Below, piece by piece: positions 1-64,000 of a DNA stretch of 64,000 nucleotides. How positions within the stretch are numbered: position 1 is the first letter of the stretch; every line of letters starts with the position of its first letter. The notes under the pieces were generated by a model, which was given only the letters and a program-made list of their open reading frames with translations, did no database searches and was not told where the DNA came from. The position numbers and the translations under genes are program-made. Source of the DNA: Streptococcus pneumoniae. Lineage in GTDB: Bacteria; Bacillota; Bacilli; Lactobacillales; Streptococcaceae. Location: NCBI RefSeq assembly GCF_001096185.1, contig NZ_CRPU01000003.1:62001-126000 (forward strand), given 5' to 3'.

Positions 1-1073
1 TTCAAAACCTCTTTCAAGGTTTGGGACGCGATACGGCAAATGAATTGGAAAACATTCTGGTTAGTGATAAACTATCTACTTTCCGTAACTTTTTCAATCA
101 AGAAACCAAGCCCTGCTTGACAGAGACATCCTTCAGTCCAGTTCCTTTTGCAAATCAGGTGGGAGAGCCTTTCACCAGTCTTTCTGATTTGCTGGACACC
201 TACTATAAGGATAAGGCTGAACGCGACCGTGTCAAACAGCAAGCCAGTGAACTCATTCGTCGTGTTGAAAATGAACTTCAGAAAAACCGCCACAAACTCA
301 AAAAACAGGAAAAAGAGTTACTGGCGACAGACAATGCTGAAGAATTTCGTCAAAAAGGGGAATTGCTGACAACCTTCCTCCATCAGGTGCCTAATGACCA
401 AGACCAGGTTATCCTGGACAACTACTACACCAACCAACCTACCACCATTGCGCTGGATAAGGCTCTGACTCCCAACCAGAATGCCCAACGCTATTTCAAA
501 CGCTATCAGAAATTAAAAGAAGCTGTCAAATACTTGACTGATCTGATTGAAGAAACAAAGACAAGCATTCTCTATCTGGAAAGTGTGGAGACCGTCCTCA
601 ACCAAGCTGGACTGGAAGAAATCGCTGAAATCCGTGAAGAATTGATTCAAACAGGTTTTATCCGCAGAAGACAACGGGAGAAAATCCAGAAACGTAAAAA
701 ACCAGAACAGTATCTAGCAAGCGATGGCAAAACCATCATCTATGTCGGCCGCAATAACCTGCAAAATGAAGAGCTAACCTTTAAAATGGCCCGCAAGGAG
801 GAACTTTGGTTCCATGCCAAGGACATTCCTGGAAGTCACGTTGTCATCTCAGGAAATCTTGACCCATCTGATGAAGTCAAGACAGACGCAGCAGAGCTGG
901 CTGCCTACTTCTCTCAAGGTCGCCTGTCAAATCTGGTTCAGGTAGATATGATTGAAGTCAAGAAACTCAACAAACCAACTGGTGGAAAACCCGGCTTTGT
1001 CACCTACACAGGACAAAAGACCCTCCGTGTCACACCAGACCCAGAAAAAATCGCATCCATGAAAAAATCCTGA
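1..1073 (+). CDS. pavA: PavA / RqcH-like NFACT protein, 3' part only
   Basis: Partial: the frame is already open at base 3, and the usual protein of about 550 residues has lost roughly its first 200 off the left edge. The visible part begins in the second half of the NFACT-N region (GLGRDTANELE), runs through a Lys/Glu-rich coiled coil (about visible residues 75-230) and ends in an NFACT-R (DUF814) domain marked by YVGRNNLQNEELTFK and ELWFHAKDIPGSHVV. Family members are Rqc2/RqcH-type factors of ribosome-associated quality control. The pneumococcal protein, PavA, is known as a fibronectin-binding adherence and virulence factor without a signal peptide or wall anchor. The TTG at 21 is only the first start-like codon in the cut frame. 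The TGA stop is at the foot of its terminator hairpin. Confidence 0.93.
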   Translation, partial: QNLFQGLGRDTANELENILVSDKLSTFRNFFNQETKPCLTETSFSPVPFANQVGEPFTSLSDLLDTYYKDKAERDRVKQQASELIRRVENELQKNRHKLKKQEKELLATDNAEEFRQKGELLTTFLHQVPNDQDQVILDNYYTNQPTTIALDKALTPNQNAQRYFKRYQKLKEAVKYLTDLIEETKTSILYLESVETVLNQAGLEEIAEIREELIQTGFIRRRQREKIQKRKKPEQYLASDGKTIIYVGRNNLQNEELTFKMARKEELWFHAKDIPGSHVVISGNLDPSDEVKTDAAELAAYFSQGRLSNLVQVDMIEVKKLNKPTGGKPGFVTYTGQKTLRVTPDPEKIASMKKS

Positions 1074-1096
1074 TTTTACTTGAAATCAGGATTTTT
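1063..1096 (+). terminator. Rho-independent terminator of pavA
   Basis: A 14-bp stem (AAAAATCCTGATTT paired with AAATCAGGATTTTT) with a 6-nt loop ends in a T run. The left arm contains the pavA stop codon, so the gene ends inside its own terminator. Confidence 0.9.
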
Positions 1097-1123
1097 AACT
1101 TACTATTCACTCAAATCATATTC

Positions 1124-1273
1124 ATACTCAATGAAAATCAAAGAGCAAACTAGGAAGCTAGCCGCAGGCTGCTCAAAGCACTGCTTTGAGGTTGTAAATA
1201 AGACTGACAAAGTCAGTCACATATATAATCCAAGGCGACGTTGACGTGGTTTGAAGAGATTTTTGAAGAGTAT
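1124..1273 (-). repeat. BOX element (boxA-boxB-boxC)
   Basis: Recognised from boxC (ATACTCAATGAAAATCAAAG) at the left, boxB (CTTTGAGGTTGTA, ACTGAC..AGTCAG) in the middle and boxA (TTTGAAGAGATTTT, GAAGAGTAT) at the right. Read on the minus strand it runs A-B-C with one boxB. It fills the gap between the convergent pavA and lytB genes. Imperfect 22-bp direct repeats lie at 1100-1121 and 1273-1294, just outside it. Confidence 0.93.
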
Positions 1274-1306
1274 TACTACTTACTCAAATCATATCCAATA
1301 ATAGGA

Positions 1307-3019
1307 CTAATCTTTGCCACCTAGTTTCTCATTGATTTTCATCATCACACTAGCAATTTTTTCGCCCCAATAAGGGTCTGAGGCATATTCCACATTCATA
1401 CCAGACGCCTTGTTTCCAAGGAAAGTTCTGCCCCTATCGATATAATTTTCCTTGATCCACTTGGTTGCTCCTAAAATACCTTTATCCACATCATCAAATG
1501 TCTTGGCAGAAAGGTAAGGTGTCGTATCATAGGCTGTAATTCCAAAGAAATTATTCTTATCTTTGGCAATCTTACTTCGTCCCCAATCACTTTCTAAAGC
1601 ACTATGGGCAAGGAGATAGAGGGCATTGATATGGTAATGTTCTTCAGCTTCCTTAAAGGTAGCTCCCTTATTTTCCAGGAGGCTATTATTAATATTTAAC
1701 AAACTAAATACCTTATCCAAGTCTTCAGCACTATAGTTTGTAGCATCTGTCAAATCTTTGAAAAGGAAGGGATTTTCAAGGTTAAAACCATCAAAATGCA
1801 GCCCATCTGCCGAATAATATTTCTTGCCTACTTCCATATCAGAAAGATGAGAAGCTACTGGGATACTAGCATTCTGAGCCACATAGTGATAAAAACGATA
1901 CCCATCGCTCTCATAATAAGGGATAAAATCCTTGCTAGAATCTAGTGCTTGTAAATCTTCTGTTTTCATATAGCCTGACAAACCAGAAATAGTAATAGCC
2001 AGGCGCTTGTCATCACTTTTTCTATCCTTATCTAGCCATACGACACTACCTTGCGATATATAGGAGAGCTTTTCACCATCTGCATTATAAACATTTGCTG
2101 TGACAGGAACTACTTGATAGTAAGCAGCATTTTCGTTTGTAGCTTTTTCTCCAAGCCATTTACCATCGCTTCCAAGCTGATAACCATCTACTGTCTCATT
2201 TTTCGCCATGTAGCCACCAGATTTGAAGTAGTACCAGGCTTGACTTTTAGAATCGTATAACCATTCTTTCTCAGTCATTTTCCCATCAGATTTGAGGTAA
2301 AACCATGACTCCTTATCCCAAATCCATTCATTTGCTGCCATATAGCCACCGGATTTTAGATAATAATAGTGACCATTCTCGAAAATCCATTCTTTATCAG
2401 CATGATTTCCATTTGCTTTGATGTAAAACCAAGATTGGTATTGTTTGTCAAAAAGCCAACCTTGCTGTACTTTAGCACCACTAGCACTCACATAAGCCTG
2501 TTCAATCCACTGACTTGTCAGTAGATAACCACCGGATTTGAAATAATAGTCCTTCCCCTTGATTTGAAGCCATTCTTTCTCTGCGTGTTGTCCATCTGCT
2601 TTGATATAAAACCAAGCATCGTATCGAGAATCATAGACCCAGTCTTCTATTACCTTGGCACCTGTTGCACCAACATAGGAAGCACCTACCCAAGCATTTC
2701 TTTTCATCTTTCCATTTTGGTCAAGATAATAAAAGGTTCCCTTGTCTTCTACCCATTCTGATTTGGCCATATAGCCACCAGATTTGAGATAAAAATAATC
2801 ATCACCTTGCTTCAACCATTCATTTTCAGCATAGTTAGCATCTGCTTTTATATAAAACCAAGATTGATAGTGAGCATCAAAAACCCACTCATTCGCTGCT
2901 TGACTGCCATCTGCTTTCAGGTATTGTTTTCCTTGCCAAGTACCATCGCTAGCCATTGCACTCTCTGGTCTGACTAAGAAAAATAGCAGGGCTAAAAAAA
3001 TAAATTTTAATTTCTTCAT
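1307..3019 (-). CDS. lytB: LytB, choline-binding endo-beta-N-acetylglucosaminidase
   Basis: Cell-separation hydrolase, 570 residues from the chosen start. A signal peptide (MKKLKFIFLALLFFL.., cleavage near SAMA-SD) leads into a long block of aromatic choline-binding repeats (SWFYIKAD, YYYLKSGGYMA) up to about residue 285, which bind choline on teichoic acids. The C-terminal half is the glucosaminidase region, with the catalytic-type glutamate in AHSALESDWG at residue 476. I start at the ATG at 3019: it is preceded by GGAAGAAGG and opens directly with the signal peptide. An ATG 9 codons upstream (3046) is only 3 nt from a TATAAT box (3050-3055) and has no ribosome site. From memory, R6 and TIGR4 LytB are about 700 and 660 residues, so this allele seems to have fewer repeats. 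Confidence 0.93.
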   Translation of the reverse strand: MKKLKFIFLALLFFLVRPESAMASDGTWQGKQYLKADGSQAANEWVFDAHYQSWFYIKADANYAENEWLKQGDDYFYLKSGGYMAKSEWVEDKGTFYYLDQNGKMKRNAWVGASYVGATGAKVIEDWVYDSRYDAWFYIKADGQHAEKEWLQIKGKDYYFKSGGYLLTSQWIEQAYVSASGAKVQQGWLFDKQYQSWFYIKANGNHADKEWIFENGHYYYLKSGGYMAANEWIWDKESWFYLKSDGKMTEKEWLYDSKSQAWYYFKSGGYMAKNETVDGYQLGSDGKWLGEKATNENAAYYQVVPVTANVYNADGEKLSYISQGSVVWLDKDRKSDDKRLAITISGLSGYMKTEDLQALDSSKDFIPYYESDGYRFYHYVAQNASIPVASHLSDMEVGKKYYSADGLHFDGFNLENPFLFKDLTDATNYSAEDLDKVFSLLNINNSLLENKGATFKEAEEHYHINALYLLAHSALESDWGRSKIAKDKNNFFGITAYDTTPYLSAKTFDDVDKGILGATKWIKENYIDRGRTFLGNKASGMNVEYASDPYWGEKIASVMMKINEKLGGKD

Positions 3020-3117
3020 TAACCTTCTTCCTCTGTTCTTACTCATTTCATTATATCAAAATTCTCTATAATCAACATTAAAAACTAATAAAAAATCAAG
3101 AACAGATTGATTGCAGC

Positions 3118-4867
<1,750 letters not shown>

Positions 4868-4901
4868 GATTTTTCCTCCTTAAATTTTAAGGGGACCAGA
4901 T

Positions 4902-5040
4902 AAAGAAAAGACCTTGCTAGTGCAAGGCCTCAGTTAAAATCGTACAACACAAGAGAGCACACTCAAAAAGTCCCCTCTAGAAAATTGTACTATTCTTTTA
5001 TCTGACACCTTGTGAGTCTCTCTGGACTCCCCTTAAAGGT
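4902..5040 (-). promoter_or_regulatory. PyrR-type attenuator leader of pyrK-pyrDB
   Basis: Reading the minus strand, the RNA carries a PyrR-binding hairpin (AGTCCAGAGAGACTC, 5014-5028), a middle antiterminator segment, and then an intrinsic terminator (4902-4929) with stem GGCCTTGC / GCAAGGTC and a T-rich tail. The AGTCC-AGAGAG-ACT loop is the conserved PyrR target. In known systems, UMP-loaded PyrR stabilises this hairpin and lets the terminator form. The leader directly precedes the pyrK ribosome site. Identification is by motif and layout. Confidence 0.85.
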
Positions 5041-5052
5041 TAAATTTTTATT

Positions 5053-5081
5053 AGTATACTCTTTCAGCTAAAAAAAGTCAA
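5053..5081 (-). promoter_or_regulatory. Sigma-A promoter of the pyr leader
   Basis: Minus strand: TTGACT (5076-5081), 17-bp spacer, TATACT (5053-5058). The -35 hexamer lies inside the right arm and T-tract of the gloA terminator. Confidence 0.85.
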
Positions 5082-5108
5082 GTAGAAAACGAACATTCTA
5101 CTTGACTT
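5071..5108 (-). terminator. Terminator of gloA
   Basis: A perfect 13-bp stem (5075-5087 with 5096-5108) ends in T residues on the minus strand. Its distal arm doubles as the -35 of the next operon. Confidence 0.9.
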
Positions 5109-5115
5109 CACGAGA

Positions 5116-5496
5116 TTATTTTTCACGAATGACTTCTACCTTGTATCCATCAGGGTCTTTGACAAAGTAATAGTTAGGTGCAGTTCCTGGTAGACCATTT
5201 GGTTCAGTTACTTCATATCCTTTGGCACTATGCTCTTGATGAAGTGCCTCAAGATCAGGTGTACTGAGGGCGATATGGGCAAATCCATCTCCAACCACAT
5301 ACGGACCGTGATCGTAGTTATAAGTCAATTCCAACTCATAGTCGTCACCCTCAAGACCTAGATAGACAATCGTGAAGGCATGATCTGGAAAATCTCTGCG
5401 ACGCAATTCTTTAAAACCAAAAGCATCTTGATAAAATGCGATTGATTTTTCAAGGTTTTCTACTCGCAAGCAAGTGTGTAGCATTTTTGAAGCCAT
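5116..5496 (-). CDS. gloA: Glyoxalase I-family protein (lactoylglutathione lyase)
   Basis: 126-residue VOC-superfamily protein of usual glyoxalase I length. Expected metal ligands are visible: His in MLHTCLRV, Glu in YELELTYNY, His in FAHIAL and Glu in YKVEVIREK. The family isomerises the hemithioacetal of methylglyoxal and a thiol, protecting glycolytic cells from methylglyoxal. The ATG at 5496 has AAAGGAG. The gene sits between the rplT terminator and the pyr promoter, so it is probably a single-gene unit fed partly by read-through from the ribosomal-protein operon, since I see no strong promoter of its own. Confidence 0.88.
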   Translation of the reverse strand: MASKMLHTCLRVENLEKSIAFYQDAFGFKELRRRDFPDHAFTIVYLGLEGDDYELELTYNYDHGPYVVGDGFAHIALSTPDLEALHQEHSAKGYEVTEPNGLPGTAPNYYFVKDPDGYKVEVIREK

Positions 5497-5511
5497 ATTT
5501 TTCTCCTTTAT

Positions 5512-5546
5512 TTTTAAAAAGACTGGGACAATCCTGTTCCAGTCTT
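5512..5546 (-). terminator. Terminator of infC-rpmI-rplT
   Basis: Stem AAGACTGG / CCAGTCTT with an 11-nt loop, followed by TTTTT on the minus strand. It ends 16 nt before the gloA start. Confidence 0.85.
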
Positions 5547-5554
5547 ATCTGTTA

Positions 5555-5914
5555 TTATTTACCAAGTTTTGCTTTAGCTGCATCTGCAAGAGCTGTGAAA
5601 GCTGCTGCATCGTTAACAGCCAAGTCAGCAAGCATTTTACGGTTAACTTCGATCTCAGCCAATTTCAAACCATGCATCAATTGTGAGTATGAAAGTCCGT
5701 TCATACGAGCTGCCGCGTTGATACGAGTGATCCACAATTTGCGGAAGTCACGTTTTTTCTGACGACGGTCACGGTATGCATAGTAGTAAGAGTTCATTAC
5801 TTGTTCTTTTGCAGTACGGAACAAGATGTGTTTAGCTCCATAGTAACCTTTTGCTAATTTAAGAATACGTTTACGACGTTTGCGTGATACAACGCCACCT
5901 TTAACACGTGCCAT
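5555..5914 (-). CDS. rplT: 50S ribosomal protein L20
   Basis: 119 residues, the normal L20 length, with the basic N-terminus [16 protein letters not shown] and the conserved [15 protein letters not shown] segment. It binds 23S rRNA early in 50S assembly. In Firmicutes and enterobacteria L20 also represses its own operon by binding the mRNA. It is the last gene of infC-rpmI-rplT and ends at a strong terminator. Confidence 0.98.
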
Positions 5915-5965
5915 GTTTTATTTCCTCCAAATATTTCCTAGAATTGTTTACTTACAGTCAAGCTA

Positions 5966-6166
5966 TTATTTCAAGCGAGTAAGCATTGCTTTGATACGTT
6001 TGTAATCTCCTGAATGCACCATAGATGCTTTACGAAGATGACGACGTTGTTTCTTAGTTTTTCCGTGGAAACGGTGAGAAGTGTAAGCACGGAAACGTTT
6101 AAGTCCACCAGAACCTGTACGTTTGAAACGTTTAGCTGATGCGCGGTGTGTTTTTTGTTTTGGCAT
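5966..6166 (-). CDS. rpmI: 50S ribosomal protein L35
   Basis: 66 residues, very basic, with the L35 signature [20 protein letters not shown]. Structural protein of the large ribosomal subunit. Middle gene of the infC operon; GGAGAAAAA precedes its ATG and only short gaps separate it from infC and rplT. Confidence 0.98.
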
Positions 6167-6198
6167 GATTTTTTCTCCTTTATTTAACTTTCTGACAA

Positions 6199-6720
6199 TT
6201 ATTTTTTGTCAGTCGCTGGCGCCAATTGCATGAACATTTGACGTCCATCCATTTTAGCACGCTGTTCGATGATGGCAATATCTTGAGTTGCTTCAGCAAA
6301 CTCGGCTAAAACTTTTGCACCAATCTCTTTATGGGTAATCATACGACCCTTAAAGCGAATAGATACCTTAACTTTATTTCCTTTTTCAAGGAATTTGCGT
6401 GCATTGCGAAGTTTTGTATCAAAGTCACCCTTGTCAATAGTTGGACTTAGACGAACTTCTTTCACAGTAACAACACTTTGTTTTTTACGCTGTTCTTTTT
6501 GCTTCTTCTGGTACTCAAATTTGAACTTACCGTAGTCCATAATTTTTGCAACAGGCGGTTTGGCTTGGGGTTGAATCAATACTAGGTCAACATTAGCGTT
6601 ATCAGCCAAAGCTTGCGCTTCACTGAGGGGCTTGATGCCTAGCTGTTCTCCTTCAAGACCAATCAAGCGAACTTCACGTACACGAATCTCATCATTGATG
6701 AATAAGTCTTGCTTTGCTAT
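6199..6720 (-). CDS. infC: Translation initiation factor IF-3, with an ATA start
   Basis: IF-3 controls start-codon selection and keeps ribosomal subunits apart. The N-terminal domain begins at [18 protein letters not shown], the linker is Lys-rich ([13 protein letters not shown]), and the C-domain carries [14 protein letters not shown] start at the ATA codon at 6720 (173 residues). It lies 6 nt after AGAGGTG, the only good ribosome site here. Upstream in-frame candidates (TTG at 6756, GTG at 6729) lack one, and that GTG is itself part of the Shine-Dalgarno. Non-AUG starts (AUU, AUA) are typical of infC and let IF-3 repress its own translation. Databases often annotate a longer protein beginning near the TTG. 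Confidence 0.93.
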
Positions 6721-6746
6721 GGTTTTCACCTCTTTTGTTTTATTAG

Positions 6747-6878
6747 AGAAAAACAATAGCGGACTCGTAAATATACAAGCCCGCACGTTATGATAGCGTT
6801 TCTTAGAAACTTTTCATCCGTAGGGCCAGGCAACTTAATGTCACAAGGCGAGAAGCTCTCACTTCTGCTTTTCTCAAC
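6747..6878 (-). promoter_or_regulatory. Structured leader of infC-rpmI-rplT (L20-type autoregulatory leader)
   Basis: About 130 nt of untranslated RNA lie between the promoter and the infC ribosome site. It contains a hairpin near its 5' end (AGAAGTGAGAGCTTCT), a GCCTGG/CCTACGG region, and finally a terminator-like hairpin (6759-6784, GCGGGCTTG / CGAGTCCGC) followed by ATTGTTTTT. A terminator directly before infC is the layout of Firmicute L20 leaders, where excess L20 causes attenuation. Assignment is by context and structure only. Confidence 0.75.
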
Positions 6879-6884
6879 TTTTAT

Positions 6885-6913
6885 ATGATACCAAGTTTTC
6901 TAGCTCTTGTCAA
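6885..6913 (-). promoter_or_regulatory. Promoter of infC operon
   Basis: Minus strand TTGACA (6908-6913), 17-bp spacer, TATCAT (6885-6890): consensus -35 with good spacing, as expected for a ribosomal-protein operon. Confidence 0.88.
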
Positions 6914-6948
6914 GATAAAAAGTTATTTTTTTGAAAAGTTTCTGCTCA

Positions 6949-9189
6949 TTAACCAACCGTGTCGATTTTCCAACTATTCCAACCTTTAAACCGTATAGCT
7001 CCTTGCTGGTCAGTTCGGTAAACTTTGCTATTGATACCTTCCAGTCGTGTCAAAGTTTCCTGATGGGGGAGTTTCGTTCGATTGTTCTTTCCAACTGAGA
7101 TGAGAGTCATCTCTGGTTTGAGCTGTTCTAAAAAGGCTGAACTTGATGATTTTTTAGAGCCATGTTGGCTAGCTTTCAAAACATCCACCTCTAGGTCAGG
7201 ATATTGCTTCAGCATGTCCTTCTCTCCTTTCTCCTCCAAATTTCCAGTGAAGAGAAAGTGCTTATCCAAAAGTTTTCCATACAGAACCAGGGAATCTTCA
7301 TGACCGCCATCTCCAATTTTCCTTGGGGATAGGACTTCTAACTGACTTCCAAAAATTAGAAGGTTTTCTCCCACTGACACACTACGTACTTTGTTTTGAG
7401 TCGCCTGTAGTTCTGCCACAAATTCCTTCTGTTTCAAACTGCCTTTTGACACTAAAATCTCCCCTACATGGAAAGCCTTGGTCACCTCCAACAAATCTCC
7501 AATATGCTCCTTGTCCGTATTTGTCAAAATCAGCTGGTCAATCTTGCTCACTCCTCGACTTTTAAGATAGGGTATCAAGCTTCTCTGGGCATTGCTGGTC
7601 GTCGCCTTTTCTTGCCATTTTTCGATTTTCTTATCAGATTCTGCCTTGCCACCAACATCTATAAGAATGGTTTTCCCAGTTACATCCCGTAGGAAAATAC
7701 TTTCCCCTTGCCCAACATCCAGCATGGTGATTTCATTTTCCAGTGGATACTTGGTCAGGAAAAAGAGACCTGTAATCAATAAGCTCAACACTGCTAGCCT
7801 TTTAATGTTTTTCCTCAAATCATAGACTAAAGCCAAGGAAATTAACAATAAAATTAAAATCCACGCATTAGGTTGTCCAAGTACAAGCGGCCTGCTTGCC
7901 ACCTGTGATACAAAGCGAATCATTCCCTCCAACCATTCAAAAATAAAATTAAGCTGAATGACTGGATAGAGAAAGGAAAGGGCAAATAAGATAGACAAGA
8001 GTGGTAAGAAGACCAAGTCAAAAAGAAAGGAAAAGACAAAGGTCAAAAGGATGGACCAAGGTTGAAATTCCGCAAAATAAAAGGACAAAATAGGCAATAT
8101 TCCCAAGGAAATGACTAGACTTTCTCTGGCAACAGCCTTGAGCCCCTCCCCTTCTTTGCTGGTCATGGTCAGGATAAAAGCATAAGCGCAGGACAAGACT
8201 CCTCCTGCTGTCAGGAAAAAGTTGGGCATGATAATAAAGAGGACAAGCACCGTCAGGGAAAAATTGTCCAAGCCCTTAACACCATGTTGAGCCAGTAACT
8301 TTTGCAAGAGACTGCGAATGACCGAAGCTGAAAATCCTGTCAGCCCTGCATAAATAAGAGAAAAGGGATAAGTCAGAAATTTCAACTTTTCTTGGGTCAA
8401 GCCCAATCGCAAGAGTAGTTTCTTAAAGCCATCCATGAAAAATCCTACCTGCATGCCCGACAAGGCAAAGAGGTGGATAATTCCTAGACTAGAATAAAGC
8501 TCATTCATCTCCTCAAAGTCTGTATCCAGATGTCCTAATAGAAGCCCCGTCATGTAATTGCGCATAGGGTCTGGAAAATGTGTCTTAATCCAAACCACAG
8601 CCTTTCGGCGTAAACTGGATAGATTTTCTCCTATATCCCAACTGCCAACCTTTTGAAGTGACTGGATTTTTTTGATATTGAGAGTCTGGTAAATTCCCTG
8701 AGTCTTCAGATAAGCTTGATAGTTAAAGCCACTAAAATTTCTCTGCCCTTCTGGCTCTGATAGTTTTCCTTCTAACTCTATCTCATGAAGGTCTGTTAAG
8801 ACTTGAAACTTCTCTTTTTCATTCTCGGACTGGAGTTTATAATAGACTTGGAAAGCACGACCGTTAGACTTGCCACGAAAGGATAAGCTATCACCATTGA
8901 CCTTAATAGTGTCGGGCAGAATCCGTACCCTTTCAGCAGAATCCGCCAAATTTTGACTTGCTTGACTCTGTTGCCAAGTTTGAAAGAGAAACCAGAAGCC
9001 AAAGACTCCACAAATCACTAGAACTTTGCCTGCAGATTTCCACGGAAATTGGATAAAGAGACAGACTAGCAGAAAAACAAAGCCCAACAAAGCAAAATAG
9101 GATACTGAGAAAATGGCGTAGTAAAGCCATAGTAACAGAAAACTCAGGTAAATTAGGGGAATAGAGAAATTCTTAATCCACTGTAACAT
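6949..9189 (-). CDS. comEC: ComEC, competence DNA-uptake channel
   Basis: 746-residue polytopic membrane protein (also called CelB) that carries single-stranded transforming DNA across the membrane. Order: two N-terminal membrane segments, an extracytoplasmic OB-like region (about 70-200), the Competence domain beginning near HLFALSGMQVG with many membrane helices (about 230-490), and a C-terminal metallo-beta-lactamase-like domain (MLDVGQGESIFLRD, LILTNTDKEHIGDL, QHGSKKSSS). In that last domain the usual HxHxDH motif reads TNTDKEH, so some metal ligands differ from true hydrolases. The ATG overlaps the comEA end by 17 nt, suggesting coupled translation. Late competence gene under the ComX box upstream of comEA. 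Confidence 0.95.
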   Translation of the reverse strand: MLQWIKNFSIPLIYLSFLLLWLYYAIFSVSYFALLGFVFLLVCLFIQFPWKSAGKVLVICGVFGFWFLFQTWQQSQASQNLADSAERVRILPDTIKVNGDSLSFRGKSNGRAFQVYYKLQSENEKEKFQVLTDLHEIELEGKLSEPEGQRNFSGFNYQAYLKTQGIYQTLNIKKIQSLQKVGSWDIGENLSSLRRKAVVWIKTHFPDPMRNYMTGLLLGHLDTDFEEMNELYSSLGIIHLFALSGMQVGFFMDGFKKLLLRLGLTQEKLKFLTYPFSLIYAGLTGFSASVIRSLLQKLLAQHGVKGLDNFSLTVLVLFIIMPNFFLTAGGVLSCAYAFILTMTSKEGEGLKAVARESLVISLGILPILSFYFAEFQPWSILLTFVFSFLFDLVFLPLLSILFALSFLYPVIQLNFIFEWLEGMIRFVSQVASRPLVLGQPNAWILILLLISLALVYDLRKNIKRLAVLSLLITGLFFLTKYPLENEITMLDVGQGESIFLRDVTGKTILIDVGGKAESDKKIEKWQEKATTSNAQRSLIPYLKSRGVSKIDQLILTNTDKEHIGDLLEVTKAFHVGEILVSKGSLKQKEFVAELQATQNKVRSVSVGENLLIFGSQLEVLSPRKIGDGGHEDSLVLYGKLLDKHFLFTGNLEEKGEKDMLKQYPDLEVDVLKASQHGSKKSSSSAFLEQLKPEMTLISVGKNNRTKLPHQETLTRLEGINSKVYRTDQQGAIRFKGWNSWKIDTVG

Positions 9190-9811
9190 AGTCTTTAAGT
9201 TTTTCTATGGTCTTGGCACCAATGCCAGAGACCTTCTTGAGCTCGTCTACTGACTTGAACTTGCCATTTGCCTCACGATGGTCAATAATGTCCTGAGCTC
9301 GTTTTCCTCCCAGTCCCTTGACCTGCTTGAGTTCTTCCAGACTGGCCTTGTTGAGATTGACCTTCTTTTCCTTGCTTATTGAAGAAGCTGTCCCCGAACC
9401 AGTCTGTTGACTAACTGCTTCTTCTCCCTTAGTAGGAACGTAAACCAGAGCCTCATCACTAACTTTCTGAGCTAGATTGAGCGACTTGCTGTCTGCTTGC
9501 TCTGTCAAGCCACCAGCCTTCTGAACAGCGTCATTGACTCGACTACCTACCGGTAAATCATAAATTCCAGGTGCTTTAACAGCGCCTTTTACATCTACTG
9601 TGATCATATCTTGTTCAACCGGTTCTTCCTTCACTTCCTTTTCGGTCGATGAATCCTTGGAAACTGCTGCAACTTCTACCTGCAAATTCGTTTCCTTGAC
9701 AGGTGTTTGTGGAGCTGGTTTTAGCAGGAAAAATCCTCCCACAAGCAAGCCCAGACCAGTACAGATGACAATGATTTTATACTCTTTGATTTTTTCGATA
9801 ATTGCTTCCAT
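9173..9811 (-). CDS. comEA: ComEA, competence DNA receptor
   Basis: 212 residues (also CelA). One N-terminal membrane anchor (IIVICTGLGLLVGGFFLL), a flexible Ser/Thr/Glu-rich linker, an SLBB-like domain (VDVKGAVKAPGIYDLP) and a C-terminal pair of helix-hairpin-helix motifs (KVNLNKASLEELKQVKGLG, VSGIGAKTIEKL) that bind double-stranded DNA. It hands DNA from the transformation pilus to ComEC. The ATG at 9811 has AGAGGAG, only about 20 nt behind the combox, giving a very short leader. Expressed only during the ComX phase of competence. Confidence 0.96.
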   Translation of the reverse strand: MEAIIEKIKEYKIIVICTGLGLLVGGFFLLKPAPQTPVKETNLQVEVAAVSKDSSTEKEVKEEPVEQDMITVDVKGAVKAPGIYDLPVGSRVNDAVQKAGGLTEQADSKSLNLAQKVSDEALVYVPTKGEEAVSQQTGSGTASSISKEKKVNLNKASLEELKQVKGLGGKRAQDIIDHREANGKFKSVDELKKVSGIGAKTIEKLKDYVTVD

Positions 9812-9830
9812 ATTTTCTCCTCTCTTAGAT

Positions 9831-9838
9831 TATTCGTA
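9831..9838 (-). promoter_or_regulatory. Combox (cin-box), ComX sigma-X promoter
   Basis: The minus strand reads TACGAATA, the exact core recognised by the alternative sigma factor ComX, placed just upstream of comEA. No sigma-A -10 competes with it. Confidence 0.95.
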
Positions 9839-9845
9839 AGAGGAA

Positions 9846-9877
9846 GAAAAAAACAGTCGAAAATTTCTTTTCAACTG
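9846..9877 (-). terminator. Terminator of the GNAT gene
   Basis: Stem CAGTTGAAAA / TTTTCGACTG (one G-T pair), GAAA loop, T7 tail on the minus strand. It insulates the combox promoter from upstream reading. Confidence 0.9.
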
Positions 9878-9878
9878 C

Positions 9879-10448
9879 TTATTTATTTGCAAAATAGTCT
9901 TCCTTGGTCAAGACATAATGAACTCTTGTCACGATTCGGCCTTCTTCATGCTGGTCCATACAAGCATATGGTTCTACATAGGAAAAACGCATGCCTGATT
10001 TCTCCATGACCTTTCCTGACGCGGGATTAGCCTTATCGTGTAAAGCAACTAACTTATTCATTCCTATCTTCTCAAAAGCTAGCTCAATTACGGCACGATT
10101 GGCTTCTGTCGTTAATCCTTGATTCCAATACTTTTTATTGATAATGTAGCCAATAGCTGCTTTCTTAAGAACAGGATCAATCTTGTGCAAGTCAATAGTT
10201 CCAATAAACTGACCATTGCTTTTTAGTTCTATTCCCCAGCGTCCCAAGGGATTGGCCAAGTAGAACTGACCAATATTATTTTTGGTTTCTTCTACATTTT
10301 GATTGGTTAGAAAAGTGTAACGTGTATTATCCTTATACGAGGCATAGTCAAACATTGCTTCCGCATCATCCAAGGTTACAGGTCTAAGCAATAAACGCTC
10401 TGTCTCCACTATTGGATACTGAGCTAATTTTAAAAAGATTGATTCCAT
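9879..10448 (-). CDS. GNAT-family N-acetyltransferase (RimJ/RimL-like)
   Basis: 189 residues with the RimJ/RimL layout: ETERLLLRPVTLDDAEAMF at the N-terminus, GTIDLHKID strand, the acetyl-CoA loop region IGYIINKKYWNQGLTTEANRAV and NPASGKVMEKSGM near the C-terminus. Members acetylate N-termini of ribosomal proteins or small-molecule amines; the substrate cannot be told here. GGAAG precedes the ATG. It is a single-gene unit between a RUP element and its own terminator, unlikely to be part of the competence operon. Confidence 0.85.
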   Translation of the reverse strand: MESIFLKLAQYPIVETERLLLRPVTLDDAEAMFDYASYKDNTRYTFLTNQNVEETKNNIGQFYLANPLGRWGIELKSNGQFIGTIDLHKIDPVLKKAAIGYIINKKYWNQGLTTEANRAVIELAFEKIGMNKLVALHDKANPASGKVMEKSGMRFSYVEPYACMDQHEEGRIVTRVHYVLTKEDYFANK

Positions 10449-10518
10449 ATATTTCTTCCACTTAAAACATTTCTAATCTAATACAAGGATATTGAATAAA
10501 ACATTTAAAATTCAAATT

Positions 10519-10625
10519 TATAGTAGATTGAAATAAGATATAAACAAATCAATCAGGAAAGTCAAATCAATTTCTAGAAATATTTTAGCAGTCACGACGT
10601 ACTATTCTAGCTTCAATCAACTATA
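10519..10625. repeat. RUP element (107 bp)
   Basis: Exactly 107 bp with imperfect terminal inverted repeats TATAGTAGATTGAA / TTCAATCAACTATA and the internal AAATAAGATATAAACAAATC typical of the pneumococcal RUP. It starts and ends in TA. RUPs have been proposed to be moved by the IS630-Spn1 transposase; no transposase is nearby. It fills the GNAT-phoH gap. Confidence 0.93.
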
Positions 10626-10660
10626 GATTTATCATTGAGATAACTTTAAGTACAAAAGAA

Positions 10661-11665
10661 CTATCCTTCAGATAGAGGTTGAGGATCTAATTCTTCACTC
10701 TCTTCTTTTTTAACTGGAGCTGGTTCATAAGCTCGAATAATCTGAGCAACAACTGGATGGCGAACCACATCCTTAGCTGAAAAATGAACAAAGTCAATCT
10801 GGTGAATGTTCTTGAGCTTTTCTTGGGCATCAATCAAACCGGACTTGACATTACGTGGTAAGTCAATCTGACTGATATCTCCATTGACAATCATCTTAGA
10901 ATTAAAACCTAAACGAGTCAAAAACATCTTCATCTGCATGATAGTCGTATTTTGCGCCTCATCGAGAATGACAAAGGCATCATCCAAGGTTCGTCCACGC
11001 ATATAGGCAAGGGGGGCGATTTCGATAATTTCACGCTCCATGAGACGAGTCGTTTGGTCTTTCCCCAGAATCTGATACAAGGCATCATAAACAGGTCGAA
11101 GGTAAGGATCCACCTTCTCCTTAAGGTCACCCGGAAGAAAACCTAGACTCTCTCCTGCTTCCACCGCTGGACGTGTCAAGATAATCCGCTTGACTTGCCC
11201 ACGTTTAAGAGCTGTCACAGCCAAGGTCACTGCAAGGAAGGTCTTCCCTGTACCTGCTGGCCCAATTCCAAAGGTCACATCATGCTGTTTAACACTGTCC
11301 ACATAAAGTTTTTGACCCAAGGTTTTGACACGGATAGGCTTCCCAGTATTATCCTTGATGATTTCTTCTTCATAAAGGGCGACAAACTTGTCGATTTCAT
11401 CGTTTTTGACCATGCTAATTGCAGTCACCACATCTGGCGTCCCAACCGTCATCCCACGATTCACCAAGACCATGAGAGCTTGAATAACCTGACGAGCTTC
11501 CTCACAGGCAGTCTCTTCTCCCAAAACCTGGACAATCTCCGTACGGGCATGAATCACCACATCAAGCTCTTCTTCCATCAAACGAAGATGGCGTTCATTG
11601 GAACCAAAAAGATGAAACAGGTCATCTGGATGACTCAGTTGAATGTCAATTGAATGTTCCTTCAA
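10661..11665 (-). CDS. phoH: PhoH-family ATPase
   Basis: 334 residues, the usual length of the bacterial PhoH-like (PhoL) ATPase. Walker A is GPAGTGKTFLAV, Walker B region AFVILDEAQNTT, with the following MFLTRLGFNSKMIVNGD typical of the family. The N-terminal about 120 residues form an accessory domain. PhoH proteins couple ATPase activity to RNA metabolism and often lie near ybeY/era in other Firmicutes; the exact role is unsettled. The start is a TTG at 11665, supported by AGAGAGG 7 nt upstream; no ATG in frame has a better site. The C-terminus is acidic (EESEELDPQ). Confidence 0.92.
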   Translation of the reverse strand: MKEHSIDIQLSHPDDLFHLFGSNERHLRLMEEELDVVIHARTEIVQVLGEETACEEARQVIQALMVLVNRGMTVGTPDVVTAISMVKNDEIDKFVALYEEEIIKDNTGKPIRVKTLGQKLYVDSVKQHDVTFGIGPAGTGKTFLAVTLAVTALKRGQVKRIILTRPAVEAGESLGFLPGDLKEKVDPYLRPVYDALYQILGKDQTTRLMEREIIEIAPLAYMRGRTLDDAFVILDEAQNTTIMQMKMFLTRLGFNSKMIVNGDISQIDLPRNVKSGLIDAQEKLKNIHQIDFVHFSAKDVVRHPVVAQIIRAYEPAPVKKEESEELDPQPLSEG

Positions 11666-11750
11666 ATAAAGAACCTCTCTAATCCTTTTATTTCTTTTTA
11701 TTATAGCAAAGGGATGGATAAATTACTAGCCCAAACCTAATGAATAAAGT

Positions 11751-11966
11751 CTAGTGTTCTAAGTATTCTTGCCAGATAGCGTCAAAATCTCCTAGGTTAA
11801 AAGAGAAACTGGCATGCTCCTCCAAAAAGCGACTCACCTCATCAAAATCATCTGTGTGTTTTGGGAAGGCTGACTCCTCAAAAGCTAGGTCTGCCAATAT
11901 AGCCTTGGGACTGTTGCTTTTAGGATTGCGCTCGGTCATGAGCCAAGTGTAAAATGATTTTCTCAT
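11751..11966 (-). CDS. YozE/UPF0346 family small protein
   Basis: 71 residues, matching the YozE SAM-like family ([15 protein letters not shown], ending [16 protein letters not shown]). Function is unknown; conserved in Firmicutes. It starts 8 nt after cvfB, so it is the distal gene of that transcript. The C-terminal half is acidic and aromatic. Confidence 0.88.
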
Positions 11967-11974
11967 ATGGCACC

Positions 11975-12829
11975 CTAAATCAACTCGGTCCCAAACTGGT
12001 CTTGCTTGATTTTACCAGCCTTCATCAAGCCACCGAGTGCTTTCTTGAACTGACCTTTAGAAATGCCAAATGTTGCCTTAATGTCGTCTGGAGATGACTT
12101 ATCATTTAAGGTCATGAAACCGCCATTGCTTTCCAAGTAGGTCAAAATCATCTGGGCATCATTTTCCAACATTTCAAAAGAACGTGGTTTGAGGGAAAGG
12201 TTCAAGGTACGGTCCACTTCACGGAAACCAATGACACGCGCATCTAGAACTTGACCCAATCGTGGCTCTGCGTAGCGTTCGCTAGGATGGATAAAGCCAA
12301 GCATGTTATTTTCTGGCAGGTAAACAAAAGTTCCTGACAGCTTGAGACGGTATACAATAGCTGGCCAGTTTTGATTCTGCATGTTATTATAGGCAGGACG
12401 AGCCAGACGTTGGAAGTCTTCTTGATAGGCTAAGAGTCCCCAGATTCGGTCTTTCTTATCCACTTCAAGACGGATGTAGAGTTGGTCGCCCTTCTTAGGC
12501 CAGAGTTCCTTGAGCTCAGGGAGAATATCGAGTGACACAACGATTTCCTTGTCAGGAAGGCCTGTATCCACAAAGACACCCAAGTCTTTACGAACTTCTG
12601 TGACACATCCCCAACCAAATTGATCCTGAGTGGCAGTCACTTCTAAGGTGGTCAAGCGGAGCTTTTGCTTCATATCTGTATAGGCGAAACCTTTGACTGT
12701 ATCACCTACTGTATGCTGACCTTCTTCCTTAGCAAGAGCATAGGTTTGACCATCCTTTTGCACAAAGTAAAAACGGTCATTTTCATCGATGATCAGTCCA
12801 ACGATAAAACTTGCAAGATTTGTATTCAT
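11975..12829 (-). CDS. cvfB: CvfB, S1-domain RNA-binding regulator
   Basis: 284 residues from the ATG at 12829 (AGAAGGAAAT site). The in-frame start 13 codons upstream has no ribosome site and overlaps the frr terminator. The protein consists of tandem OB/S1 folds ([43 protein letters not shown]) and a C-terminal winged-helix ([20 protein letters not shown]). CvfB/YitL proteins bind RNA and influence virulence gene expression in staphylococci and streptococci. Paired with the YozE gene. Confidence 0.9.
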
Positions 12830-12842
12830 ATTTCCTTCTTTC

Positions 12843-12878
12843 GAATAAAACTCAGCCAGCAATGCCAACTGAGTTTTT
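12843..12878 (-). terminator. Terminator of pyrH-frr
   Basis: Long stem AAACTCAG...CTGAGTTT with further inner pairing (TTGGC/CTGG), ending in TTTT on the minus strand. It lies between frr and the cvfB start. Confidence 0.85.
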
Positions 12879-12888
12879 CTGTTTATTT

Positions 12889-13446
12889 TTAGACTTCCAA
12901 AAGTTCTTTCTCTTTGTTGGCAGTCATGTCGTCGATGTGTTTAACAGCATCGTCTGTTACTTTTTGAATGTCTTTTTCAAGAGTCTTCAATTCGTCTTCA
13001 GTGATTTCTTTTGCTTTTTCTTGTTTCTTAGCTTCGTCCATAGCATCACGACGGATATTACGAATAGCCACTTTAGCATTCTCGCCGACCTTCTTCACTT
13101 CTTTAGCAAGATCACGACGAGTTTCTTCTGTTAGAGCTGGGATAACCAAGCGAATCACAGAACCATCGTTAGCTGGTGTGATTCCAAGATCAGAAGCGTT
13201 CAAGGCACGTTCGATGTCTTTCAATGAAGACTTGTCAAATGGTGTCACCAACAAAACACGCGCTTCTGGAATGGTAATTGAAGCGATTTGGTTAAGAGGA
13301 GTTTCTACTCCATAGTATTCTACATGTACACGGTCCAGCAAGCTTGCATTGGCACGGCCAGCACGGATACCACCAAATTCACGAGCAAGTGATTGGTGAG
13401 ACTGGGTCATTCTCTCTTTAGCTTTTTCAATAATTGCGTTAGCCAT
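12889..13446 (-). CDS. frr: Ribosome recycling factor
   Basis: 185 residues, the universal RRF length. Signature [19 protein letters not shown] and a Lys/Glu-rich three-helix bundle ([20 protein letters not shown]). With EF-G it splits post-termination ribosomes. Its ATG lies 8 nt after the pyrH stop, the conserved pyrH-frr operon. Confidence 0.98.
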
Positions 13447-13454
13447 AATCTTTC

Positions 13455-14192
13455 TTATTCCTTTTCTTCGATATTATTTGAAACTGTTGTTCCGATATTT
13501 TCTCCAAATACGACACGTTTAATGTTGCCTGGTTGATTCATGTTGAAGACAACCAAGTCAATGTCGTTGTCCATTGAGAGGGTTGAAGCTGTTGAGTCCA
13601 TGATACGAAGACCTTTGTTAATAACATCACGGTGGGTCAATTCTTCAAATTTAACAGCTGTCTTGTCCTTCTTAGGATCGGCATTGTAAACACCATCTAC
13701 ACCATTTTTAGCCATCAGGATGGCATCTGCTTCGATTTCAGCTGAACGAAGAGCCGCTGTTGTATCTGTTGAGAAGTAAGGTGAACCAATTCCGGCACCA
13801 AAGATAACGATGCGGCCTTTTTCAAGATGACGAAGGGCACGTCCACGGACATAAGGCTCTGCCACTTGTTGCATAGCAATGGCAGTTTGCACACGTGTAT
13901 CAACCCCAACTTGTTGCAATGAATCTGCCATCACAAGAGCATTCATAACAGTCCCAAGCATTCCTGTGTAATCTGCCTGAACGCGGTCCATACCTGCTTC
14001 TGCAGCAGGTTCCCCACGCCAGAGATTTCCTCCACCAATAACAAGGGCAATTTCGATACCTAAGCTATGAACTTCTTGAATCTCTTTTGCGATTGTTTGA
14101 ACTGTTTGGATATCAATCCCTACGCCACGTTCACCGGCAAGGGCTTCACCTGATAACTTGATTAAAATACGTTTATACTTGGGATTCGCCAT
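13455..14192 (-). CDS. pyrH: UMP kinase
   Basis: 245 residues, amino-acid-kinase fold: [14 protein letters not shown] (phosphate-binding lysine and glycines), GGGNLWRG, and the uridine-binding region near GTGSPY-like [14 protein letters not shown]. Converts UMP to UDP and is allosterically controlled by GTP and UTP. I use the ATG at 14192, 7 nt after AAGGAG, and not the GTG two codons earlier. First gene of pyrH-frr; a TTGAAA/TATAAA promoter lies upstream. Confidence 0.97.
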
Positions 14193-14242
14193 TTTCACTC
14201 TCCTTCTTTTATCCTACCTATTTTATCACAATTTCTAAGATT

Positions 14243-14270
14243 TTTATAGTATCATGAGCAATTCTTTCAA
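14243..14270 (-). promoter_or_regulatory. Probable promoter of pyrH-frr
   Basis: Minus strand TTGAAA (14265-14270), 16-bp spacer, TATAAA (14243-14248). Reasonable match, no other support. Confidence 0.55.
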
Positions 14271-14286
14271 AAAAATTAGACAAAAA

Positions 14287-15621
14287 TTAGACAGTCAAAA
14301 ATTCCTCTAAGTCAGCAAGAGCACGCTCAGCAATTTTTTCATAACGAGCCTTCTTATCACGGATACGCTCGCCTTCCAACTCCTTGATAATTCCGAAATT
14401 GACATTCATTGGTTGGAAATGTTTGCTGTCCGCATGGGTGATGTAATGAGCTAAGCTTCCGATAGCCGTCGTCTCTGGGAAAATAGCCTCGCTTTCTCCC
14501 TTGAAGAGACGAGCCGCGTTAATTCCCGCAACCAAGCCTGACGCTGCGGACTCAACATAGCCTTCCACACCCGTCATCTGACCAGCAAAGAAGAGATTTA
14601 GTTGTTTCTTAGAACGGTAAGTCTGTTCAAGAAGATTTGGTGAATCCATGTAAGAATTGCGATGCATAACACCATAACGAACAAACTCAGCATTTTCAAG
14701 ACCTGGAATCATTTGAAAGACTCGCTTTTGTTCTCCCCATTTGAGGTGGGTCTGGAAACCGACAATGTTGTAGAGGCTACCAGCTGCATTATCCTGACGA
14801 AGTTGCACAACCGCATAAGGTGTTTTGAATTCGCCATCACGAGGGCCTGTGTAGTCGTCTGGATACTCCAAACCGACTGGCTTCATAGGGCCATAAAGCA
14901 TGGTTTTAATACCACGTTTAGCCATGACTTCTATTGGCATACAACCTTCAAAGTACTTTTCTTTTTCGAAAGAATTGAGCGGTGCTTCTTCCGCATTGAC
15001 CAAGGCTTCATGGAAATCCATAAACTCCTGCTTGGTCATGGGAGCGTTGAGATAAGCGGCTTCTCCCTTATCATAACGAGACTTGAGATAGACCTTGCTC
15101 ATATCAATAGTGTTGACGTCGATAATAGGCGCTGCCGCATCGTAGAAATAGAAACCATCGCCGTCATTAAGGGAATGAATTTTCTCAGCTAGGGCATCAC
15201 TAGTCAAGGGACCAGTAGCGACAACCGTAATAACATCCGTCGGCAATTCTGTAATCTCATCACGCACTACTTCGATTAAGGGATGATTGGCTACTTTTTC
15301 GGTCACCATTTGGGAGAAACCATCGCGATCCACCGCAAGGGCACCGCCTGCAGGAACACGTGTAGCTTCTGCTGATTCCAAAATGACAGAACCCAAGCGG
15401 CGCATTTCTTCCTTAAGTAGCCCGACAGCATTGGTCAAAGCATCCCCACGTAGGGAATTGGAACAAACCAACTCAGCAAAATTGTCTGTTTTGTGTTGAG
15501 GTGTTGACTTGACACCACGCATTTCATAAAGTTTAACTGGAATACCACGTTCTGCAATTTGGTAGGCTGCTTCAGAACCTGCCAAACCAGCACCGATAAC
15601 ATTGATATAAGATTGAGACAC
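14287..15621 (-). CDS. trmFO: tRNA m5U54 methyltransferase, folate/FAD-dependent
   Basis: 444 residues from a GTG start at 15621, with AGAGG about 10 nt upstream; this gives the family's usual length and N-terminus [20 protein letters not shown] (FAD Rossmann GxGxxG). TrmFO (formerly Gid) uses methylene-tetrahydrofolate and FADH2 to make ribothymidine at tRNA position 54. CSNSLRGD near residue 50 and the C-terminal [17 protein letters not shown] are family marks. The long untranslated stretch upstream contains a 49-bp tandem repeat array that is probably transcribed as its leader. Confidence 0.95.
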
Positions 15622-15664
15622 GACACTAATACCTCTTTGGGAGTGTGAAGACAAGGTTCACATT

Positions 15665-15938
15665 GAAAAAGCCAATCGGACTTAAGAGCTTTCGAATTTC
15701 TTGGCTCAGGCTGAAAAAGTCCACAGAACTTACTTCGCTTTCAAATTTCCTGGCTCAGGCTGAAAAAGTCCCCCGGACTTACTTCGCTCTCGAGTTTCTT
15801 GGCTCAAGCTGAAAAAGTCCACAGGACTTACTTCGCTTTCGAGTTTCTTGGCTCAGGCTGAAAAAGTCCCCCAGACTTTCCTCGCTCTCGAATTTCTTGG
15901 CTCAGGCTGAAAAAGTCCCCCAGACTTTTTCACTCCCA
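15665..15938 (-). repeat. 49-bp tandem repeat array in the trmFO leader
   Basis: About 5.6 units starting at 15665, 15713, 15762, 15811, 15860 and 15909 (spacing 48 then 49 bp). Each unit begins GAAAAAGTCC-cc-(C/G)GACTT, a small terminator-like hairpin, continues with TTCGCT(T/C)TCGA(A/G)TTTCTT and ends GGCTCAGGCT. Unit 6 stops after its hairpin. The array is bounded by GGGAGTG (near 15640) and CACTCCC (near 15931), which can close it into one large structure. Units abut each other, so it is not a CRISPR. No ORF spans it. Confidence 0.9.
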
Positions 15939-15965
15939 CAAATCTTTCTATTTTTTTCTTCTACT

Positions 15966-15994
15966 AGTATAACAAAAAAAGGGAAGAAGGCAAA
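15966..15994 (-). promoter_or_regulatory. Probable trmFO promoter upstream of the repeat array
   Basis: Minus strand TTTGCC (15989-15994), 17-bp spacer, TATACT (15966-15971) with a TG extension. It overlaps the rsmI terminator. If used, the trmFO mRNA has a leader of over 300 nt containing the repeats. Confidence 0.6.
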
Positions 15995-16001
15995 CTTCCC
16001 T
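15974..16001 (-). terminator. Terminator after rsmI
   Basis: Stem AGGGAAG / CTTCCCT followed by T6 on the minus strand; it lies just beyond the BOX element that follows rsmI. Confidence 0.8.
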
Positions 16002-16005
16002 GTTT

Positions 16006-16194
16006 ATACTCAATAAAAATCAAAGAGCAAACTAGCCGCAGGTTGCTCAAAGTACTGCTTTGAGGTTATAGATAGAACTGACGAAGTCAGCTCAAAACAC
16101 TGTTTTGAGGTTGTGAATAGAACTGACGAAGTCAGTAACCATACCTACGGCAAGGCGACGTTGACGCGGTTTGAAGAGATTTTCGAAGAGTATT
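16006..16194 (-). repeat. BOX element with two boxB units
   Basis: Minus-strand order boxA, two 45-bp boxB copies, boxC. The boxA edge (reading TAATACTCTTCG) overlaps the TAA stop of rsmI, so the element abuts or supplies the end of that gene. Confidence 0.93.
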
Positions 16195-17071
16195 AGTCAT
16201 TTTCTTGGTTTTCTTCCCAGTCGTGATAGGCAGCGTAGAGCTGGCTTTTATTCCACTGGTAAATCTTAGCGACTTCCTTAATAGCTTGATTTTTCTTCAT
16301 ACCTTGCTGGATGCGTACTTGTATTTCTGAAAACAAGTCCTCCTCGTCTTTTTCTTCTACATCCTGACTGGCACCTTCAACGATGAGAAGGCACTCGCCC
16401 TTAAGTGGCGTTTCAGAAATGCTTTCCAGCAATTCAGAAATGGTACCTCTTTGGTATTCTTCATAGATTTTGGTCAATTCTCTGACCAAGACGACCGAGC
16501 GATCACCGTAGACTTCTAGCATATTTTCCAAAGTATCTGCCACACGATGGGGTGATTCATAGAAAATTTGTGTTTCTGGATAGTCTTTTTTTGAGTCGAA
16601 AAATTGCTTTTGCTGGCCTGATTTTCTCGGTAAAAAGCCGTAAAAGATATGTGGCTGTGGCGCTAAACCACTGGCAATCAAGGCAGAAATTCCTGCAGAG
16701 GCACCTGGAACAGTGACAACTGCGATTTCTTCCTCAATGGCTGCCTTAACCAAATCATGACCAGGGTCTGAGATGCTAGGCAGACCCGCATCAGAAACCT
16801 GAGCAATACTTTGCCCTGCTTTCAGGAAACCAATCAAATCAGGAATTTTTTCCTTAGCATTATGCTCATGAAAACTGATCTGCTTTGTCTGAATGTCGAA
16901 ATGCTTGAGCAAAAGACCTGTATTGCGCGTATCCTCAGCTGCAATCCAGTCCACTTCTTTCAAGGTCTGAATAGCTCGAAATGTCATATCATCTAGATTG
17001 CCAATCGGCGTTGCTACTAGGTACAGCTTCCCGTAGGAAGACTGCCCCTTAAAACTTTTTTGAATCTGCAT
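16193..17071 (-). CDS. rsmI: 16S rRNA (C1402-2'-O) methyltransferase
   Basis: 292 residues, tetrapyrrole-methylase fold: GKLYLVATPIGNLDDMTFRA at the start, AAEDTRNTGLLL, and the SAM-binding ISDPGHDLV and VPGASAGISALI. RsmI methylates the ribose of C1402 in the 30S decoding centre. The ATG has AGGGAG. Translation starts 2 nt after the yabA stop, in the tmk-holB-yabA-rsmI string. The last residues (about ENQEND) are fixed by the BOX insertion boundary and are slightly longer than the pneumococcal form I remember. Confidence 0.95.
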   Translation of the reverse strand: MQIQKSFKGQSSYGKLYLVATPIGNLDDMTFRAIQTLKEVDWIAAEDTRNTGLLLKHFDIQTKQISFHEHNAKEKIPDLIGFLKAGQSIAQVSDAGLPSISDPGHDLVKAAIEEEIAVVTVPGASAGISALIASGLAPQPHIFYGFLPRKSGQQKQFFDSKKDYPETQIFYESPHRVADTLENMLEVYGDRSVVLVRELTKIYEEYQRGTISELLESISETPLKGECLLIVEGASQDVEEKDEEDLFSEIQVRIQQGMKKNQAIKEVAKIYQWNKSQLYAAYHDWEENQEND

Positions 17072-17073
17072 GC

Positions 17074-17391
17074 CTACTCCCTGTACAACAACTCGTCACA
17101 GAACATACATTCCTCATCCTGCTCTCGACGTTGCCCATAAAAATCATTACATACGTGAAAACCATCTTTATAAATGCGACGGACACTTTCACGAACATGC
17201 TTAGCCTTGACAGGAGCGTCTGCTTCCACCTCACCCAAGCGTTCGCGCAACTTACTATTTTCCAAGCGAAGAGCTGTATTTTCCTCTACCAGGCTCTTGA
17301 GATTTTTCTTGATGGCTTCCACATCGGCCAAGGTTACCAATAACTGTTGGGAAAAATCATCCAGCGCGTCAAATAATTCTTTTTTGTCCAT
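17074..17391 (-). CDS. yabA: YabA, DNA replication initiation control protein
   Basis: 105 residues from the ATG at 17391, preceded by GGAAAGGG. An N-terminal leucine-zipper coiled coil (about 1-60, [20 protein letters not shown]) mediates tetramer formation. The C-terminal zinc-binding segment has HVCNDFYG and CMFC (one His, three Cys). In Bacillus YabA bridges DnaA and the sliding clamp DnaN to block re-initiation. It sits right after holB, a clamp-loader gene. Confidence 0.94.
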
Positions 17392-17430
17392 AAACCAGCC
17401 CTTTCCTTTCTTTATCATTCATTTTTTAGT

Positions 17431-18321
17431 TTATATTTCTTTCAAGACCAGATATTCCATGGCATTTTGAAAGCTGACATTAGCTTGCCACATTTTTCTA
17501 GCTTCTAGCAAATCTTGTAGAATCACTCTTACTCTTGCTTGCAGGAGGTCCTGCCCACAGAGGACTTCAAGAATCCGTAAAACCTGATCTTGTTTTTCCT
17601 TGTCATCTGCCAAGCTAGCTAGTTTAGCAACCTGCAAATAACTTTCTTTTTTCTTAGCCACTAACCAAGTCAGCAGGCGTTCACTTTCATCCACCAAGGT
17701 CCAAAAACTTGCCTGATTGGCTAACTTTTCTGCTTCAGCTCGCGATTGACTAAACTGGGCTAGGAGAGTCGCTTTTTTCTTGACCAGACCTGCTTGTTCT
17801 AATTGATGGATGAGTTTTTCTTCTTGTTTTTTAAAGTGGAAAATCTGGGTCCGACTTCGGATGGTCGGTAAAATCTTTTCTTCATCGCTTGTCAAGAAGA
17901 AAATATAAACCTCACTCTGGGGTTCTTCGATGACCTTGAGCAGAGAATTGGCTGCGTTGGGGTGCATCTTCTCAGCTTGCTCGATAATAAAAACCTGCTG
18001 CTGGCTTTCAATCCCTGCTTGGGAAAACTGTCCCACCAATTCCCGAATCCGTTCTGTCTTGATGACCTGATTAACTGGCTTAATCAAGGTAACATCAGGA
18101 AATTCTCCCTGTTCAATCAGCTTACAATTTCGACATTTCTCACATGGTAAAACACCTACTTTATCTGTACAAAAAAGGCTCTTAGCCAAAAACTGCGCCA
18201 TTTCCAAGCTTCCAAAGAAACCTGAAAAAAGATAGGCATGATTGAGCTGGTCTTGCTCCAAGATACGTACAAAGCGGTCAAACTGTTCTGGCTGCCAGAC
18301 CTTTAGTTGATCTTGTTTCAT
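17431..18321 (-). CDS. holB: DNA polymerase III delta' subunit
   Basis: 296 residues. RarA-like AAA+ fold of a clamp-loader subunit: [10 protein letters not shown] (degenerate P-loop), zinc-type cysteines [29 protein letters not shown] and the sensor-1 region [14 protein letters not shown]. It works with HolA and DnaX to load the sliding clamp. Its ATG overlaps the tmk stop (4 nt), the conserved tmk-holB arrangement. Confidence 0.93.
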
Positions 18322-18956
18322 TTAGCTAATCCCATTCTATCAAACAAGACAGCCTTGGTAGTTTCCACAACTTGCTCCAAAGGAAAACTAGCATCAATCT
18401 TGACAATACGACTTCCTTCTTTGTCCAGAAGAGAAAGGTAACCTTGACGGACTTTTTTATGCAAGTCCAACCCTTCCAAGTCCAAACGATTGACCTCACG
18501 ATTGCTATTAGCAGCAATGCGAGCCAGTCCTTCTTCCACCTCGATGTCAAAATAGAGTGTCAAATCAGGTTTAAGGCCATCTGTCGCAAACTGATTGAGC
18601 CAATCAATGGCGTCAATATCCAAGCCACGACCAAATCCCTGATAGGCAACGGAACTATCGATGAAGCGGTCCATAATGACCAACTTGCCAGCTTCAAGGG
18701 CTGGAAGAACTTTTTCCACCAAGTGCTGTCTGCGACTAGCAATATAAAGAAGCAACTCTGTCTTCGCATCCATCTGAGTATGACTTGGATCCAAAATCAC
18801 TTCCCGAATCTTCTCTCCTATCAAGACACCTCCTGGTTCACGGGTCTTCAGCACCTCGACTCCTTTTTCCTCTAAAATTGGGAGCAGAGCCTCTAAAACA
18901 CTAGTCTTTCCTGCTCCCTCTGGTCCCTCAAGAGAGACTAAAAATCCTTTTGACAT
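18318..18956 (-). CDS. tmk: Thymidylate kinase
   Basis: 212 residues. P-loop [15 protein letters not shown], the DR(F/Y) motif [16 protein letters not shown] and the LID region. It converts dTMP to dTDP. First gene of tmk-holB-yabA-rsmI. Confidence 0.97.
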
Positions 18957-19036
18957 GTCTAACTCATTTCTTTTTTACTACTTCTATTCTATCAAAAAAA
19001 TGGGGGTTTGTGACAATCTTTTTGTCTTCTCATTTC

Positions 19037-19149
19037 ATACTCAATGAAAATTAAAGAGCAAACTAGGAAGCTAGCCACAGGTTGCTCAAAACACTGTTTT
19101 GAGGTTGCAGATGGAAGCTGACGCAGTTTGAAGAGATTTTCGAAGAGTA
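19037..19149 (-). repeat. Shortened BOX element
   Basis: boxC and the start of boxB are intact, but the boxB ACTGACGAAGTCAGT hairpin and most of boxA are missing: GAGGTTGCAG runs directly into AAGCTGACGCAGTTTGAAG. An internal deletion derivative between tmk and proC. Confidence 0.88.
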
Positions 19150-19157
19150 CCAACCAC

Positions 19158-19186
19158 CAAAAAGAGGCAGACAAAGCCACCTCTTA
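19158..19186 (-). terminator. Terminator of proBAC
   Basis: Stem AAGAGG / CCTCTT with some inner pairing and a TTTTT tail on the minus strand; its first arm overlaps the proC stop codon. Confidence 0.7.
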
Positions 19187-19981
19187 TTTACCTAGTTCTT
19201 GTGTTCGTTTGTAGGCTTTAGTGACTGCCTCCATGACCGTTCCTCGAAAAGCATGCGCTTCTAGGCTTGCTACACCAGCGATAGTTGAACCGCCTGGGCT
19301 ACAAACTTGGTCTTTCAATACTCCAGGATGTTGCTGACTTTCAAGGACCAATTGACCTGCTCCAATAACTGTTTGAGCTGCCATTTGTAGAGCAGTTTCT
19401 CGTGGCAATCCTGTCTGAACACCTGCATCCGCCAAAGCTTCAATGAAAAGATAGACAAAGGCTGGTCCACAACCTGCAAGACCTGTCGCCGCGTCGATTA
19501 AGCCTTCACCAAGTTCAACCAAGAGACCAGCCTTGGCTAAAAGCTGACAAAAGAGTTCACTGTCCTCAGCCCTGCAATTAGGAGACAAGGCATAACTAAT
19601 CACTCCTTGTCCGATTGAAGCAGGGGTATTTGGCATCATACGAATAATTCGGTGTTGACTTGGGATAAGACTCGCTAGTTTTTCTAAAGTCAATCCAGCT
19701 GCCATCGAAATCAAAAGAAGGCTCTCTCTTTTTTCAAGGATGGTCTGGTATTGAGAAAGCAAGTCTGAGAACTGTGCAGGCTTGACTCCTAGAAAAATCA
19801 CATCTGCTTCTGCAAATATTTCTTCATTACTAGAAGCCTGACCACCAAAGTCTGCAATGAAAGCATCTACCTTGGCTTGACTACGATTGGCAAGGAGAAG
19901 GTCATCGCCCGTCTTGGCCTGCAAGACAGCATTGGCCAAACTAGCTCCCATATTCCCCAAACCGATAAATCCAATCTTCAT
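19184..19981 (-). CDS. proC: Pyrroline-5-carboxylate reductase
   Basis: 265 residues. NAD(P)-binding MKIGFIGLGNMGASLANA, catalytic-domain signature GGSTIAGVASLEAHAFRG-type segment at the C-terminus and the GCGPAFVYLFIEAL helix. Last step of proline synthesis. It starts 3 nt after proA, giving a complete proB-proA-proC operon. Confidence 0.97.
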   Translation of the reverse strand: MKIGFIGLGNMGASLANAVLQAKTGDDLLLANRSQAKVDAFIADFGGQASSNEEIFAEADVIFLGVKPAQFSDLLSQYQTILEKRESLLLISMAAGLTLEKLASLIPSQHRIIRMMPNTPASIGQGVISYALSPNCRAEDSELFCQLLAKAGLLVELGEGLIDAATGLAGCGPAFVYLFIEALADAGVQTGLPRETALQMAAQTVIGAGQLVLESQQHPGVLKDQVCSPGGSTIAGVASLEAHAFRGTVMEAVTKAYKRTQELGK

Positions 19982-19984
19982 CTC

Positions 19985-21247
19985 TTACTCCCTTATCTGT
20001 CCGTCACCAGTAACCACATACTTGTAGCTGGTCAACTCCTTCAAGCCCATTGGACCACGCGCGTGCAATTTCTGAGTAGAAATCCCCATTTCACAACCAA
20101 GACCAAATTGGCCACCATCTGTGAAACGAGTTGAAGCATTGACATAGACAGCTGCAGAGTCCACTTGATCTGTAAAGTAAGCTGCAGTTTCAGCATTTTC
20201 TGTCACAATAGCATCCGAATGATGGGTACTGTGGGCTTCAATATGCTCAACCGCTTCTTCTAAACTGCTCACAACCTTAACAGCTAGAACATAGTCTAAA
20301 AACTCGGTGTCAAAGTCTTGGGCCTCAGCTGCTTGACCTGAAAGAAACTGGCTTGCTTTGCTATCCAAGCGGAATTGAATTGGTTCCAACCCAGCTTCTT
20401 TTCGATCCTCAACCAGCACTTTCTCCAAGCGAGGAAGGAAGCTTGTCGCCTTGTCTTCATGAACGAGGAGAACCTCCATGGCATTACAGACAGAAGGACG
20501 ACTGGTTTTGGCATTGTTGATGATAGACAGAGCCTTGTCTTCATCTGCATCCTTATCCACATAGACATGGACAATCCCAGTCCCGGTCTCGATAACAGGT
20601 ACGATAGCATTTTCAACCACGGCATTGATCAAGCCAGCTCCTCCACGAGGAATAAGGAGATCTAGATAACCCTTGGCCTTCATCATGGCATAGCTACTTT
20701 CACGGCTGGTATCTTCCACCAGTTGAATCACATCTGGGTGAATGGTAGTCGTCTCCAAGCCCTTTTTCAAGGCTGTGACAATAGCATGAGCTGTTTGATA
20801 GGCATCCTTACCACTACGAAGAACGACCGCATTTCCACTCTTGAGAGCCAAAGCAGCTGCGTCAGACGTCACATTTGGACGACTTTCATAGATAATACCG
20901 ATGACCCCCATAGCTACACGTTTCTTTGTGATAACCAAACCATTTTCAAGCTGATTGGTTTCTAAAACTTCACCGATTGGATCTGGTAAAGCAACCACTT
21001 CACGAATCCCAGTTGCCATCGCTTCTATACGACTTGCATCCAAATAAAGACGATCCAGCATCACATCTGAGATTTTACCCTTAGCAGCTTCCATATCGAG
21101 GGCATTGGCCGCTAAAATTTCCTCAGTAGCTGCTAATAAATGATCAGCCATGGCTAGCAAGGCTTGGTTTTTCACCTCTTCACTAGCTGTGTTAATCGAT
21201 TTTTTAACAGCCTGTACCTGTTCAAATTGTTCTTGTGTACTTACCAT
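19985..21247 (-). CDS. proA: Gamma-glutamyl phosphate reductase
   Basis: 420 residues, aldehyde-dehydrogenase fold. The catalytic cysteine is in [16 protein letters not shown] and the cofactor region in [13 protein letters not shown]. Reduces glutamyl phosphate to glutamate semialdehyde, which cyclises to pyrroline-5-carboxylate. Middle gene of proBAC with 9 nt to proB. Confidence 0.97.
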
Positions 21248-21256
21248 AGTTAACCT

Positions 21257-22366
21257 CTAAAATTCTGTAAAGAGTAGTTGGATTTCAGGAGTAATGGAAA
21301 TCCAGTCATCACGGTGAATCAGGACACCCTTGGCTTTTTGAGAACGCAACATATCCTCCAAAGCAGATGCACCAAATTGCACACGCCCTTTTCCAAGTGA
21401 TTTTCCACTTTCCTTGTCAAATACTGTCACAATATCACCGTAAGAAAAGGCTCCTTCTGCTTCAACAACACCAGATAAAAGGAGACTCTTTCCATGTTGA
21501 GAGAGAGCTTCTGCAGCCCCTTTATCAACCCAAATAGAACCTTGGCTCTGAGCATAGAAGGCCAGCCATTGTTTTTGGGTACGAAGTCCCTTCTCTTGCG
21601 CAACAAAGAAGGAACCATCCTTGGTCTCCTCAGCCGCCTCAATCATGGCATCTGACTTCAAGGATGAGCAGATATAAACAGGAACTCCTGATTCCGTCGC
21701 GATAGTTGCAGCTTTGATTTTGGTTAACATGCCCCCAGTTCCGTTTGAAGAACCTGCTCCACCTGCCATATCGATAATTTCACGATTGATGGTCTCTATT
21801 TTCTCCAAGCGTTTGGCTCTTGGATCTGAATTAGGATTTCCTGTATAGAGACCGTCTACGTCTGTCAAGAGGACCAAAAGGTCTGCTTGGACCATGGCCG
21901 CTACCTGTGCACTCAGAGTATCATTGTCCCCAACCTTGAGCTCATCAATGACGACACTGTCATTCTCATTGATGATAGGAATCGCTCCACGGTTGAGTAA
22001 AACTGACAAAGCCTGATGGGCATTTTTATAACGGCGCTTATCCACAAAGTCGTCCTGGGTCAGCAAGATTTGGGCAGAAACGATTTGGCGCAAGAGAAGA
22101 TTGGTCGTGTATTCTTCCAACAAGAGTCCTTGTCCTACCGCTGCTGAAGCCTGTTTATCAGCAATCTTAGTCGGACGTTTTTTAAATCCTAAGGCCCCAA
22201 AACCAGCCGCAATGGCACCTGACGACACCAAAATCAATTCATGACCAGCCTCGTGCAACATAGCCAACTGCTGGGTGATAGCCTTTACCTTACTACGTGA
22301 TAAACTTCCATCCTCATTCGTCAGAGAAGAAGTCCCCACCTTAAAGACAATCCGTTTGTATTTCAT
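21257..22366 (-). CDS. proB: Glutamate 5-kinase
   Basis: 369 residues from the ATG at 22366, which follows CGGAG at 7 nt; the frame is open 7 codons further up but without a ribosome site. Amino-acid-kinase domain ([42 protein letters not shown]) followed by a PUA domain from about residue 275. Phosphorylates glutamate as the first, proline-inhibited step. First gene of proBAC, with an extended -10 promoter just upstream and no T-box visible. Confidence 0.96.
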
Positions 22367-22395
22367 AGTCTCACTCCGATTATTCATATTTATCC

Positions 22396-22404
22396 ATTAT
22401 AACA
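22396..22404 (-). promoter_or_regulatory. Extended -10 promoter of proBAC
   Basis: Minus strand TGTTATAAT (TG plus consensus TATAAT at 22396-22401). No convincing -35, as is common for streptococcal extended -10 promoters. Confidence 0.65.
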
Positions 22405-22435
22405 TGAATAGCAGGAAATAGAAAAGGGTTGATAG

Positions 22436-22462
22436 GAAAAAGAAGGCCCTAAAACCTTCTTT
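22436..22462 (-). terminator. Terminator of pce
   Basis: Stem AAGAAGG / CCTTCTT, 8-nt loop, TTTTT tail on the minus strand, directly after the pce stop. Confidence 0.88.
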
Positions 22463-22466
22463 TTTA

Positions 22467-24350
22467 CTACTGTTCTGATTCCGATTTGTTTGCACTCGTT
22501 TCAGAGCTTTGTGAAGTTGAAGAAGTCAAATCTTGACTAGTTGAAGAACTTGTAACACTTTCATTTTGAGTCGTTTCTTTATTTTCAAGATCTTTTTTCA
22601 CTACTTCACTAGATTCTTTAATTTCTGAATTACTTGTGACTTTAGTTGTAACAGATTTCTCTACCGGAACATCCACTAACCAGACACCACTTGAATCAAC
22701 AGTATAGCCTTCTGGTGTCTTACCGTTCACAAGTAATTGACCATTTTCTTTCAAGAAGTACCATTTATCCTTGTCCTTGATCCAACCCACAGCTCGTGAA
22801 CCGTCTTCCTTGTAGAAGTACCAATCGTTTGCCTTTTTAAACCAACCTTGCTTCATAGCTCCTGATTCTTCCAGATAGTAATGATGACCAGAAACTTCTA
22901 TCTCGCCTGTTTTCATGATACCAGTAGAATCCATATAGTACCAGGTTTCTTTATCTTTTACCCAACCCGTTTTCATTTCTCCTGATTGAGCAAAGTAATA
23001 CCATTGCCCCTTATATTGAAGCCAACCTGTTTGCAGCGAACCATCCTTTGATAAATAATAGGATTGACCTCCAGTATTTACCCAACCAATTTCCATCTGA
23101 TTTTCTTTGTTGAAATAATACCAGATTCCAGCGATTTTCTTCCAATTTTTAGCAGAAGCACCAGAGTCTGTCAAATAGAACCAATGATTGTTCCATTTTT
23201 TCCATTGATTCTGTAACAAGATACCCGTTTGGTTAAAGTAATACCATTCACCTTCGATTTCATTCCAACCGACAGCATACTCTCCTGTAGAATCAGGTGC
23301 TTGATACCACCAGTTCCCATATGCACTCTTATGCCAACCAGCTTGAAAACTTGGAATCGGCTTGTAGGAAGTTGAAATGTTTACTAAACCGTCTTGCCTA
23401 ATATCAAAAACTGTCGCATCATAGTCTTTTCTGGCTGCGTTGATTCTCTCAATTCCTCGTTCTTTGAGCCAATTAACATACTCACTATCAACACCATTTT
23501 TCCAAGGTAGACTATCCGAAGTTTGAACAATCAAACTCGGACTCAAATTTTTAATGAAATCCTTGGTATTTGATTTGTTGGTATCATGGTGATGATTAAA
23601 CTTCATCAAATCAACTTTTCCAATGAGAGGACCATACTTGTCTTCTGCTCCATGAACATCATCTAAATCGCCCCCAAGGTAAATTTTCTTGCCATTGACT
23701 TTCACCACGCTAATCAAGGAATTGGAATTGTCATCCCAAATTTTCTTTAATTCACCCGATGAATCAGTTTCATTTTCATAATTATAGAGCTGAATATCCA
23801 TGTCCCCAAACTGAAAATGAGCATCCTCTTGTGTGATATTTTGAATAACTGAAACACCTTTTTCTGCAGCAGTCTGTAAAACCTTATCATAACCGTACAG
23901 ATTATCCCATAAACGTTCAGAATTAGTAATACGATTATCACTATATTTTTTAAGATAGACTCGGTCAACTGGATAGGTAGACAGTAATTCATCAACATTT
24001 CCAATATGGTCACTGTGGGTATGGGTTACCAAAATAAAATCAAGTTTTTGGACACCCAATTCCTTCAAACGACGAAAGACACGGTCTGTTAGAACATGCT
24101 TATAAGACGTTTCAATTCCTTCTCTCCATGGATAGCGAGAATCACTACCGTCTGGGAAGTCATAATCTTCTCCTGTATCCACCATGGCAAAATGTCCATT
24201 ACTTTCAAGAATAATCGCATCACTGCCACCTTCTTGAACATTGATAAAGTGGATTTTATTTCCTGAACTTTCTTGAGCTTGAACATTTCCATACCATGAC
24301 AAGCCTAAAAAAGTGCTTGCAAGGGCTAAACTAATCAATTTCTTTTTCAT
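22467..24350 (-). CDS. pce: Pce/CbpE, choline-binding phosphorylcholine esterase
   Basis: 627 residues, the same length as pneumococcal Pce. Signal peptide (MKKKLISLALASTFLGLSW, cleavage about VQAQ-ES), then a metallo-beta-lactamase-fold esterase domain with the zinc motif H110-T-H112-S-D114-H115 followed by IGNVDELLS. A block of about ten aromatic choline-binding repeats (WYYFNQTG, GWVKDKETWYYMDSTG) runs from about 340 to 550, and a Ser/Thr-rich tail ends the protein. It removes phosphorylcholine from teichoic acids at chain ends, altering surface display and possibly platelet-activating-factor mimicry. Downstream of the rluD group, spaced 2 nt after rluD. Confidence 0.95.
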   Translation of the reverse strand: MKKKLISLALASTFLGLSWYGNVQAQESSGNKIHFINVQEGGSDAIILESNGHFAMVDTGEDYDFPDGSDSRYPWREGIETSYKHVLTDRVFRRLKELGVQKLDFILVTHTHSDHIGNVDELLSTYPVDRVYLKKYSDNRITNSERLWDNLYGYDKVLQTAAEKGVSVIQNITQEDAHFQFGDMDIQLYNYENETDSSGELKKIWDDNSNSLISVVKVNGKKIYLGGDLDDVHGAEDKYGPLIGKVDLMKFNHHHDTNKSNTKDFIKNLSPSLIVQTSDSLPWKNGVDSEYVNWLKERGIERINAARKDYDATVFDIRQDGLVNISTSYKPIPSFQAGWHKSAYGNWWYQAPDSTGEYAVGWNEIEGEWYYFNQTGILLQNQWKKWNNHWFYLTDSGASAKNWKKIAGIWYYFNKENQMEIGWVNTGGQSYYLSKDGSLQTGWLQYKGQWYYFAQSGEMKTGWVKDKETWYYMDSTGIMKTGEIEVSGHHYYLEESGAMKQGWFKKANDWYFYKEDGSRAVGWIKDKDKWYFLKENGQLLVNGKTPEGYTVDSSGVWLVDVPVEKSVTTKVTSNSEIKESSEVVKKDLENKETTQNESVTSSSTSQDLTSSTSQSSETSANKSESEQ

Positions 24351-24352
24351 TC

Positions 24353-25240
24353 TTACTTCCTTAATTTCTCCAAGGTTTCCTTAAAAATCTCTGGGATATC
24401 TGCTGTAAATTCTAAGGTCTCACCTGTTCTCGGATGAGTAAATCCTAGAGTCTTGGCATGAAGAAATTGTCCATGTCCTTTCAAAGTCTTGCGTGGACCA
24501 TAGACTTCATCACCAGCGACTGGATGACCGATATAAGCCATATGGACACGAATCTGATGAGTGCGACCTGTCTCTAGCTGCAACTCCACTAAGCTATAAT
24601 CACTAAAGCGCTCCAAGACGTGGAAACGGGTAACTGCAGGCTTGCCTTTAGCAGTCACAGCCTGTTTCTTACGGTCTTTTTCACTCCGGCCAATCGGCGC
24701 TTCAATGACACCGCGATCATTGGGCAGATTTCCATGAACAATGGCCCAATATTTGCGGAGAGACTTTTTATCCTTGAGTTCTTGGGCGAGTGCCAAGTGG
24801 GCCTCATCATTTTTAGCAATCATGAGAAGACCTGACGTATCCTTATCAATACGGTGAACAATTCCTGGACGCAGAACCCCATTGATACCCGACAAGTCCT
24901 TAATATGATGCATAAGGGCATTTACCAGAGTTCCACTAGTATGACCAGCACTCGGATGCACAACCATTCCTTGAGGCTTGTTAACGACGGCCACATCCTC
25001 ATCTTGGTAGATGATTTCTAGTGGAAGATCCTCAGCCACATACTCTAAAACCTCTGGTTCTGGCACATGGTAAGTGACGACATCGCCCTCTTGGACCGTG
25101 TACTTAGCTTTCTTGACTTGACCATTGACCAAGACCTGGCCTGATTTGATTTGTTCATTCGCGAGACTGCGTGATAATTCTGTCAAATCTGACAAAGCCT
25201 TATCCAAACGCAGGCCACCACTTTCAATTTTAATTTCCAT
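24353..25240 (-). CDS. rluD: RluD-family rRNA pseudouridine synthase
   Basis: 295 residues. N-terminal S4 RNA-binding domain (GGLRLDKALSDLTELSRSL..) and RluA/RluD catalytic domain with the aspartate in IVHRIDKDTSGLLM. Members make pseudouridines in 23S rRNA; the exact sites here are inferred from family only. Overlaps lspA by 11 nt, the common lspA-rluD pairing of Firmicutes. Confidence 0.93.
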   Translation of the reverse strand: MEIKIESGGLRLDKALSDLTELSRSLANEQIKSGQVLVNGQVKKAKYTVQEGDVVTYHVPEPEVLEYVAEDLPLEIIYQDEDVAVVNKPQGMVVHPSAGHTSGTLVNALMHHIKDLSGINGVLRPGIVHRIDKDTSGLLMIAKNDEAHLALAQELKDKKSLRKYWAIVHGNLPNDRGVIEAPIGRSEKDRKKQAVTAKGKPAVTRFHVLERFSDYSLVELQLETGRTHQIRVHMAYIGHPVAGDEVYGPRKTLKGHGQFLHAKTLGFTHPRTGETLEFTADIPEIFKETLEKLRK

Positions 25241-25691
25241 TTATTTCCTCTTTTAGCATTGCAATCAATAAAATAATCACTCCAACAGTCAGATAGCTAT
25301 CTGCCACATTGAAAATTGCAAAATTGATAAAGTCAAGGTGGAACATATCCACAACAAAGCCCTGACTGACCCTGTCAATAAAGTTTCCAAGACCACCTGC
25401 GATAATCAAGGTCAAACCCAAGGCCATCCAGAATGAGTCCTCCATGTGTTTATGTAAATACCAAATGGCACCTACCACGACAACCAAAGTAATGATAGCG
25501 AATAGCAACTGCTGATCTTGTAAGATAGAAAAGGCTGCCCCTCGATTTTGCAGGTAGGTCAAGCTAACGAAATTGGGAATCCAAGAACGCACTTCACCCA
25601 GTGGAATCTGCTGGACGATATAGGATTTTACCAACTGATCCAGCCCAATCAAAAGCAGTACAATGACTGCCACTATTCCTCTTTTTTTCAT
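25230..25691 (-). CDS. lspA: Signal peptidase II (lipoprotein)
   Basis: 153 residues with four membrane segments and both catalytic aspartate motifs: GNFIDRVSQGFVVDM and FNVADSYLTVG. Cleaves prolipoproteins after lipid attachment, so it will process the DUF4300 lipoprotein at 53.8 kb. Its start overlaps the LysR-gene stop. Confidence 0.96.
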   Translation of the reverse strand: MKKRGIVAVIVLLLIGLDQLVKSYIVQQIPLGEVRSWIPNFVSLTYLQNRGAAFSILQDQQLLFAIITLVVVVGAIWYLHKHMEDSFWMALGLTLIIAGGLGNFIDRVSQGFVVDMFHLDFINFAIFNVADSYLTVGVIILLIAMLKEEINGN

Positions 25692-26596
25692 TATTTCCTC
25701 TTCTGATTAAAATATTCTTGCATGACTTCTACGAAAAGAGTCCCAGCTGGACTTAGCTCCACTTCCTCACGTTTGACATAGACCATGCGATTATCTAGGT
25801 TATCCTTGAGACGAATAACTGTGATGCCATTAACACTATCACTATCCAAAAATCCAGAACCTGTCGCATAGGCGTCCGTCCGCTCCAAAATACCATTCAA
25901 GGTAGCACGGTCTGTCACATTGAACATCTGTGAGCTAGCACTGGTATCGACAAAGTTCTCTGAATAATAAAGGTACTCGTCTTTTTCTTGGGTAAAACGA
26001 ACTGTCGGTAAATCCGCTAAATCCTCCATGACCAATTCCTCTTTCTGAGCCAAAGGATGCCCCTCACGGAGATAAATGTGAGTATGGAAGGGAATCAATT
26101 CAATGACTTCAAGGCCTAGCTTTTCAACCCGTTGCATAATACCCTTTTTATTTTGATTGTTGAGGTAGATAATCCCAATCTCACTGTGACCTTGAGCCAC
26201 TTCATCTAAGATTTGAACAGTAGTTGATTCAAAAATGCGGAAGTTCTTATAGTCAGGATAGCGCTCTGAAAAAGCCGTAATGGTTGGTGGCAAGAAGTCA
26301 TAGTGCTGACTAGCAATGGAAAATTCATCTTTTTCTTCCTCAGGATTGGCATACTGATTTTGAAAAATATCAAATCCCTTGACCAATTCTTGCGCTTTTT
26401 CATAGAATTCCATACCTCGACGGGTCAAGAAAGTCCCTGAGCTGGTCCGACGGAAAATCTTAAAACCCAACTCTTTTTCCAAATCACGAACAGAAATAGA
26501 CAGACTCGGCTGACTAACATACATCTTTTCAGCAGCTTCACGAAAAGTACCACTATTCGCAATAGCCACAACATAGCGTAATTGTTGAATGTTCAT
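25691..26596 (-). CDS. LysR-family regulator (CpsY/MtaR-like)
   Basis: 301 residues. N-terminal winged helix (MNIQQLRYVVAIANSGTFREAAEKM, VSQPSLSISVRDLEKELG) and periplasmic-binding-like effector domain. Its position before lspA-rluD and overall character fit the streptococcal regulators known as CpsY or MtaR, which control methionine supply and neutrophil survival in S. iniae and S. agalactiae; that equivalence is from memory, so I give no symbol. It shares a base with the lspA start and probably heads the LysR-lspA-rluD-pce transcript. Confidence 0.88.
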   Translation of the reverse strand: MNIQQLRYVVAIANSGTFREAAEKMYVSQPSLSISVRDLEKELGFKIFRRTSSGTFLTRRGMEFYEKAQELVKGFDIFQNQYANPEEEKDEFSIASQHYDFLPPTITAFSERYPDYKNFRIFESTTVQILDEVAQGHSEIGIIYLNNQNKKGIMQRVEKLGLEVIELIPFHTHIYLREGHPLAQKEELVMEDLADLPTVRFTQEKDEYLYYSENFVDTSASSQMFNVTDRATLNGILERTDAYATGSGFLDSDSVNGITVIRLKDNLDNRMVYVKREEVELSPAGTLFVEVMQEYFNQKRK

Positions 26597-26687
26597 CTTC
26601 TACCCCCAACTTCTTTATCTTTTCATTATACCATATTTTAGAAGTTTTCCAAAAAGGAAAAAAGAACATCCTATTCTTCTTCACTAT

Positions 26688-26781
26688 CTGCCTTTCTCAA
26701 GCCAATCTTATTTTCAAAATCAATTCAAAAAAATAACTGGACACACGCCACTCCAATATCGAAAAGAAAATGCCGGAAAGT
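26688..26781 (+). pseudogene. Remnant of an AraC-family regulator (C-terminal helix-turn-helix)
   Basis: A short plus-strand stretch encodes FSSQSYFQNQFKKITGHTP followed by LQYRKEN, the hallmark second helix-turn-helix of AraC/XylS regulators. It is preceded by unrelated, low-complexity codons and lacks the first HTH and any sensing domain, so only the gene's tail remains. It lies between two minus-strand genes and overlaps the CPBP gene's terminator. Confidence 0.75.
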
Positions 26782-26790
26782 TCCGACATT
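26760..26790 (-). terminator. Terminator of the CPBP protease gene
   Basis: Stem AATGTCGGAA / TTCCGGCATT (one mismatch), 2-nt loop, TTCTTTT tail on the minus strand. Confidence 0.8.
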
Positions 26791-26801
26791 GTTTTAGTAA
26801 G

Positions 26802-27473
26802 CTAACTTCCTGAAAATAGGAGTAACCACACATTCCAGAAGGCAGTGATATTGATGAGAATATGAACTAGTATTGGATAGTAGAGATTTTTAGTCATGCG
26901 ATACAATAGCGCCAAAATAAGCCCTCCGCTAGCATAAATGAAAAAAGCAAGAGGTGTTAAAGCGAAATTGATATGAATATAACCGAAAATAATAGCAGAA
27001 AGCAAGACATCTCCGTACCAAGGCGAGTTTTTGAAAAAGGTTGTCATAAGCACACCGCGATAAATCAATTCCTCAGCAATAGGGCCGATGAAGCAAGCTA
27101 TGAGCAAAAAATAGGGTAATTCCTGTCTCCCTATCATTTCTATCGTTTCATTCAAAGAAATTTGATTTGAAGACGAGGGTATGAAATAAGACAAGAAGAA
27201 GTCCGACATATACGAAATGATGTAGCCCAGTAAAAGGTAGATAAAGTACCTCAACTGCCACTTGAAATGAAAAGTCTTCTTTCCTGCAAAAACTAGTAGA
27301 TAGATAACTGCTGACAAAAGAACTCCACTCTCCATCAAAAGTAGAATCTGAAAAAACTCACGACTTGCTGGTAGATAAGGCTTTGCGAGATGATTGAAAA
27401 GCCTCCAAAACCAAGTTGATTTGTAAAAAATTAAGGATAATGCTAGTAAAATCTGAATAATTCGTTTTTTCAT
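26802..27473 (-). CDS. CPBP-family (CAAX/Abi) membrane metalloprotease
   Basis: 223 residues, six to seven membrane segments. The CPBP motifs are present: EELIYRGVLMT (EExxxR), FGYIHINFA (FxxxH) and LVHILINITAF (HxxxN). The family includes eukaryotic CAAX prenyl proteases and bacterial proteins implicated in bacteriocin self-immunity. No bacteriocin gene is next to it, though the peptide-antibiotic transporter module lies 1.2 kb away. Single-gene unit with its own terminator; 218 bp of featureless intergenic DNA separate it from the next gene. Confidence 0.85.
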   Translation of the reverse strand: MKKRIIQILLALSLIFYKSTWFWRLFNHLAKPYLPASREFFQILLLMESGVLLSAVIYLLVFAGKKTFHFKWQLRYFIYLLLGYIISYMSDFFLSYFIPSSSNQISLNETIEMIGRQELPYFLLIACFIGPIAEELIYRGVLMTTFFKNSPWYGDVLLSAIIFGYIHINFALTPLAFFIYASGGLILALLYRMTKNLYYPILVHILINITAFWNVWLLLFSGS

Positions 27474-27691
27474 ATTAAATTCTCTGTTTTCCTTGGCTAG
27501 ATTATTGAATATAATGGTTTACTTAACTGTATAACAAGTTTAGTATAGAATATCTTTTCAAAATATCCTCTTCAAATCATGAATTGTCATCAAAACATCC
27601 TAAACTGTAAAATCAATTAAACCCTACCCTTTTACCATTATCTTCTCCAAAATATGCTATAATAATACCAAAAGATAAAGAAGGAAGTCCT

Positions 27692-28501
27692 ATGATTAAA
27701 CTACTAGCCTTGGATATGGACGGAACCCTCCTCAATGAAGCCAAGGAAATCCCACAAGCTCACATTACTGCCATTCACCAAGCCATTGAAAAAGGTGTCA
27801 AATTGGTTCTTTGTACGGGTCGCCCGCTTTTCGGTGTCCTCCCCTACTACAAAAAACTGGGGCTTGACCTCCAGAATGAGTATGTCATTGTTAACAACGG
27901 TTGTTCAACTCACCAGACCAGTGATTGGAGGCTAGTTGACTGGCAAGAACTCAGTCCAGCAGACATCGAGTATCTCTATGACCTAGCTGAAAAAAGTGAT
28001 GTTCAGTTGACTCTTTTTGATGAGGAGCACTATTTTGTCCTCGGTGGTAAGCCCAATCAAGTCATCCAAAATGATGCCAAGCTGGTCTTTTCAGACCTGA
28101 CTGAAATTTCCCTTGAGGAAGCGACTAGTGGCAAGTACCGCATGTTCCAAGGTATGTTTTTGGGGACAAAAGAGCAAACAGATGATTTTGAGCAGCGTTT
28201 TGCTGAAGAGCTTTGCCAACGATTTAGTGGAGTTCGTTCGCAGCCTGTCATTTATGAAGCTATGCCACTTGGTACGACCAAGGCTACTGCTCTTTCACGA
28301 CTGGCAGAGATTCTGAAGATTGATTCCTCAGAAATCATGGCCATGGGCGATGCCAATAACGATATCGAAATGCTCCAGTTTGCAGGGCTTGGAATTGCAA
28401 TGGGAAATGCCAGCGATTATGTCAAATCCCTAGCTGATGCCGTCACAGCAAGCAACGAAGAAGACGGCGTTGCGCGTGCCATTGAGAAATATATTTTATA
28501 A
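27692..28501 (+). CDS. Cof-type HAD-superfamily phosphatase
   Basis: 269 residues. HAD motif I LLALDMDGTLLNEAKE, motif II VLCTGRP, and motif IV GDANNDIEMLQFAG; the C2-type cap lies between about 85 and 190. Cof proteins hydrolyse sugar phosphates, flavin or pyridoxal phosphates; the substrate cannot be read from sequence. An extended -10 (TGCTATAAT, 27655-27663) precedes it and AAGGAAG is its ribosome site. A clear terminator follows. Confidence 0.9.
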   Translation: MIKLLALDMDGTLLNEAKEIPQAHITAIHQAIEKGVKLVLCTGRPLFGVLPYYKKLGLDLQNEYVIVNNGCSTHQTSDWRLVDWQELSPADIEYLYDLAEKSDVQLTLFDEEHYFVLGGKPNQVIQNDAKLVFSDLTEISLEEATSGKYRMFQGMFLGTKEQTDDFEQRFAEELCQRFSGVRSQPVIYEAMPLGTTKATALSRLAEILKIDSSEIMAMGDANNDIEMLQFAGLGIAMGNASDYVKSLADAVTASNEEDGVARAIEKYIL

Positions 28502-28506
28502 TTAAG

Positions 28507-28534
28507 AAGCCCAGTTCGTGTCAACTGGGTTTTG
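28507..28534 (+). terminator. Terminator of the Cof gene
   Basis: Stem CCCAGTT / AACTGGG, 6-nt loop, TTTT tail. Confidence 0.85.
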
Positions 28535-28555
28535 ATATTTAAGAATTCCTAAAAC

Positions 28556-28574
28556 TTTAGAAACTCTTTAGAAA
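28556..28574 (+). promoter_or_regulatory. Tandem direct repeat, candidate response-regulator box
   Basis: TTTAGAAA occurs at 28556-28563 and again at 28567-28574, 11 bp (one helical turn) apart, upstream of a TATACT -10 (28614-28619) that lacks a good -35. OmpR-type regulators bind such repeats, and one is encoded 3 kb away facing this operon. Confidence 0.5.
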
Positions 28575-28642
28575 TCCTTGAGTTTTCTTTGATTTCTATG
28601 CTTTATACTAAAATTATAAAAATAAATCAAAAGGAGAGAAAC

Positions 28643-29551
28643 ATGAAAACAGTACTCGACATTCATGGATTGTCCAAAAACTTCGACAAACAAGCTATCC
28701 TTCAGGATCTTCATCTAACGATAAGAGAGGGAGATATTTATGGACTTATAGGGAAGAACGGAGCTGGGAAGACCACTTTGATAAAAATCATTACGCAATT
28801 ACTCTTTGCGGATAAAGGAACAGTTTCCCTCTTTTCTAGTCAATCGGAAAATGAGTGGACCAAGGCTCTATCTCGAGTAGGTTCAGTGATTGAATCACCT
28901 GTAGCTCATAATCACTTAACAGCCTATCAAAATCTGAAATATTACTGTATGATTCGTCATATTCCAAATGCTGATCAAGTCATTCGAGAAACGCTGGACT
29001 ATGTAGGTTTGGCAGATACAGGTAAAAAATTCTTTCGTGATTTCTCTCTTGGAATGAAACAAAGACTTGGTATCGCCATTGCCCTTCTATCTAAACCAGA
29101 CTTCCTGATTTTAGATGAACCTATCAACGGTCTCGATCCAATCGGTATCAAAGAATTTCGACTCATGATTCAACGGCTCAATCAAGAGAAAGGGATCACC
29201 ATTCTCATCTCTAGCCATATCTTGTCAGAACTCTATCTCCTAGCCAATCGTTTTGGTATTTTAGATCAAGGCAAGATTATCCGTGAAATCAGCAAAGCTG
29301 AATTTGAAACACTAAGTGAGGATTACATTGTTCTTAAGACAGCTGATCAAGAGAGAGCTTGTCAAGTATTGAAAGAACAAATCCAGCTCCAGTTCAAGGT
29401 TGTCAATCCAGAAAATGAAATCCACATCTTTGGTCAGGAACAAGATGTCAAACAGATTCTCAAGGAATTAACCTTGGCAGATGTTGACATTGATGAGATT
29501 TACTATGCCCGTCAAAACCTAGAAGAATACTTCACTCAATTGGTCCAATAG
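28643..29551 (+). CDS. ABC transporter ATPase, BcrA/lantibiotic-protection type
   Basis: 302 residues from the ATG at 28643 (AAGGAG site); the frame is open 18 codons upstream but overlaps the promoter. Walker A GKNGAGKTTLIK, signature FSLGMKQRLGIAIA, Walker B FLILDEPINGLD, H-loop SSHILSEL. The length and C-terminal extension of about 80 residues resemble BcrA/NukF-type ATPases that expel bacitracin or lantibiotics. Followed after 10 nt by its permease gene. Confidence 0.9.
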   Translation: MKTVLDIHGLSKNFDKQAILQDLHLTIREGDIYGLIGKNGAGKTTLIKIITQLLFADKGTVSLFSSQSENEWTKALSRVGSVIESPVAHNHLTAYQNLKYYCMIRHIPNADQVIRETLDYVGLADTGKKFFRDFSLGMKQRLGIAIALLSKPDFLILDEPINGLDPIGIKEFRLMIQRLNQEKGITILISSHILSELYLLANRFGILDQGKIIREISKAEFETLSEDYIVLKTADQERACQVLKEQIQLQFKVVNPENEIHIFGQEQDVKQILKELTLADVDIDEIYYARQNLEEYFTQLVQ

Positions 29552-29561
29552 GAGGAAAATC

Positions 29562-30314
29562 ATGATACATACCATTCAAGCAGACTTTTACCGTCTTTTC
29601 CGTTCCAAAGGATTCTGGATTACAGAATTCATTCTCTTTGTACTCATGTTAATGGGGGCTGTTTTTGGGGCTACTGGCCATCTAATGGCAATCCAGACAG
29701 AAGAGCCAGACATTCCAACCCATGGTTGGGACGGTGTACAAGCCCTGATCAACGCATCTAGTCAAGGTTCAAACCTCGTTTTTCTCTGCATCGTCCTAGC
29801 CTGCCTCGTTCTTGGAGTTGATTTAATCGGCAAACTCTATAAAAATAATTTAACAGTGGGTGTTTCTCGTACCGAGTTTTTCCTTGCCAAAGCCTTTGTA
29901 TTGACTTGTATTGCACTTTTGCAAGTCATCATCAGCCTTGTGATTGCCTTTATTCCAGCAACTATCTTAAATGGATTGGGAACGATGCCTGATGGCTTTA
30001 TCGGCAATCTACTGATAACCATTTCCCTTCAATTCCTTTGCCTCCTTGCTTGGCTTTCCATTGTTTCCTTTATTCTCTATGTGAGTCATTCTTATCTTGC
30101 AGTATTTATTGGTTATTTGGTCAGCTCTATCTTACTTTCTATGCCAATGCTCATCTTCCCAAGTATCAAAATTTTGCCATATTTATCATTACAGTTTGCT
30201 TATGCTATGACTGCTAATAGTGAGTCAATTCTCTACACACTTATAGTTAGCCTAGCCGTTATTGTAATCTTTAATATAAGTGGACTGACAGTTTTCAAAA
30301 AGAAAAGTCTATAA
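29562..30314 (+). CDS. ABC-2 type permease, partner of the BcrA-like ATPase
   Basis: 250 residues with six predicted membrane spans and an N-terminal amphipathic start (MIHTIQADFYRLFRSKGFW) typical of lantibiotic-immunity permeases (BcrB, NukE/G). The segment LYKNNLTVGVSRTEFFLAK is the usual cytosolic coupling region of ABC-2 proteins. AGGAGG precedes the ATG. With the ATPase it probably extrudes a membrane-active peptide; the actual substrate is unknown. Only one permease is present, so it may homodimerise. Confidence 0.85.
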   Translation: MIHTIQADFYRLFRSKGFWITEFILFVLMLMGAVFGATGHLMAIQTEEPDIPTHGWDGVQALINASSQGSNLVFLCIVLACLVLGVDLIGKLYKNNLTVGVSRTEFFLAKAFVLTCIALLQVIISLVIAFIPATILNGLGTMPDGFIGNLLITISLQFLCLLAWLSIVSFILYVSHSYLAVFIGYLVSSILLSMPMLIFPSIKILPYLSLQFAYAMTANSESILYTLIVSLAVIVIFNISGLTVFKKKSL

Positions 30315-30320
30315 CAAATG

Positions 30321-30352
30321 ACCTCCTCTAGCCTACAGAGGAGGTTTCTTTT
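30321..30352 (+). terminator. Terminator of the ABC operon
   Basis: Perfect 9-bp stem ACCTCCTCT / AGAGGAGGT with TTCTTTT after it. It separates the ABC genes from the convergent kinase gene, whose stop is 3 bp away. Confidence 0.88.
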
Positions 30353-30354
30353 CG

Positions 30355-31233
30355 TTAAAAGTAAATAAAAACCGACAACCACTGCCCATCTGTGCTTAGT
30401 TTCATCTCTGCACCGAGAAGATGGCATAATTCCTCAGTGATATAAAGGCCTAAACCAGAGGATTCTTCCGTGTCTGATAGATTTTCAGAATAAAAACGGT
30501 TGCTGAGATTTTCTATTTTTTTGATGGGTTGTTTGACAAGATTTGCAAGTTCTAGGACAAGCTGTTCTTTTTCCTTTCTAAAAGATAGCCGCGCTTCTTC
30601 CTTGCCATGCTTGAGGACATTTCCGAGCAGATTTTGTAAAATTCGATCCAGCAAGTCTTCATCAGTCCTCATTTTCAGACCAGCTTCAACCTTAAAATCA
30701 AGCGTGATATTTGCCGCCTGAAAAACATCATAATAAGCTAGAGTCTTTTTGGTGATAAAAGTTGAAAAATCCACTTCTTCCAGTTTCGGTTTGACAGCTC
30801 CTTCCATCAAACGACGATATTCTAGGAGAGCCTCCAAACGTTTGGAAACTAAATCAAGATGCTGGGCTATTTTTTGTAGGGTTTCTGCTTTGTTTTCAGG
30901 AGACTTTATCAATTGTTGAGTGTAGCCTGAAGCGATGGTCAAAGGTGTCCGAATATCATGAGCGATATTGCTGATGGCCATATCCAGAGTCTGCTTTTCC
31001 CTTTTCATAACCAATCGAGATTGTTCCACTTCCTGAAATAGATTCTCAATCTGCTGGTAGAGATGTAAAAAATGTTTGGAAAAAATGCTGACTCCGACTC
31101 TTTTCATACTACCTGTGAGAATCTTGTCTTCAATCTGTTGACTCAGGCTTTCAAGTGCTAGATGGTAGCGAATCAATGAAATCAATAAAATGATTAGGAG
31201 TACCAGTAGGACAAAGATTATCATGTAGGTCAT
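30355..31233 (-). CDS. Sensor histidine kinase with a single N-terminal membrane anchor
   Basis: 292 residues. Only one hydrophobic segment (residues 4-20) and no extracytoplasmic loop. H-box with His92 in SNIAHDIRTPLTIASGY, N-box LLGNVLKHGKEE, G-box SSGLGLYITEELC. It lacks its own outside sensor domain, so it probably senses through a partner, plausibly the facing ABC transporter, as in Bce-type modules. The first codons overlap the regulator gene stop (ATGA), so they are cotranslated. Confidence 0.9.
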   Translation of the reverse strand: MTYMIIFVLLVLLIILLISLIRYHLALESLSQQIEDKILTGSMKRVGVSIFSKHFLHLYQQIENLFQEVEQSRLVMKREKQTLDMAISNIAHDIRTPLTIASGYTQQLIKSPENKAETLQKIAQHLDLVSKRLEALLEYRRLMEGAVKPKLEEVDFSTFITKKTLAYYDVFQAANITLDFKVEAGLKMRTDEDLLDRILQNLLGNVLKHGKEEARLSFRKEKEQLVLELANLVKQPIKKIENLSNRFYSENLSDTEESSGLGLYITEELCHLLGAEMKLSTDGQWLSVFIYF

Positions 31234-31931
31234 TGCTTATCTCCTTTTAATCTTACCCCAACTCCCCAAATGGTTTCAATATATTCCTGATTTGGGTCAA
31301 GATGGTTTAATTTTTTTCGAAGATTACTCAAATGCGTATTGAGGGTATTATCTCCAGGTAGATAGCTCTCCTCCCAGACCAATTCATAAAGTTCTTCTTT
31401 TGTAAAAATTTTCTTAGGGTGTTTAAGGAGAGTTTGGAGAATCAAGCATTCTTTCTTGGCAAGGCGAATCGTTTCCTGGCTATTTTTGATTTCAAAACTT
31501 TCTGCATCAAACTGGATATTTTTCAAGTTTTGTGGCAGATTTTCAGTTTTTTCTATTTCCATAGGCTGTTTTTCTGCACTTTGGCGTAATTGAACAGTAA
31601 CTCTGGCAAAGACTTCGTCCAAATCAAAAGGTTTGACTATGTAATCATTGGCACCGTCTAAGAGGTATTGACTGATTAACTTCTTATCGCTCAAAGCCGT
31701 TAGCATAATGACTGGAGTTTGACTTTGTTCCCTGATGGCTTTTAAAACCTGATCCCCATTTTTCCCAGGAAGCATGATATCGAGCAAAACGAGGTCAATC
31801 CCACCTTGGTCAAAACGCATGATTCCTTCTGTACCAGAAAAGGCTTGAATCACCTCATGCTCCTCAGTAAGAAGTGTTCTCAAAATTTCCTGAATGTCAC
31901 TATTATCTTCAATAACCAATATCCTAGCCAT
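31230..31931 (-). CDS. OmpR-family response regulator
   Basis: 233 residues from the ATG at 31931 (AAAGG site). The TTG three codons upstream is less likely. Receiver domain with acidic pair E8/D9, phosphoacceptor D51 (LVLLDIMLPGKNGD), T78 and K100; winged-helix DNA-binding domain from about residue 135 (EELYELVWEESYLPGDNTLNTH). An extended -10 (TGCTATAAT) sits about 25 bp upstream. Forms an operon with the kinase and faces the BcrAB-like operon, its probable target. Confidence 0.92.
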   Translation of the reverse strand: MARILVIEDNSDIQEILRTLLTEEHEVIQAFSGTEGIMRFDQGGIDLVLLDIMLPGKNGDQVLKAIREQSQTPVIMLTALSDKKLISQYLLDGANDYIVKPFDLDEVFARVTVQLRQSAEKQPMEIEKTENLPQNLKNIQFDAESFEIKNSQETIRLAKKECLILQTLLKHPKKIFTKEELYELVWEESYLPGDNTLNTHLSNLRKKLNHLDPNQEYIETIWGVGVRLKGDKQ

Positions 31932-31985
31932 AAATACCAACCTTTCTGCAACTATTATAGCATGTTTTATTGATAAAGCTTAAAC

Positions 31986-32018
31986 AGAAAAGCTCCTCGC
32001 ATCAAAGCGCGAGAAAGC
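31986..32018 (-). terminator. Probable terminator of the polyamine operon
   Basis: Bulged stem GCTTTCTCGC / GCGAGGAGC with a CTTTTCTG tail on the minus strand, about 100 nt after aguB. Smaller CTAG-containing hairpins lie between (32050-32110). Confidence 0.55.
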
Positions 32019-32121
32019 CTTAGAGGATTAAAATATAAAATCCACTTGCTAGATGACCTAGTATCTTATAGTTGCTAGTAAGAAGTTAGTCTAGCAGAAT
32101 GAATCTCTCATTTCTCCCCTA

Positions 32122-32997
32122 CTAGTCCGTAATGCGTTGATACATTTCGGGTCTTCTATCTCGAAACAGTCCCCAGTTTAAGCGTTCGCTTGCTCCCTTA
32201 TCTAGGTCATAAGTAGCTAAAAGAACAGCTTCTTCTTGTCTTTCAGCTCGTTCTAGAATAGCTCCTGTTTCATCTGTCATAAAGGAGGAACCGTAGAAGT
32301 CAAGACTGGAACTCTGTCCGCCATTTTCCTCACTTGGAGTGACTTCTTCAAAGCCATAGCGATTTGCTGCGATGACTGGAACAATATTTGCTGCTGCATG
32401 ACCTTGCATAGTACGTTGCCAATGACCACAACTATCCGTATCCAAAATTGGCTCTGAACCGATAGCTGTTGGATAAAAGAGCAATTCAGCACCATTTAAC
32501 GCAAGACAGCGCGCTGTTTCAGGGAACCATTGATCCCAACAGATGCCAATCCCAATCTTAGCATAACGAGTGTCCCAGACCTTGAAACCTGTGTTGCCAG
32601 GTGTGAAATAAAATTTTTCTTGATAATAATGGTCGTCTGGTATGTGGGTCTTTCGATAAACGCCCAGCACTTCACCATCTGCATCAATAACTGCAATAGA
32701 ATTATACAAGACATTGCCATCTTTTTCATAGAAACTGATTGGTAAAACGACCTTTAGCTCCTTTGCAATGGTTTTAAAATGCTGAATAGCTGTATTTTCT
32801 GTCACCGACTGGGCATGCTGGTAATAGTCATACTGACGTTCCTGACAGAAATAAGGGCGTTCAAACAACTCAGGCAAGAGAATGATTTGTGCGCCTTGCT
32901 CTGCAGCCTGACGTACTAAACGCTCTGCTGTTTGAATATTTGTTGCCACATCCTTAGCGCATTGCATCTGAATGGCTGCAACTCTTACATTTCTCAT
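32122..32997 (-). CDS. aguB: N-carbamoylputrescine amidase
   Basis: 291 residues, nitrilase superfamily with the Glu-Lys-Cys triad: Glu in LLPELFERPYF, Lys in YRKTHIPDD, Cys in GIGICWDQWFPE. Hydrolyses N-carbamoylputrescine to putrescine, CO2 and ammonia. Last gene of the polyamine operon, 9 nt after aguA, with AGGAG before its ATG. Confidence 0.95.
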   Translation of the reverse strand: MRNVRVAAIQMQCAKDVATNIQTAERLVRQAAEQGAQIILLPELFERPYFCQERQYDYYQHAQSVTENTAIQHFKTIAKELKVVLPISFYEKDGNVLYNSIAVIDADGEVLGVYRKTHIPDDHYYQEKFYFTPGNTGFKVWDTRYAKIGIGICWDQWFPETARCLALNGAELLFYPTAIGSEPILDTDSCGHWQRTMQGHAAANIVPVIAANRYGFEEVTPSEENGGQSSSLDFYGSSFMTDETGAILERAERQEEAVLLATYDLDKGASERLNWGLFRDRRPEMYQRITD

Positions 32998-33006
32998 CTT
33001 TTTCTC

Positions 33007-34092
33007 CTATTCTGGGATTTGTTGGGTAATACAGTGGATATTGCCACCACCTAAGAGAATATCTCTGGCTGGTATTCCGACAACTTTACGGTCTGGAAAA
33101 CACTTGCTGAGGAAATCTAGAGCAACTTGGTCATTAACATCTTGAAACTGGGGAACAAGGACAGCCTTGTTGGCGATATAGAAATTGACATATGAGGCCG
33201 CCAGACGTTCGCCCTCATAACGTTCTTCTTCACCTTCTTCATAGATGTAGCCTGGCAAATCCTCTTCTGTCACAACTTGACGAACTGCAGGGATAGGCAA
33301 TTTATGAATGGTGAAGTGACGACCTTTTGCATCTGTTTCCTTTTCTAAAAGCGCTAAATCAGCTGATGACATGGCATACTGAGGATCGTTTTGATCGTCT
33401 GTCCAAGCCAAAACAAGCTCTGCAGGACTAACAAAGGCTGCAACATTGTCAACGTGTTCATTGGTTTCATCCTGATAAATACCATAAGGAAGCCAGATAA
33501 CTTTTTCAGCTCCAAGGCTCTCTAATAAGGTATTTTCGATTTCTTCCTTACTAAGATGAGGATTGCGACCAGAACTAAGCAAGCAACTTTCAGTCACAAG
33601 AATGGTTCCTTGGCCATCGCTATGTATCGCTCCGCCTTCTAGTACAAAAGGTTTGGCATCGTAAACAGGCATTTCCAAGGCCTCAGCAAAACGACGGGCT
33701 ACTTGGTCATCATCTTCATAGTCTTGGTAGAGACCATCAACAGCACCACCCCAGGCATTAAAAGACCAGTCTACTGCCAACTTTTCTCTTTTATCATTTA
33801 TGAGAATGGTCGGACCTGTATCACGCGCCCAGGCATCATTGCTGGGAATGTCTAAATAAACAACCTTGTCTCCAAGATAAGATTGGGCTTCAGATAGATA
33901 GTCCTGCTCCACTAAAAGATAAATTCTTTCCCCTTGAGCAATAGTTTTGATAATCTGGCTAAAAGCCTTTTTAGCTGCCCTACCTTGAAAGGGCCATGAA
34001 CCTGGTCGAGTCGGCCATATCATGAGGGTACCATGATGAGGTTCGTACTCTGCTGGCATACGATAGCCTAATTTTTTGGGACTGTCCATCAT
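33007..34092 (-). CDS. aguA: Agmatine deiminase
   Basis: 361 residues, peptidyl-arginine-deiminase fold. The catalytic cysteine lies in the C-terminal [13 protein letters not shown]; other family motifs are [13 protein letters not shown] and [14 protein letters not shown]. Converts agmatine to N-carbamoylputrescine. The ATG overlaps the nspC stop by 4 nt. Presence with aguB but no carbamoyltransferase points to biosynthesis of putrescine rather than the energy-yielding agmatine pathway. Confidence 0.96.
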
Positions 34093-35216
34093 GATAATCT
34101 CCCTTTAAAATCTTGATATCCGAAAGCTTTGACTAAGCTGCAGTCTCCCTGTTCGTCCATAATATAGAGACTTGGCAATCCAATACCATTAAAGGTATTA
34201 TTTTTAACAAATGAGTAAATGGCCATGTCTTCAAAATAAAGTCTGTCTCCGATTTGGACTGGATTTTCAAAGCTATAATCACCAATCACATCGCCCGTAA
34301 GGCAGGTATTAGAAGAAAGTCTGTAGGTATGGGCTTTTTCTTGTGCTTCATAGCCAACTCTCAATGGTGGTCGATAAGGCATTTCAAGTACATCCGGCAT
34401 ATGACAGGTCGCTGAAGCATCCAAGACCAGCGTTTCAATCCCATTTTCGACAATATCCAATACCTCAGTTGCTAGATAACCCGCATTAAGCGCAATGGCT
34501 TCACCAGGCTCGATATAGATTTCAAGATTGTAAGTTTTTCGGATACGCTTGATTTCTGAAATCAGCAAATCCACATCGTAACCTTCTCTTGTGATGTGAT
34601 GACCACCACCCATATTGAGCCATTTGACCTCATGTAAATAGGGGCCAAACTGCGCTTCTACTGCTTTCAAAGTTGTCTGTAAATCATCTGCCCCCTGCTC
34701 GCAAAGGGTATGAAAATGAAGTCCATCCACCAAATCTAGTAAATCACTCGGAATCCTGTCTAGAGTGACTCCAAAACGGGAGCCAGGTGCACAAGGATCA
34801 TAGAGCGCATGGTCACCCTGTGTTGAACACTGAGGATTGAGGCGCAAACCAACACTGACACCAGCCTCACGACAACGCGAACCATGCTTACGCAACTGTC
34901 TCTCAGAGTTAAAGACGATATGGTCCGTTATCTCCAGCAATTCCTCCAAGTCCGCATCTTTGAAAGCTGGCGCAAATACATGGACTTCCCCCGGGAACTC
35001 TTCTCTAGCGAGCTTAGCTTCATATAGACCACTTGCAGTTGTGCCAGATAGATACTGGCTAATCAAGGGATAGGTTTTGTAAAAGGAATAAGCCTTCTGG
35101 GCAAGCAAGACCTTGCAGCCGGCCTCTTCTTGAACATATTGTAAGATACGGCAATTGGCTTCTAACTTGGCCAAATCAATGACATAGGCTGGTGTTGGTA
35201 CTTGTTCTAGCTTCAT
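34089..35216 (-). CDS. nspC: Carboxynorspermidine/carboxyspermidine decarboxylase
   Basis: 375 residues, fold-III PLP enzyme of the alanine-racemase type. The PLP lysine is in [23 protein letters not shown] and WLNMGGGHH bind cofactor phosphate; [13 protein letters not shown] holds the second-subunit cysteine. Decarboxylates carboxyspermidine to spermidine. It overlaps both neighbours, so translation is tightly coupled. Confidence 0.94.
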
Positions 35217-36475
35217 TAGTCCACCATTTGTGGATTTTCAACCACAACCCAAGGCAAACCATACTCATTCAAAGCTTCCATGAATGGATCTGGATCCAAT
35301 TCTTCAAGGTTGTAAACTCCAGCTTGTTTCCAAGTACCGTTCATAACCAATTTTGTCCCAATCATGGCTGGAACGCCTGTCGTGTAAGAAATTGCTTGTG
35401 AACCAACTTCTGCGTAACATTCCTGATGGTCGCAGACATTGTAGATGTAGATGGTCTTTTCAACGCCATCTTTGACACCTGTAAAGATACATCCGATATT
35501 GGTTTTACCTACAGTACGTGGGCCAAGGCTTGCTGGATCTGGAAGCAAGGCTTTCAAAAATTGAATTGGAACGATGTCTTGTCCATTGAAGTTAATGGTA
35601 TCCGTGCGAAGGAGACCAACATTTTCAAGACATTTCATGTGAGTTAGATAAGATTGACCAAAAGTCATAAAGAAACGAATCCGTTTGACACCTGGAATAT
35701 TTTTCGCCAATGATTCGATTTCTTCGTGGTGAAGGAGATACATGTCTTTTTGTCCAACTTGAGGGAAATCGTACTCGCGCTTGATAGACATGGCTTCAAC
35801 TTCGACCCATTTTCCATCTTCCCAATAAGAACCCGGTGCTGAAACCTCGCGTAGATTGATTTCTGGGTTGAAGTTTGTCGCAAATGGATAACCGTGGTCA
35901 CCACCATTACAGTCTAAAATGTCGATATAGTGGATTTCATCAAAATAGTGTTTGAGAGCATAGGCAGAAAAGACACTAGTCACACCTGGGTCAAAACCAG
36001 AACCAAGAAGAGCAGTCAAGCCAGCTTCTTTGAATTTCTCCTGATAAGCCCATTGCCATGAATAATCAAAGTAGGCTGTAAATCCAAGTTCCTTACAACG
36101 TTTCTCATAGATAGCACGCCACTCAGGGTCTTCTGTGTCTTCTGCTTCGTAGTTGGCTGTATCGATATAGTGAACACCTGTTGCCAAACAAGCATCCATA
36201 ATGGTTAAATCTTGATATGGTAAAGCTACGTTCAAAACAGCTTCTGGCTTGTAGCTCTCGATCAGGGCAATCACTTCTTCAACCTTGTCAGCATCAAGAG
36301 CAGCTGTCTCAATCTTTGTACTTGTTTTGCCTTCCAGTTTAGCTTTCAAGTCATCACATTTTGACTTGGTACGGCTAGCAATCATAATCTCTGTAAAGGT
36401 TTCGCTATCCTGACAAATCTTTGAAATAGCAACTTGGGCAACGCCCCCACATCCAATAACTAATAAACGACTCAT
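35216..36475 (-). CDS. lys1: Carboxynorspermidine/carboxyspermidine dehydrogenase (saccharopine-dehydrogenase family)
   Basis: 419 residues. N-terminal Rossmann motif LLVIGCGGVAQVAISKI; saccharopine-dehydrogenase-like C-domain. Often annotated as saccharopine dehydrogenase (Lys1), but next to nspC it is almost certainly the NADPH-dependent enzyme that condenses aspartate semialdehyde with a diamine to give the carboxy-polyamine. The start overlaps the speE stop by 4 nt and the stop shares a base with nspC. Confidence 0.92.
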   Translation of the reverse strand: MSRLLVIGCGGVAQVAISKICQDSETFTEIMIASRTKSKCDDLKAKLEGKTSTKIETAALDADKVEEVIALIESYKPEAVLNVALPYQDLTIMDACLATGVHYIDTANYEAEDTEDPEWRAIYEKRCKELGFTAYFDYSWQWAYQEKFKEAGLTALLGSGFDPGVTSVFSAYALKHYFDEIHYIDILDCNGGDHGYPFATNFNPEINLREVSAPGSYWEDGKWVEVEAMSIKREYDFPQVGQKDMYLLHHEEIESLAKNIPGVKRIRFFMTFGQSYLTHMKCLENVGLLRTDTINFNGQDIVPIQFLKALLPDPASLGPRTVGKTNIGCIFTGVKDGVEKTIYIYNVCDHQECYAEVGSQAISYTTGVPAMIGTKLVMNGTWKQAGVYNLEELDPDPFMEALNEYGLPWVVVENPQMVD

Positions 36476-37332
36476 TTTTTTCCTTCCTCTTCTTCTAAAA
36501 TGTCCTCAACATACTTGGGCAACATAAAGGCCCCTACGTGTAAGTTTGCAGTGTAGTATTCTGTGAAAAGCTGGCGTTTTTTCCATCCTTCCTTGTCAAA
36601 ATCTTTGACAGGGTGGTATTTTTTCGATGCAAATCCAAATAACCAATAGCCAGCTGGACTGGTTGGGATATGGGCCTGATAGACCCGACTGATTGGAAAG
36701 GCTTGATTGACCTTGCGATGCATGCTTCGGCAAGCAGATTCATCCTCGTCAAAGAAGGGACTCCCATGCTGGTAGATCATGATACCATCTTCCTTTAGAG
36801 CTCGATAACTATTGCCGTAAAATTCCTTGGTAAAGAGCCCTTCCGTATGTCCAAATGGATCTGTCGCATCGTTAATGATAATGTCGTAATCATCTTCACA
36901 GTTTCTCAAAAATCTCAGTCCATTTTGGTAGTAAATGGTGACACGAGGATCATCAAGACCTGCAGCAAAATCTGGAAAATACTCACGACAGACCTCAACC
37001 AACATCTCATCCGGTTCTACAATATCGATTTGTTCTAACTCAGGATAGAGGGTTAAAACTTGAGCGACACCACCGTCACCCCCCCCTATTACCAAGACTT
37101 TCTTGGGATTTGGGTGCACAGCCATGGGAACATGAACGGTCATTTCATTGTAGACAAAATCATCTGCATCTGAGAACAAGACGTGCCCATTTAAAATCAA
37201 AATCTTTCCAAAAGCTGGTGTATCCAAGACTTCGATATCCTGCCATTCACTTTTACCAGCGTAGAGTTGCTTGGCTGTTCTCAGGGACAATTTCACATCT
37301 GGAGTATGAACTTCAGAAAACCATAAATCCAT
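36472..37332 (-). CDS. speE: Spermidine synthase
   Basis: 286 residues, class I methyltransferase-like fold. VLVIGGGDGGVAQVLTLYP and the substrate-binding INDATDPFGHTEGLF are the aminopropyltransferase motifs. Transfers aminopropyl from decarboxylated SAM to putrescine. No SAM decarboxylase (speD) is in the operon, so its co-substrate source is unclear. It begins directly after the speA stop. Confidence 0.93.
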   Translation of the reverse strand: MDLWFSEVHTPDVKLSLRTAKQLYAGKSEWQDIEVLDTPAFGKILILNGHVLFSDADDFVYNEMTVHVPMAVHPNPKKVLVIGGGDGGVAQVLTLYPELEQIDIVEPDEMLVEVCREYFPDFAAGLDDPRVTIYYQNGLRFLRNCEDDYDIIINDATDPFGHTEGLFTKEFYGNSYRALKEDGIMIYQHGSPFFDEDESACRSMHRKVNQAFPISRVYQAHIPTSPAGYWLFGFASKKYHPVKDFDKEGWKKRQLFTEYYTANLHVGAFMLPKYVEDILEEEEGKK

Positions 37333-38793
37333 CTAGTTCTCCTTTCTCTTAATGACGTTGATGTGATTGACCTCAGGATCTTCCGTCCCTTGGAGGGAGC
37401 AACCACGTTCCTTGGCAAATTGGATATAGTCTACAATTTCACGTGTAATGCGTTCACCAGGAGCCAAGATAGGAATCCCTGGAGGATAACACATGACAAA
37501 TTCCCCACAGACTTGTCCAACAGATTCGTCTAAAGACAAACTTTTTCTCTCTGAATAGAAAGCTTCCTGAGGAGATAAAACCAACTCGGGCTGAATATAT
37601 TCTCCAGCTATCAAGTCCTTCCCATCTCGTGAATAGAGTCTCTTGATATCTGCTAAAGCACCAACTAATCGTTCAATGTCTTGGATACGGTCACCGATTG
37701 AAATATAAGCCAAGATATTGCCAATATCACCAAACTCAATCTGAATGTCGTATTCGTCTCGCAAGAGGTCATAAACCTCGATACCTGTTAAGCCAATACC
37801 CTGAGTGTAAACTGACAGCTTGGTTACATCAAAATCACAGACCGACACACCATCTATTAACTCTTTTGAGTAGGCATAGTAACCACCGATAGCATTGATT
37901 TCACGACGAGCATACTCAGACATCTCAATGACTTTCTCAAAGGATTCTTTACCACGAAGAGCCAAGTTGCGACGCGAAATATCCAGACTAGCCATCAACA
38001 AATAAGAGGCGGATGTTGACTGGGTCAGGTTGATGATCTGACGTACGTATTCTGGATTCATCTGCTCCCCGATTAAAAGAAGCGAACTTTGGGTCAAACT
38101 CCCACCAGACTTATGCATAGAGACCGCCGCCATATCAGCTCCTGCATCCATAGCAGAAATTGGAAGTTTATCTGTAAAATGCAAATGCGCTCCGTGGGCT
38201 TCATCTACTAAAACCATCATACCAGCTTCATGAGCCATTTTTGTCAACCCCTTTAGGTCTGAACAGATTCCGTAGTAAGTAGGATTGTTAATCAAAATGG
38301 CCTTGGCATCTGGATGGTCCTTTATGACTTTGGCTACTCGGTCATTTTCAAGACCTAAAGCGATACCAATCTTAGGATCTACACTCATCTCGATATAGAT
38401 GGGAATAGCACCACATAGAACCAGCGCATTAATAGCAGATTTGTGGACATTTCGTGGCAGAATAATCTTATCTCCAGCCTTGCAGGTTGACAGAATCATA
38501 GTCTGTACCGATGAAGTTGTTCCACCAATCATGAGAAAGGCATGGGCTGCTCCAAAAGCATCCGCCGCCAGCTCCTCTGCATCTCGAATAATCGAAATAG
38601 GATGCCCTAAATTATCCAAGGGTTTCATCGAATTGACATCAATGCCTACACATTTTTCTCCTAACAGTTCGACAAGTTCTGGATTTCCCCGTCCACGCTT
38701 GTGACCTGGAACATCAAAGGGAACAATCCGTTTCTTGCGTAACTTCACCAAGGCCTCATAAATTGGGGCTTGGTTTTGATCTAACTCTTTCAA
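37333..38793 (-). CDS. speA: Arginine decarboxylase of the Orn/Lys/Arg (aspartate-aminotransferase-fold) type
   Basis: 486 residues. PLP-binding lysine in SMHKSGGSLTQ, cofactor aspartate in LVDEAHGAHLHF and the N-terminal FDVPGHKRGRGNPE signature. Older pneumococcal annotation calls it lysine decarboxylase (cad); with aguA and aguB downstream, arginine-to-agmatine conversion fits best. The start is a TTG at 38793 behind AAAGGAG at 6 nt; no ATG in frame competes. First gene of the six-gene polyamine operon, behind a long structured RNA with a terminator. Confidence 0.92.
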   Translation of the reverse strand: MKELDQNQAPIYEALVKLRKKRIVPFDVPGHKRGRGNPELVELLGEKCVGIDVNSMKPLDNLGHPISIIRDAEELAADAFGAAHAFLMIGGTTSSVQTMILSTCKAGDKIILPRNVHKSAINALVLCGAIPIYIEMSVDPKIGIALGLENDRVAKVIKDHPDAKAILINNPTYYGICSDLKGLTKMAHEAGMMVLVDEAHGAHLHFTDKLPISAMDAGADMAAVSMHKSGGSLTQSSLLLIGEQMNPEYVRQIINLTQSTSASYLLMASLDISRRNLALRGKESFEKVIEMSEYARREINAIGGYYAYSKELIDGVSVCDFDVTKLSVYTQGIGLTGIEVYDLLRDEYDIQIEFGDIGNILAYISIGDRIQDIERLVGALADIKRLYSRDGKDLIAGEYIQPELVLSPQEAFYSERKSLSLDESVGQVCGEFVMCYPPGIPILAPGERITREIVDYIQFAKERGCSLQGTEDPEVNHINVIKRKEN

Positions 38794-38857
38794 GACATAC
38801 TCCTTTACCGTATTTTTAGCGCTTCAAGAAGACGAAGGCGACTAAAGGTTGACTCAT

Positions 38858-39186
38858 GAAAAAAGAGCAGGTTTTCACCTGCTCTGCAATCTTCTGACGT
38901 TTTTATGTTTGTTTCTGTTGAGTATGTCTGTTCCCGATGTTTCCTAACTCTCTAGTAGCAAATATTACGTACTTTATTGATCGTTTCACAAGATGACGTG
39001 TGCTTTCACCACACTAAAAATTTATGAATTAGGACAAGTGTCCTAACATCAACTTATAAAAGTAGGCTTTTAACCCTATCAATAATGTGGTTTTTCAACC
39101 ACGCTTCGGCATTCAACCCTGCCTGTCCGTAGGCATTTTTTACTCGGGTTTATATTTGCTAGAAAACATCATCTCATTTTCTAAGC
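38858..39186 (-). ncRNA. Structured RNA / attenuator leader upstream of the polyamine operon
   Basis: About 330 nt between a good promoter and a strong terminator (stem GAGCAGG / CCTGCTC at 38865-38884 plus T6). A long-range helix pairs 39152-39170 with 38936-38944 and 38956-38965 (19 pairs, one 11-nt bulge). Inside it lie local hairpins: 38998-39014, 39029-39046 (perfect 8 bp), 39057-39072, 39087-39102, 39121-39134 and an AACCC/GGGTT helix around the last. No ORF of note. It could be a stand-alone small RNA or a riboswitch-like leader of speA. I could not match it to T-box, lysine, M-box, tmRNA, RNase P or scRNA from memory; a 6S RNA or asd-motif identity is not excluded. Confidence 0.75.
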
Positions 39187-39192
39187 TTTATT

Positions 39193-39221
39193 ACTATATC
39201 ATGTTTTTAAGAACTTGTAAA
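39193..39221 (-). promoter_or_regulatory. Promoter of the structured RNA / polyamine operon
   Basis: Minus strand TTTACA (39216-39221), 17-bp spacer, TATAGT (39193-39198). Confidence 0.8.
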
Positions 39222-39455
39222 GCCTTTTACGAAAAAAATATAAAAAAGTTCGCAAAATATTTGGATTTTATTTGATTTAATACTAATTATTCTCTTGTAA
39301 ACGATTATAAAGTGAACAAAATATTTATCGTATTTAATTTAAAATTTTTTATGCTATTCTATACTCTTTACCTTCGGTATTTGATCTATCAGAGAAGCTG
39401 TCGACATTTTTATATCATTAAAATCGTGCAACTTTTTTCAGATACTTTTAAAAGA

Positions 39456-39484
39456 TTGATTTCCCTATATTTTTCCTTTATACT
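39456..39484 (+). promoter_or_regulatory. Promoter of the VIT-family gene
   Basis: TTGATT (39456-39461), 17-bp spacer, TATACT (39479-39484). The predicted transcript starts near 39491, which rules out translation from the upstream part of the open frame. The 230 bp between this and the divergent RNA promoter show nothing else. Confidence 0.8.
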
Positions 39485-39503
39485 GGATAAAAAGGAGAAT
39501 AGT

Positions 39504-40199
39504 ATGTCAGAAACAAATCACGAAATTGATTCAAATTTTGCAGGTCGTTTAAATATCCTACGTGCGGGTGTTCTTGGTGCCAATGATGGAATTATTTCCA
39601 TTGCTGGTGTGGTTATTGGGGTTGCCAGTGCTACGAGCAATATCTGGATTATCTTTTTATCAGGATTTGCGGCTATCTTAGCTGGTGCCTTTTCAATGGC
39701 TGGTGGAGAATATGTATCTGTTTCAACTCAAAAAGATACTGAGGAAGCAGCCGTTGCGCGTGAGAAACTCTTGCTAAATCAAGATATGGAACTAGCCAAA
39801 AAGTCCCTCTATGCTGCCTATATTCAAAATGGCGAGTGTGAAACATCAGCCCAACTTCTAACCAATAAAGCCTTTTTAAATAATCCGCTCAAGGCTTTGG
39901 TAGAGGAAAAATATGGGATTGAGTATGAAGAGTTTACCAATCCTTGGCATGCTGCCATCTCTAGCTTTATTTCCTTTTTCCTTGGTAGTTTGCCTCCAAT
40001 GCTGTCAGTGACCATATTCCCAAGTGATTACCGCATCCCTGCTACTGTCCTTATCGTCGGTGTAGCCCTTCTTCTCACTGGTTACACTAGTGCTAAACTT
40101 GGAAAAGCCCCAACCAAAACAGCTATGATTCGGAACCTTGCTATTGGCCTCTTGACCATGGGCGTTACTTTCCTGCTCGGACAACTTTTCAGTATTTAA
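39504..40199 (+). CDS. VIT1/CCC1-family Fe2+/Mn2+ transporter
   Basis: 231 residues from the ATG at 39504 (AAAAGGAG). The open frame extends 64 codons upstream but that part precedes the transcription start. Family motifs: LRAGVLGANDGIISIAGVVIGVA in the first helix and AGAFSMAGGEYVSVSTQKD after helix 2, then a cytosolic insertion (about 80-135) and three further helices. VIT/CCC1 proteins export or store iron or manganese; the metal here is unknown. The TAA stop overlaps the first base of a BOX element. Confidence 0.9.
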   Translation: MSETNHEIDSNFAGRLNILRAGVLGANDGIISIAGVVIGVASATSNIWIIFLSGFAAILAGAFSMAGGEYVSVSTQKDTEEAAVAREKLLLNQDMELAKKSLYAAYIQNGECETSAQLLTNKAFLNNPLKALVEEKYGIEYEEFTNPWHAAISSFISFFLGSLPPMLSVTIFPSDYRIPATVLIVGVALLLTGYTSAKLGKAPTKTAMIRNLAIGLLTMGVTFLLGQLFSI

Positions 40200-40438
40200 T
40201 ACTCTTCGAAAATCTCTTCAAACCACGTCAGCGTTGCCTTGCCGTGTATATGTTACTGACTTCGTCAGTTCTATCTGCAACCTCAAAACGGTGTTTTGAG
40301 CTGACTTCGTCAGTTCTATCTGCAACCTCAAAACGGTGTTTTGAGCTGACTTCGTCAGTCTTATCTACAACCTCAAAACTGTGTTTTGAGCAACCTGCGG
40401 CTAGCTTCCTAGTTTACTTTTTGATTTTCATTGAGTAT
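40199..40438 (+). repeat. BOX element with three boxB units
   Basis: Plus-strand order boxA (ACTCTTCGAAAATCTCTTC), three 45-bp boxB copies starting at 40256, 40301 and 40346 and each beginning CTGACTTCGTCAGT, then boxC ending GAGTATA. The first two boxB copies are identical over nearly all bases. A spurious 73-codon ORF runs through it. Confidence 0.95.
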
Positions 40439-40450
40439 AAAATACAAGAA

Positions 40451-40484
40451 ATACCTCGATTTTGAAGTCGAGGTATCTTTTTTT
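40451..40484 (+). terminator. Terminator between convergent genes
   Basis: Perfect 9-bp stem ATACCTCGA / TCGAGGTAT with a T-rich tail. It serves the VIT gene and, read the other way, sits at the end of the BceB-like gene. Confidence 0.88.
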
Positions 40485-42471
40485 ACATTTGCACAATCTT
40501 GCGATAACTTCTTGAAGTAATCATGAAAATCAGCACATAAGCGATAAGGAAGATAGCGCAGATAGACAAGGTCACGATCAACATCATAGTCGTATCCAGT
40601 ACACCAATCACTTTTAGAATCAGACTAAGCATATGGTAGGCAAAGGCTAGATGTAGGAAGGCAAAGAGCAAAGGAAGGAAGAAAACAGTTAAAACCTGTT
40701 TGTTGATGGTTTGCTTGATTTGCTTTTGATCTAAACCGACTTTCTGCAAGATAATAAAGCGTTCACGGTCTTCATAGCCTTCAGAAATTTGTTTATAGTA
40801 GATGACCAGAACGGTTCCGATCATAAAGATAATGGATAGGAAAATACCGATAAAGAAGACACCACCAAAGAGGGCACTCATCTGAGCACTAGCATCTGAT
40901 AAATTACTACCATAAACATAGCTACCTTCCGTGTTTAATTGAGCATTAAACTGATTGAGGTATTTATCATACTCGTCAGCGACCTTGAGTTGTTCTTCTT
41001 CGCTGGCATTTACATTCATGCCACCGTAAAACTGATTATAGATAGCCGAATCTGGGAATTGATCCAAAAAGGCTTGTAAATCAGGTACAACAAGATAATT
41101 GTAATCAGCAGTCAAAATATTAAACTGATTTGGGACATGGTTGACAATAAAATCTTTATTAAATTCTTCTTTTACAGAAAATTGATAATCATTCAGAGTT
41201 AAAGTTTTCTGTTCTTTAACTCCCTCATTCTTTGCAAAGAGTCCGACCTCATTTCCTGATAGAGACAGTTTTTGACCAGTCATATTTTCATAATCTTTTT
41301 GGTCAAATACCATGAAAACTGTTGTGGGTTGGACACGATTTTGTCCTTTTTCAAAAAGGGTTAACTTATTTCCTTCTTGGTTCGCAACACCGAAGTAAGT
41401 ATAACGAAACACTTCTTTTTCTTTAATCTTATAACCTTTGTCACTTGCAAACTGGCTCAAGAGTTTGTCCAAGTCTTCTTTTTCAACATTTTGCCCTGAA
41501 ACTCCAAAATCATGAGGATTTAGAACTTTTTTAAAGGATTCTGCGGAATTGAAAATGCTTGTCGCTGCTGACATGGTTACCAAAACCATTGTTGACAAGA
41601 TAGCGATGGTTGCTAGCCCAACTGCATTTTTCTTCATACGGAAAATCAAGTTAGACACTGAGATAAGGTTATTTGGTTGGTAATAGTATTTCTTGTTTTT
41701 CTTTAAGATTTGAAGGAAAACGGTAATTCCTGCATTAAACAAGAGATAAGTACCAAAGATAACCAGTAAAACAGCTATGAAGAAGGTTGTTAAGGCTGTA
41801 AGAGGATCTTTTACCGTAAGGGCAAGATAGTAACCAATCCCTAAACTAATGGAACCAAGAATCGTTTGGAGAGGAAGGAAGCGACCTTTTTTCTCACCGC
41901 TAGCTTTCTCACGCGAGAGCTGGAGGGCATTCATACGGGCGATTCGAAGGGCATTCAGGAACATGAGGCCTAGGAAAATCAAACCGAATACAAGAAGTAC
42001 TGCAATGACAACTTTCATCTGGAAGGTAGCGACCAGTTCAACCTTCAATTTCATCAGTTTGAGCAAGAAAGCAAAAATCAACTTGTCAAACAAGGCTCCA
42101 ATACCGATACCTGCTCCAACAGTTAGAATTCCAAATAGCACCAACTCCTTAAAGGTCATACTGATCAGGTGGCGTTTCTCCAAGCCCAGCATGCCATAAA
42201 TTCCCAGTTCCTTGGAACGGTTTTTCATAACAAAACTATTGGCATAGAGGACGATAATGGCTGACGCAAGGGTGACGACAAACATACCAAATCCAAGTGT
42301 AGCTTGAATGGTTGTCCCTCCACGAATTTCCGCAATCTTAGGATTAAAGGTTAGAGAGTAAAAGAGATAGGTGACGGTGACTGCCAAGAGAACAGCCAGC
42401 GCAAAAGGATAGTAGAGTTTGCGGTTTTTAATCAAGTTCGATACCGCTAACTTATTGGTTAATCGAAACAT
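40483..42471 (-). CDS. BceB-type ABC permease (antimicrobial peptide resistance)
   Basis: 662 residues, ten predicted membrane helices with FtsX-like cores and a large extracytoplasmic domain (about residues 310-525) between helices 7 and 8, the Bce-family hallmark. Pneumococcal orthologues (SP_0912, from memory) contribute to bacitracin, nisin and lincomycin resistance. It starts 1 nt after the ATPase gene stop and ends at the bidirectional terminator. No cognate kinase lies next to it; in pneumococcus the controlling two-component system is elsewhere. Confidence 0.92.
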   Translation of the reverse strand: MFRLTNKLAVSNLIKNRKLYYPFALAVLLAVTVTYLFYSLTFNPKIAEIRGGTTIQATLGFGMFVVTLASAIIVLYANSFVMKNRSKELGIYGMLGLEKRHLISMTFKELVLFGILTVGAGIGIGALFDKLIFAFLLKLMKLKVELVATFQMKVVIAVLLVFGLIFLGLMFLNALRIARMNALQLSREKASGEKKGRFLPLQTILGSISLGIGYYLALTVKDPLTALTTFFIAVLLVIFGTYLLFNAGITVFLQILKKNKKYYYQPNNLISVSNLIFRMKKNAVGLATIAILSTMVLVTMSAATSIFNSAESFKKVLNPHDFGVSGQNVEKEDLDKLLSQFASDKGYKIKEKEVFRYTYFGVANQEGNKLTLFEKGQNRVQPTTVFMVFDQKDYENMTGQKLSLSGNEVGLFAKNEGVKEQKTLTLNDYQFSVKEEFNKDFIVNHVPNQFNILTADYNYLVVPDLQAFLDQFPDSAIYNQFYGGMNVNASEEEQLKVADEYDKYLNQFNAQLNTEGSYVYGSNLSDASAQMSALFGGVFFIGIFLSIIFMIGTVLVIYYKQISEGYEDRERFIILQKVGLDQKQIKQTINKQVLTVFFLPLLFAFLHLAFAYHMLSLILKVIGVLDTTMMLIVTLSICAIFLIAYVLIFMITSRSYRKIVQM

Positions 42472-42472
42472 A

Positions 42473-43231
42473 CTAATTCACCTCGCTTGCCATGACAGTC
42501 AAGGTATCAGAGATTTCTTGGAACATCTGACGTTCTGTCTTATCTCCACGGTAGATTTGGTTGTAAAGAATGCCGTCTTTGATAAAGAGTACACGTTTAG
42601 CCCTGCTAGCTGCTGCTGTTGAGTGGGTTACCATGAGAATGGTTTGGCCACGCTCATTGATTTCATCAAAGACATCAAGAAGAGCTGCAGATGACTTGGA
42701 ATCAAGGGCTCCTGTTGGCTCATCCGCAAGGAGAATTTCAGGTTCTGTGATGATGGCGCGTGCTACTGCTACACGCTGTTTCTGCCCACCAGAAATCTCG
42801 TAAGGGTACTTCTCTTGCAATTGGTTGATTCCCAGATTCTCAGCTGTCACCACCAATTTCTTCATCATCTCCGTAATAGGTTTTCTTGACAAGACAAGGG
42901 GAAGCAAGATATTGTCCTTAACAGACAGAGTATCTAGCAAGTTAAAGTCTTGGAAGACAAAGCCTAATTTTTCACGACGGAAGCTAGAGGCCTGTGAATT
43001 TTTAATGGTTGCTGTGTCTGTTCCATTCAGGTAAACCTGACCACGACTTGGTTTATCCAGCATAGCTAGAATATTGAGAAGAGTTGATTTACCAGAACCA
43101 GACTCACCCATGATGGCAACGTAGTCACCCTTTTCGACGGTAAAGTGAATATCCTTGAGGGCCTCTACTTGGTTGCCCTGAAAACGAGTTTTATAAATTT
43201 TTTGAACGTGTTTTACATCTAAAAGTGTCAT
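42473..43231 (-). CDS. BceA-type ABC ATPase
   Basis: 252 residues from the ATG at 43231 behind AAGGAG; the frame stays open 19 codons upstream but that region is the end of a small ORF. Walker [13 protein letters not shown], signature [15 protein letters not shown], Walker [17 protein letters not shown]-loop VTHSTAAAS. MacB/LolD-like ATPase driving the BceB permease that frees lipid II-cycle intermediates from bacitracin-type peptides. Confidence 0.94.
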
Positions 43232-43245
43232 GAGAATCTCCTTTC

Positions 43246-43356
43246 TTAATATCCCATCAAATGAAATGTTTCTTGCATCATAGCGCATCCAAGTTGAACA
43301 CGCTCGATTTCTTTGTGACTTGGTTTTCTAGTTTTCTTCTGTAAGATTTGTTTCAT
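43246..43356 (-). CDS. 36-codon small ORF heading the BceAB-like operon
   Basis: ATG at 43356 has a strong AAAGGAG 7 nt upstream. The peptide is basic at first (MKQILQKKTRKPSHKEIERV) and ends with a Met/hydrophobic stretch (CAMMQETFHLMGY). Its TAA is 14 nt before the ATPase ATG and just upstream of that gene's ribosome site, so translation may be coupled. No family recognised. It may be a leader peptide or a small accessory protein; short length means coding status is unproven. Confidence 0.6.
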   Translation of the reverse strand: MKQILQKKTRKPSHKEIERVQLGCAMMQETFHLMGY

Positions 43357-43385
43357 GATGTTACTCCTTTGTTCTTTATGAGTCT

Positions 43386-43461
43386 AGTTTACATCAAAAA
43401 AAGACCGCTTGCCATAACCTAACCTTACAAAAGAGACTTTAATCTTACATTTTTGTAAGAT
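43386..43461 (-). promoter_or_regulatory. Regulated promoter and palindromic operator of the BceAB-like operon
   Basis: A perfect palindrome ATCTTACA-N4-TGTAAGAT (43442-43461) and a half-site TGTAAGG (43423-43429) lie upstream of TAAACT (-10, 43386-43391), which has no good -35. The layout is like a response-regulator-dependent Bce promoter. Confidence 0.65.
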
Positions 43462-43507
43462 TGGGGGAATGTAGATATTTTATTAGAAATATTTTACTAT
43501 AAAAAGA

Positions 43508-43541
43508 AGGCAAGAAGAAAACCCTTGCAGATACAAGGGTT
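43508..43541 (-). terminator. Terminator-like hairpin after the two-gene module
   Basis: Perfect stem AACCCTTG / CAAGGGTT with a 6-nt loop and TTTTCTTCTT on the minus strand. It could end either the module or the ancestral PspC-gene transcript. Confidence 0.65.
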
Positions 43542-43598
43542 CAAAAATTTTAAAATAGATTAGTCGAATTCATAGACTAACAGTAAAATAACTGTTTC

Positions 43599-43653
43599 TA
43601 CCTCACCAAAACCAGCCTTCATTATCGTCAATAGCTTGGGCTTCTTTGCGTTT
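43599..43653 (-). repeat. 55-bp direct repeat, left copy (duplicate of PspC-gene 3' end)
   Basis: Identical to 46088-46142 except one base (43633 A versus 46122 G). The right copy is the last codons and stop of the PspC-domain gene; the left copy is the same sequence without the rest of the gene. Together they bracket the 2.4-kb module. Confidence 0.92.
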
Positions 43654-43731
43654 CTATTTTAGCATTTAATAGTTATTGACTGATCTAACTAAAAAAAATA
43701 ATTTCGGATAGAAATAAATTATCTTATATAA

Positions 43732-45240
43732 TTATAAATATCCTACACAATTTACACCTATAACTCCTCTTCTTAGGAATATCGTATGAAGTTTCTCATA
43801 CTCAAATTGTTCATATTCAAATCGCTTGTATTCAAACTTCTCATATTCAAACGGTTCGTATTCAAACTTTTCATATTCAAAAACTTCAATTCCTATTTCT
43901 TTTAATACTTCTTCTGGCAACTCGTAATTTTGATCCACTAAACCAAATAGAGTAAATCCTGAATCGACACAAAATGATAGTACTGGATTATATATTGAAG
44001 AGTAAATTACAGAACCAGCTATCGATCCTACAAAACTACCAATCATGTATCCTAGTACAGGAATTTCAATCAGAGATTGGCTCACAGAGCCCATTGATAA
44101 AGCACAAGTTGTCACAAACATTTCTTTTATTAATTCATTAACCATCTCAGCTCTACTCATGTTGCCAGTAGTGACTTGATACGAATTTTTCATTGAATTC
44201 ATCACTAATACAGTCACTGTACCAACTACTGATGGATCAATAGATTTCATTGCACTACCACATAGCCCTGCCTTACAACTTGCTGTAATCGCTGCTGAAA
44301 CTGTACCTCTTACAAATCCTTCGCCTGCACCTGTAATAGCCGCAAATCCTATCTTTTTGAATTGACATTCTTCAATTTCTCCATTTTTAATTAGATAAGC
44401 TATGGCATTCAATACTTCAGGAGCAACTCTTAATGCCATTGATATGGTTGCTGCAGTTAAGCCAGCTTTATACGCATGTCTTAAGATATTGGTATACTTA
44501 ATCAATTCTTCAGTTGTTAAGTGTAAATCCTTAGAATTTACTCCACCCTCTTTAGACAATTTTGCAAGTTCACGTGCTTCCTGTTCCGACAAAGCAATCG
44601 ATTCATTCCCCTTATTATCTTTAACTTTATCACTCAGTAATTTTAGAGTTTCTTCATAGCGATGAACTTGCTCCGGTCGCTTTACAGCTTCTTCTCTTAT
44701 TTTTCGCTCTAAAAACATAGTAGCTTCTTTTAGCTGATCTGATGGAATTACTCTATACTGTCCTTTATAAACTGGATCACTCAAAATTGTATCTGCTGAG
44801 TATCCTCTCTTCTCTAAATATAAATCTAAACTATCTTTTCCACCTTGAGACTTATATTCGCTAAAACGTTGAAAAATGCTCTTAGCTTGTTGTTCTGCAC
44901 TGGATGCTCCATTTTTATAATATTTTAAACCAAATTCAGCATCGAAGTTTATTCCTGTAATATCAGCAGAGCCAAAGTCATGGCTACGATCAACTTGTAC
45001 CCTGTTTTTTGAAGAATTAATAGCTGCATTAATATTAAAAGTCCCAGCATGCCAAAACTCAGCAACATCTCCCTTTAGTGTATCTATACGTGCACCATTA
45101 TATTCAAATTCATTTAGATTATTCACCAACTTCTTTATCTCTGATTCTACAGAGTCTAAATAATGTACACCAGCAGTATGTCCTGCAAAATTACCTGCGT
45201 GCTTTTGAAAGAATTCGTATCCTTCTCTAAAGCTTTCCAT
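43732..45240 (-). CDS. Unknown 502-residue membrane protein with C-terminal FEYEx repeats
   Basis: Not recognised. Visible parts: a soluble N-terminal region (1-120) with EYNGARIDTLKGDVAEFWHA and VDRSHDFGSADI; a charged helical region (120-250); glycine/alanine-rich hydrophobic stretches at about 260-285, 297-350 and 395-415 (ITGAGEGFVRGTVSAAITA, GSFVGSIAGSVIY) that look membrane-inserting; six tandem FEYxx pentapeptides at 454-483; and a short hydrophobic tail. No signal peptide. GGAGGG gives a good ribosome site and the start lies 3 nt after the upstream stop, so the two genes are one unit. AT-rich against its neighbours. A pore-forming effector, toxin or defence protein are possibilities, none proven. 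Confidence 0.8.
   Translation of the reverse strand: MESFREGYEFFQKHAGNFAGHTAGVHYLDSVESEIKKLVNNLNEFEYNGARIDTLKGDVAEFWHAGTFNINAAINSSKNRVQVDRSHDFGSADITGINFDAEFGLKYYKNGASSAEQQAKSIFQRFSEYKSQGGKDSLDLYLEKRGYSADTILSDPVYKGQYRVIPSDQLKEATMFLERKIREEAVKRPEQVHRYEETLKLLSDKVKDNKGNESIALSEQEARELAKLSKEGGVNSKDLHLTTEELIKYTNILRHAYKAGLTAATISMALRVAPEVLNAIAYLIKNGEIEECQFKKIGFAAITGAGEGFVRGTVSAAITASCKAGLCGSAMKSIDPSVVGTVTVLVMNSMKNSYQVTTGNMSRAEMVNELIKEMFVTTCALSMGSVSQSLIEIPVLGYMIGSFVGSIAGSVIYSSIYNPVLSFCVDSGFTLFGLVDQNYELPEEVLKEIGIEVFEYEKFEYEPFEYEKFEYKRFEYEQFEYEKLHTIFLRRGVIGVNCVGYL
43792..43881 (-). repeat. In-frame 15-bp tandem repeat (six FEYxx units)
   Basis: Six 15-bp units within the 502-residue ORF encode FEYEK, FEYEP, FEYEK, FEYKR, FEYEQ and FEYEK. 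DNA units differ at up to five positions while the FEY core is kept. Confidence 0.92.
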
Positions 45241-45243
45241 TCA

Positions 45244-45900
45244 TTATCCCTCCAAGAACTCAGATAATCCATCCATATATAGTATAGCTGTCAAACCTCT
45301 GTATTGTTGATCCATGATTTTCTCTTTATCAGTTCCTGTAAGAAATTGAGTAACACCTAGCACTGCACCAGTAGCTAATGTAATCCCAGGAGCCAAAAAA
45401 CCTAGTAGTGCACCTCCTGCTATCAAAGCTGCTTTATTTCCACCAACGACATCATTAACTGCATCTAAAGCTTGCTCTGGAAGTGATTTTGAAAATTCTA
45501 TCTTTTCAAAGTCAGACTTATATCCACGACAAAAATCAACAAATTCATCATAAGTTTCTGGTTGACTAATAACTTCTGATACTAGCATCATCCCACGTTT
45601 TCCTAACCAACCATATTTCATTCCATATTTTTCAAATTTTATGTTCATGCTTGATATTTCATTCTTACTTGATTGATTGTCGCCAATAAAGAGTACATGT
45701 TGTTCAGAGGTTAAAGTTGCCATATTAGCTAGATAGTCCTTTTCGAGCCATACAGCTACTTCAATCGCACCATCTTTTGTGCCAACAATTAAATTATCTT
45801 CATCATCATTTGTACTTACAAGTTGACGTAAATAATTACCGTATCCATGAGTTTTATCATCGCAAACAATAATCAATTTTGTAACATTTTGTCCAAACAT
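45244..45900 (-). CDS. Unknown 218-residue protein, first gene of the two-gene module
   Basis: Not recognised. I start at the ATG at 45900 (GGAG 7 nt upstream); the open frame continues 42 codons upstream into the promoter region. Residues 1-150 look like a cytosolic alpha/beta domain (VTKLIIVCDDKTHGYGNYL, QHVLFIGDNQSSK). Residues 157-187 form a Gly/Ala-rich hydrophobic hairpin (AALIAGGALLGFLAPGITLA..), and the last 30 are soluble. No signal peptide. It has its own TTGTCA/TATAAT promoter. Size and hydrophobic hairpin resemble effector or immunity subunits of two-gene conflict systems, but this is inference. Confidence 0.78.
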   Translation of the reverse strand: MFGQNVTKLIIVCDDKTHGYGNYLRQLVSTNDDEDNLIVGTKDGAIEVAVWLEKDYLANMATLTSEQHVLFIGDNQSSKNEISSMNIKFEKYGMKYGWLGKRGMMLVSEVISQPETYDEFVDFCRGYKSDFEKIEFSKSLPEQALDAVNDVVGGNKAALIAGGALLGFLAPGITLATGAVLGVTQFLTGTDKEKIMDQQYRGLTAILYMDGLSEFLEG

Positions 45901-46009
45901 AAAGTTTCTCCATTTTTTTCTAAAATTTATAATTTTTTCTTCTTGATAAGTTTCATAATAGAATGTATAACATGTCCTACAATATCCATTAAAATAGTTT
46001 CGTGCGCTT

Positions 46010-46039
46010 ATTATACCATTTAGCAATGTATGTTGACAA
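46010..46039 (-). promoter_or_regulatory. Promoter of the two-gene module
   Basis: Minus strand TTGTCA (46034-46039), 18-bp spacer, TATAAT (46010-46015) with TG extension. It lies inside the inserted DNA, about 100 nt ahead of the first start codon. Confidence 0.8.
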
Positions 46040-46087
46040 GATGAAAAAAGCCTTGTCTTATATAATACAAAGCTTATTTCATTATTT

Positions 46088-46142
46088 TACCTCACCAAAA
46101 CCAGCCTTCATTATCGTCAATGGCTTGGGCTTCTTTGCGTTT
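46088..46142 (-). repeat. 55-bp direct repeat, right copy
   Basis: Contains the 3' end and stop codon of the PspC-domain gene. Partner of 43599-43653. Confidence 0.92.
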
Positions 46143-46364
46143 ACGTGGGCCTGTTCCGTACATTTCTGCTTCGATTTCTTCCTTGGTTGGCATGACAGAA
46201 GCTAGGATGATATAGATAATCACGCCAAGTCCAAAGTTTGCGACTGTAAAAATGGCAAACAGAAAACGAACAAGGGTAACATCAAAGTTCCACTTGTCTG
46301 ACAAACCTGCCAGAACTCCTGAAATCATACGATTTCGTCTCATTTTATAAAATTTACTGTTCAT
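46092..46364 (-). CDS. PspC-domain small membrane protein
   Basis: 90 residues from the ATG at 46364 (AGAGGAA site). PspC domain (MRRNRMISGVLAGLSDKWNFDVTLVR with AGLSDKW helix, one long membrane segment VANFGLGVIIYIILASV). PspC-domain proteins are linked to the phage-shock/envelope-stress response; this is not the choline-binding PspC adhesin. Its last 17 codons are duplicated 2.4 kb away, so the neighbouring insertion used this gene's 3' end. Confidence 0.9.
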   Translation of the reverse strand: MNSKFYKMRRNRMISGVLAGLSDKWNFDVTLVRFLFAIFTVANFGLGVIIYIILASVMPTKEEIEAEMYGTGPRKRKEAQAIDDNEGWFW

Positions 46365-46422
46365 GATATTTCCTCTTTCTGCTAGGTTAGACATAGTATA
46401 TCACGGGTAGGCTCGGCTTTCA

Positions 46423-46872
46423 TCAGTCCTCAGGCTGATTTATCAGTAGCAATTTACCTCGACAAAGTCCACAGCGATAGCGTTTGGTATCAATCCTACG
46501 CTTGCGATGATACCTTTGCTGGCAGGATTGGCAACGATAGAGATTGAGTGGTTTGGAGTTACTATTTGGCAAGGTTGGTACAAAGCGTAATCCATCCACT
46601 GCTTTCAACAGTTCCTTAAAATCCCTATCCTTGTGTTGATAGCCCTTCCCTTGAAAATAGAGGTGATAATGACAGAGTTCATGGCGGACAATTTTCCTAA
46701 AAACGTCTAAACCGAGTTCCTGATAAACCTTGGGATTAAAATCCAAATGCCCATCTTTGGGGAAAAATCGCCCACCTGTCGAACGTAGACGAGAATTCCA
46801 CTGAGCTTGATGGATAAAAGGTCTGCCGAAGTCTTTTAGTGAAACCTGCTTGACGTAATCAGTCAGTTTCAT
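46423..46872 (-). CDS. SprT-like zinc metalloprotease-domain protein
   Basis: 149 residues from an ATG inside the end of tex (14-nt overlap). HExxH-type motif in [16 protein letters not shown] and a C-terminal zinc ribbon CQSCQQRY...CGLCRGK. SprT/Spartan-like family; role in bacteria not established. No Shine-Dalgarno of its own, so translation is probably coupled to tex. Confidence 0.88.
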
Positions 46873-48988
46873 TTGGAGCGAGGAGCGACAGATTGACTTT
46901 TTCACGTTCAGTATCAATTTTCTTGACCCAAACGGTCACCAAATCTCCGACTGACACCACTTGGCTTGGGTGTTTGATAAATTTGCGACTCATATGGGAA
47001 ATATGAATCAAGCCGTCCTCATGAATCCCAATGTCAACGAAGGCACCAAAGTCAACGACATTACGCACCACACCCTCTAGCTTCTGACCAACCACTAAAT
47101 CCTTGATGTCTAGGACATCTTGGCGAAGCACAGGTGCGTCAAAGGAATCACGGAAATCTCGACCTGGCTTGAGAAGGTCGGCAATGATATCTTTAAGGGT
47201 TTCTGGACCAAGGTCTAGCTCTTGCGCCATTCCCTTGACTGAAAGCGACTTGAGTTTGCCTTGGGCTTCTTCGTTTAGGTCTTTAATGTCCAAACGTTTG
47301 AAGAGTTCCTTAACGGCAGTGTAATTTTCTGGGTGAACTCCTGTATTATCAAGGATATTGCTACTTTCAGGGATGCGAAGGAAACCAGCTGCCTGTTCAA
47401 AGGCCTTGGCACCCAGACGCGGAACTTTCTTGATTTGGGCGCGTGAAGTGATTTTTCCTTCTTCCTCACGGTATTTGACGATATTTTCAGAGATGGTTTT
47501 ATTGAGTCCAGCTACGTGTGAAAGAAGAGCTGGGCTGGCCGTATTGACATTGACACCGACTTGGTTAACTACCGTATCCACGACAAAATCCAGACTTTCA
47601 GACAGTTTCTTCTGGCTGACATCGTGCTGGTACTGACCGACACCAATTGACTTAGGATCGATTTTGACCAATTCAGCAAGAGGATCTTGTAAACGACGGG
47701 CGATAGAAATAGCAGAGCGTTTTTCAACGGTCAAGTCTGGAAATTCCTGACGAGCTAATTCACTAGCAGAATAGACAGAAGCACCACTTTCATTGACGAT
47801 AACATAGCTGACTTCTAGAAAATCTTTAAGAACTTCCGCCACGAAGGCTTCACTTTCACGACTAGCAGTACCATTTCCGATGGCAATAATCTCTACACCG
47901 TATTGACCAATCAAATCTGCCAAATCTTTCTTGGCTTCTTCGATTTGACGAGCTGTTGCTGGTTTGACAGGATAAATGACCTGAGTTGTCAGCATTTTCC
48001 CAGTTGCATCCACGACAGCTAGCTTGGCACCTGTACGAAAGGCAGGGTCAAATCCAAGAACCACGCGCCCTTTCAGAGGAGCAACCAAGAGCAGATTGCG
48101 CAGATTGTCAGAAAAGAGTTGGATAGCCCCTTCTTCTGCTTTTTCAGTCAATTCTGTTCGAATACGGCGCTCGATAGCTGGCAAAACTTTTTTCTTAACA
48201 GATTGCTGAACAACTTCATCAATATAGGTATTTTTTACCTTGAAACGAGCAGCAAAGAATGCAAGAATACGGTCCGTTGCATGTTCAAAACCGACCTTCA
48301 AGACACCTAGCTTCTCCCCACGATTGAGGGCTAAGGTACGATACCCCTGCATATTTCCAACTGTCTCTGAAAAATCATAATAAATCTGAAAAACCTGTTT
48401 TTCATCAAGACTTTCATCCTTGACTTGGGAAGTGAGTTTAGAGTGTCTCAGCACTTCCTGATAAGTCATGGAACGCAAGGTCACATCTTCCGATAAGGCT
48501 TCGACCAAGATATCAACTGCACCAGCCAAGGCTTCCTTACCAGTCGCAAATCCTTCACAGACAAACTTCTCAGCCTCTTTCTCTAAGTCGGCTACATTCT
48601 GCAAAATCAGGCGAGCAAGTGGGAAGAGTCCGGCTTCACGGGCAATAGTTGCCTTGGTTCGACGTTTTTCCTTGTATGGAAGATAGAGTTCTTCTACGTC
48701 TGCTAGTTTTTCGGCAGCTAAGATAGCTTCTTCCAACTCCTTGGTCAGCTTACCTTGCTCTTGAATCTTAGCTAAAACAGCTTCCTTGCGGTCATTGAGA
48801 TTGGTCAGACTTTTATCCAAGTCGATAATGGCCTTAATTGCCACCTCATCCAAACTACCAGTCATGTCCTTGCGATAACGCGCGATAAAAGGAATAGTCG
48901 CCCCTTCAGCTGTCAAACTTAGAACGGTATCAATTTGCTTTAACGTCACTCCCAAATCTTGGGAGATTTTTTCATATTTTTTATCCAT
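46859..48988 (-). CDS. tex: Tex, S1-domain RNA-binding transcription accessory protein
   Basis: 709 residues from the ATG at 48988. Tex N-terminal helical domain, YqgF-like RNase-H fold ([19 protein letters not shown]), helix-hairpin-helix ([20 protein letters not shown]) and a C-terminal S1 domain ([20 protein letters not shown]). Binds nucleic acid and affects transcription; named for toxin expression in Bordetella. A TATAAT box lies only 6 nt before this ATG, so the mRNA may be leaderless; a longer frame start 21 codons upstream would precede that promoter. Confidence 0.94.
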
Positions 48989-48994
48989 AAATCT

Positions 48995-49003
48995 ATTATA
49001 CCA
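48995..49003 (-). promoter_or_regulatory. Extended -10 of tex, leaderless-mRNA spacing
   Basis: Minus strand TGGTATAAT ends at 48995; the tex ATG begins at 48988, where transcription should start. No Shine-Dalgarno fits between them. Confidence 0.65.
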
Positions 49004-49033
49004 CAAGCTGGAAGGCTTGCTCCAATCCTTTTC

Positions 49034-49183
49034 ATACTCAACGAAAATCAAAAAGCAAACTAGGAAGCTAGCCGCAGGCTGCTCAAAATACTGTTTTGAA
49101 GTTGTAGATAAGACTGACGAAGTCAGTCACATATATACGGCAAGACGAAGCTGACGTGGTTTGAAGAGATTTTCGAAGAGTAT
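49034..49183 (-). repeat. BOX element (A-B-C)
   Basis: boxC, a single boxB and boxA in minus-strand order A-B-C, upstream of tex and of the divergent small gene. Confidence 0.93.
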
Positions 49184-49267
49184 CAACTATCGAAAACAAA
49201 TTAAAAAACTCCCTTTTCCTCAAAATAATAGTATAATAGAGGTAGAATTTAGAATCGAGGTACACCT

Positions 49268-49399
49268 ATGGCTGTAAAATTTACAAAACGAGACGACTTG
49301 GACAAGATGTTTGAAGAGTTTGCTAAACTCCCTGATTTGAAACAAGTCACTTTCCCTGATGACAAAGAGAAAAAAGCCAAAACAGAAAAGAAAAACTAG
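49268..49399 (+). CDS. 43-residue conserved small protein (SPJ_0845-like)
   Basis: ATG at 49268 behind GAGG; sequence opens MAVKFTKRDDLDKMFEEFAK and ends in a Lys-rich tail. I recall a streptococcal family of this kind named after SPJ_0845; function unknown. Its TAG is followed immediately by the next gene's ATG. TATAAT at 49232-49237 is its likely -10. Charged and soluble. Confidence 0.8.
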   Translation: MAVKFTKRDDLDKMFEEFAKLPDLKQVTFPDDKEKKAKTEKKN

Positions 49400-50305
49400 A
49401 TGACTGCTTTCCAACAACTCCCATCTAGTGTACTTCAAACTGGAGCCATTTTTCTCTCCATTATCATCGAAGCCCTTCCCTTCGTTCTGATAGGAAGCAT
49501 TGTCTCAGGGCTGATTGAGGTCTATATCACACCTGGCAAGGTTTATCATTTTCTCCCTCGAAATCGTTGGGGGAGAATCTTTTTTGGCACTTTCGTCGGG
49601 ATGCTTTTCCCCTCTTGTGAATGTGGGATTGTCCCCATTATCAATCGTTTTTTGGAAAAGAAGGTTCCCAGTTACACGGCCGTTCCCTTTCTTGTAACAG
49701 CACCTGTTATCAATCCCATTGTTCTTTTTGCGACCTATTCTGCCTTTGGCAACTCCTTCCATATCGCGCTGTTACGAGCTCTGGGTTCCATCGTTGTGGC
49801 TGTAATACTAGGAATTTTTCTAGGATTTTTCTGGCAAGAACCGATTCAGAAAGAAAATCGTCTGGCCTGTCATGAGCACGATTTTTCTCACTTGAGTCCT
49901 GCAAAAAAAGTTTTTCAGGTCTTTGTGCAGGCCATTGATGAATTTTTCGATACAGGTCGTTATTTGGTATTTGGCTGTCTCTTTGCTTCTATAATACAGG
50001 TCTACGTTCCGACTCGGATTCTGACCTCTATCAGTGCGACCCCTCTTTTTGCCATCCTGCTCTTGATGATTTTAGCCTTTCTTCTTTCGCTCTGTAGTGA
50101 GGCGGATGCCTTTATCGGGGCTTCTCTTCTCTCGAGTTTCGGATTGGCACCAGTTATGGCCTTTCTGGTGATTGGCCCAATGCTGGATATCAAAAATATT
50201 CTCATGATGAAAAATTACTTGAAAGCACGATTTATCAGTCACTTCATAACGATTGTGACTCTTGTCGTCTTAGTCTATTCTCTCTTGATTGGAGTCATCC
50301 TATGA
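49400..50305 (+). CDS. DUF318/YraQ (ArsP-like) permease
   Basis: 301 residues, eight to nine membrane helices in two repeats. The family cysteine motif FPSCECGIVPIINRFL lies in the first half and LCSEADAFIGASL in the second. YraQ/ArsP_2 permeases are thought to move metals, metalloids or organoarsenicals; the substrate is unknown here. It begins right after the 43-residue gene and overlaps the next gene by 4 nt, so three genes form one operon. Confidence 0.88.
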   Translation: MTAFQQLPSSVLQTGAIFLSIIIEALPFVLIGSIVSGLIEVYITPGKVYHFLPRNRWGRIFFGTFVGMLFPSCECGIVPIINRFLEKKVPSYTAVPFLVTAPVINPIVLFATYSAFGNSFHIALLRALGSIVVAVILGIFLGFFWQEPIQKENRLACHEHDFSHLSPAKKVFQVFVQAIDEFFDTGRYLVFGCLFASIIQVYVPTRILTSISATPLFAILLLMILAFLLSLCSEADAFIGASLLSSFGLAPVMAFLVIGPMLDIKNILMMKNYLKARFISHFITIVTLVVLVYSLLIGVIL

Positions 50306-51117
50306 TTCGATTTTTAGTTTTAGCTGGCTATTTTGAACTGACTATTTACCTCCATCTGTCGGGCAAATTAAACCAGTACATCAACATGCACTATTCCTAT
50401 CTGGCCTATATCTCCATGGTGCTTTCCTTTATCTTGGCAATTGTTCAATTGTATATCTGGATGAAGCGAGTCAAAACCCACAGTCATCTGAACAGTCGAT
50501 TGGCCAAGATGACGAGTCTTGCTCTTCTGACCATTCCACTTGTCGTTGGCTTAACTTTCCCAACTGTTAGTTTGGATTCTCAGACCGTTTCTGCCAAAGG
50601 CTATCATTTCCCTCTATCGGAAGGAACGGATCTGGCCATTCAGACAAGTGAAGGGACGACAAGCCAATATTTGAAACCAGATACCAGTTCTTATTTTTCA
50701 AAATCAGCCTATGAAAAGGAAATGCGAACGGCGGCGGATAAATACTTGTCCCAAGATAGCATTAACATTACTAACGAAAACTATATGGAAGTCATGGAAG
50801 CTATCTACGACTATCCAGATGAGTTTGAGGGCAAGACAATCCAGTTTACAGGCTTTGTCTATAATGACCCCAGTCATGCCAATAGCCAATTTCTGTTCCG
50901 CTTTGGCATTATTCACTGTATCGCAGATTCTGGTGTCTATGGTTTGTTGACCAAGGGAAATACCCGTCAGTACGAGAACAATACCTGGATAACAGCCAAA
51001 GGAAAACTGGTCAATCACTACCATAAAGAACTCAAACAAAACCTCCCAACCTTGGAAATCGAAAGCTTTACCAAAGTCGATAAACCAGAAAATCCCTATG
51101 TTTATCGAGCTTTTTAA
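50302..51117 (+). CDS. TIGR03943-family membrane protein (YcgQ-like)
   Basis: 271 residues: three membrane helices at the N-terminus (FLVLAGYFELTIYLHL; YLAYISMVLSFILAIVQLYIW; LALLTIPLVVGLTF) then a soluble C-terminal domain (YPDEFEGKTIQFTGFVYND, FGIIHCIADSGVYGLL). Constant genomic partner of the DUF318 permease (ycgR-ycgQ in Bacillus). Function unproven; an accessory subunit of the permease is the usual guess. Confidence 0.87.
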   Translation: MIRFLVLAGYFELTIYLHLSGKLNQYINMHYSYLAYISMVLSFILAIVQLYIWMKRVKTHSHLNSRLAKMTSLALLTIPLVVGLTFPTVSLDSQTVSAKGYHFPLSEGTDLAIQTSEGTTSQYLKPDTSSYFSKSAYEKEMRTAADKYLSQDSINITNENYMEVMEAIYDYPDEFEGKTIQFTGFVYNDPSHANSQFLFRFGIIHCIADSGVYGLLTKGNTRQYENNTWITAKGKLVNHYHKELKQNLPTLEIESFTKVDKPENPYVYRAF

Positions 51118-51130
51118 GAAAATCAAGATA

Positions 51131-51181
51131 AAAACGAACAAGTTCTCTTCTGAATGACAGAAAAGAGCCTGTTCGTTTTTT
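51131..51181 (+). terminator. Terminator of the DUF318 operon
   Basis: Long imperfect stem with AAAACGAACA / TGTTCGTTTT at its base and further pairing (TTCTCTT/AAAGAG) inside; T6 tail. Confidence 0.85.
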
Positions 51182-51271
51182 GTTGAGTATTGTATAGTAG
51201 AATATAAATTGCGATTTTTAAAATGATATATAACTAGTGAACAATTCACAAATCAAATACATTTTCATTCT

Positions 51272-51583
51272 CTACTTAATACTATGCTTATTCATCTTTT
51301 GTTCAAAAATAGTTGTGATAATCTGACGTAGTTCTTCTCGTTCTTTTTCTGGGATTTCACCACTTGTTTGAGCTGCAGCGTAAAGCTCAGGGTGTTCAAC
51401 TGAAATGCGTTTAATCGTACGTGTCGTAGCATGTTTTCTGACGAAAAATGGGATTCGCTTAATCAAGTCTTGTGGGACAAGCGCAAGAATCTTCTCAGCA
51501 GTTTCCTTGTCACTAATCTTAGACGTCGTCAGCCCATTCTTTATCATTTCCTGTTCTTTTTCTGTAAAATCTTTTAATTCCAT
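51272..51583 (-). CDS. Hypothetical 103-residue cytosolic protein
   Basis: ATG at 51583 behind AGGAGG (9 nt). Mostly helical and charged (ELKDFTEKEQEMIKNGL; VPQDLIKRIPFFVRKHATT), no membrane segment or signal. No family recognised. Stands alone between a plus-strand operon and the KAP gene. Confidence 0.7.
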   Translation of the reverse strand: MELKDFTEKEQEMIKNGLTTSKISDKETAEKILALVPQDLIKRIPFFVRKHATTRTIKRISVEHPELYAAAQTSGEIPEKEREELRQIITTIFEQKMNKHSIK

Positions 51584-51722
51584 CTGATTAGTCCTCCTAT
51601 TTTCTCTAAATTAAATTATATACTAATACAGATGAAACTACAAAGAATAAACTTTAAGAAATCTTCTCACTGATAAGATTTTAGCATTTAGTCAACTAAT
51701 AAAAGTAAAATTCACTAAAAAG

Positions 51723-53510
51723 TTAAATATAATTTTTTACATTTTCCAAGAGCTTAAAAAAATCATTTATAAAAGTTTTTTCAAATTCGTCATACTTTTG
51801 AGGATTCTCTCGTAACATTTTAGCGTTAAAATGTTTATAAGTATTTCTATTTATCTTTCCTACTAGTTTCTTATCAACATAAATTTGTATACCATCATTA
51901 TTTATATTTCCATAAGTATCACCCGATATATAAATAGAATTTGATTTATTATTTCGGGAATAGATATTTAAGCCTTGTCCTTTCCCTTGTGTTAATCTAA
52001 CAACATTATATTCATTAGCTATTTTTATAAAATCTAATGAAATTGACATTTCGCGTTCTTCCTTATTCTCTTTTCCAAAATACTCTGGTTTTGAAAGGTC
52101 GAAATGATTAGTATTAACCAGTGTATTAAATAATTTACGAATAACGAACTGAACATCTTCATTCGGTGAATGATTTTGAGTTGATGTTTTATCTATATCT
52201 AAGTTTCCAGTTGAAATTGTACTTGAAGAACTCATTTTTTTCATCAAATTCTCGAACTCTTCAACTTCTAATTTATCAACATTATATCTAAGTAATAATT
52301 TCAAAGTATTAAAAAATTTTCTGAAAGATTCTAATTCCTTTTGGTTTTTAAAACTAAAGATACCATAACGAAATACAAGAGAATTATAATCAGCATCATC
52401 AGGTATTTCAAATGAATTTTCAAGTAAATCAATAAGAAAATATTTGGTTTCTTCCGAATCTTCTGGACTATTGTTATATGAAGTTAATAAATAGTCATAA
52501 GCTTCATTAAAGCGTAATTGAAAACATACTGTAGATATGATTAGTAATTTATCATCATTGTCTAACTCATTATTTGGATTTATAATATGCATCAAGAGAC
52601 TAACAGAATTGAATAATCTGTTAATACTGCGAGGATTATTTCCTATTGAATCTCTAATTAATTGAGTTATATTCTTTGTAACATCATTATCAAAAGAAAA
52701 ATTAATTTTTTTCAAAGATACATTAACAAAGTTCTCCATATGATAATTTGCTACCGGTACAGTAAAAGGTACTTGAATTATTTTCTCAAAAAAAGCTTTT
52801 CCTTTTTCATTGTCCAAATCATCACCATACTTACTTTTTGTTCCTCTTAAAACAACATTATAATCAATAGCTAAAACAAAGACACAATTTCTACAATCTA
52901 AGAAAAGTTTTAAAATTTCTAGGAATTCAATCGCTTTTTGAGGGAATAATCTGTCAAGGTCATCTATGAAAATTACTATCTTTTCATAATTATTTTCTTT
53001 GACAGACTCATCAATCATATTTTGTAGATTTTGTTTTAGATTTTTTAGGTTATTAGATTTCTCTTCATTGCTTATAAATTTTAGAAGTTGATTATTAATT
53101 TTTTCAATATTTAAGAGACCAAAATCTAGTTTAAGATATTCCATACTTTTTGTAATAACTGCCAAAGATTTTTTTAAGTTTTCTATTTTATTTACATCAG
53201 TTACTTCTAATTCATCAATTAAATCTGTGATTAACGTGACTGCTAAATTCTTATCCATATCAAATTGTGAATATTGCCAAGTATTAAAAAAGATTGTTTT
53301 AATTTTTCCTTTTGAATTATTGAAAGAATTTTCTTTAAGTTTTTCCTCGACCTGATACATAATACTAGTTTTTCCAGTTCCCCAATCACCTTGAATAGCC
53401 AGTGTTAAAGGAGTCTCACATCCTGAAATAAAATTTGATAATCCAATAATATATTCGTCAATCTTAAATTCATCTTTTACTGTTGGAACATCTGAAAATG
53501 AATTGTACAT
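51723..53510 (-). CDS. KAP-family P-loop NTPase
   Basis: 595 residues from the ATG at 53510, with AAAGGA 6 nt upstream (the TTG five codons earlier is part of the leader). KAP-type Walker A GDWGTGKTS (residues 41-48) and Walker B KIVIFIDDLDRL (178-187). No obvious membrane helices interrupt the ATPase as in many KAP proteins. The C-terminal 250 residues are unrecognised and very Asn/Lys-rich. The gene is strongly AT-rich beside core genes, a mark of transfer. KAP NTPases occur in several anti-phage systems, so a single-gene defence role is plausible but unproven. Confidence 0.85.
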   Translation of the reverse strand: MYNSFSDVPTVKDEFKIDEYIIGLSNFISGCETPLTLAIQGDWGTGKTSIMYQVEEKLKENSFNNSKGKIKTIFFNTWQYSQFDMDKNLAVTLITDLIDELEVTDVNKIENLKKSLAVITKSMEYLKLDFGLLNIEKINNQLLKFISNEEKSNNLKNLKQNLQNMIDESVKENNYEKIVIFIDDLDRLFPQKAIEFLEILKLFLDCRNCVFVLAIDYNVVLRGTKSKYGDDLDNEKGKAFFEKIIQVPFTVPVANYHMENFVNVSLKKINFSFDNDVTKNITQLIRDSIGNNPRSINRLFNSVSLLMHIINPNNELDNDDKLLIISTVCFQLRFNEAYDYLLTSYNNSPEDSEETKYFLIDLLENSFEIPDDADYNSLVFRYGIFSFKNQKELESFRKFFNTLKLLLRYNVDKLEVEEFENLMKKMSSSSTISTGNLDIDKTSTQNHSPNEDVQFVIRKLFNTLVNTNHFDLSKPEYFGKENKEEREMSISLDFIKIANEYNVVRLTQGKGQGLNIYSRNNKSNSIYISGDTYGNINNDGIQIYVDKKLVGKINRNTYKHFNAKMLRENPQKYDEFEKTFINDFFKLLENVKNYI

Positions 53511-53602
53511 ATAATTTCCTTTCAAAATATTTTATTTATAGTTTATTAAATTTAGAATAACATTCAATTTATTTTGTGTTAATGACATTAAATTTTAAGG
53601 TT

Positions 53603-53818
53603 CTAAAAAGCAATGATTGTTAGAGATATTTTACAAAACATCTTATCTTCCTCCTCAGTCACTTCCCATACTTCTGATTGATAGCCATTCCCATCAATAT
53701 CGTATCTTTGGATATAACCAATAAATGTTTCATTTTTTCGTGGTTTTCGACTGTTAATTATCGTACTCACCCGTATACCTATAAAGAATAAACATAAAAT
53801 GCCTAATACTATATCCAT
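53603..53818 (-). CDS. Small single-span membrane protein, hypothetical
   Basis: 71 residues. One N-terminal hydrophobic segment (MDIVLGILCLFFIGIRVSTII), then a basic patch and a soluble region (ETFIGYIQRYDIDGNGYQ). GAGG lies 9 nt before the ATG. It begins 12 nt after the lipoprotein stop, so it is probably cotranscribed with it. Not recognised. Confidence 0.6.
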   Translation of the reverse strand: MDIVLGILCLFFIGIRVSTIINSRKPRKNETFIGYIQRYDIDGNGYQSEVWEVTEEEDKMFCKISLTIIAF

Positions 53819-53830
53819 GTTAGATTACCT

Positions 53831-54703
53831 CTAGATATTAACCCACTTATCATTATCCATGATAAAAGGCTGAGCCAGTCCCTCGCCTGTATAGTCCGCA
53901 TACTTGGTGCCTAAATACTTGTAACAATCTTCCTTGCTGGCAAATTTAATCGCTTGGTAGGGCTCTTCGAAAGTCAATTTCTCTACAAATAAGAAACCGT
54001 CATCAGCCGGTACTAAGACGCCAACGTGTCCAATAAACAGATACTCGCCATCCAGATTGTCGTGCAAGACTACAGACAGCATTCGAGCTTTGTCGTTAAA
54101 TTGAAACTGGGAGAAGAATGTTTCCATCTTTTCAGCGTGAACCTTGACATCTGTAGTTGCTTCAGTTGGAACTCTCGAAAATAGAATATCAAACTCTTCC
54201 TTATCTTGAGAATCAAAGACCTTTCCCTTATCAATTGCATCGTTATCTAGGAAAAGCAATTGGTCATTCTTTTCAAGCTTGGGAATGGTGACCGAATTTT
54301 TCAAAAGACAATAACTATTGATACGGCAGTTAGTCCCAACGAAATCGCCCTTCTTTTGATTCCAAAGGTTGCTAATTTTTTCAACATCGTATTCTGTATG
54401 AGTAAAGGAAGTGAAATCTCCTGATAAGCCAGTTGACCCGACAATGGTATTGTAATCATTAACAAGATTAAAAAATGCATCAACACTATTTGGATCCAAA
54501 TGGGCTGATAAGAGAGATTTGACCTCTTCTGTACTTACCTGATTGTTTAGGTTGGTGTATGAAGCTTTCCATGGAACTTTCGTTGAACTACTTTGCCTTT
54601 GACTCGTCCCGTTCGAAATTGTAGCATCTTGTTGGCAAGCAGCCAAGCCTAAAAACAAGATTGAACAGATTCCTAATGTAGCTAATTTTCTTGATGTCTT
54701 CAT
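53831..54703 (-). CDS. DUF4300 lipoprotein
   Basis: 290 residues. Lipoprotein signal with lipobox LAAC, lipidated Cys23 (LFLGLAACQQDAT), Ser/Thr-rich linker, then a globular domain (SYTNLNNQVSTEEVKSLLSA) matching the streptococcal DUF4300 family. Surface-anchored; function unknown. AGGAG precedes the ATG and overlaps the stop of the 25-codon ORF upstream. Two cysteines (GTNCRINSYCLL) may form a disulphide. Confidence 0.85.
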   Translation of the reverse strand: MKTSRKLATLGICSILFLGLAACQQDATISNGTSQRQSSSTKVPWKASYTNLNNQVSTEEVKSLLSAHLDPNSVDAFFNLVNDYNTIVGSTGLSGDFTSFTHTEYDVEKISNLWNQKKGDFVGTNCRINSYCLLKNSVTIPKLEKNDQLLFLDNDAIDKGKVFDSQDKEEFDILFSRVPTEATTDVKVHAEKMETFFSQFQFNDKARMLSVVLHDNLDGEYLFIGHVGVLVPADDGFLFVEKLTFEEPYQAIKFASKEDCYKYLGTKYADYTGEGLAQPFIMDNDKWVNI

Positions 54704-54712
54704 CTTTTTCTC

Positions 54713-54790
54713 CTAAATGTCTTGGATTAAAGTTTCTTTAACTACTGCTTTACAGATATTGATTACTTTCTCATTTAATGTGTTCATCAT
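54713..54790 (-). CDS. 25-codon small ORF upstream of the DUF4300 lipoprotein
   Basis: Starts at a double ATG (54790 and 54787) behind GGAGGG. The peptide (MMNTLNEKVINICKAVVK..) is amphipathic with one Cys. Its TAG overlaps the AGGAG of the lipoprotein gene and lies 9 nt before that ATG, so translation is likely coupled. Transcription from a perfect-consensus promoter makes expression likely. No family recognised. Confidence 0.62.
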   Translation of the reverse strand: MMNTLNEKVINICKAVVKETLIQDI

Positions 54791-54835
54791 CTTTCCCTCC
54801 GATTGTTTTTTTGTTATTTCCTTAAGCTTGATTTA

Positions 54836-54864
54836 ATTATAGTAGGCGTTTCGTGCTCTGTCAA
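54836..54864 (-). promoter_or_regulatory. Perfect-consensus sigma-A promoter
   Basis: Minus strand TTGACA (54859-54864), 17-bp spacer, TATAAT (54836-54841): no mismatch to consensus. Drives the small ORF and the lipoprotein gene. Confidence 0.93.
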
Positions 54865-54956
54865 CAAATTTTTTATGAAAACACAACAAAGTTTTTATTT
54901 TCTTGGATTTCGTGTGATGGTTTACTTATAAAAACAGAAAGCTATTTCATTCGTGG

Positions 54957-55677
54957 GTAAAGAAGAGATTGCGATTGTTAGAGGCTAAAAATAAAACAAT
55001 ACAGACTAGTAATGGTTGGACTCAATAAGAATTGGGTACTAAGATAGGTATAAATAAAAACGCCATTGGAAATTATGAAAAAAGGGTTAGGTCTACTAAG
55101 AAAAATACTATATTTGACTTAGCTAAAGTATTCAGTAGCTTGATTGATGCCCTCTTTCCTCCAGTTCAAAAGGATTCTCCTAGCGATATCCAATCTATCT
55201 ACGACCAACGGGCACCACCCAGACAAGGTAAATTCCTGACCTATGCCGAGAGGCAACTGTATGAGCAGAAAAACGAAGATAAACGAAGTATCGTAAAAAT
55301 CATCAGACTGGACGACTACTTACTCTCGTTTTAGGTAGTTTATCTCTGCAGGTAGCCCCTTGATGCAGGATGACGATTTAGATATGGAGTTTCCATTCTA
55401 TGAGGATGAAATCCCAGACGACTACGACGCAATCGCTTATGTCGTCAGCAGGTCCATGGAGTCAAAGATAAGAAACAGCGACTACCTATTTATCAAGAAT
55501 CCCCCACAGATTGACTATAATACCATCGGCATCTTCCAAATAGACGGTGCTAACTATGTCAAGAAACTCCGCCAAGGCTACCTCAAAAAAACTCAATCCC
55601 GAATTCCCCGACGTCCACCTAGACGAAAGCAACCATATTCGTACCATCGGGAAAGTTGTCAGGCTGTATAGGGAGAA
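54957..55677 (+). pseudogene. Broken phage-type repressor (XRE HTH plus S24 peptidase)
   Basis: In one frame the sequence reads KKRLRLLEAKN..GWTQ-stop-ELGTKIGINKNAIGNYEK: a helix-turn-helix with a TAA (55026) where Glu is expected. The frame continues (PPRQGKFLTYAERQLYEQ) to a stop at 55334; after a frameshift, 55360-55671 encodes an S24-peptidase-like C-half (YVVSRSMESKIRNSDYLFI with the Ser-Met). No start codon with a ribosome site precedes it. A cI/LexA-like repressor inactivated by at least one nonsense change and one frameshift. Confidence 0.85.
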
Positions 55678-55840
55678 TTAAAAAAGGGGGAGAATGGCGA
55701 TATAAAACAAACAGATTTTAAAGGATTCGAAAAACTTTGAAAAAGTTCATTCTACATTTCAAAAAAAGAATAAGTGACCTAAAGCAGATTAGATTTTGTT
55801 AAACAATAGTGATATGTAAATTTAGAGAAAGGCATTTAAG

Positions 55841-56060
55841 ATCACTTTGCAAAAGGCAAATACTAAACTAGCAAAACCGATAAACCAGCCCCTTAGTTCC
55901 CATATTTTCAGGCACACACTCCTTAGTATACTAGCTGAGAAGAATGCTATAATGGTTAGAGTGGAACACAAAGACGCTAAAACAATAAATAACATCGACA
56001 CTCACATAAGTAAAAGAATGGAGCAAGCTGCTTTGGAGGTTTTAAATACCATATCATTAA
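55841..56060 (+). pseudogene. Tyrosine-recombinase (integrase) C-terminal fragment
   Basis: LAKPINQPLSSHIFRHTLLSILAEKNAIM followed by RVEHKDAKTINNIDTHISKRM (motif split here to show the gap) matches the HxxR box and following helix of phage integrases, with a small internal deletion and the catalytic Tyr region degraded (IDTHIS for IYTHVT). The N-terminal two thirds are missing. With the adjacent repressor it marks a lost prophage or conjugative element. Confidence 0.78.
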
Positions 56061-56164
56061 ATCGAAAATATATCAGATCGAATCTAAACAATTACATTAC
56101 GATTGCTAAAACATTTGTAGAAATTCCTTTGACTTTCCTAATCAATTTGTGCATATCTTATTTC

Positions 56165-56314
56165 ATACTCAATGAAAATCAAAGAGCAAACTAGGAAGCT
56201 AGCCGCAGGTTGCTCAAAGCACTGCTTTGAGGTTGTAGATAAGACTGACGAAGTCAGTAACATATATACGTTAAGGCGATGCTGACGTGGTTTGAAGAGA
56301 TTTTCGAAGAGTAT
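56165..56314 (-). repeat. BOX element (A-B-C)
   Basis: Complete element with one boxB, in minus-strand order, between the integrase scar and the pyk terminator. The open frame of the scar runs into it. Confidence 0.93.
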
Positions 56315-56356
56315 CAATCCATTATGAAAGTTTTGCCTCTTTCTTACCCTCTATAC

Positions 56357-56402
56357 AAAAAAAGCCTATCACACAAGCTCTAAAGCTGGATATGATAGGT
56401 TT
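56357..56402 (-). terminator. Terminator of pfkA-pyk
   Basis: Stem CCTATCA / TGATAGG with an inner AGCTT/AGCT helix and a T7 tail on the minus strand. Confidence 0.9.
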
Positions 56403-56413
56403 TTATATTTTTC

Positions 56414-57919
56414 TTAACGTACTGTGCGGATACGCATTGTGTTTGTGCGAACAGCTTCTCCTACTGGTACACCAGCAACGATAACGATATCATCGCCTGA
56501 CTCAACGAGACCTGCTTCTACCGCTTTACGTTCAGCGATTTCGAACATATCGTCAGTTGAAGATGGAGCATCTGTCAACATTGGGATAACACCCCAGTTC
56601 AACATCAAGCCACGTTCTGTCAACTCATCAAATGTCAATGCCAAGATGTCAGCATTTGGACGGTATTTAGAAATCAAACGTGCAGTGTGACCTGTCTTAG
56701 TAAGAGTTACAACCAATTTAATGTCCATTGAGTTAGTCGCATCTTTAACAGCAGAAGCCATTACTTCTGTCTTAGAGTTACGCTCAAATGAATCTGAATC
56801 CAAACGTCCGTATTCATTAAGAAGAGTTTGAGCGTTCTTGTCGATTGTAGCCATTGTAGTTACTGACTCGAGTGGGTATTTACCGTTTGCAGACTCACCT
56901 GATAGCATTGTAGCGTCAGTTCCGTCGATAACAGCGTTGAATACGTCTGATACTTCTGAACGAGTTGCACGTGGTTTTTCAGTCATTGTTTCAAGCATGT
57001 TTGTTGCGGTGATAACAACTTTACCTGCAGCATTGACTTTCTTGATAATCATTTTTTGGTAAACTGGAACCATTTCGAACGGCACTTCGATACCCATATC
57101 ACCACGAGCAATCATGATACCATCAGCTGCTTCGATGATTTCATCCAAGTTATCGATACCTTGTTGGTTTTCGATTTTAGCGAACAATTGAACATGTCCG
57201 TTTCCAGTTTCTTCACAGATTGCACGAACTTCGTTTACATCTTTAGCAGTACGTACGAATGAAATCGCGATGAAGTTGATACCTTGTTCAAGACCGAAAC
57301 GGATGTCGTCGTTATCGCGTTCAGCAAGAGCTGGGAAAGGAATTTTAGTGTTAGGAATGTTCACACCTTTTTGTTTAGCAATTACGCCATCATTTTCAAC
57401 TTCAACTTCAAACTCACGAGTTGCGTCATCTTTAGCAACCACACGAAGACCAAGTTTACCATCGTCAACCAACACTTGACGACCAACTTCAACATCATCA
57501 TAGATATCAAGAGCACCAGCAACGTTCAATGCAATCACTTCACGAGTTGATTTGATTCCTTGTTTAGTTGCAACACGGATTTTTTCACCAGTTTTGTATG
57601 AATACTCTTTAGCTTCACCTTCGAACAATTCTGTACGGATTTCAGGTCCTTTTGTATCAAGAAGGAAACCAACTTTTTTACCTGCAAGTTTTTCAGCAAG
57701 TTTAACAGTTGCCATACGCTCACCTTGTTCTTGGTGGTCACCGTGTGAGAAGTTGAAACGGAATGTGTTAGCACCAGCTTCAATCAATTTAGCAATGTTT
57801 TTAGCTGAAGCTTCAACATCAAGTTTTTCACCCCAGTATCCGTCATCACCGAATTTTTTACCACCACGGATTTCTACCGCAGGACCCAAAGTTGCAACGA
57901 TTTTTACACGTTTGTTCAT
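56414..57919 (-). CDS. pyk: Pyruvate kinase
   Basis: 501 residues. TIM-barrel A domain with FRFNFSHG, the active-site signature FAKIENQQGIDNLDEI and MIARGDMGIEVP; C-terminal allosteric domain (VVTLTKTGHTARLISKYRP). Makes pyruvate and ATP from phosphoenolpyruvate. Follows pfkA by 58 nt on one transcript, pairing the two control points of glycolysis. Codon use is that of a highly expressed gene (GAAGTTGAAGT, CGT/GGT rich). Confidence 0.98.
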   Translation of the reverse strand: MNKRVKIVATLGPAVEIRGGKKFGDDGYWGEKLDVEASAKNIAKLIEAGANTFRFNFSHGDHQEQGERMATVKLAEKLAGKKVGFLLDTKGPEIRTELFEGEAKEYSYKTGEKIRVATKQGIKSTREVIALNVAGALDIYDDVEVGRQVLVDDGKLGLRVVAKDDATREFEVEVENDGVIAKQKGVNIPNTKIPFPALAERDNDDIRFGLEQGINFIAISFVRTAKDVNEVRAICEETGNGHVQLFAKIENQQGIDNLDEIIEAADGIMIARGDMGIEVPFEMVPVYQKMIIKKVNAAGKVVITATNMLETMTEKPRATRSEVSDVFNAVIDGTDATMLSGESANGKYPLESVTTMATIDKNAQTLLNEYGRLDSDSFERNSKTEVMASAVKDATNSMDIKLVVTLTKTGHTARLISKYRPNADILALTFDELTERGLMLNWGVIPMLTDAPSSTDDMFEIAERKAVEAGLVESGDDIVIVAGVPVGEAVRTNTMRIRTVR

Positions 57920-57977
57920 GATTTTTTGTGACTCCTTTATATATATGACCTTTTGGTCTTATTAACTAAATTATGAA

Positions 57978-59051
<1,074 letters not shown>

Positions 59052-59066
59052 CTATTTTCCGTATTT

Positions 59067-62000
59067 TTAGCGATAAATCGTTTTCATAACGATTTCATTC
59101 AATTTCGCTTCTAATTCATTAGATTTAGCTACAAAATGATGGGGAGAAACGATGGTTTTCTGTTCTTCTTCATACCTGATAATGACTGGGATTGGGCCCT
59201 TATACTGGTCTAAAATACGTGAAATTTCTTGATCCGATTCATGATTTTTCACCTGTATCCAAAAGCGTTCAGCAACTGCTTCTCTTATTTCTTGTGCAAT
59301 CATTTGCAGACGACCATCACGTGACTGGATTTTCCCTTTTATATAGTAGAAAGCTCCCTCTTTTATTTCCTGCCCAACCTGACGATATAAGTCTGAAAAG
59401 AGAGTGACATCCAATTTTTTCTTACTATCATCCACCTGTAAGAAAGCCATGTTTTCACCCTTTTTGGTACGAATTACTTTTATTTTCTGAACTTCAACCA
59501 AAATAATAGCGTAGCTATTTTCTGACAAATTCCCAATTGGGGTAATCGGGTAAATAGCCTTATTTACAATAGCTTGTAGGGGATGTTTGCTGACACCTAT
59601 CCCTAAAAGCTCTTGTTCCATATAGAATTTTTCTTGATCTGTCCAATCTTCCGATTCCTGCCAACTATAAATAGTATCTCCAAACAAACTTCCTAACTCT
59701 TTCACAAATTCAAATAGATTAACTAAATTATTGAATACTTTTTGACGATTTATTTCAAATGAATCGAAAAGACCAACTTTTACCAAAGGTTCTAGCAGAG
59801 GAAGTTTCAGATAATTCTCAGGTAATTTAGCTATAAAATCTTCAATGTTAGAATAGGGTCTGTTTTCAAGAATCCATAGAGCCAGATCATTGCTGACTCC
59901 CTTAATCGATTTCAAACCTAGATAGATGGCCTTGTTTGTAATTTTATCGTGATAGGGAATGGTGTTGATGGACAGAGGTGCCACTTCAAAGCCTGCTTCA
60001 AGTGCATCTATTAAGTAATCACTGTTGGCAGAATTCAACATGATCTGATAAAAGATGGCTGGATAATGCGTTTTGAAATAAGCCAACTGAAAGGCCAAGG
60101 CTGAGTATGCATAGGCATGTGACCTGTTAAAACCATAACCTGCAAACTTCTCCATGACATCAAAGACCTGCTCTGCCTTTTCCGCAGTATGTCCAGCTTC
60201 TAATGAACCTTGAATAAAAGAAGCCCTCATCTCATGCATGGCAGAGGCATCCTTTTTCCCCATAGCTCGGCGCAAAATATCGGCTTTCCCAAGACTAAAT
60301 CCAGCAAAACGCTGAGCAACCTGCATAACCTGCTCCTGATAGAGCATAATGCCATAAGTTGGAGCCAAAATATCCTCCAGGGCTGGGTCTAGTACAGTCA
60401 CTTCTTCCTGCCCATGCTTCCTTGCCACAAAATTATTGATGTAGTCACTTGCACCTGGTCGATTTAGGGAAGTAGTTGCTACGACATCTTCAAAACAGAC
60501 TGGTTGAACACGCTTGAGTAGGCGAATGGCACCAGGTTGTTCAAATTGAAAGATACCTTTTGTATTTCCAGAGGCAAATAAAGCTAGGGTGTCGTTGTCT
60601 TCTAAATCGATTTCTTCAATTTTAAGGTAAATACCTTCTGTTTCAGCAAGCAATTCTTGCATCTTCTGGACAAAGGTCAAATTTCTTAGTCCCAGAAAAT
60701 CCATCTTCAAAAGTCCACTTGCTTCGACTCCATGAGCATCATATTGAGTCAGTGGAATTTCGTCACCATGCTTTAGGGGGATGTAGTTGGTTAAGTCTTG
60801 GTCACTGATTACAACACCAGCTGCATGGACAGAAGTTTGTCTTGGATAACCCTCAATCTTGCAAGCAATTTCAAAGGCTTTTTGGTATTCTAACTTACTA
60901 TTGATTTGCTGACGAAACTGAAGGTTCCCTTCATAGGCTGACTTAAGATTATCACGAAAACTGATTTTCTTAGTAATTGCAGATAATTCATACTCAGGAA
61001 CACCAAAGCGTTTCAATACATCTCGTAGAGCTTGCTTGGCTCCAAAGGTTGAAAAAGTAACGATTTGTGCAGCATGTTTACTACCATATTTATTGCCAAC
61101 ATATCTGATAAAATCTGGACGATAAATATCTGGGATATCAATATCAATATCAGGCATGGTATAGCGTTCACGATTGAGAAAGCGTTCAAAAATCAGATTT
61201 TTCTCTACTGGGTCAATCCCTGTGATATCTAAGGCATAGGAAACCAAGCTACCAACTGCAGAGCCCCGTCCCATACCCATATAATAGCCATTCGAACGTC
61301 CAAAACGCAACAAATCCCAAACAACCAAGAAATAATCATCAAAGCCCATATCATGAATAACAGCCAATTCTTGGTCTAGTCGTTCTTGATATTCTTTACT
61401 AGTCAGACCCTTCTGAGCAAGCCCCAGTTCAGCACGCTCTCTCAACTCCTCTACTGCTGGTCTAGCTGGGTTAAAACGAGGCAGTTTCAGACTCGTATCC
61501 AAGTCGTAAGAAATGCCTGAAATCAGCTTTTCTAAATTGTCCAAGGCTTGCGGAAAACGTTCTTGGAATAATTTCTCTAAAGAACTTGCTGATATAAGGA
61601 CATCTTGTCTTGAACGCAAGGGAACTTCTCTGAGGGGTAGATTTTCTCTAATCGCTGTTAATACTTGTAGAACTTCTCTATCCCTGCTTTCAAAAGCATT
61701 GACCCGATAAAGTGGCAAAATAGAACGATGAAATTCGCTTGCCAATGTTTCTGGGTAAACCCCTATATAGTAATCACAGCCTAGTTCTAACAACTCCAGT
61801 CCATCAAAATAAGGAACAATTACTGCAATATCCTCCAGGTACTGAGACAGGACTGACCAAGTTTTCTCCCCCTGCATCTTGGCTGTTGAGAGCTTCATCA
61901 ACTGCTGATAGCCCACACTAGATAGAGCTAAAAAGCGCAAATTCACTTCCTGAGCATCCACAAATACAGTCATTTCAAGCCCTAGTAAAGGATGAATGCC

Positions 62001-62168
62001 ATATTTTTTTGTAACCTCTAGAAAGTCAAAAGCACCATAAAGATTGTCAATATCCATCATAGCCAAATGGGTGTAGCCGTATTCTTTAGCTGCTCTCACA
62101 TACTTTTCGATCGAAATGATGCTTTCCATAAAACTATAGACTGTTTTTGTATCTAGTTGTGCGATCAA
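59067..62168 (-). CDS. dnaE: DNA polymerase III alpha subunit DnaE
   Basis: 1033 residues from a TTG start at 62168, with GAGGAG about 9 nt upstream; this matches the known length and N-terminus (IAQLDTKTVYSFMESI). PHP domain first (YTHLAMMDIDNLYGAFDF, degenerate metal ligands), then polymerase palm with the catalytic aspartates in TMPDIDIDIPDIYR, FINGERS/thumb (MGRGSAVGSLVSYALDITG) and a C-terminal OB fold (DVTLFSDLYRQVG). In Gram-positives DnaE extends RNA primers before PolC takes over. An extended -10 TATAAT is at 62199-62204. Confidence 0.96.
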   Translation of the reverse strand: MIAQLDTKTVYSFMESIISIEKYVRAAKEYGYTHLAMMDIDNLYGAFDFLEVTKKYGIHPLLGLEMTVFVDAQEVNLRFLALSSVGYQQLMKLSTAKMQGEKTWSVLSQYLEDIAVIVPYFDGLELLELGCDYYIGVYPETLASEFHRSILPLYRVNAFESRDREVLQVLTAIRENLPLREVPLRSRQDVLISASSLEKLFQERFPQALDNLEKLISGISYDLDTSLKLPRFNPARPAVEELRERAELGLAQKGLTSKEYQERLDQELAVIHDMGFDDYFLVVWDLLRFGRSNGYYMGMGRGSAVGSLVSYALDITGIDPVEKNLIFERFLNRERYTMPDIDIDIPDIYRPDFIRYVGNKYGSKHAAQIVTFSTFGAKQALRDVLKRFGVPEYELSAITKKISFRDNLKSAYEGNLQFRQQINSKLEYQKAFEIACKIEGYPRQTSVHAAGVVISDQDLTNYIPLKHGDEIPLTQYDAHGVEASGLLKMDFLGLRNLTFVQKMQELLAETEGIYLKIEEIDLEDNDTLALFASGNTKGIFQFEQPGAIRLLKRVQPVCFEDVVATTSLNRPGASDYINNFVARKHGQEEVTVLDPALEDILAPTYGIMLYQEQVMQVAQRFAGFSLGKADILRRAMGKKDASAMHEMRASFIQGSLEAGHTAEKAEQVFDVMEKFAGYGFNRSHAYAYSALAFQLAYFKTHYPAIFYQIMLNSANSDYLIDALEAGFEVAPLSINTIPYHDKITNKAIYLGLKSIKGVSNDLALWILENRPYSNIEDFIAKLPENYLKLPLLEPLVKVGLFDSFEINRQKVFNNLVNLFEFVKELGSLFGDTIYSWQESEDWTDQEKFYMEQELLGIGVSKHPLQAIVNKAIYPITPIGNLSENSYAIILVEVQKIKVIRTKKGENMAFLQVDDSKKKLDVTLFSDLYRQVGQEIKEGAFYYIKGKIQSRDGRLQMIAQEIREAVAERFWIQVKNHESDQEISRILDQYKGPIPVIIRYEEEQKTIVSPHHFVAKSNELEAKLNEIVMKTIYR

Positions 62169-62204
62169 TTTACACTTCTCCTCTATCCTTCTCACTATAT
62201 TATA

Positions 62205-62514
62205 CCATTTTCACCTATAAAAGGCTGCTCTTGAGAAAAATTTCATCAGCGTACTAATTTACTTTTTATTCATTTGTATTTTTGTCATTATTTTTTATAT
62301 TTATACTATATTATATACAAAATAGAAAACATATAATATAAATATCCTAGAATTTTTATATTATAACCTATTATATCTATTGTTACACTGTTCTCTATAT
62401 TGAATTTAGCACTTTATTCATTTTTATTGGATTATTTCCTTTTGCAGTTAACAATTCCCTTTCTGCTTTTTTTTTGATATAATAACCTTAACTATCATTC
62501 TATATGGAGGTTCT
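62205..62514. other. AT-rich divergent intergenic region
   Basis: About 310 bp between the dnaE and pepX starts, mostly A and T from 62255 to 62400 (many TATA tracts). A TGATATAAT extended -10 for pepX lies at 62475-62483. No ORF, repeat family or hairpin of note was seen. Confidence 0.7.
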
Positions 62515-64000
62515 ATGCGTTTTAATCAATATAGTTATATCACTTTCCCAAAAGAAAATATCTTATCTGAACTAAAAAAATATGGCTTTGATTTACAAAA
62601 CACAGCCAATCCCAAGGAATTGCTGGAAACTTTTTTACGTCGCTTATTTTTCACTTATGAGAACACCGACTATCCACTCTCCTGCTTAGCTATAGATAAA
62701 GAAACTAACATATTAACTTTTTTCAAATCTGACAAAGACTTGACAGCAGATATTTTTTATACTGTCGCCTTTCAACTTTTAGGCTTTTCTTATTTGATTG
62801 ACTTCGAAGACAGTGAAGCTTTTCGTAAAGAGACTGGATTTCTTATTGTATACGGTGACTTGATTGAAAATCTCTATCAGTTACTCAATACTCGCACCAA
62901 AAAGGGGAATACCCTGATTGATCAACTGGTAAGCGACGGTCTTATTCCGGAGGATAATGACTATCACTACTTTAACGGCAAGAGTTTGGCTACTTTTTCT
63001 AGCCATGATGTCATTCGTGAAGTCGTTTACGTTGAGTCTCGTGTCGATACTGACCAAAAAGAGCTACCAGACCTAGTCAAGGTCAGCATTATTCGTCCAC
63101 GTTATGAGGGGCAAATCCCTGTCATCATGACAGCCAGTCCTTATCATCAGGGAACAAATGACAAGGCTAGTGATAAGGCTCTCTACAAGATGGAGCGCGA
63201 GCTTGAGGTGAAACCTGCTCATAAGATTGAACTAGAGGAACCTCAACTCAATCTCGTCCAACCCCAAGGTCAAGCTGAACTTGTGTCAGAAGCTGAGGAA
63301 AAGCTAAGTCACATCAACTCTAGCTATACACTCAACGACTACTTCCTTCCACGAGGTTTTGCCAATCTCTATGTGTCAGGTATTGGTACCAAAGACTCTA
63401 CTGGTTTCATGACTAATGGAGACTACCAACAAATCGAGGCTTATAAAAATGTCATCGATTGGCTAAATGGCCGTTGCCGTGCCTTTACCGACCATACGCG
63501 CCAGCGTCAAGTCAAGGCTGACTGGTCAAACGGAAAAGTAGCTACAACGGGACTTTCCTATCTAGGTACCATGTCAAACGGCCTTGCCACTACAGGTGTT
63601 GATGGTTTAGAAGTAATCATTGCTGAGGCTGGCATTTCTTCATGGTACAACTACTACCGTGAAAACGGTCTGGTAACTAGCCCAGGTGGCTATCCAGGTG
63701 AGGACTTTGACTCCCTTGCTGAGTTAACCTATTCTCGTAATCTCTTGGCTGGCGACTATATCCGTGGCAATGAAGCTCACCAATCTGACTTAGAAAAAGT
63801 AAAAGAACAACTGGATCGCAAGTCTGGTGACTACAACCAGTTTTGGCACGACCGCAATTATCTGCTCAATACTGATAAAGTAAAGGCAGAGGTTGTCTTT
63901 ACCCACGGTTCTCAGGATTGGAATGTCAAACCACTTCATGTTTACCAGATGTTCCGTGCTCTTTCTGCTCATATAAATAAGCATCTCTTTTTCCATAATG
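62515..64000 (+). CDS. pepX: X-prolyl dipeptidyl aminopeptidase, 5' part
   Basis: Partial at the right edge: 495 of about 757 codons. ATG at 62515 behind GGAGG (TGGAGGTTCT). N-terminal helical domain ([15 protein letters not shown]), then the alpha/beta-hydrolase catalytic domain with the nucleophile serine in [11 protein letters not shown] and a later [12 protein letters not shown] loop carrying the catalytic aspartate. Releases Xaa-Pro dipeptides from peptides; cytosolic nutrient enzyme. Transcribed away from dnaE. Confidence 0.97.

Follow-up and report, generated by a model that had tools for sequence, protein, structure and literature searches.

The described system closest to the locus analysed here is PDC-M09, a two-gene candidate in PADLOC. 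The exact term was absent from the literature searched, and among the matches listed by broader searches most were off-topic. The motif of the PD-(D/E)XK nuclease family consists of Glu, Asp and Lys in that order, and variants of the acidic residue of (D/E)xK are known in this fold. PDC-S candidates are listed in S. thermophilus in PMC11514479.

The window, a 64,000-nucleotide stretch of a Streptococcus pneumoniae contig, contains two co-oriented genes on the minus strand, here named A and B. They lie 3 nt apart, in line with the tight coupling claimed in an earlier note on this DNA.

43732..45240, minus strand: gene B, 502 aa
45244..45900, minus strand: gene A, 218 aa, lying immediately upstream of B at all 20 loci found
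46010..46039, minus strand: promoter-like site TTGTCA-18-TATAAT ahead of A

The promoter-like site (read from 46039 to 46010) includes the TG element, has 11 of 12 matches and is the best among 11 sites found; a matching TTGTCA...TATAAT is also present ahead of A in S. pseudopneumoniae. Shuffled sequences gave an expected 13.4 such sites, so the motif alone is weak evidence. dN/dS was 0.13–0.27 in nine of ten gene comparisons, the tenth being saturated; by this measure both A and B are under purifying selection. Each protein has one 19-residue hydropathy peak of about 1.5–1.9 on the Kyte-Doolittle scale, which makes membrane insertion of A and B marginal. The membrane effector proposed earlier is among the claims that were not borne out, the hydropathy being borderline.

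The pair is inserted at the 3' end of a PspC-domain gene (pspC), between two copies of a direct repeat.

43596..43653, minus strand: downstream copy of the 58-bp repeat (pspC 3' end), continuous with the native chromosome beyond it, as seen in relatives
43654..46084, no strand: DNA missing from the empty site of three relatives (L017, L020, L021) that align continuously across it
46085..46142, minus strand: upstream copy of the 58-bp repeat, the true pspC 3' end plus 7 nt
46092..46394, minus strand: host PspC-domain gene (PF04024, E 3.3e-19), with the insertion at its 3' end

The copies are identical at 56 of 58 positions, and the near-identical 55-bp core described earlier (43599-43653 and 46088-46142) at 54 of 55. 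In the three relatives, which are close and of the same genus, both flanks are continuous and overlap on a single 58-bp copy, as had been predicted for an empty site; two more diverged genomes (L023 and L029) show the same layout with a flank overlap of 52 bp. Since the empty site of the three close relatives has a single copy of the repeat, the window carries an insert, which measures 2,489 bp including one copy. Its only long open reading frames are A and B, with no third one and no integrase gene, as the earlier note had said. A structured RNA was rejected, as positions 42000-47000 gave no Rfam match at gathering scores. The insert has a GC content of 33% versus 40% for the window, so it is AT-rich as claimed, a value equalled or undercut in 14 of 308 sliding windows.

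Direct repeats around an insert and a single-copy empty site are as expected of an element bounded by attL and attR. In favour of site-specific integration at the pspC 3' end, with the integrase supplied in trans, the gene end is restored exactly, empty sites have one copy, and the pspC-site interval in relatives also carries other cargo. This origin of the repeat is possible and falls somewhat short of even odds, given that a 345-base pspC query matched 39 of 117 genomes and a 42-base repeat pattern (three mismatches or fewer) 9 of 68, each with two matches in the window's genome only. S. pseudopneumoniae carries A–B at the same place and lacks the second repeat. The best match of the repeat core in phage records had an E of 0.4, and a 29-base exact pattern of the core was absent from the viral contigs searched; on these empty searches the core was set aside as a phage att site. 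A PspC-domain gene serving as a streptococcal attachment site was not found among the literature matches listed.

The chances are about even that the repeat is instead a scar left by natural transformation, through one-sided recombination. There would have been a homologous crossover in pspC on the upstream side and, on the downstream side, an illegitimate join within the 3' end of the recipient's pspC, which would leave the last 55–58 bp of the recipient's gene as a duplicate. Mitis-group streptococci are competent, no integrase would be necessary, and this origin would account both for a gene-end repeat in this genome only and for the repeat-free copy in S. pseudopneumoniae. That transformation gives rise to merodiploids in pneumococcus is reported in PMC3784515. 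Weighing against the scar, the join has no clear microhomology, the duplicate would have to fall at the gene end by coincidence, and the donor sequence was not found.

Twenty distinct A–B loci were found, in streptococci, other Lactobacillales and Clostridia, on plasmids, in a complete phage genome and in IMG/VR contigs. The distribution is patchy: 6 of 147 relatives are positive, including the window's own genome and one remote PDC-M09B type, and a phylum survey gave 5 of 398 genomes, its own included, the other four having remote B-like proteins. Relative to the window, B of S. suis is 91% identical although Tex, from the same genomes, is only 77% identical, and therefore, on sequence comparison, the A–B pair is moving horizontally, between distant bacteria and some viruses. 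Tex and B identities were 94% and 88% for S. infantis, 95% and 73–75% for Streptococcus sp. HMSC034E03, and 97% and 79–81% for S. pseudopneumoniae. The description of the pair as a small, horizontally acquired two-gene cassette is thereby supported. Its site is not the fixed one that had been assumed: A–B was seen at the pspC site in just two of the 20 loci (the window and L014), and where the contig shows the other loci they lie elsewhere, for example downstream of an apparent rpsI or beside restriction-modification (R-M) genes. None of the 16 other loci tested has a gene-end repeat of the window's kind, which, with the single repeat in S. pseudopneumoniae, argues against the earlier view of the repeat as an integration product. 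Flanking repeats at two loci, a hairpin-like match of 77 bp and 74% that contains an exact 23-bp repeat (L064) and a 150-bp intergenic repeat of 78% (L097), were rejected as gene-end repeats since they resemble dispersed hairpin or intergenic repeats. When the empty site of L064 was sought in 59 genomes, eight matched, its own included, none near-identical enough to resolve it.

Restriction or other defence genes lie near A–B in 5 of 20 loci, a raw count. A type III R-M system adjoins the pair in L007, an NgoFVII-type restriction enzyme and an HNH gene in L066, and a complete PDC-M09 in L093; by annotation, phage NatCom_9287 has a restriction endonuclease and two methyltransferases with A–B, and L098 two DUF262 genes nearby. 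In the remaining 15 loci, where few neighbours were profile-scanned, no defence neighbour was recognised, and this was counted against a defence role. A WYL regulator lies directly upstream of A–B in three of the 20 loci. According to PMC9122601, 48% of the BrxR-family WYL homologues identified co-locate with known phage defence systems.

We propose, with a probability of roughly 0.5, that A–B is a horizontally spreading two-gene cassette, a sister type of PDC-M09, that would defend its host from phages or incoming DNA. Defence had also been favoured in the earlier note, and it is still judged the likeliest role, given the conserved gene order, patchy distribution, horizontal spread and purifying selection of the pair, the relation to PDC-M09B, the neighbouring R-M, WYL and other defence genes, the invariant nuclease pattern and the hydrophobic segments of A and B, which vary between streptococcal alleles. 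No phage assay for A–B was found, which was counted against this reading. On the proposed mechanism, A, an alpha/beta, possibly Rossmann-like protein with a hydrophobic segment, would sense infection or restrain B. B would be the effector. Its nuclease domain, predicted to be of PD-(D/E)XK type, is joined to a Gly/Ala-rich helical region with a possible membrane association, and its conserved C-terminal tail may be in contact with A or with the trigger. Once the cell is infected, B would cleave DNA, either the phage's or the host's own (abortive infection), perhaps at the membrane.

B contains a nuclease-like N-terminal domain (about residues 20–180, with E61, D93 and K106), a Gly/Ala-rich helical region (about 245–430) and an array of six FEYEK-like pentads (about 454–483) followed by a conserved C-terminal RRGVIGV. 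The PDC-M09B profile matches it over residues 33–413 with an E of 4.6e-12, the best among the 10 of 13 B homologues that match; the score of 43 bits compares with about 590–608 bits for true members, and the low value was counted against defence. The earlier claim of an undescribed system is qualified accordingly, B being a distant relative of a PADLOC candidate. Over 14 chosen N-terminal domains, 13–47% identical to the first, only G70, E74, D106 and K117 (reference numbering) are invariant. L069, left out of this set, lacks the Glu segment of the domain. The acidic position of (D/E)xK, two before the Lys, is G, S or Q in aligned members and never D or E, with Q in PDC-M09B and L012. Both observations were also placed on the side against defence, as was the outcome of the nuclease profile searches: no match was significant (NucS_C, E 0.2 in 1 of 14; Mrr_cat likewise not significant), and the domain had no match in the PDB. 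The residues were kept as motif evidence for a possible PD-(D/E)XK domain. The nuclease-like domain is a more specific lead to the function of B than a membrane effector. The only Pfam match to B, UBA_HOIP in 3 of 13 members, was 0.1 bit above the cut-off with no single stretch passing, and was taken as spurious.

The C-terminus is among the most conserved parts of B. The tail columns are without an internal gap in all 13 B proteins aligned, by which a phase-variable, slippage-prone tail was rejected; L070 and L096 differ by one residue. A sequence search of the tail against solved structures gave no counterpart (best E 0.7). Polymorphic toxins vary at the C-terminus, and the conservation seen here makes it quite improbable that A–B works as a toxin and partner in interbacterial or contact-dependent killing, in which B would be exported and A would protect the cell or aid export. 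In addition, no signal peptide could be read in B, profile searches gave it no secretion-system domain, and it is the downstream gene. What speaks for export is a second B-like protein on the Butyrivibrio plasmid pCY186 (L097, 10823-12715), with an apparent signal sequence and a long coiled-coil, together with the hydrophobic segments of A and B, which in five streptococcal copies have diverged into different alleles while the ends on either side are conserved.

A consists of an alpha/beta-like domain (about residues 1–130) with a conserved YGWLG, a Gly/Ala hydrophobic segment (about 148–183) and a conserved C-terminal segment. None of 12 A proteins matches PDC-M09A at E<=1, whereas E values of 2e-105 and 3.8e-112 were obtained for two true M09A proteins; this too was counted against defence. 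Other PADLOC profiles gave weak scattered matches only, the best being PDC-S01 (E 0.01 in two members). Residues of about 53–113 resemble ribosomal protein uS2 weakly (E 0.017 in the PDB, 0.14 in NCBIfam and 0.11 in Pfam for 1 of 12; hhalign E 0.0045, probability 7.8% versus 0.3–0.4% for TIR and Mrr). This likeness is not significant as homology and was kept as a fold hint, which at most suggests a flavodoxin/Rossmann-like fold. A TIR-like A was rejected, hhalign to the TIR_2 set being not significant.

A protein with the Gly/Ala-rich region of B stands beside a TerB gene (PF05099, E 1.2e-8) with a WYL gene nearby in L090; an HNH reading of its N-terminal region, made by eye only, was dropped as Pfam was empty at E<=0.05. 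Such company raises the alternative that A–B, like the TerB-associated operons, belongs to the stress-response or toxin-antitoxin type of module and serves host stress or its own persistence, and the close coupling of two genes would suit a toxin-antitoxin pair. Antitoxins are usually small and often DNA-binding. We regard this alternative as unlikely, since A has no match to a DNA-binding antitoxin, the Ter-like cousins have neither the tail nor an A partner, and defence is the better fit to the company of R-M genes and phages.

Within the preferred defence reading, a more elaborate version is offered tentatively and is rather doubtful as a whole. A–B may be an undescribed immune system of two components, a sensor of the A type and a tethered nuclease of the PD-(D/E)XK type, which the sensor would control by way of the fixed six-pentad tail and the conserved RRGVIGV end. 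Recombination would exchange the hydrophobic segments of both proteins and so alter the trigger. A–B and PDC-M09 would then both belong to a wider superfamily in which one Gly/Ala-rich nuclease scaffold is combined with different sensors. What is new is a conserved mobile pair across streptococci, Clostridia, plasmids and phages whose two genes are not both matched by PADLOC profiles. If A–B defends, it would also be a compact test case for defence-gene acquisition by commensal streptococci.

Compared with known systems, A–B is nearest to PDC-M09, with which it shares the two-gene layout and the downstream position of B. B is distantly homologous to PDC-M09B over most of its length, including the E...D...xxK pattern, a DQ motif and the Gly/Ala-rich region. 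It differs in ending with its own pentad array and RRGVIGV rather than the PDC-M09B C-terminus, and in a partner that does not match the PDC-M09A profile; the PADLOC two-gene rule would presumably not call A–B as PDC-M09. A search with a PDC-M09B protein found no relative in the viral contigs scanned. With PD-(D/E)XK nucleases such as Mrr_cat and NucS, B shares the order and the invariance of Glu, Asp and Lys; it differs in having G, S or Q in place of the acidic residue, and it has no significant profile match to them. The TerB-associated operons (L089, L090) have the Gly/Ala-rich region in common with B and differ in their N-terminal regions and in lacking A and the tail. If A–B defends, PDC-M09, the TerB-associated operons and A–B would be linked through one scaffold.

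The gene pair A-B lies on the minus strand at the 3' end of a PspC-domain gene (pspC), with 3 nt separating its two members. The features of the site are as follows:

43596-43653, direct repeat, downstream copy, 58 bp, identical to the upstream copy at 56 of 58 positions
43732-45240, minus strand, gene B, 502 aa, between the repeat copies
45244-45900, minus strand, gene A, 218 aa, between the repeat copies
46085-46142, direct repeat, upstream copy, 58 bp, the end of the PspC-domain gene
46092-46394, PspC-domain gene (PF04024)

These copies bear out the near-identical repeats that the earlier note had described as bounding the pair at the PspC-gene 3' end. The check that it proposed, a single copy at the empty site, gave the same answer: in three close genomes from the same genus (L017, L020 and L021) the flanks are unbroken in the alignment and overlap on one 58-bp copy, and two more diverged genomes (L023 and L029) have the same layout. 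The downstream copy in the window runs into native sequence also present at the empty sites and the upstream copy into insert sequence. From the empty-site alignments and these continuations, the insert is 2,489 bp including one repeat; its GC content is 33%, against 40% for the window.

The pspC query matched 39 of 117 genomes and a 42-base repeat pattern 9 of 68, and with either query two matches occurred only in the window's genome. The repeat core gave at best short matches (E 0.4) among 50,697 phage records and was absent from viral contigs when searched as an exact 29-base degenerate pattern. Flanking repeats were sought within 6 kb (less at contig ends) at 17 A-B loci. The 55-bp gene-end repeat occurs in the window, a 23-bp exact repeat at L064 and a longer imperfect one at L097; the remaining 14 have no flanking repeat longer than 17 bp. 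The repeats of L064 and L097 resemble dispersed repeats of hairpin or intergenic type, and adding them leaves the odds unaltered. The L064 copies (genome G068; 4101-4123 and 9837-9859) sit inside a hairpin-like 77-bp match and bracket a block of IS3, B, A and a WYL gene. In Streptococcus pseudopneumoniae (L014), A-B occupies the same interval between pspC and an ABC-transporter gene, with a similar promoter and no second repeat. Site-specific integration in trans fits the window repeat; a one-sided join during transformation fits as well and is slightly favoured, transformation-born merodiploids being among what PMC3784515 describes for pneumococcus.

The pspC-ABC interval was compared in 19 regions from 38 other matching genomes (a twentieth, in G068, was retrieved on account of the A-B locus there). 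Ten contain no ORF of at least 50 aa between the two genes, five contain small ORFs (54-189 aa), two an ABC ATPase with a DUF1430-type protein, and one a cassette of three genes that includes an AAA ATPase; in the last, the ABC gene is missing from this position. Profiles were applied to L053 and L055 only. These varied contents show that the interval is variable and gathers cargo. A-B was seen in it at only 2 of 20 loci, so the fixed site proposed earlier for the pair does not hold. The three-gene cassette (L053 416-3959, genome G060) encodes proteins of 562, 240 and 373 aa, the last an AAA ATPase with weak IetA/DolB matches, and is possibly another defence cassette. Some kb from the insert, a 600-aa ORF at 51723-53525 reads as a KAP-type P-loop NTPase.

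A-B is rare and patchy. The relatives search matched 6 of 147 genomes, including the window's own and one with a remote PDC-M09B-type protein, and the phylum draw 5 of 398, its own and four with remote B-like proteins. Searches of genome contigs returned 8 loci, of viral contigs 6 and 4, of phages one record and of plasmids two. With duplicates merged, 20 distinct loci were obtained (the window, L007-L011, L012 with L067 and L068, L013, L014 and L064; L065, L066, L069, L070, L092, L093, L094, L096, L097 and L098). B directly follows A in all 20, L013 retaining only the C-terminal part of A at a contig end. In L064, L011 and L093 the gene directly upstream of A encodes a WYL-domain regulator (Pfam), a class linked to phage defence in PMC9122601 and PMC4012209; a truncated ORF in L010 reads as WYL-like. 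Defence genes occur within a few kb of 5 of the 20 loci, as a raw count: type III R-M (L007), restriction genes (L066), a restriction endonuclease and two methyltransferases by annotation in the complete phage genome L096, two annotated DUF262 proteins (L098) and a PDC-M09 pair (L093). On the Butyrivibrio plasmid pCY186 (L097 10823-12715), a second B-like protein near A-B lacks the tail, and its start reads as a signal sequence with a coiled-coil region. In G200 (L088 3113-8398), a B-like gene adjoins genes read as a dynamin-like GTPase and coiled-coil membrane proteins.

A-B is mobile. Identity of B to the window copy was set against that of Tex, a yardstick of host relatedness: 79-81% against 97% in S. 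pseudopneumoniae, 73-75% against 95% in Streptococcus sp. HMSC034E03, 88% against 94% in S. infantis and 91% against 77% in S. suis. The closest of the four B copies is thus in the most distant host. The Tex identities also point to a mitis-group origin for the window. Nine of ten comparisons gave a dN/dS of 0.13-0.27 (the other was saturated), and A had a higher dN than B in 5/5 pairs. Sliding comparisons of five streptococcal copies (window, L007, L008, L009 and L014) revealed mosaics, with diverged alleles between conserved ends at the A hydrophobic segment (residues ~120-190; window ~45330-45540) and at B residues ~300-395 (window 44055-44340). Both segments are swapped as allelic blocks among these copies; the pairing of A with B alleles is not strict, and at B ~110-210 a third allele is present in L009. 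On a Peptoclostridium plasmid (L098 7998-10818) an IS3 element splits B, a natural disruption showing that A-B is dispensable there.

Protein A contains a conserved domain, alpha/beta by reading, that ends in YGWLG. After it come a hydrophobic Gly/Ala stretch, which peaks at 1.5-1.9 (165-183), and a C-terminal segment that is again conserved. No profile library searched gave it a name. The best hint is that it weakly resembles ribosomal protein uS2, which points to a Rossmann/flavodoxin-like fold at most. A TIR reading was unsupported.

Across 14 N-terminal domains (B, PDC-M09B and other B-like proteins), the only invariant columns are G, E, D and K, an order that fits a PD-(D/E)XK nuclease; two residues before the Lys stands G, S or Q. 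L069, outside these 14, lacks the Glu segment. Profile searches do not bear out the nuclease reading: NucS_C reached E 0.2 in one member, Mrr_cat was not significant by hhalign, and a PDB search with the N-terminal domain returned nothing. Gly and Ala abound in the central part of B, where hydropathy is borderline and peaks at 1.67 (residues 390-408). Its end is a stretch of ~40 residues with a five-residue, FEYEK-like rhythm, of the same length in 13/13 aligned proteins and closed by FLRRGVIGV. A sequence search of solved structures found no counterpart of the tail (best E 0.7). The phage-type copies L070 and L096 carry other residues in place of its aromatics, and their tails are one residue short.

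Defence is the best-supported role for A-B, at about even odds, and we infer for it a nuclease step and a membrane step. The finding is real, and the catalogues searched cover it only partly. B matches PDC-M09B, one half of the two-gene phage defence candidate PDC-M09 in PADLOC, over residues 33-413 (E 4.6e-12), as do 10 of 13 B homologues; true PDC-M09 pairs for comparison were found in L087 and L093. A-B is not classed as PDC-M09 because its A partner fails the test for that system, though its mode of action may resemble that of a PDC-M09-type candidate.
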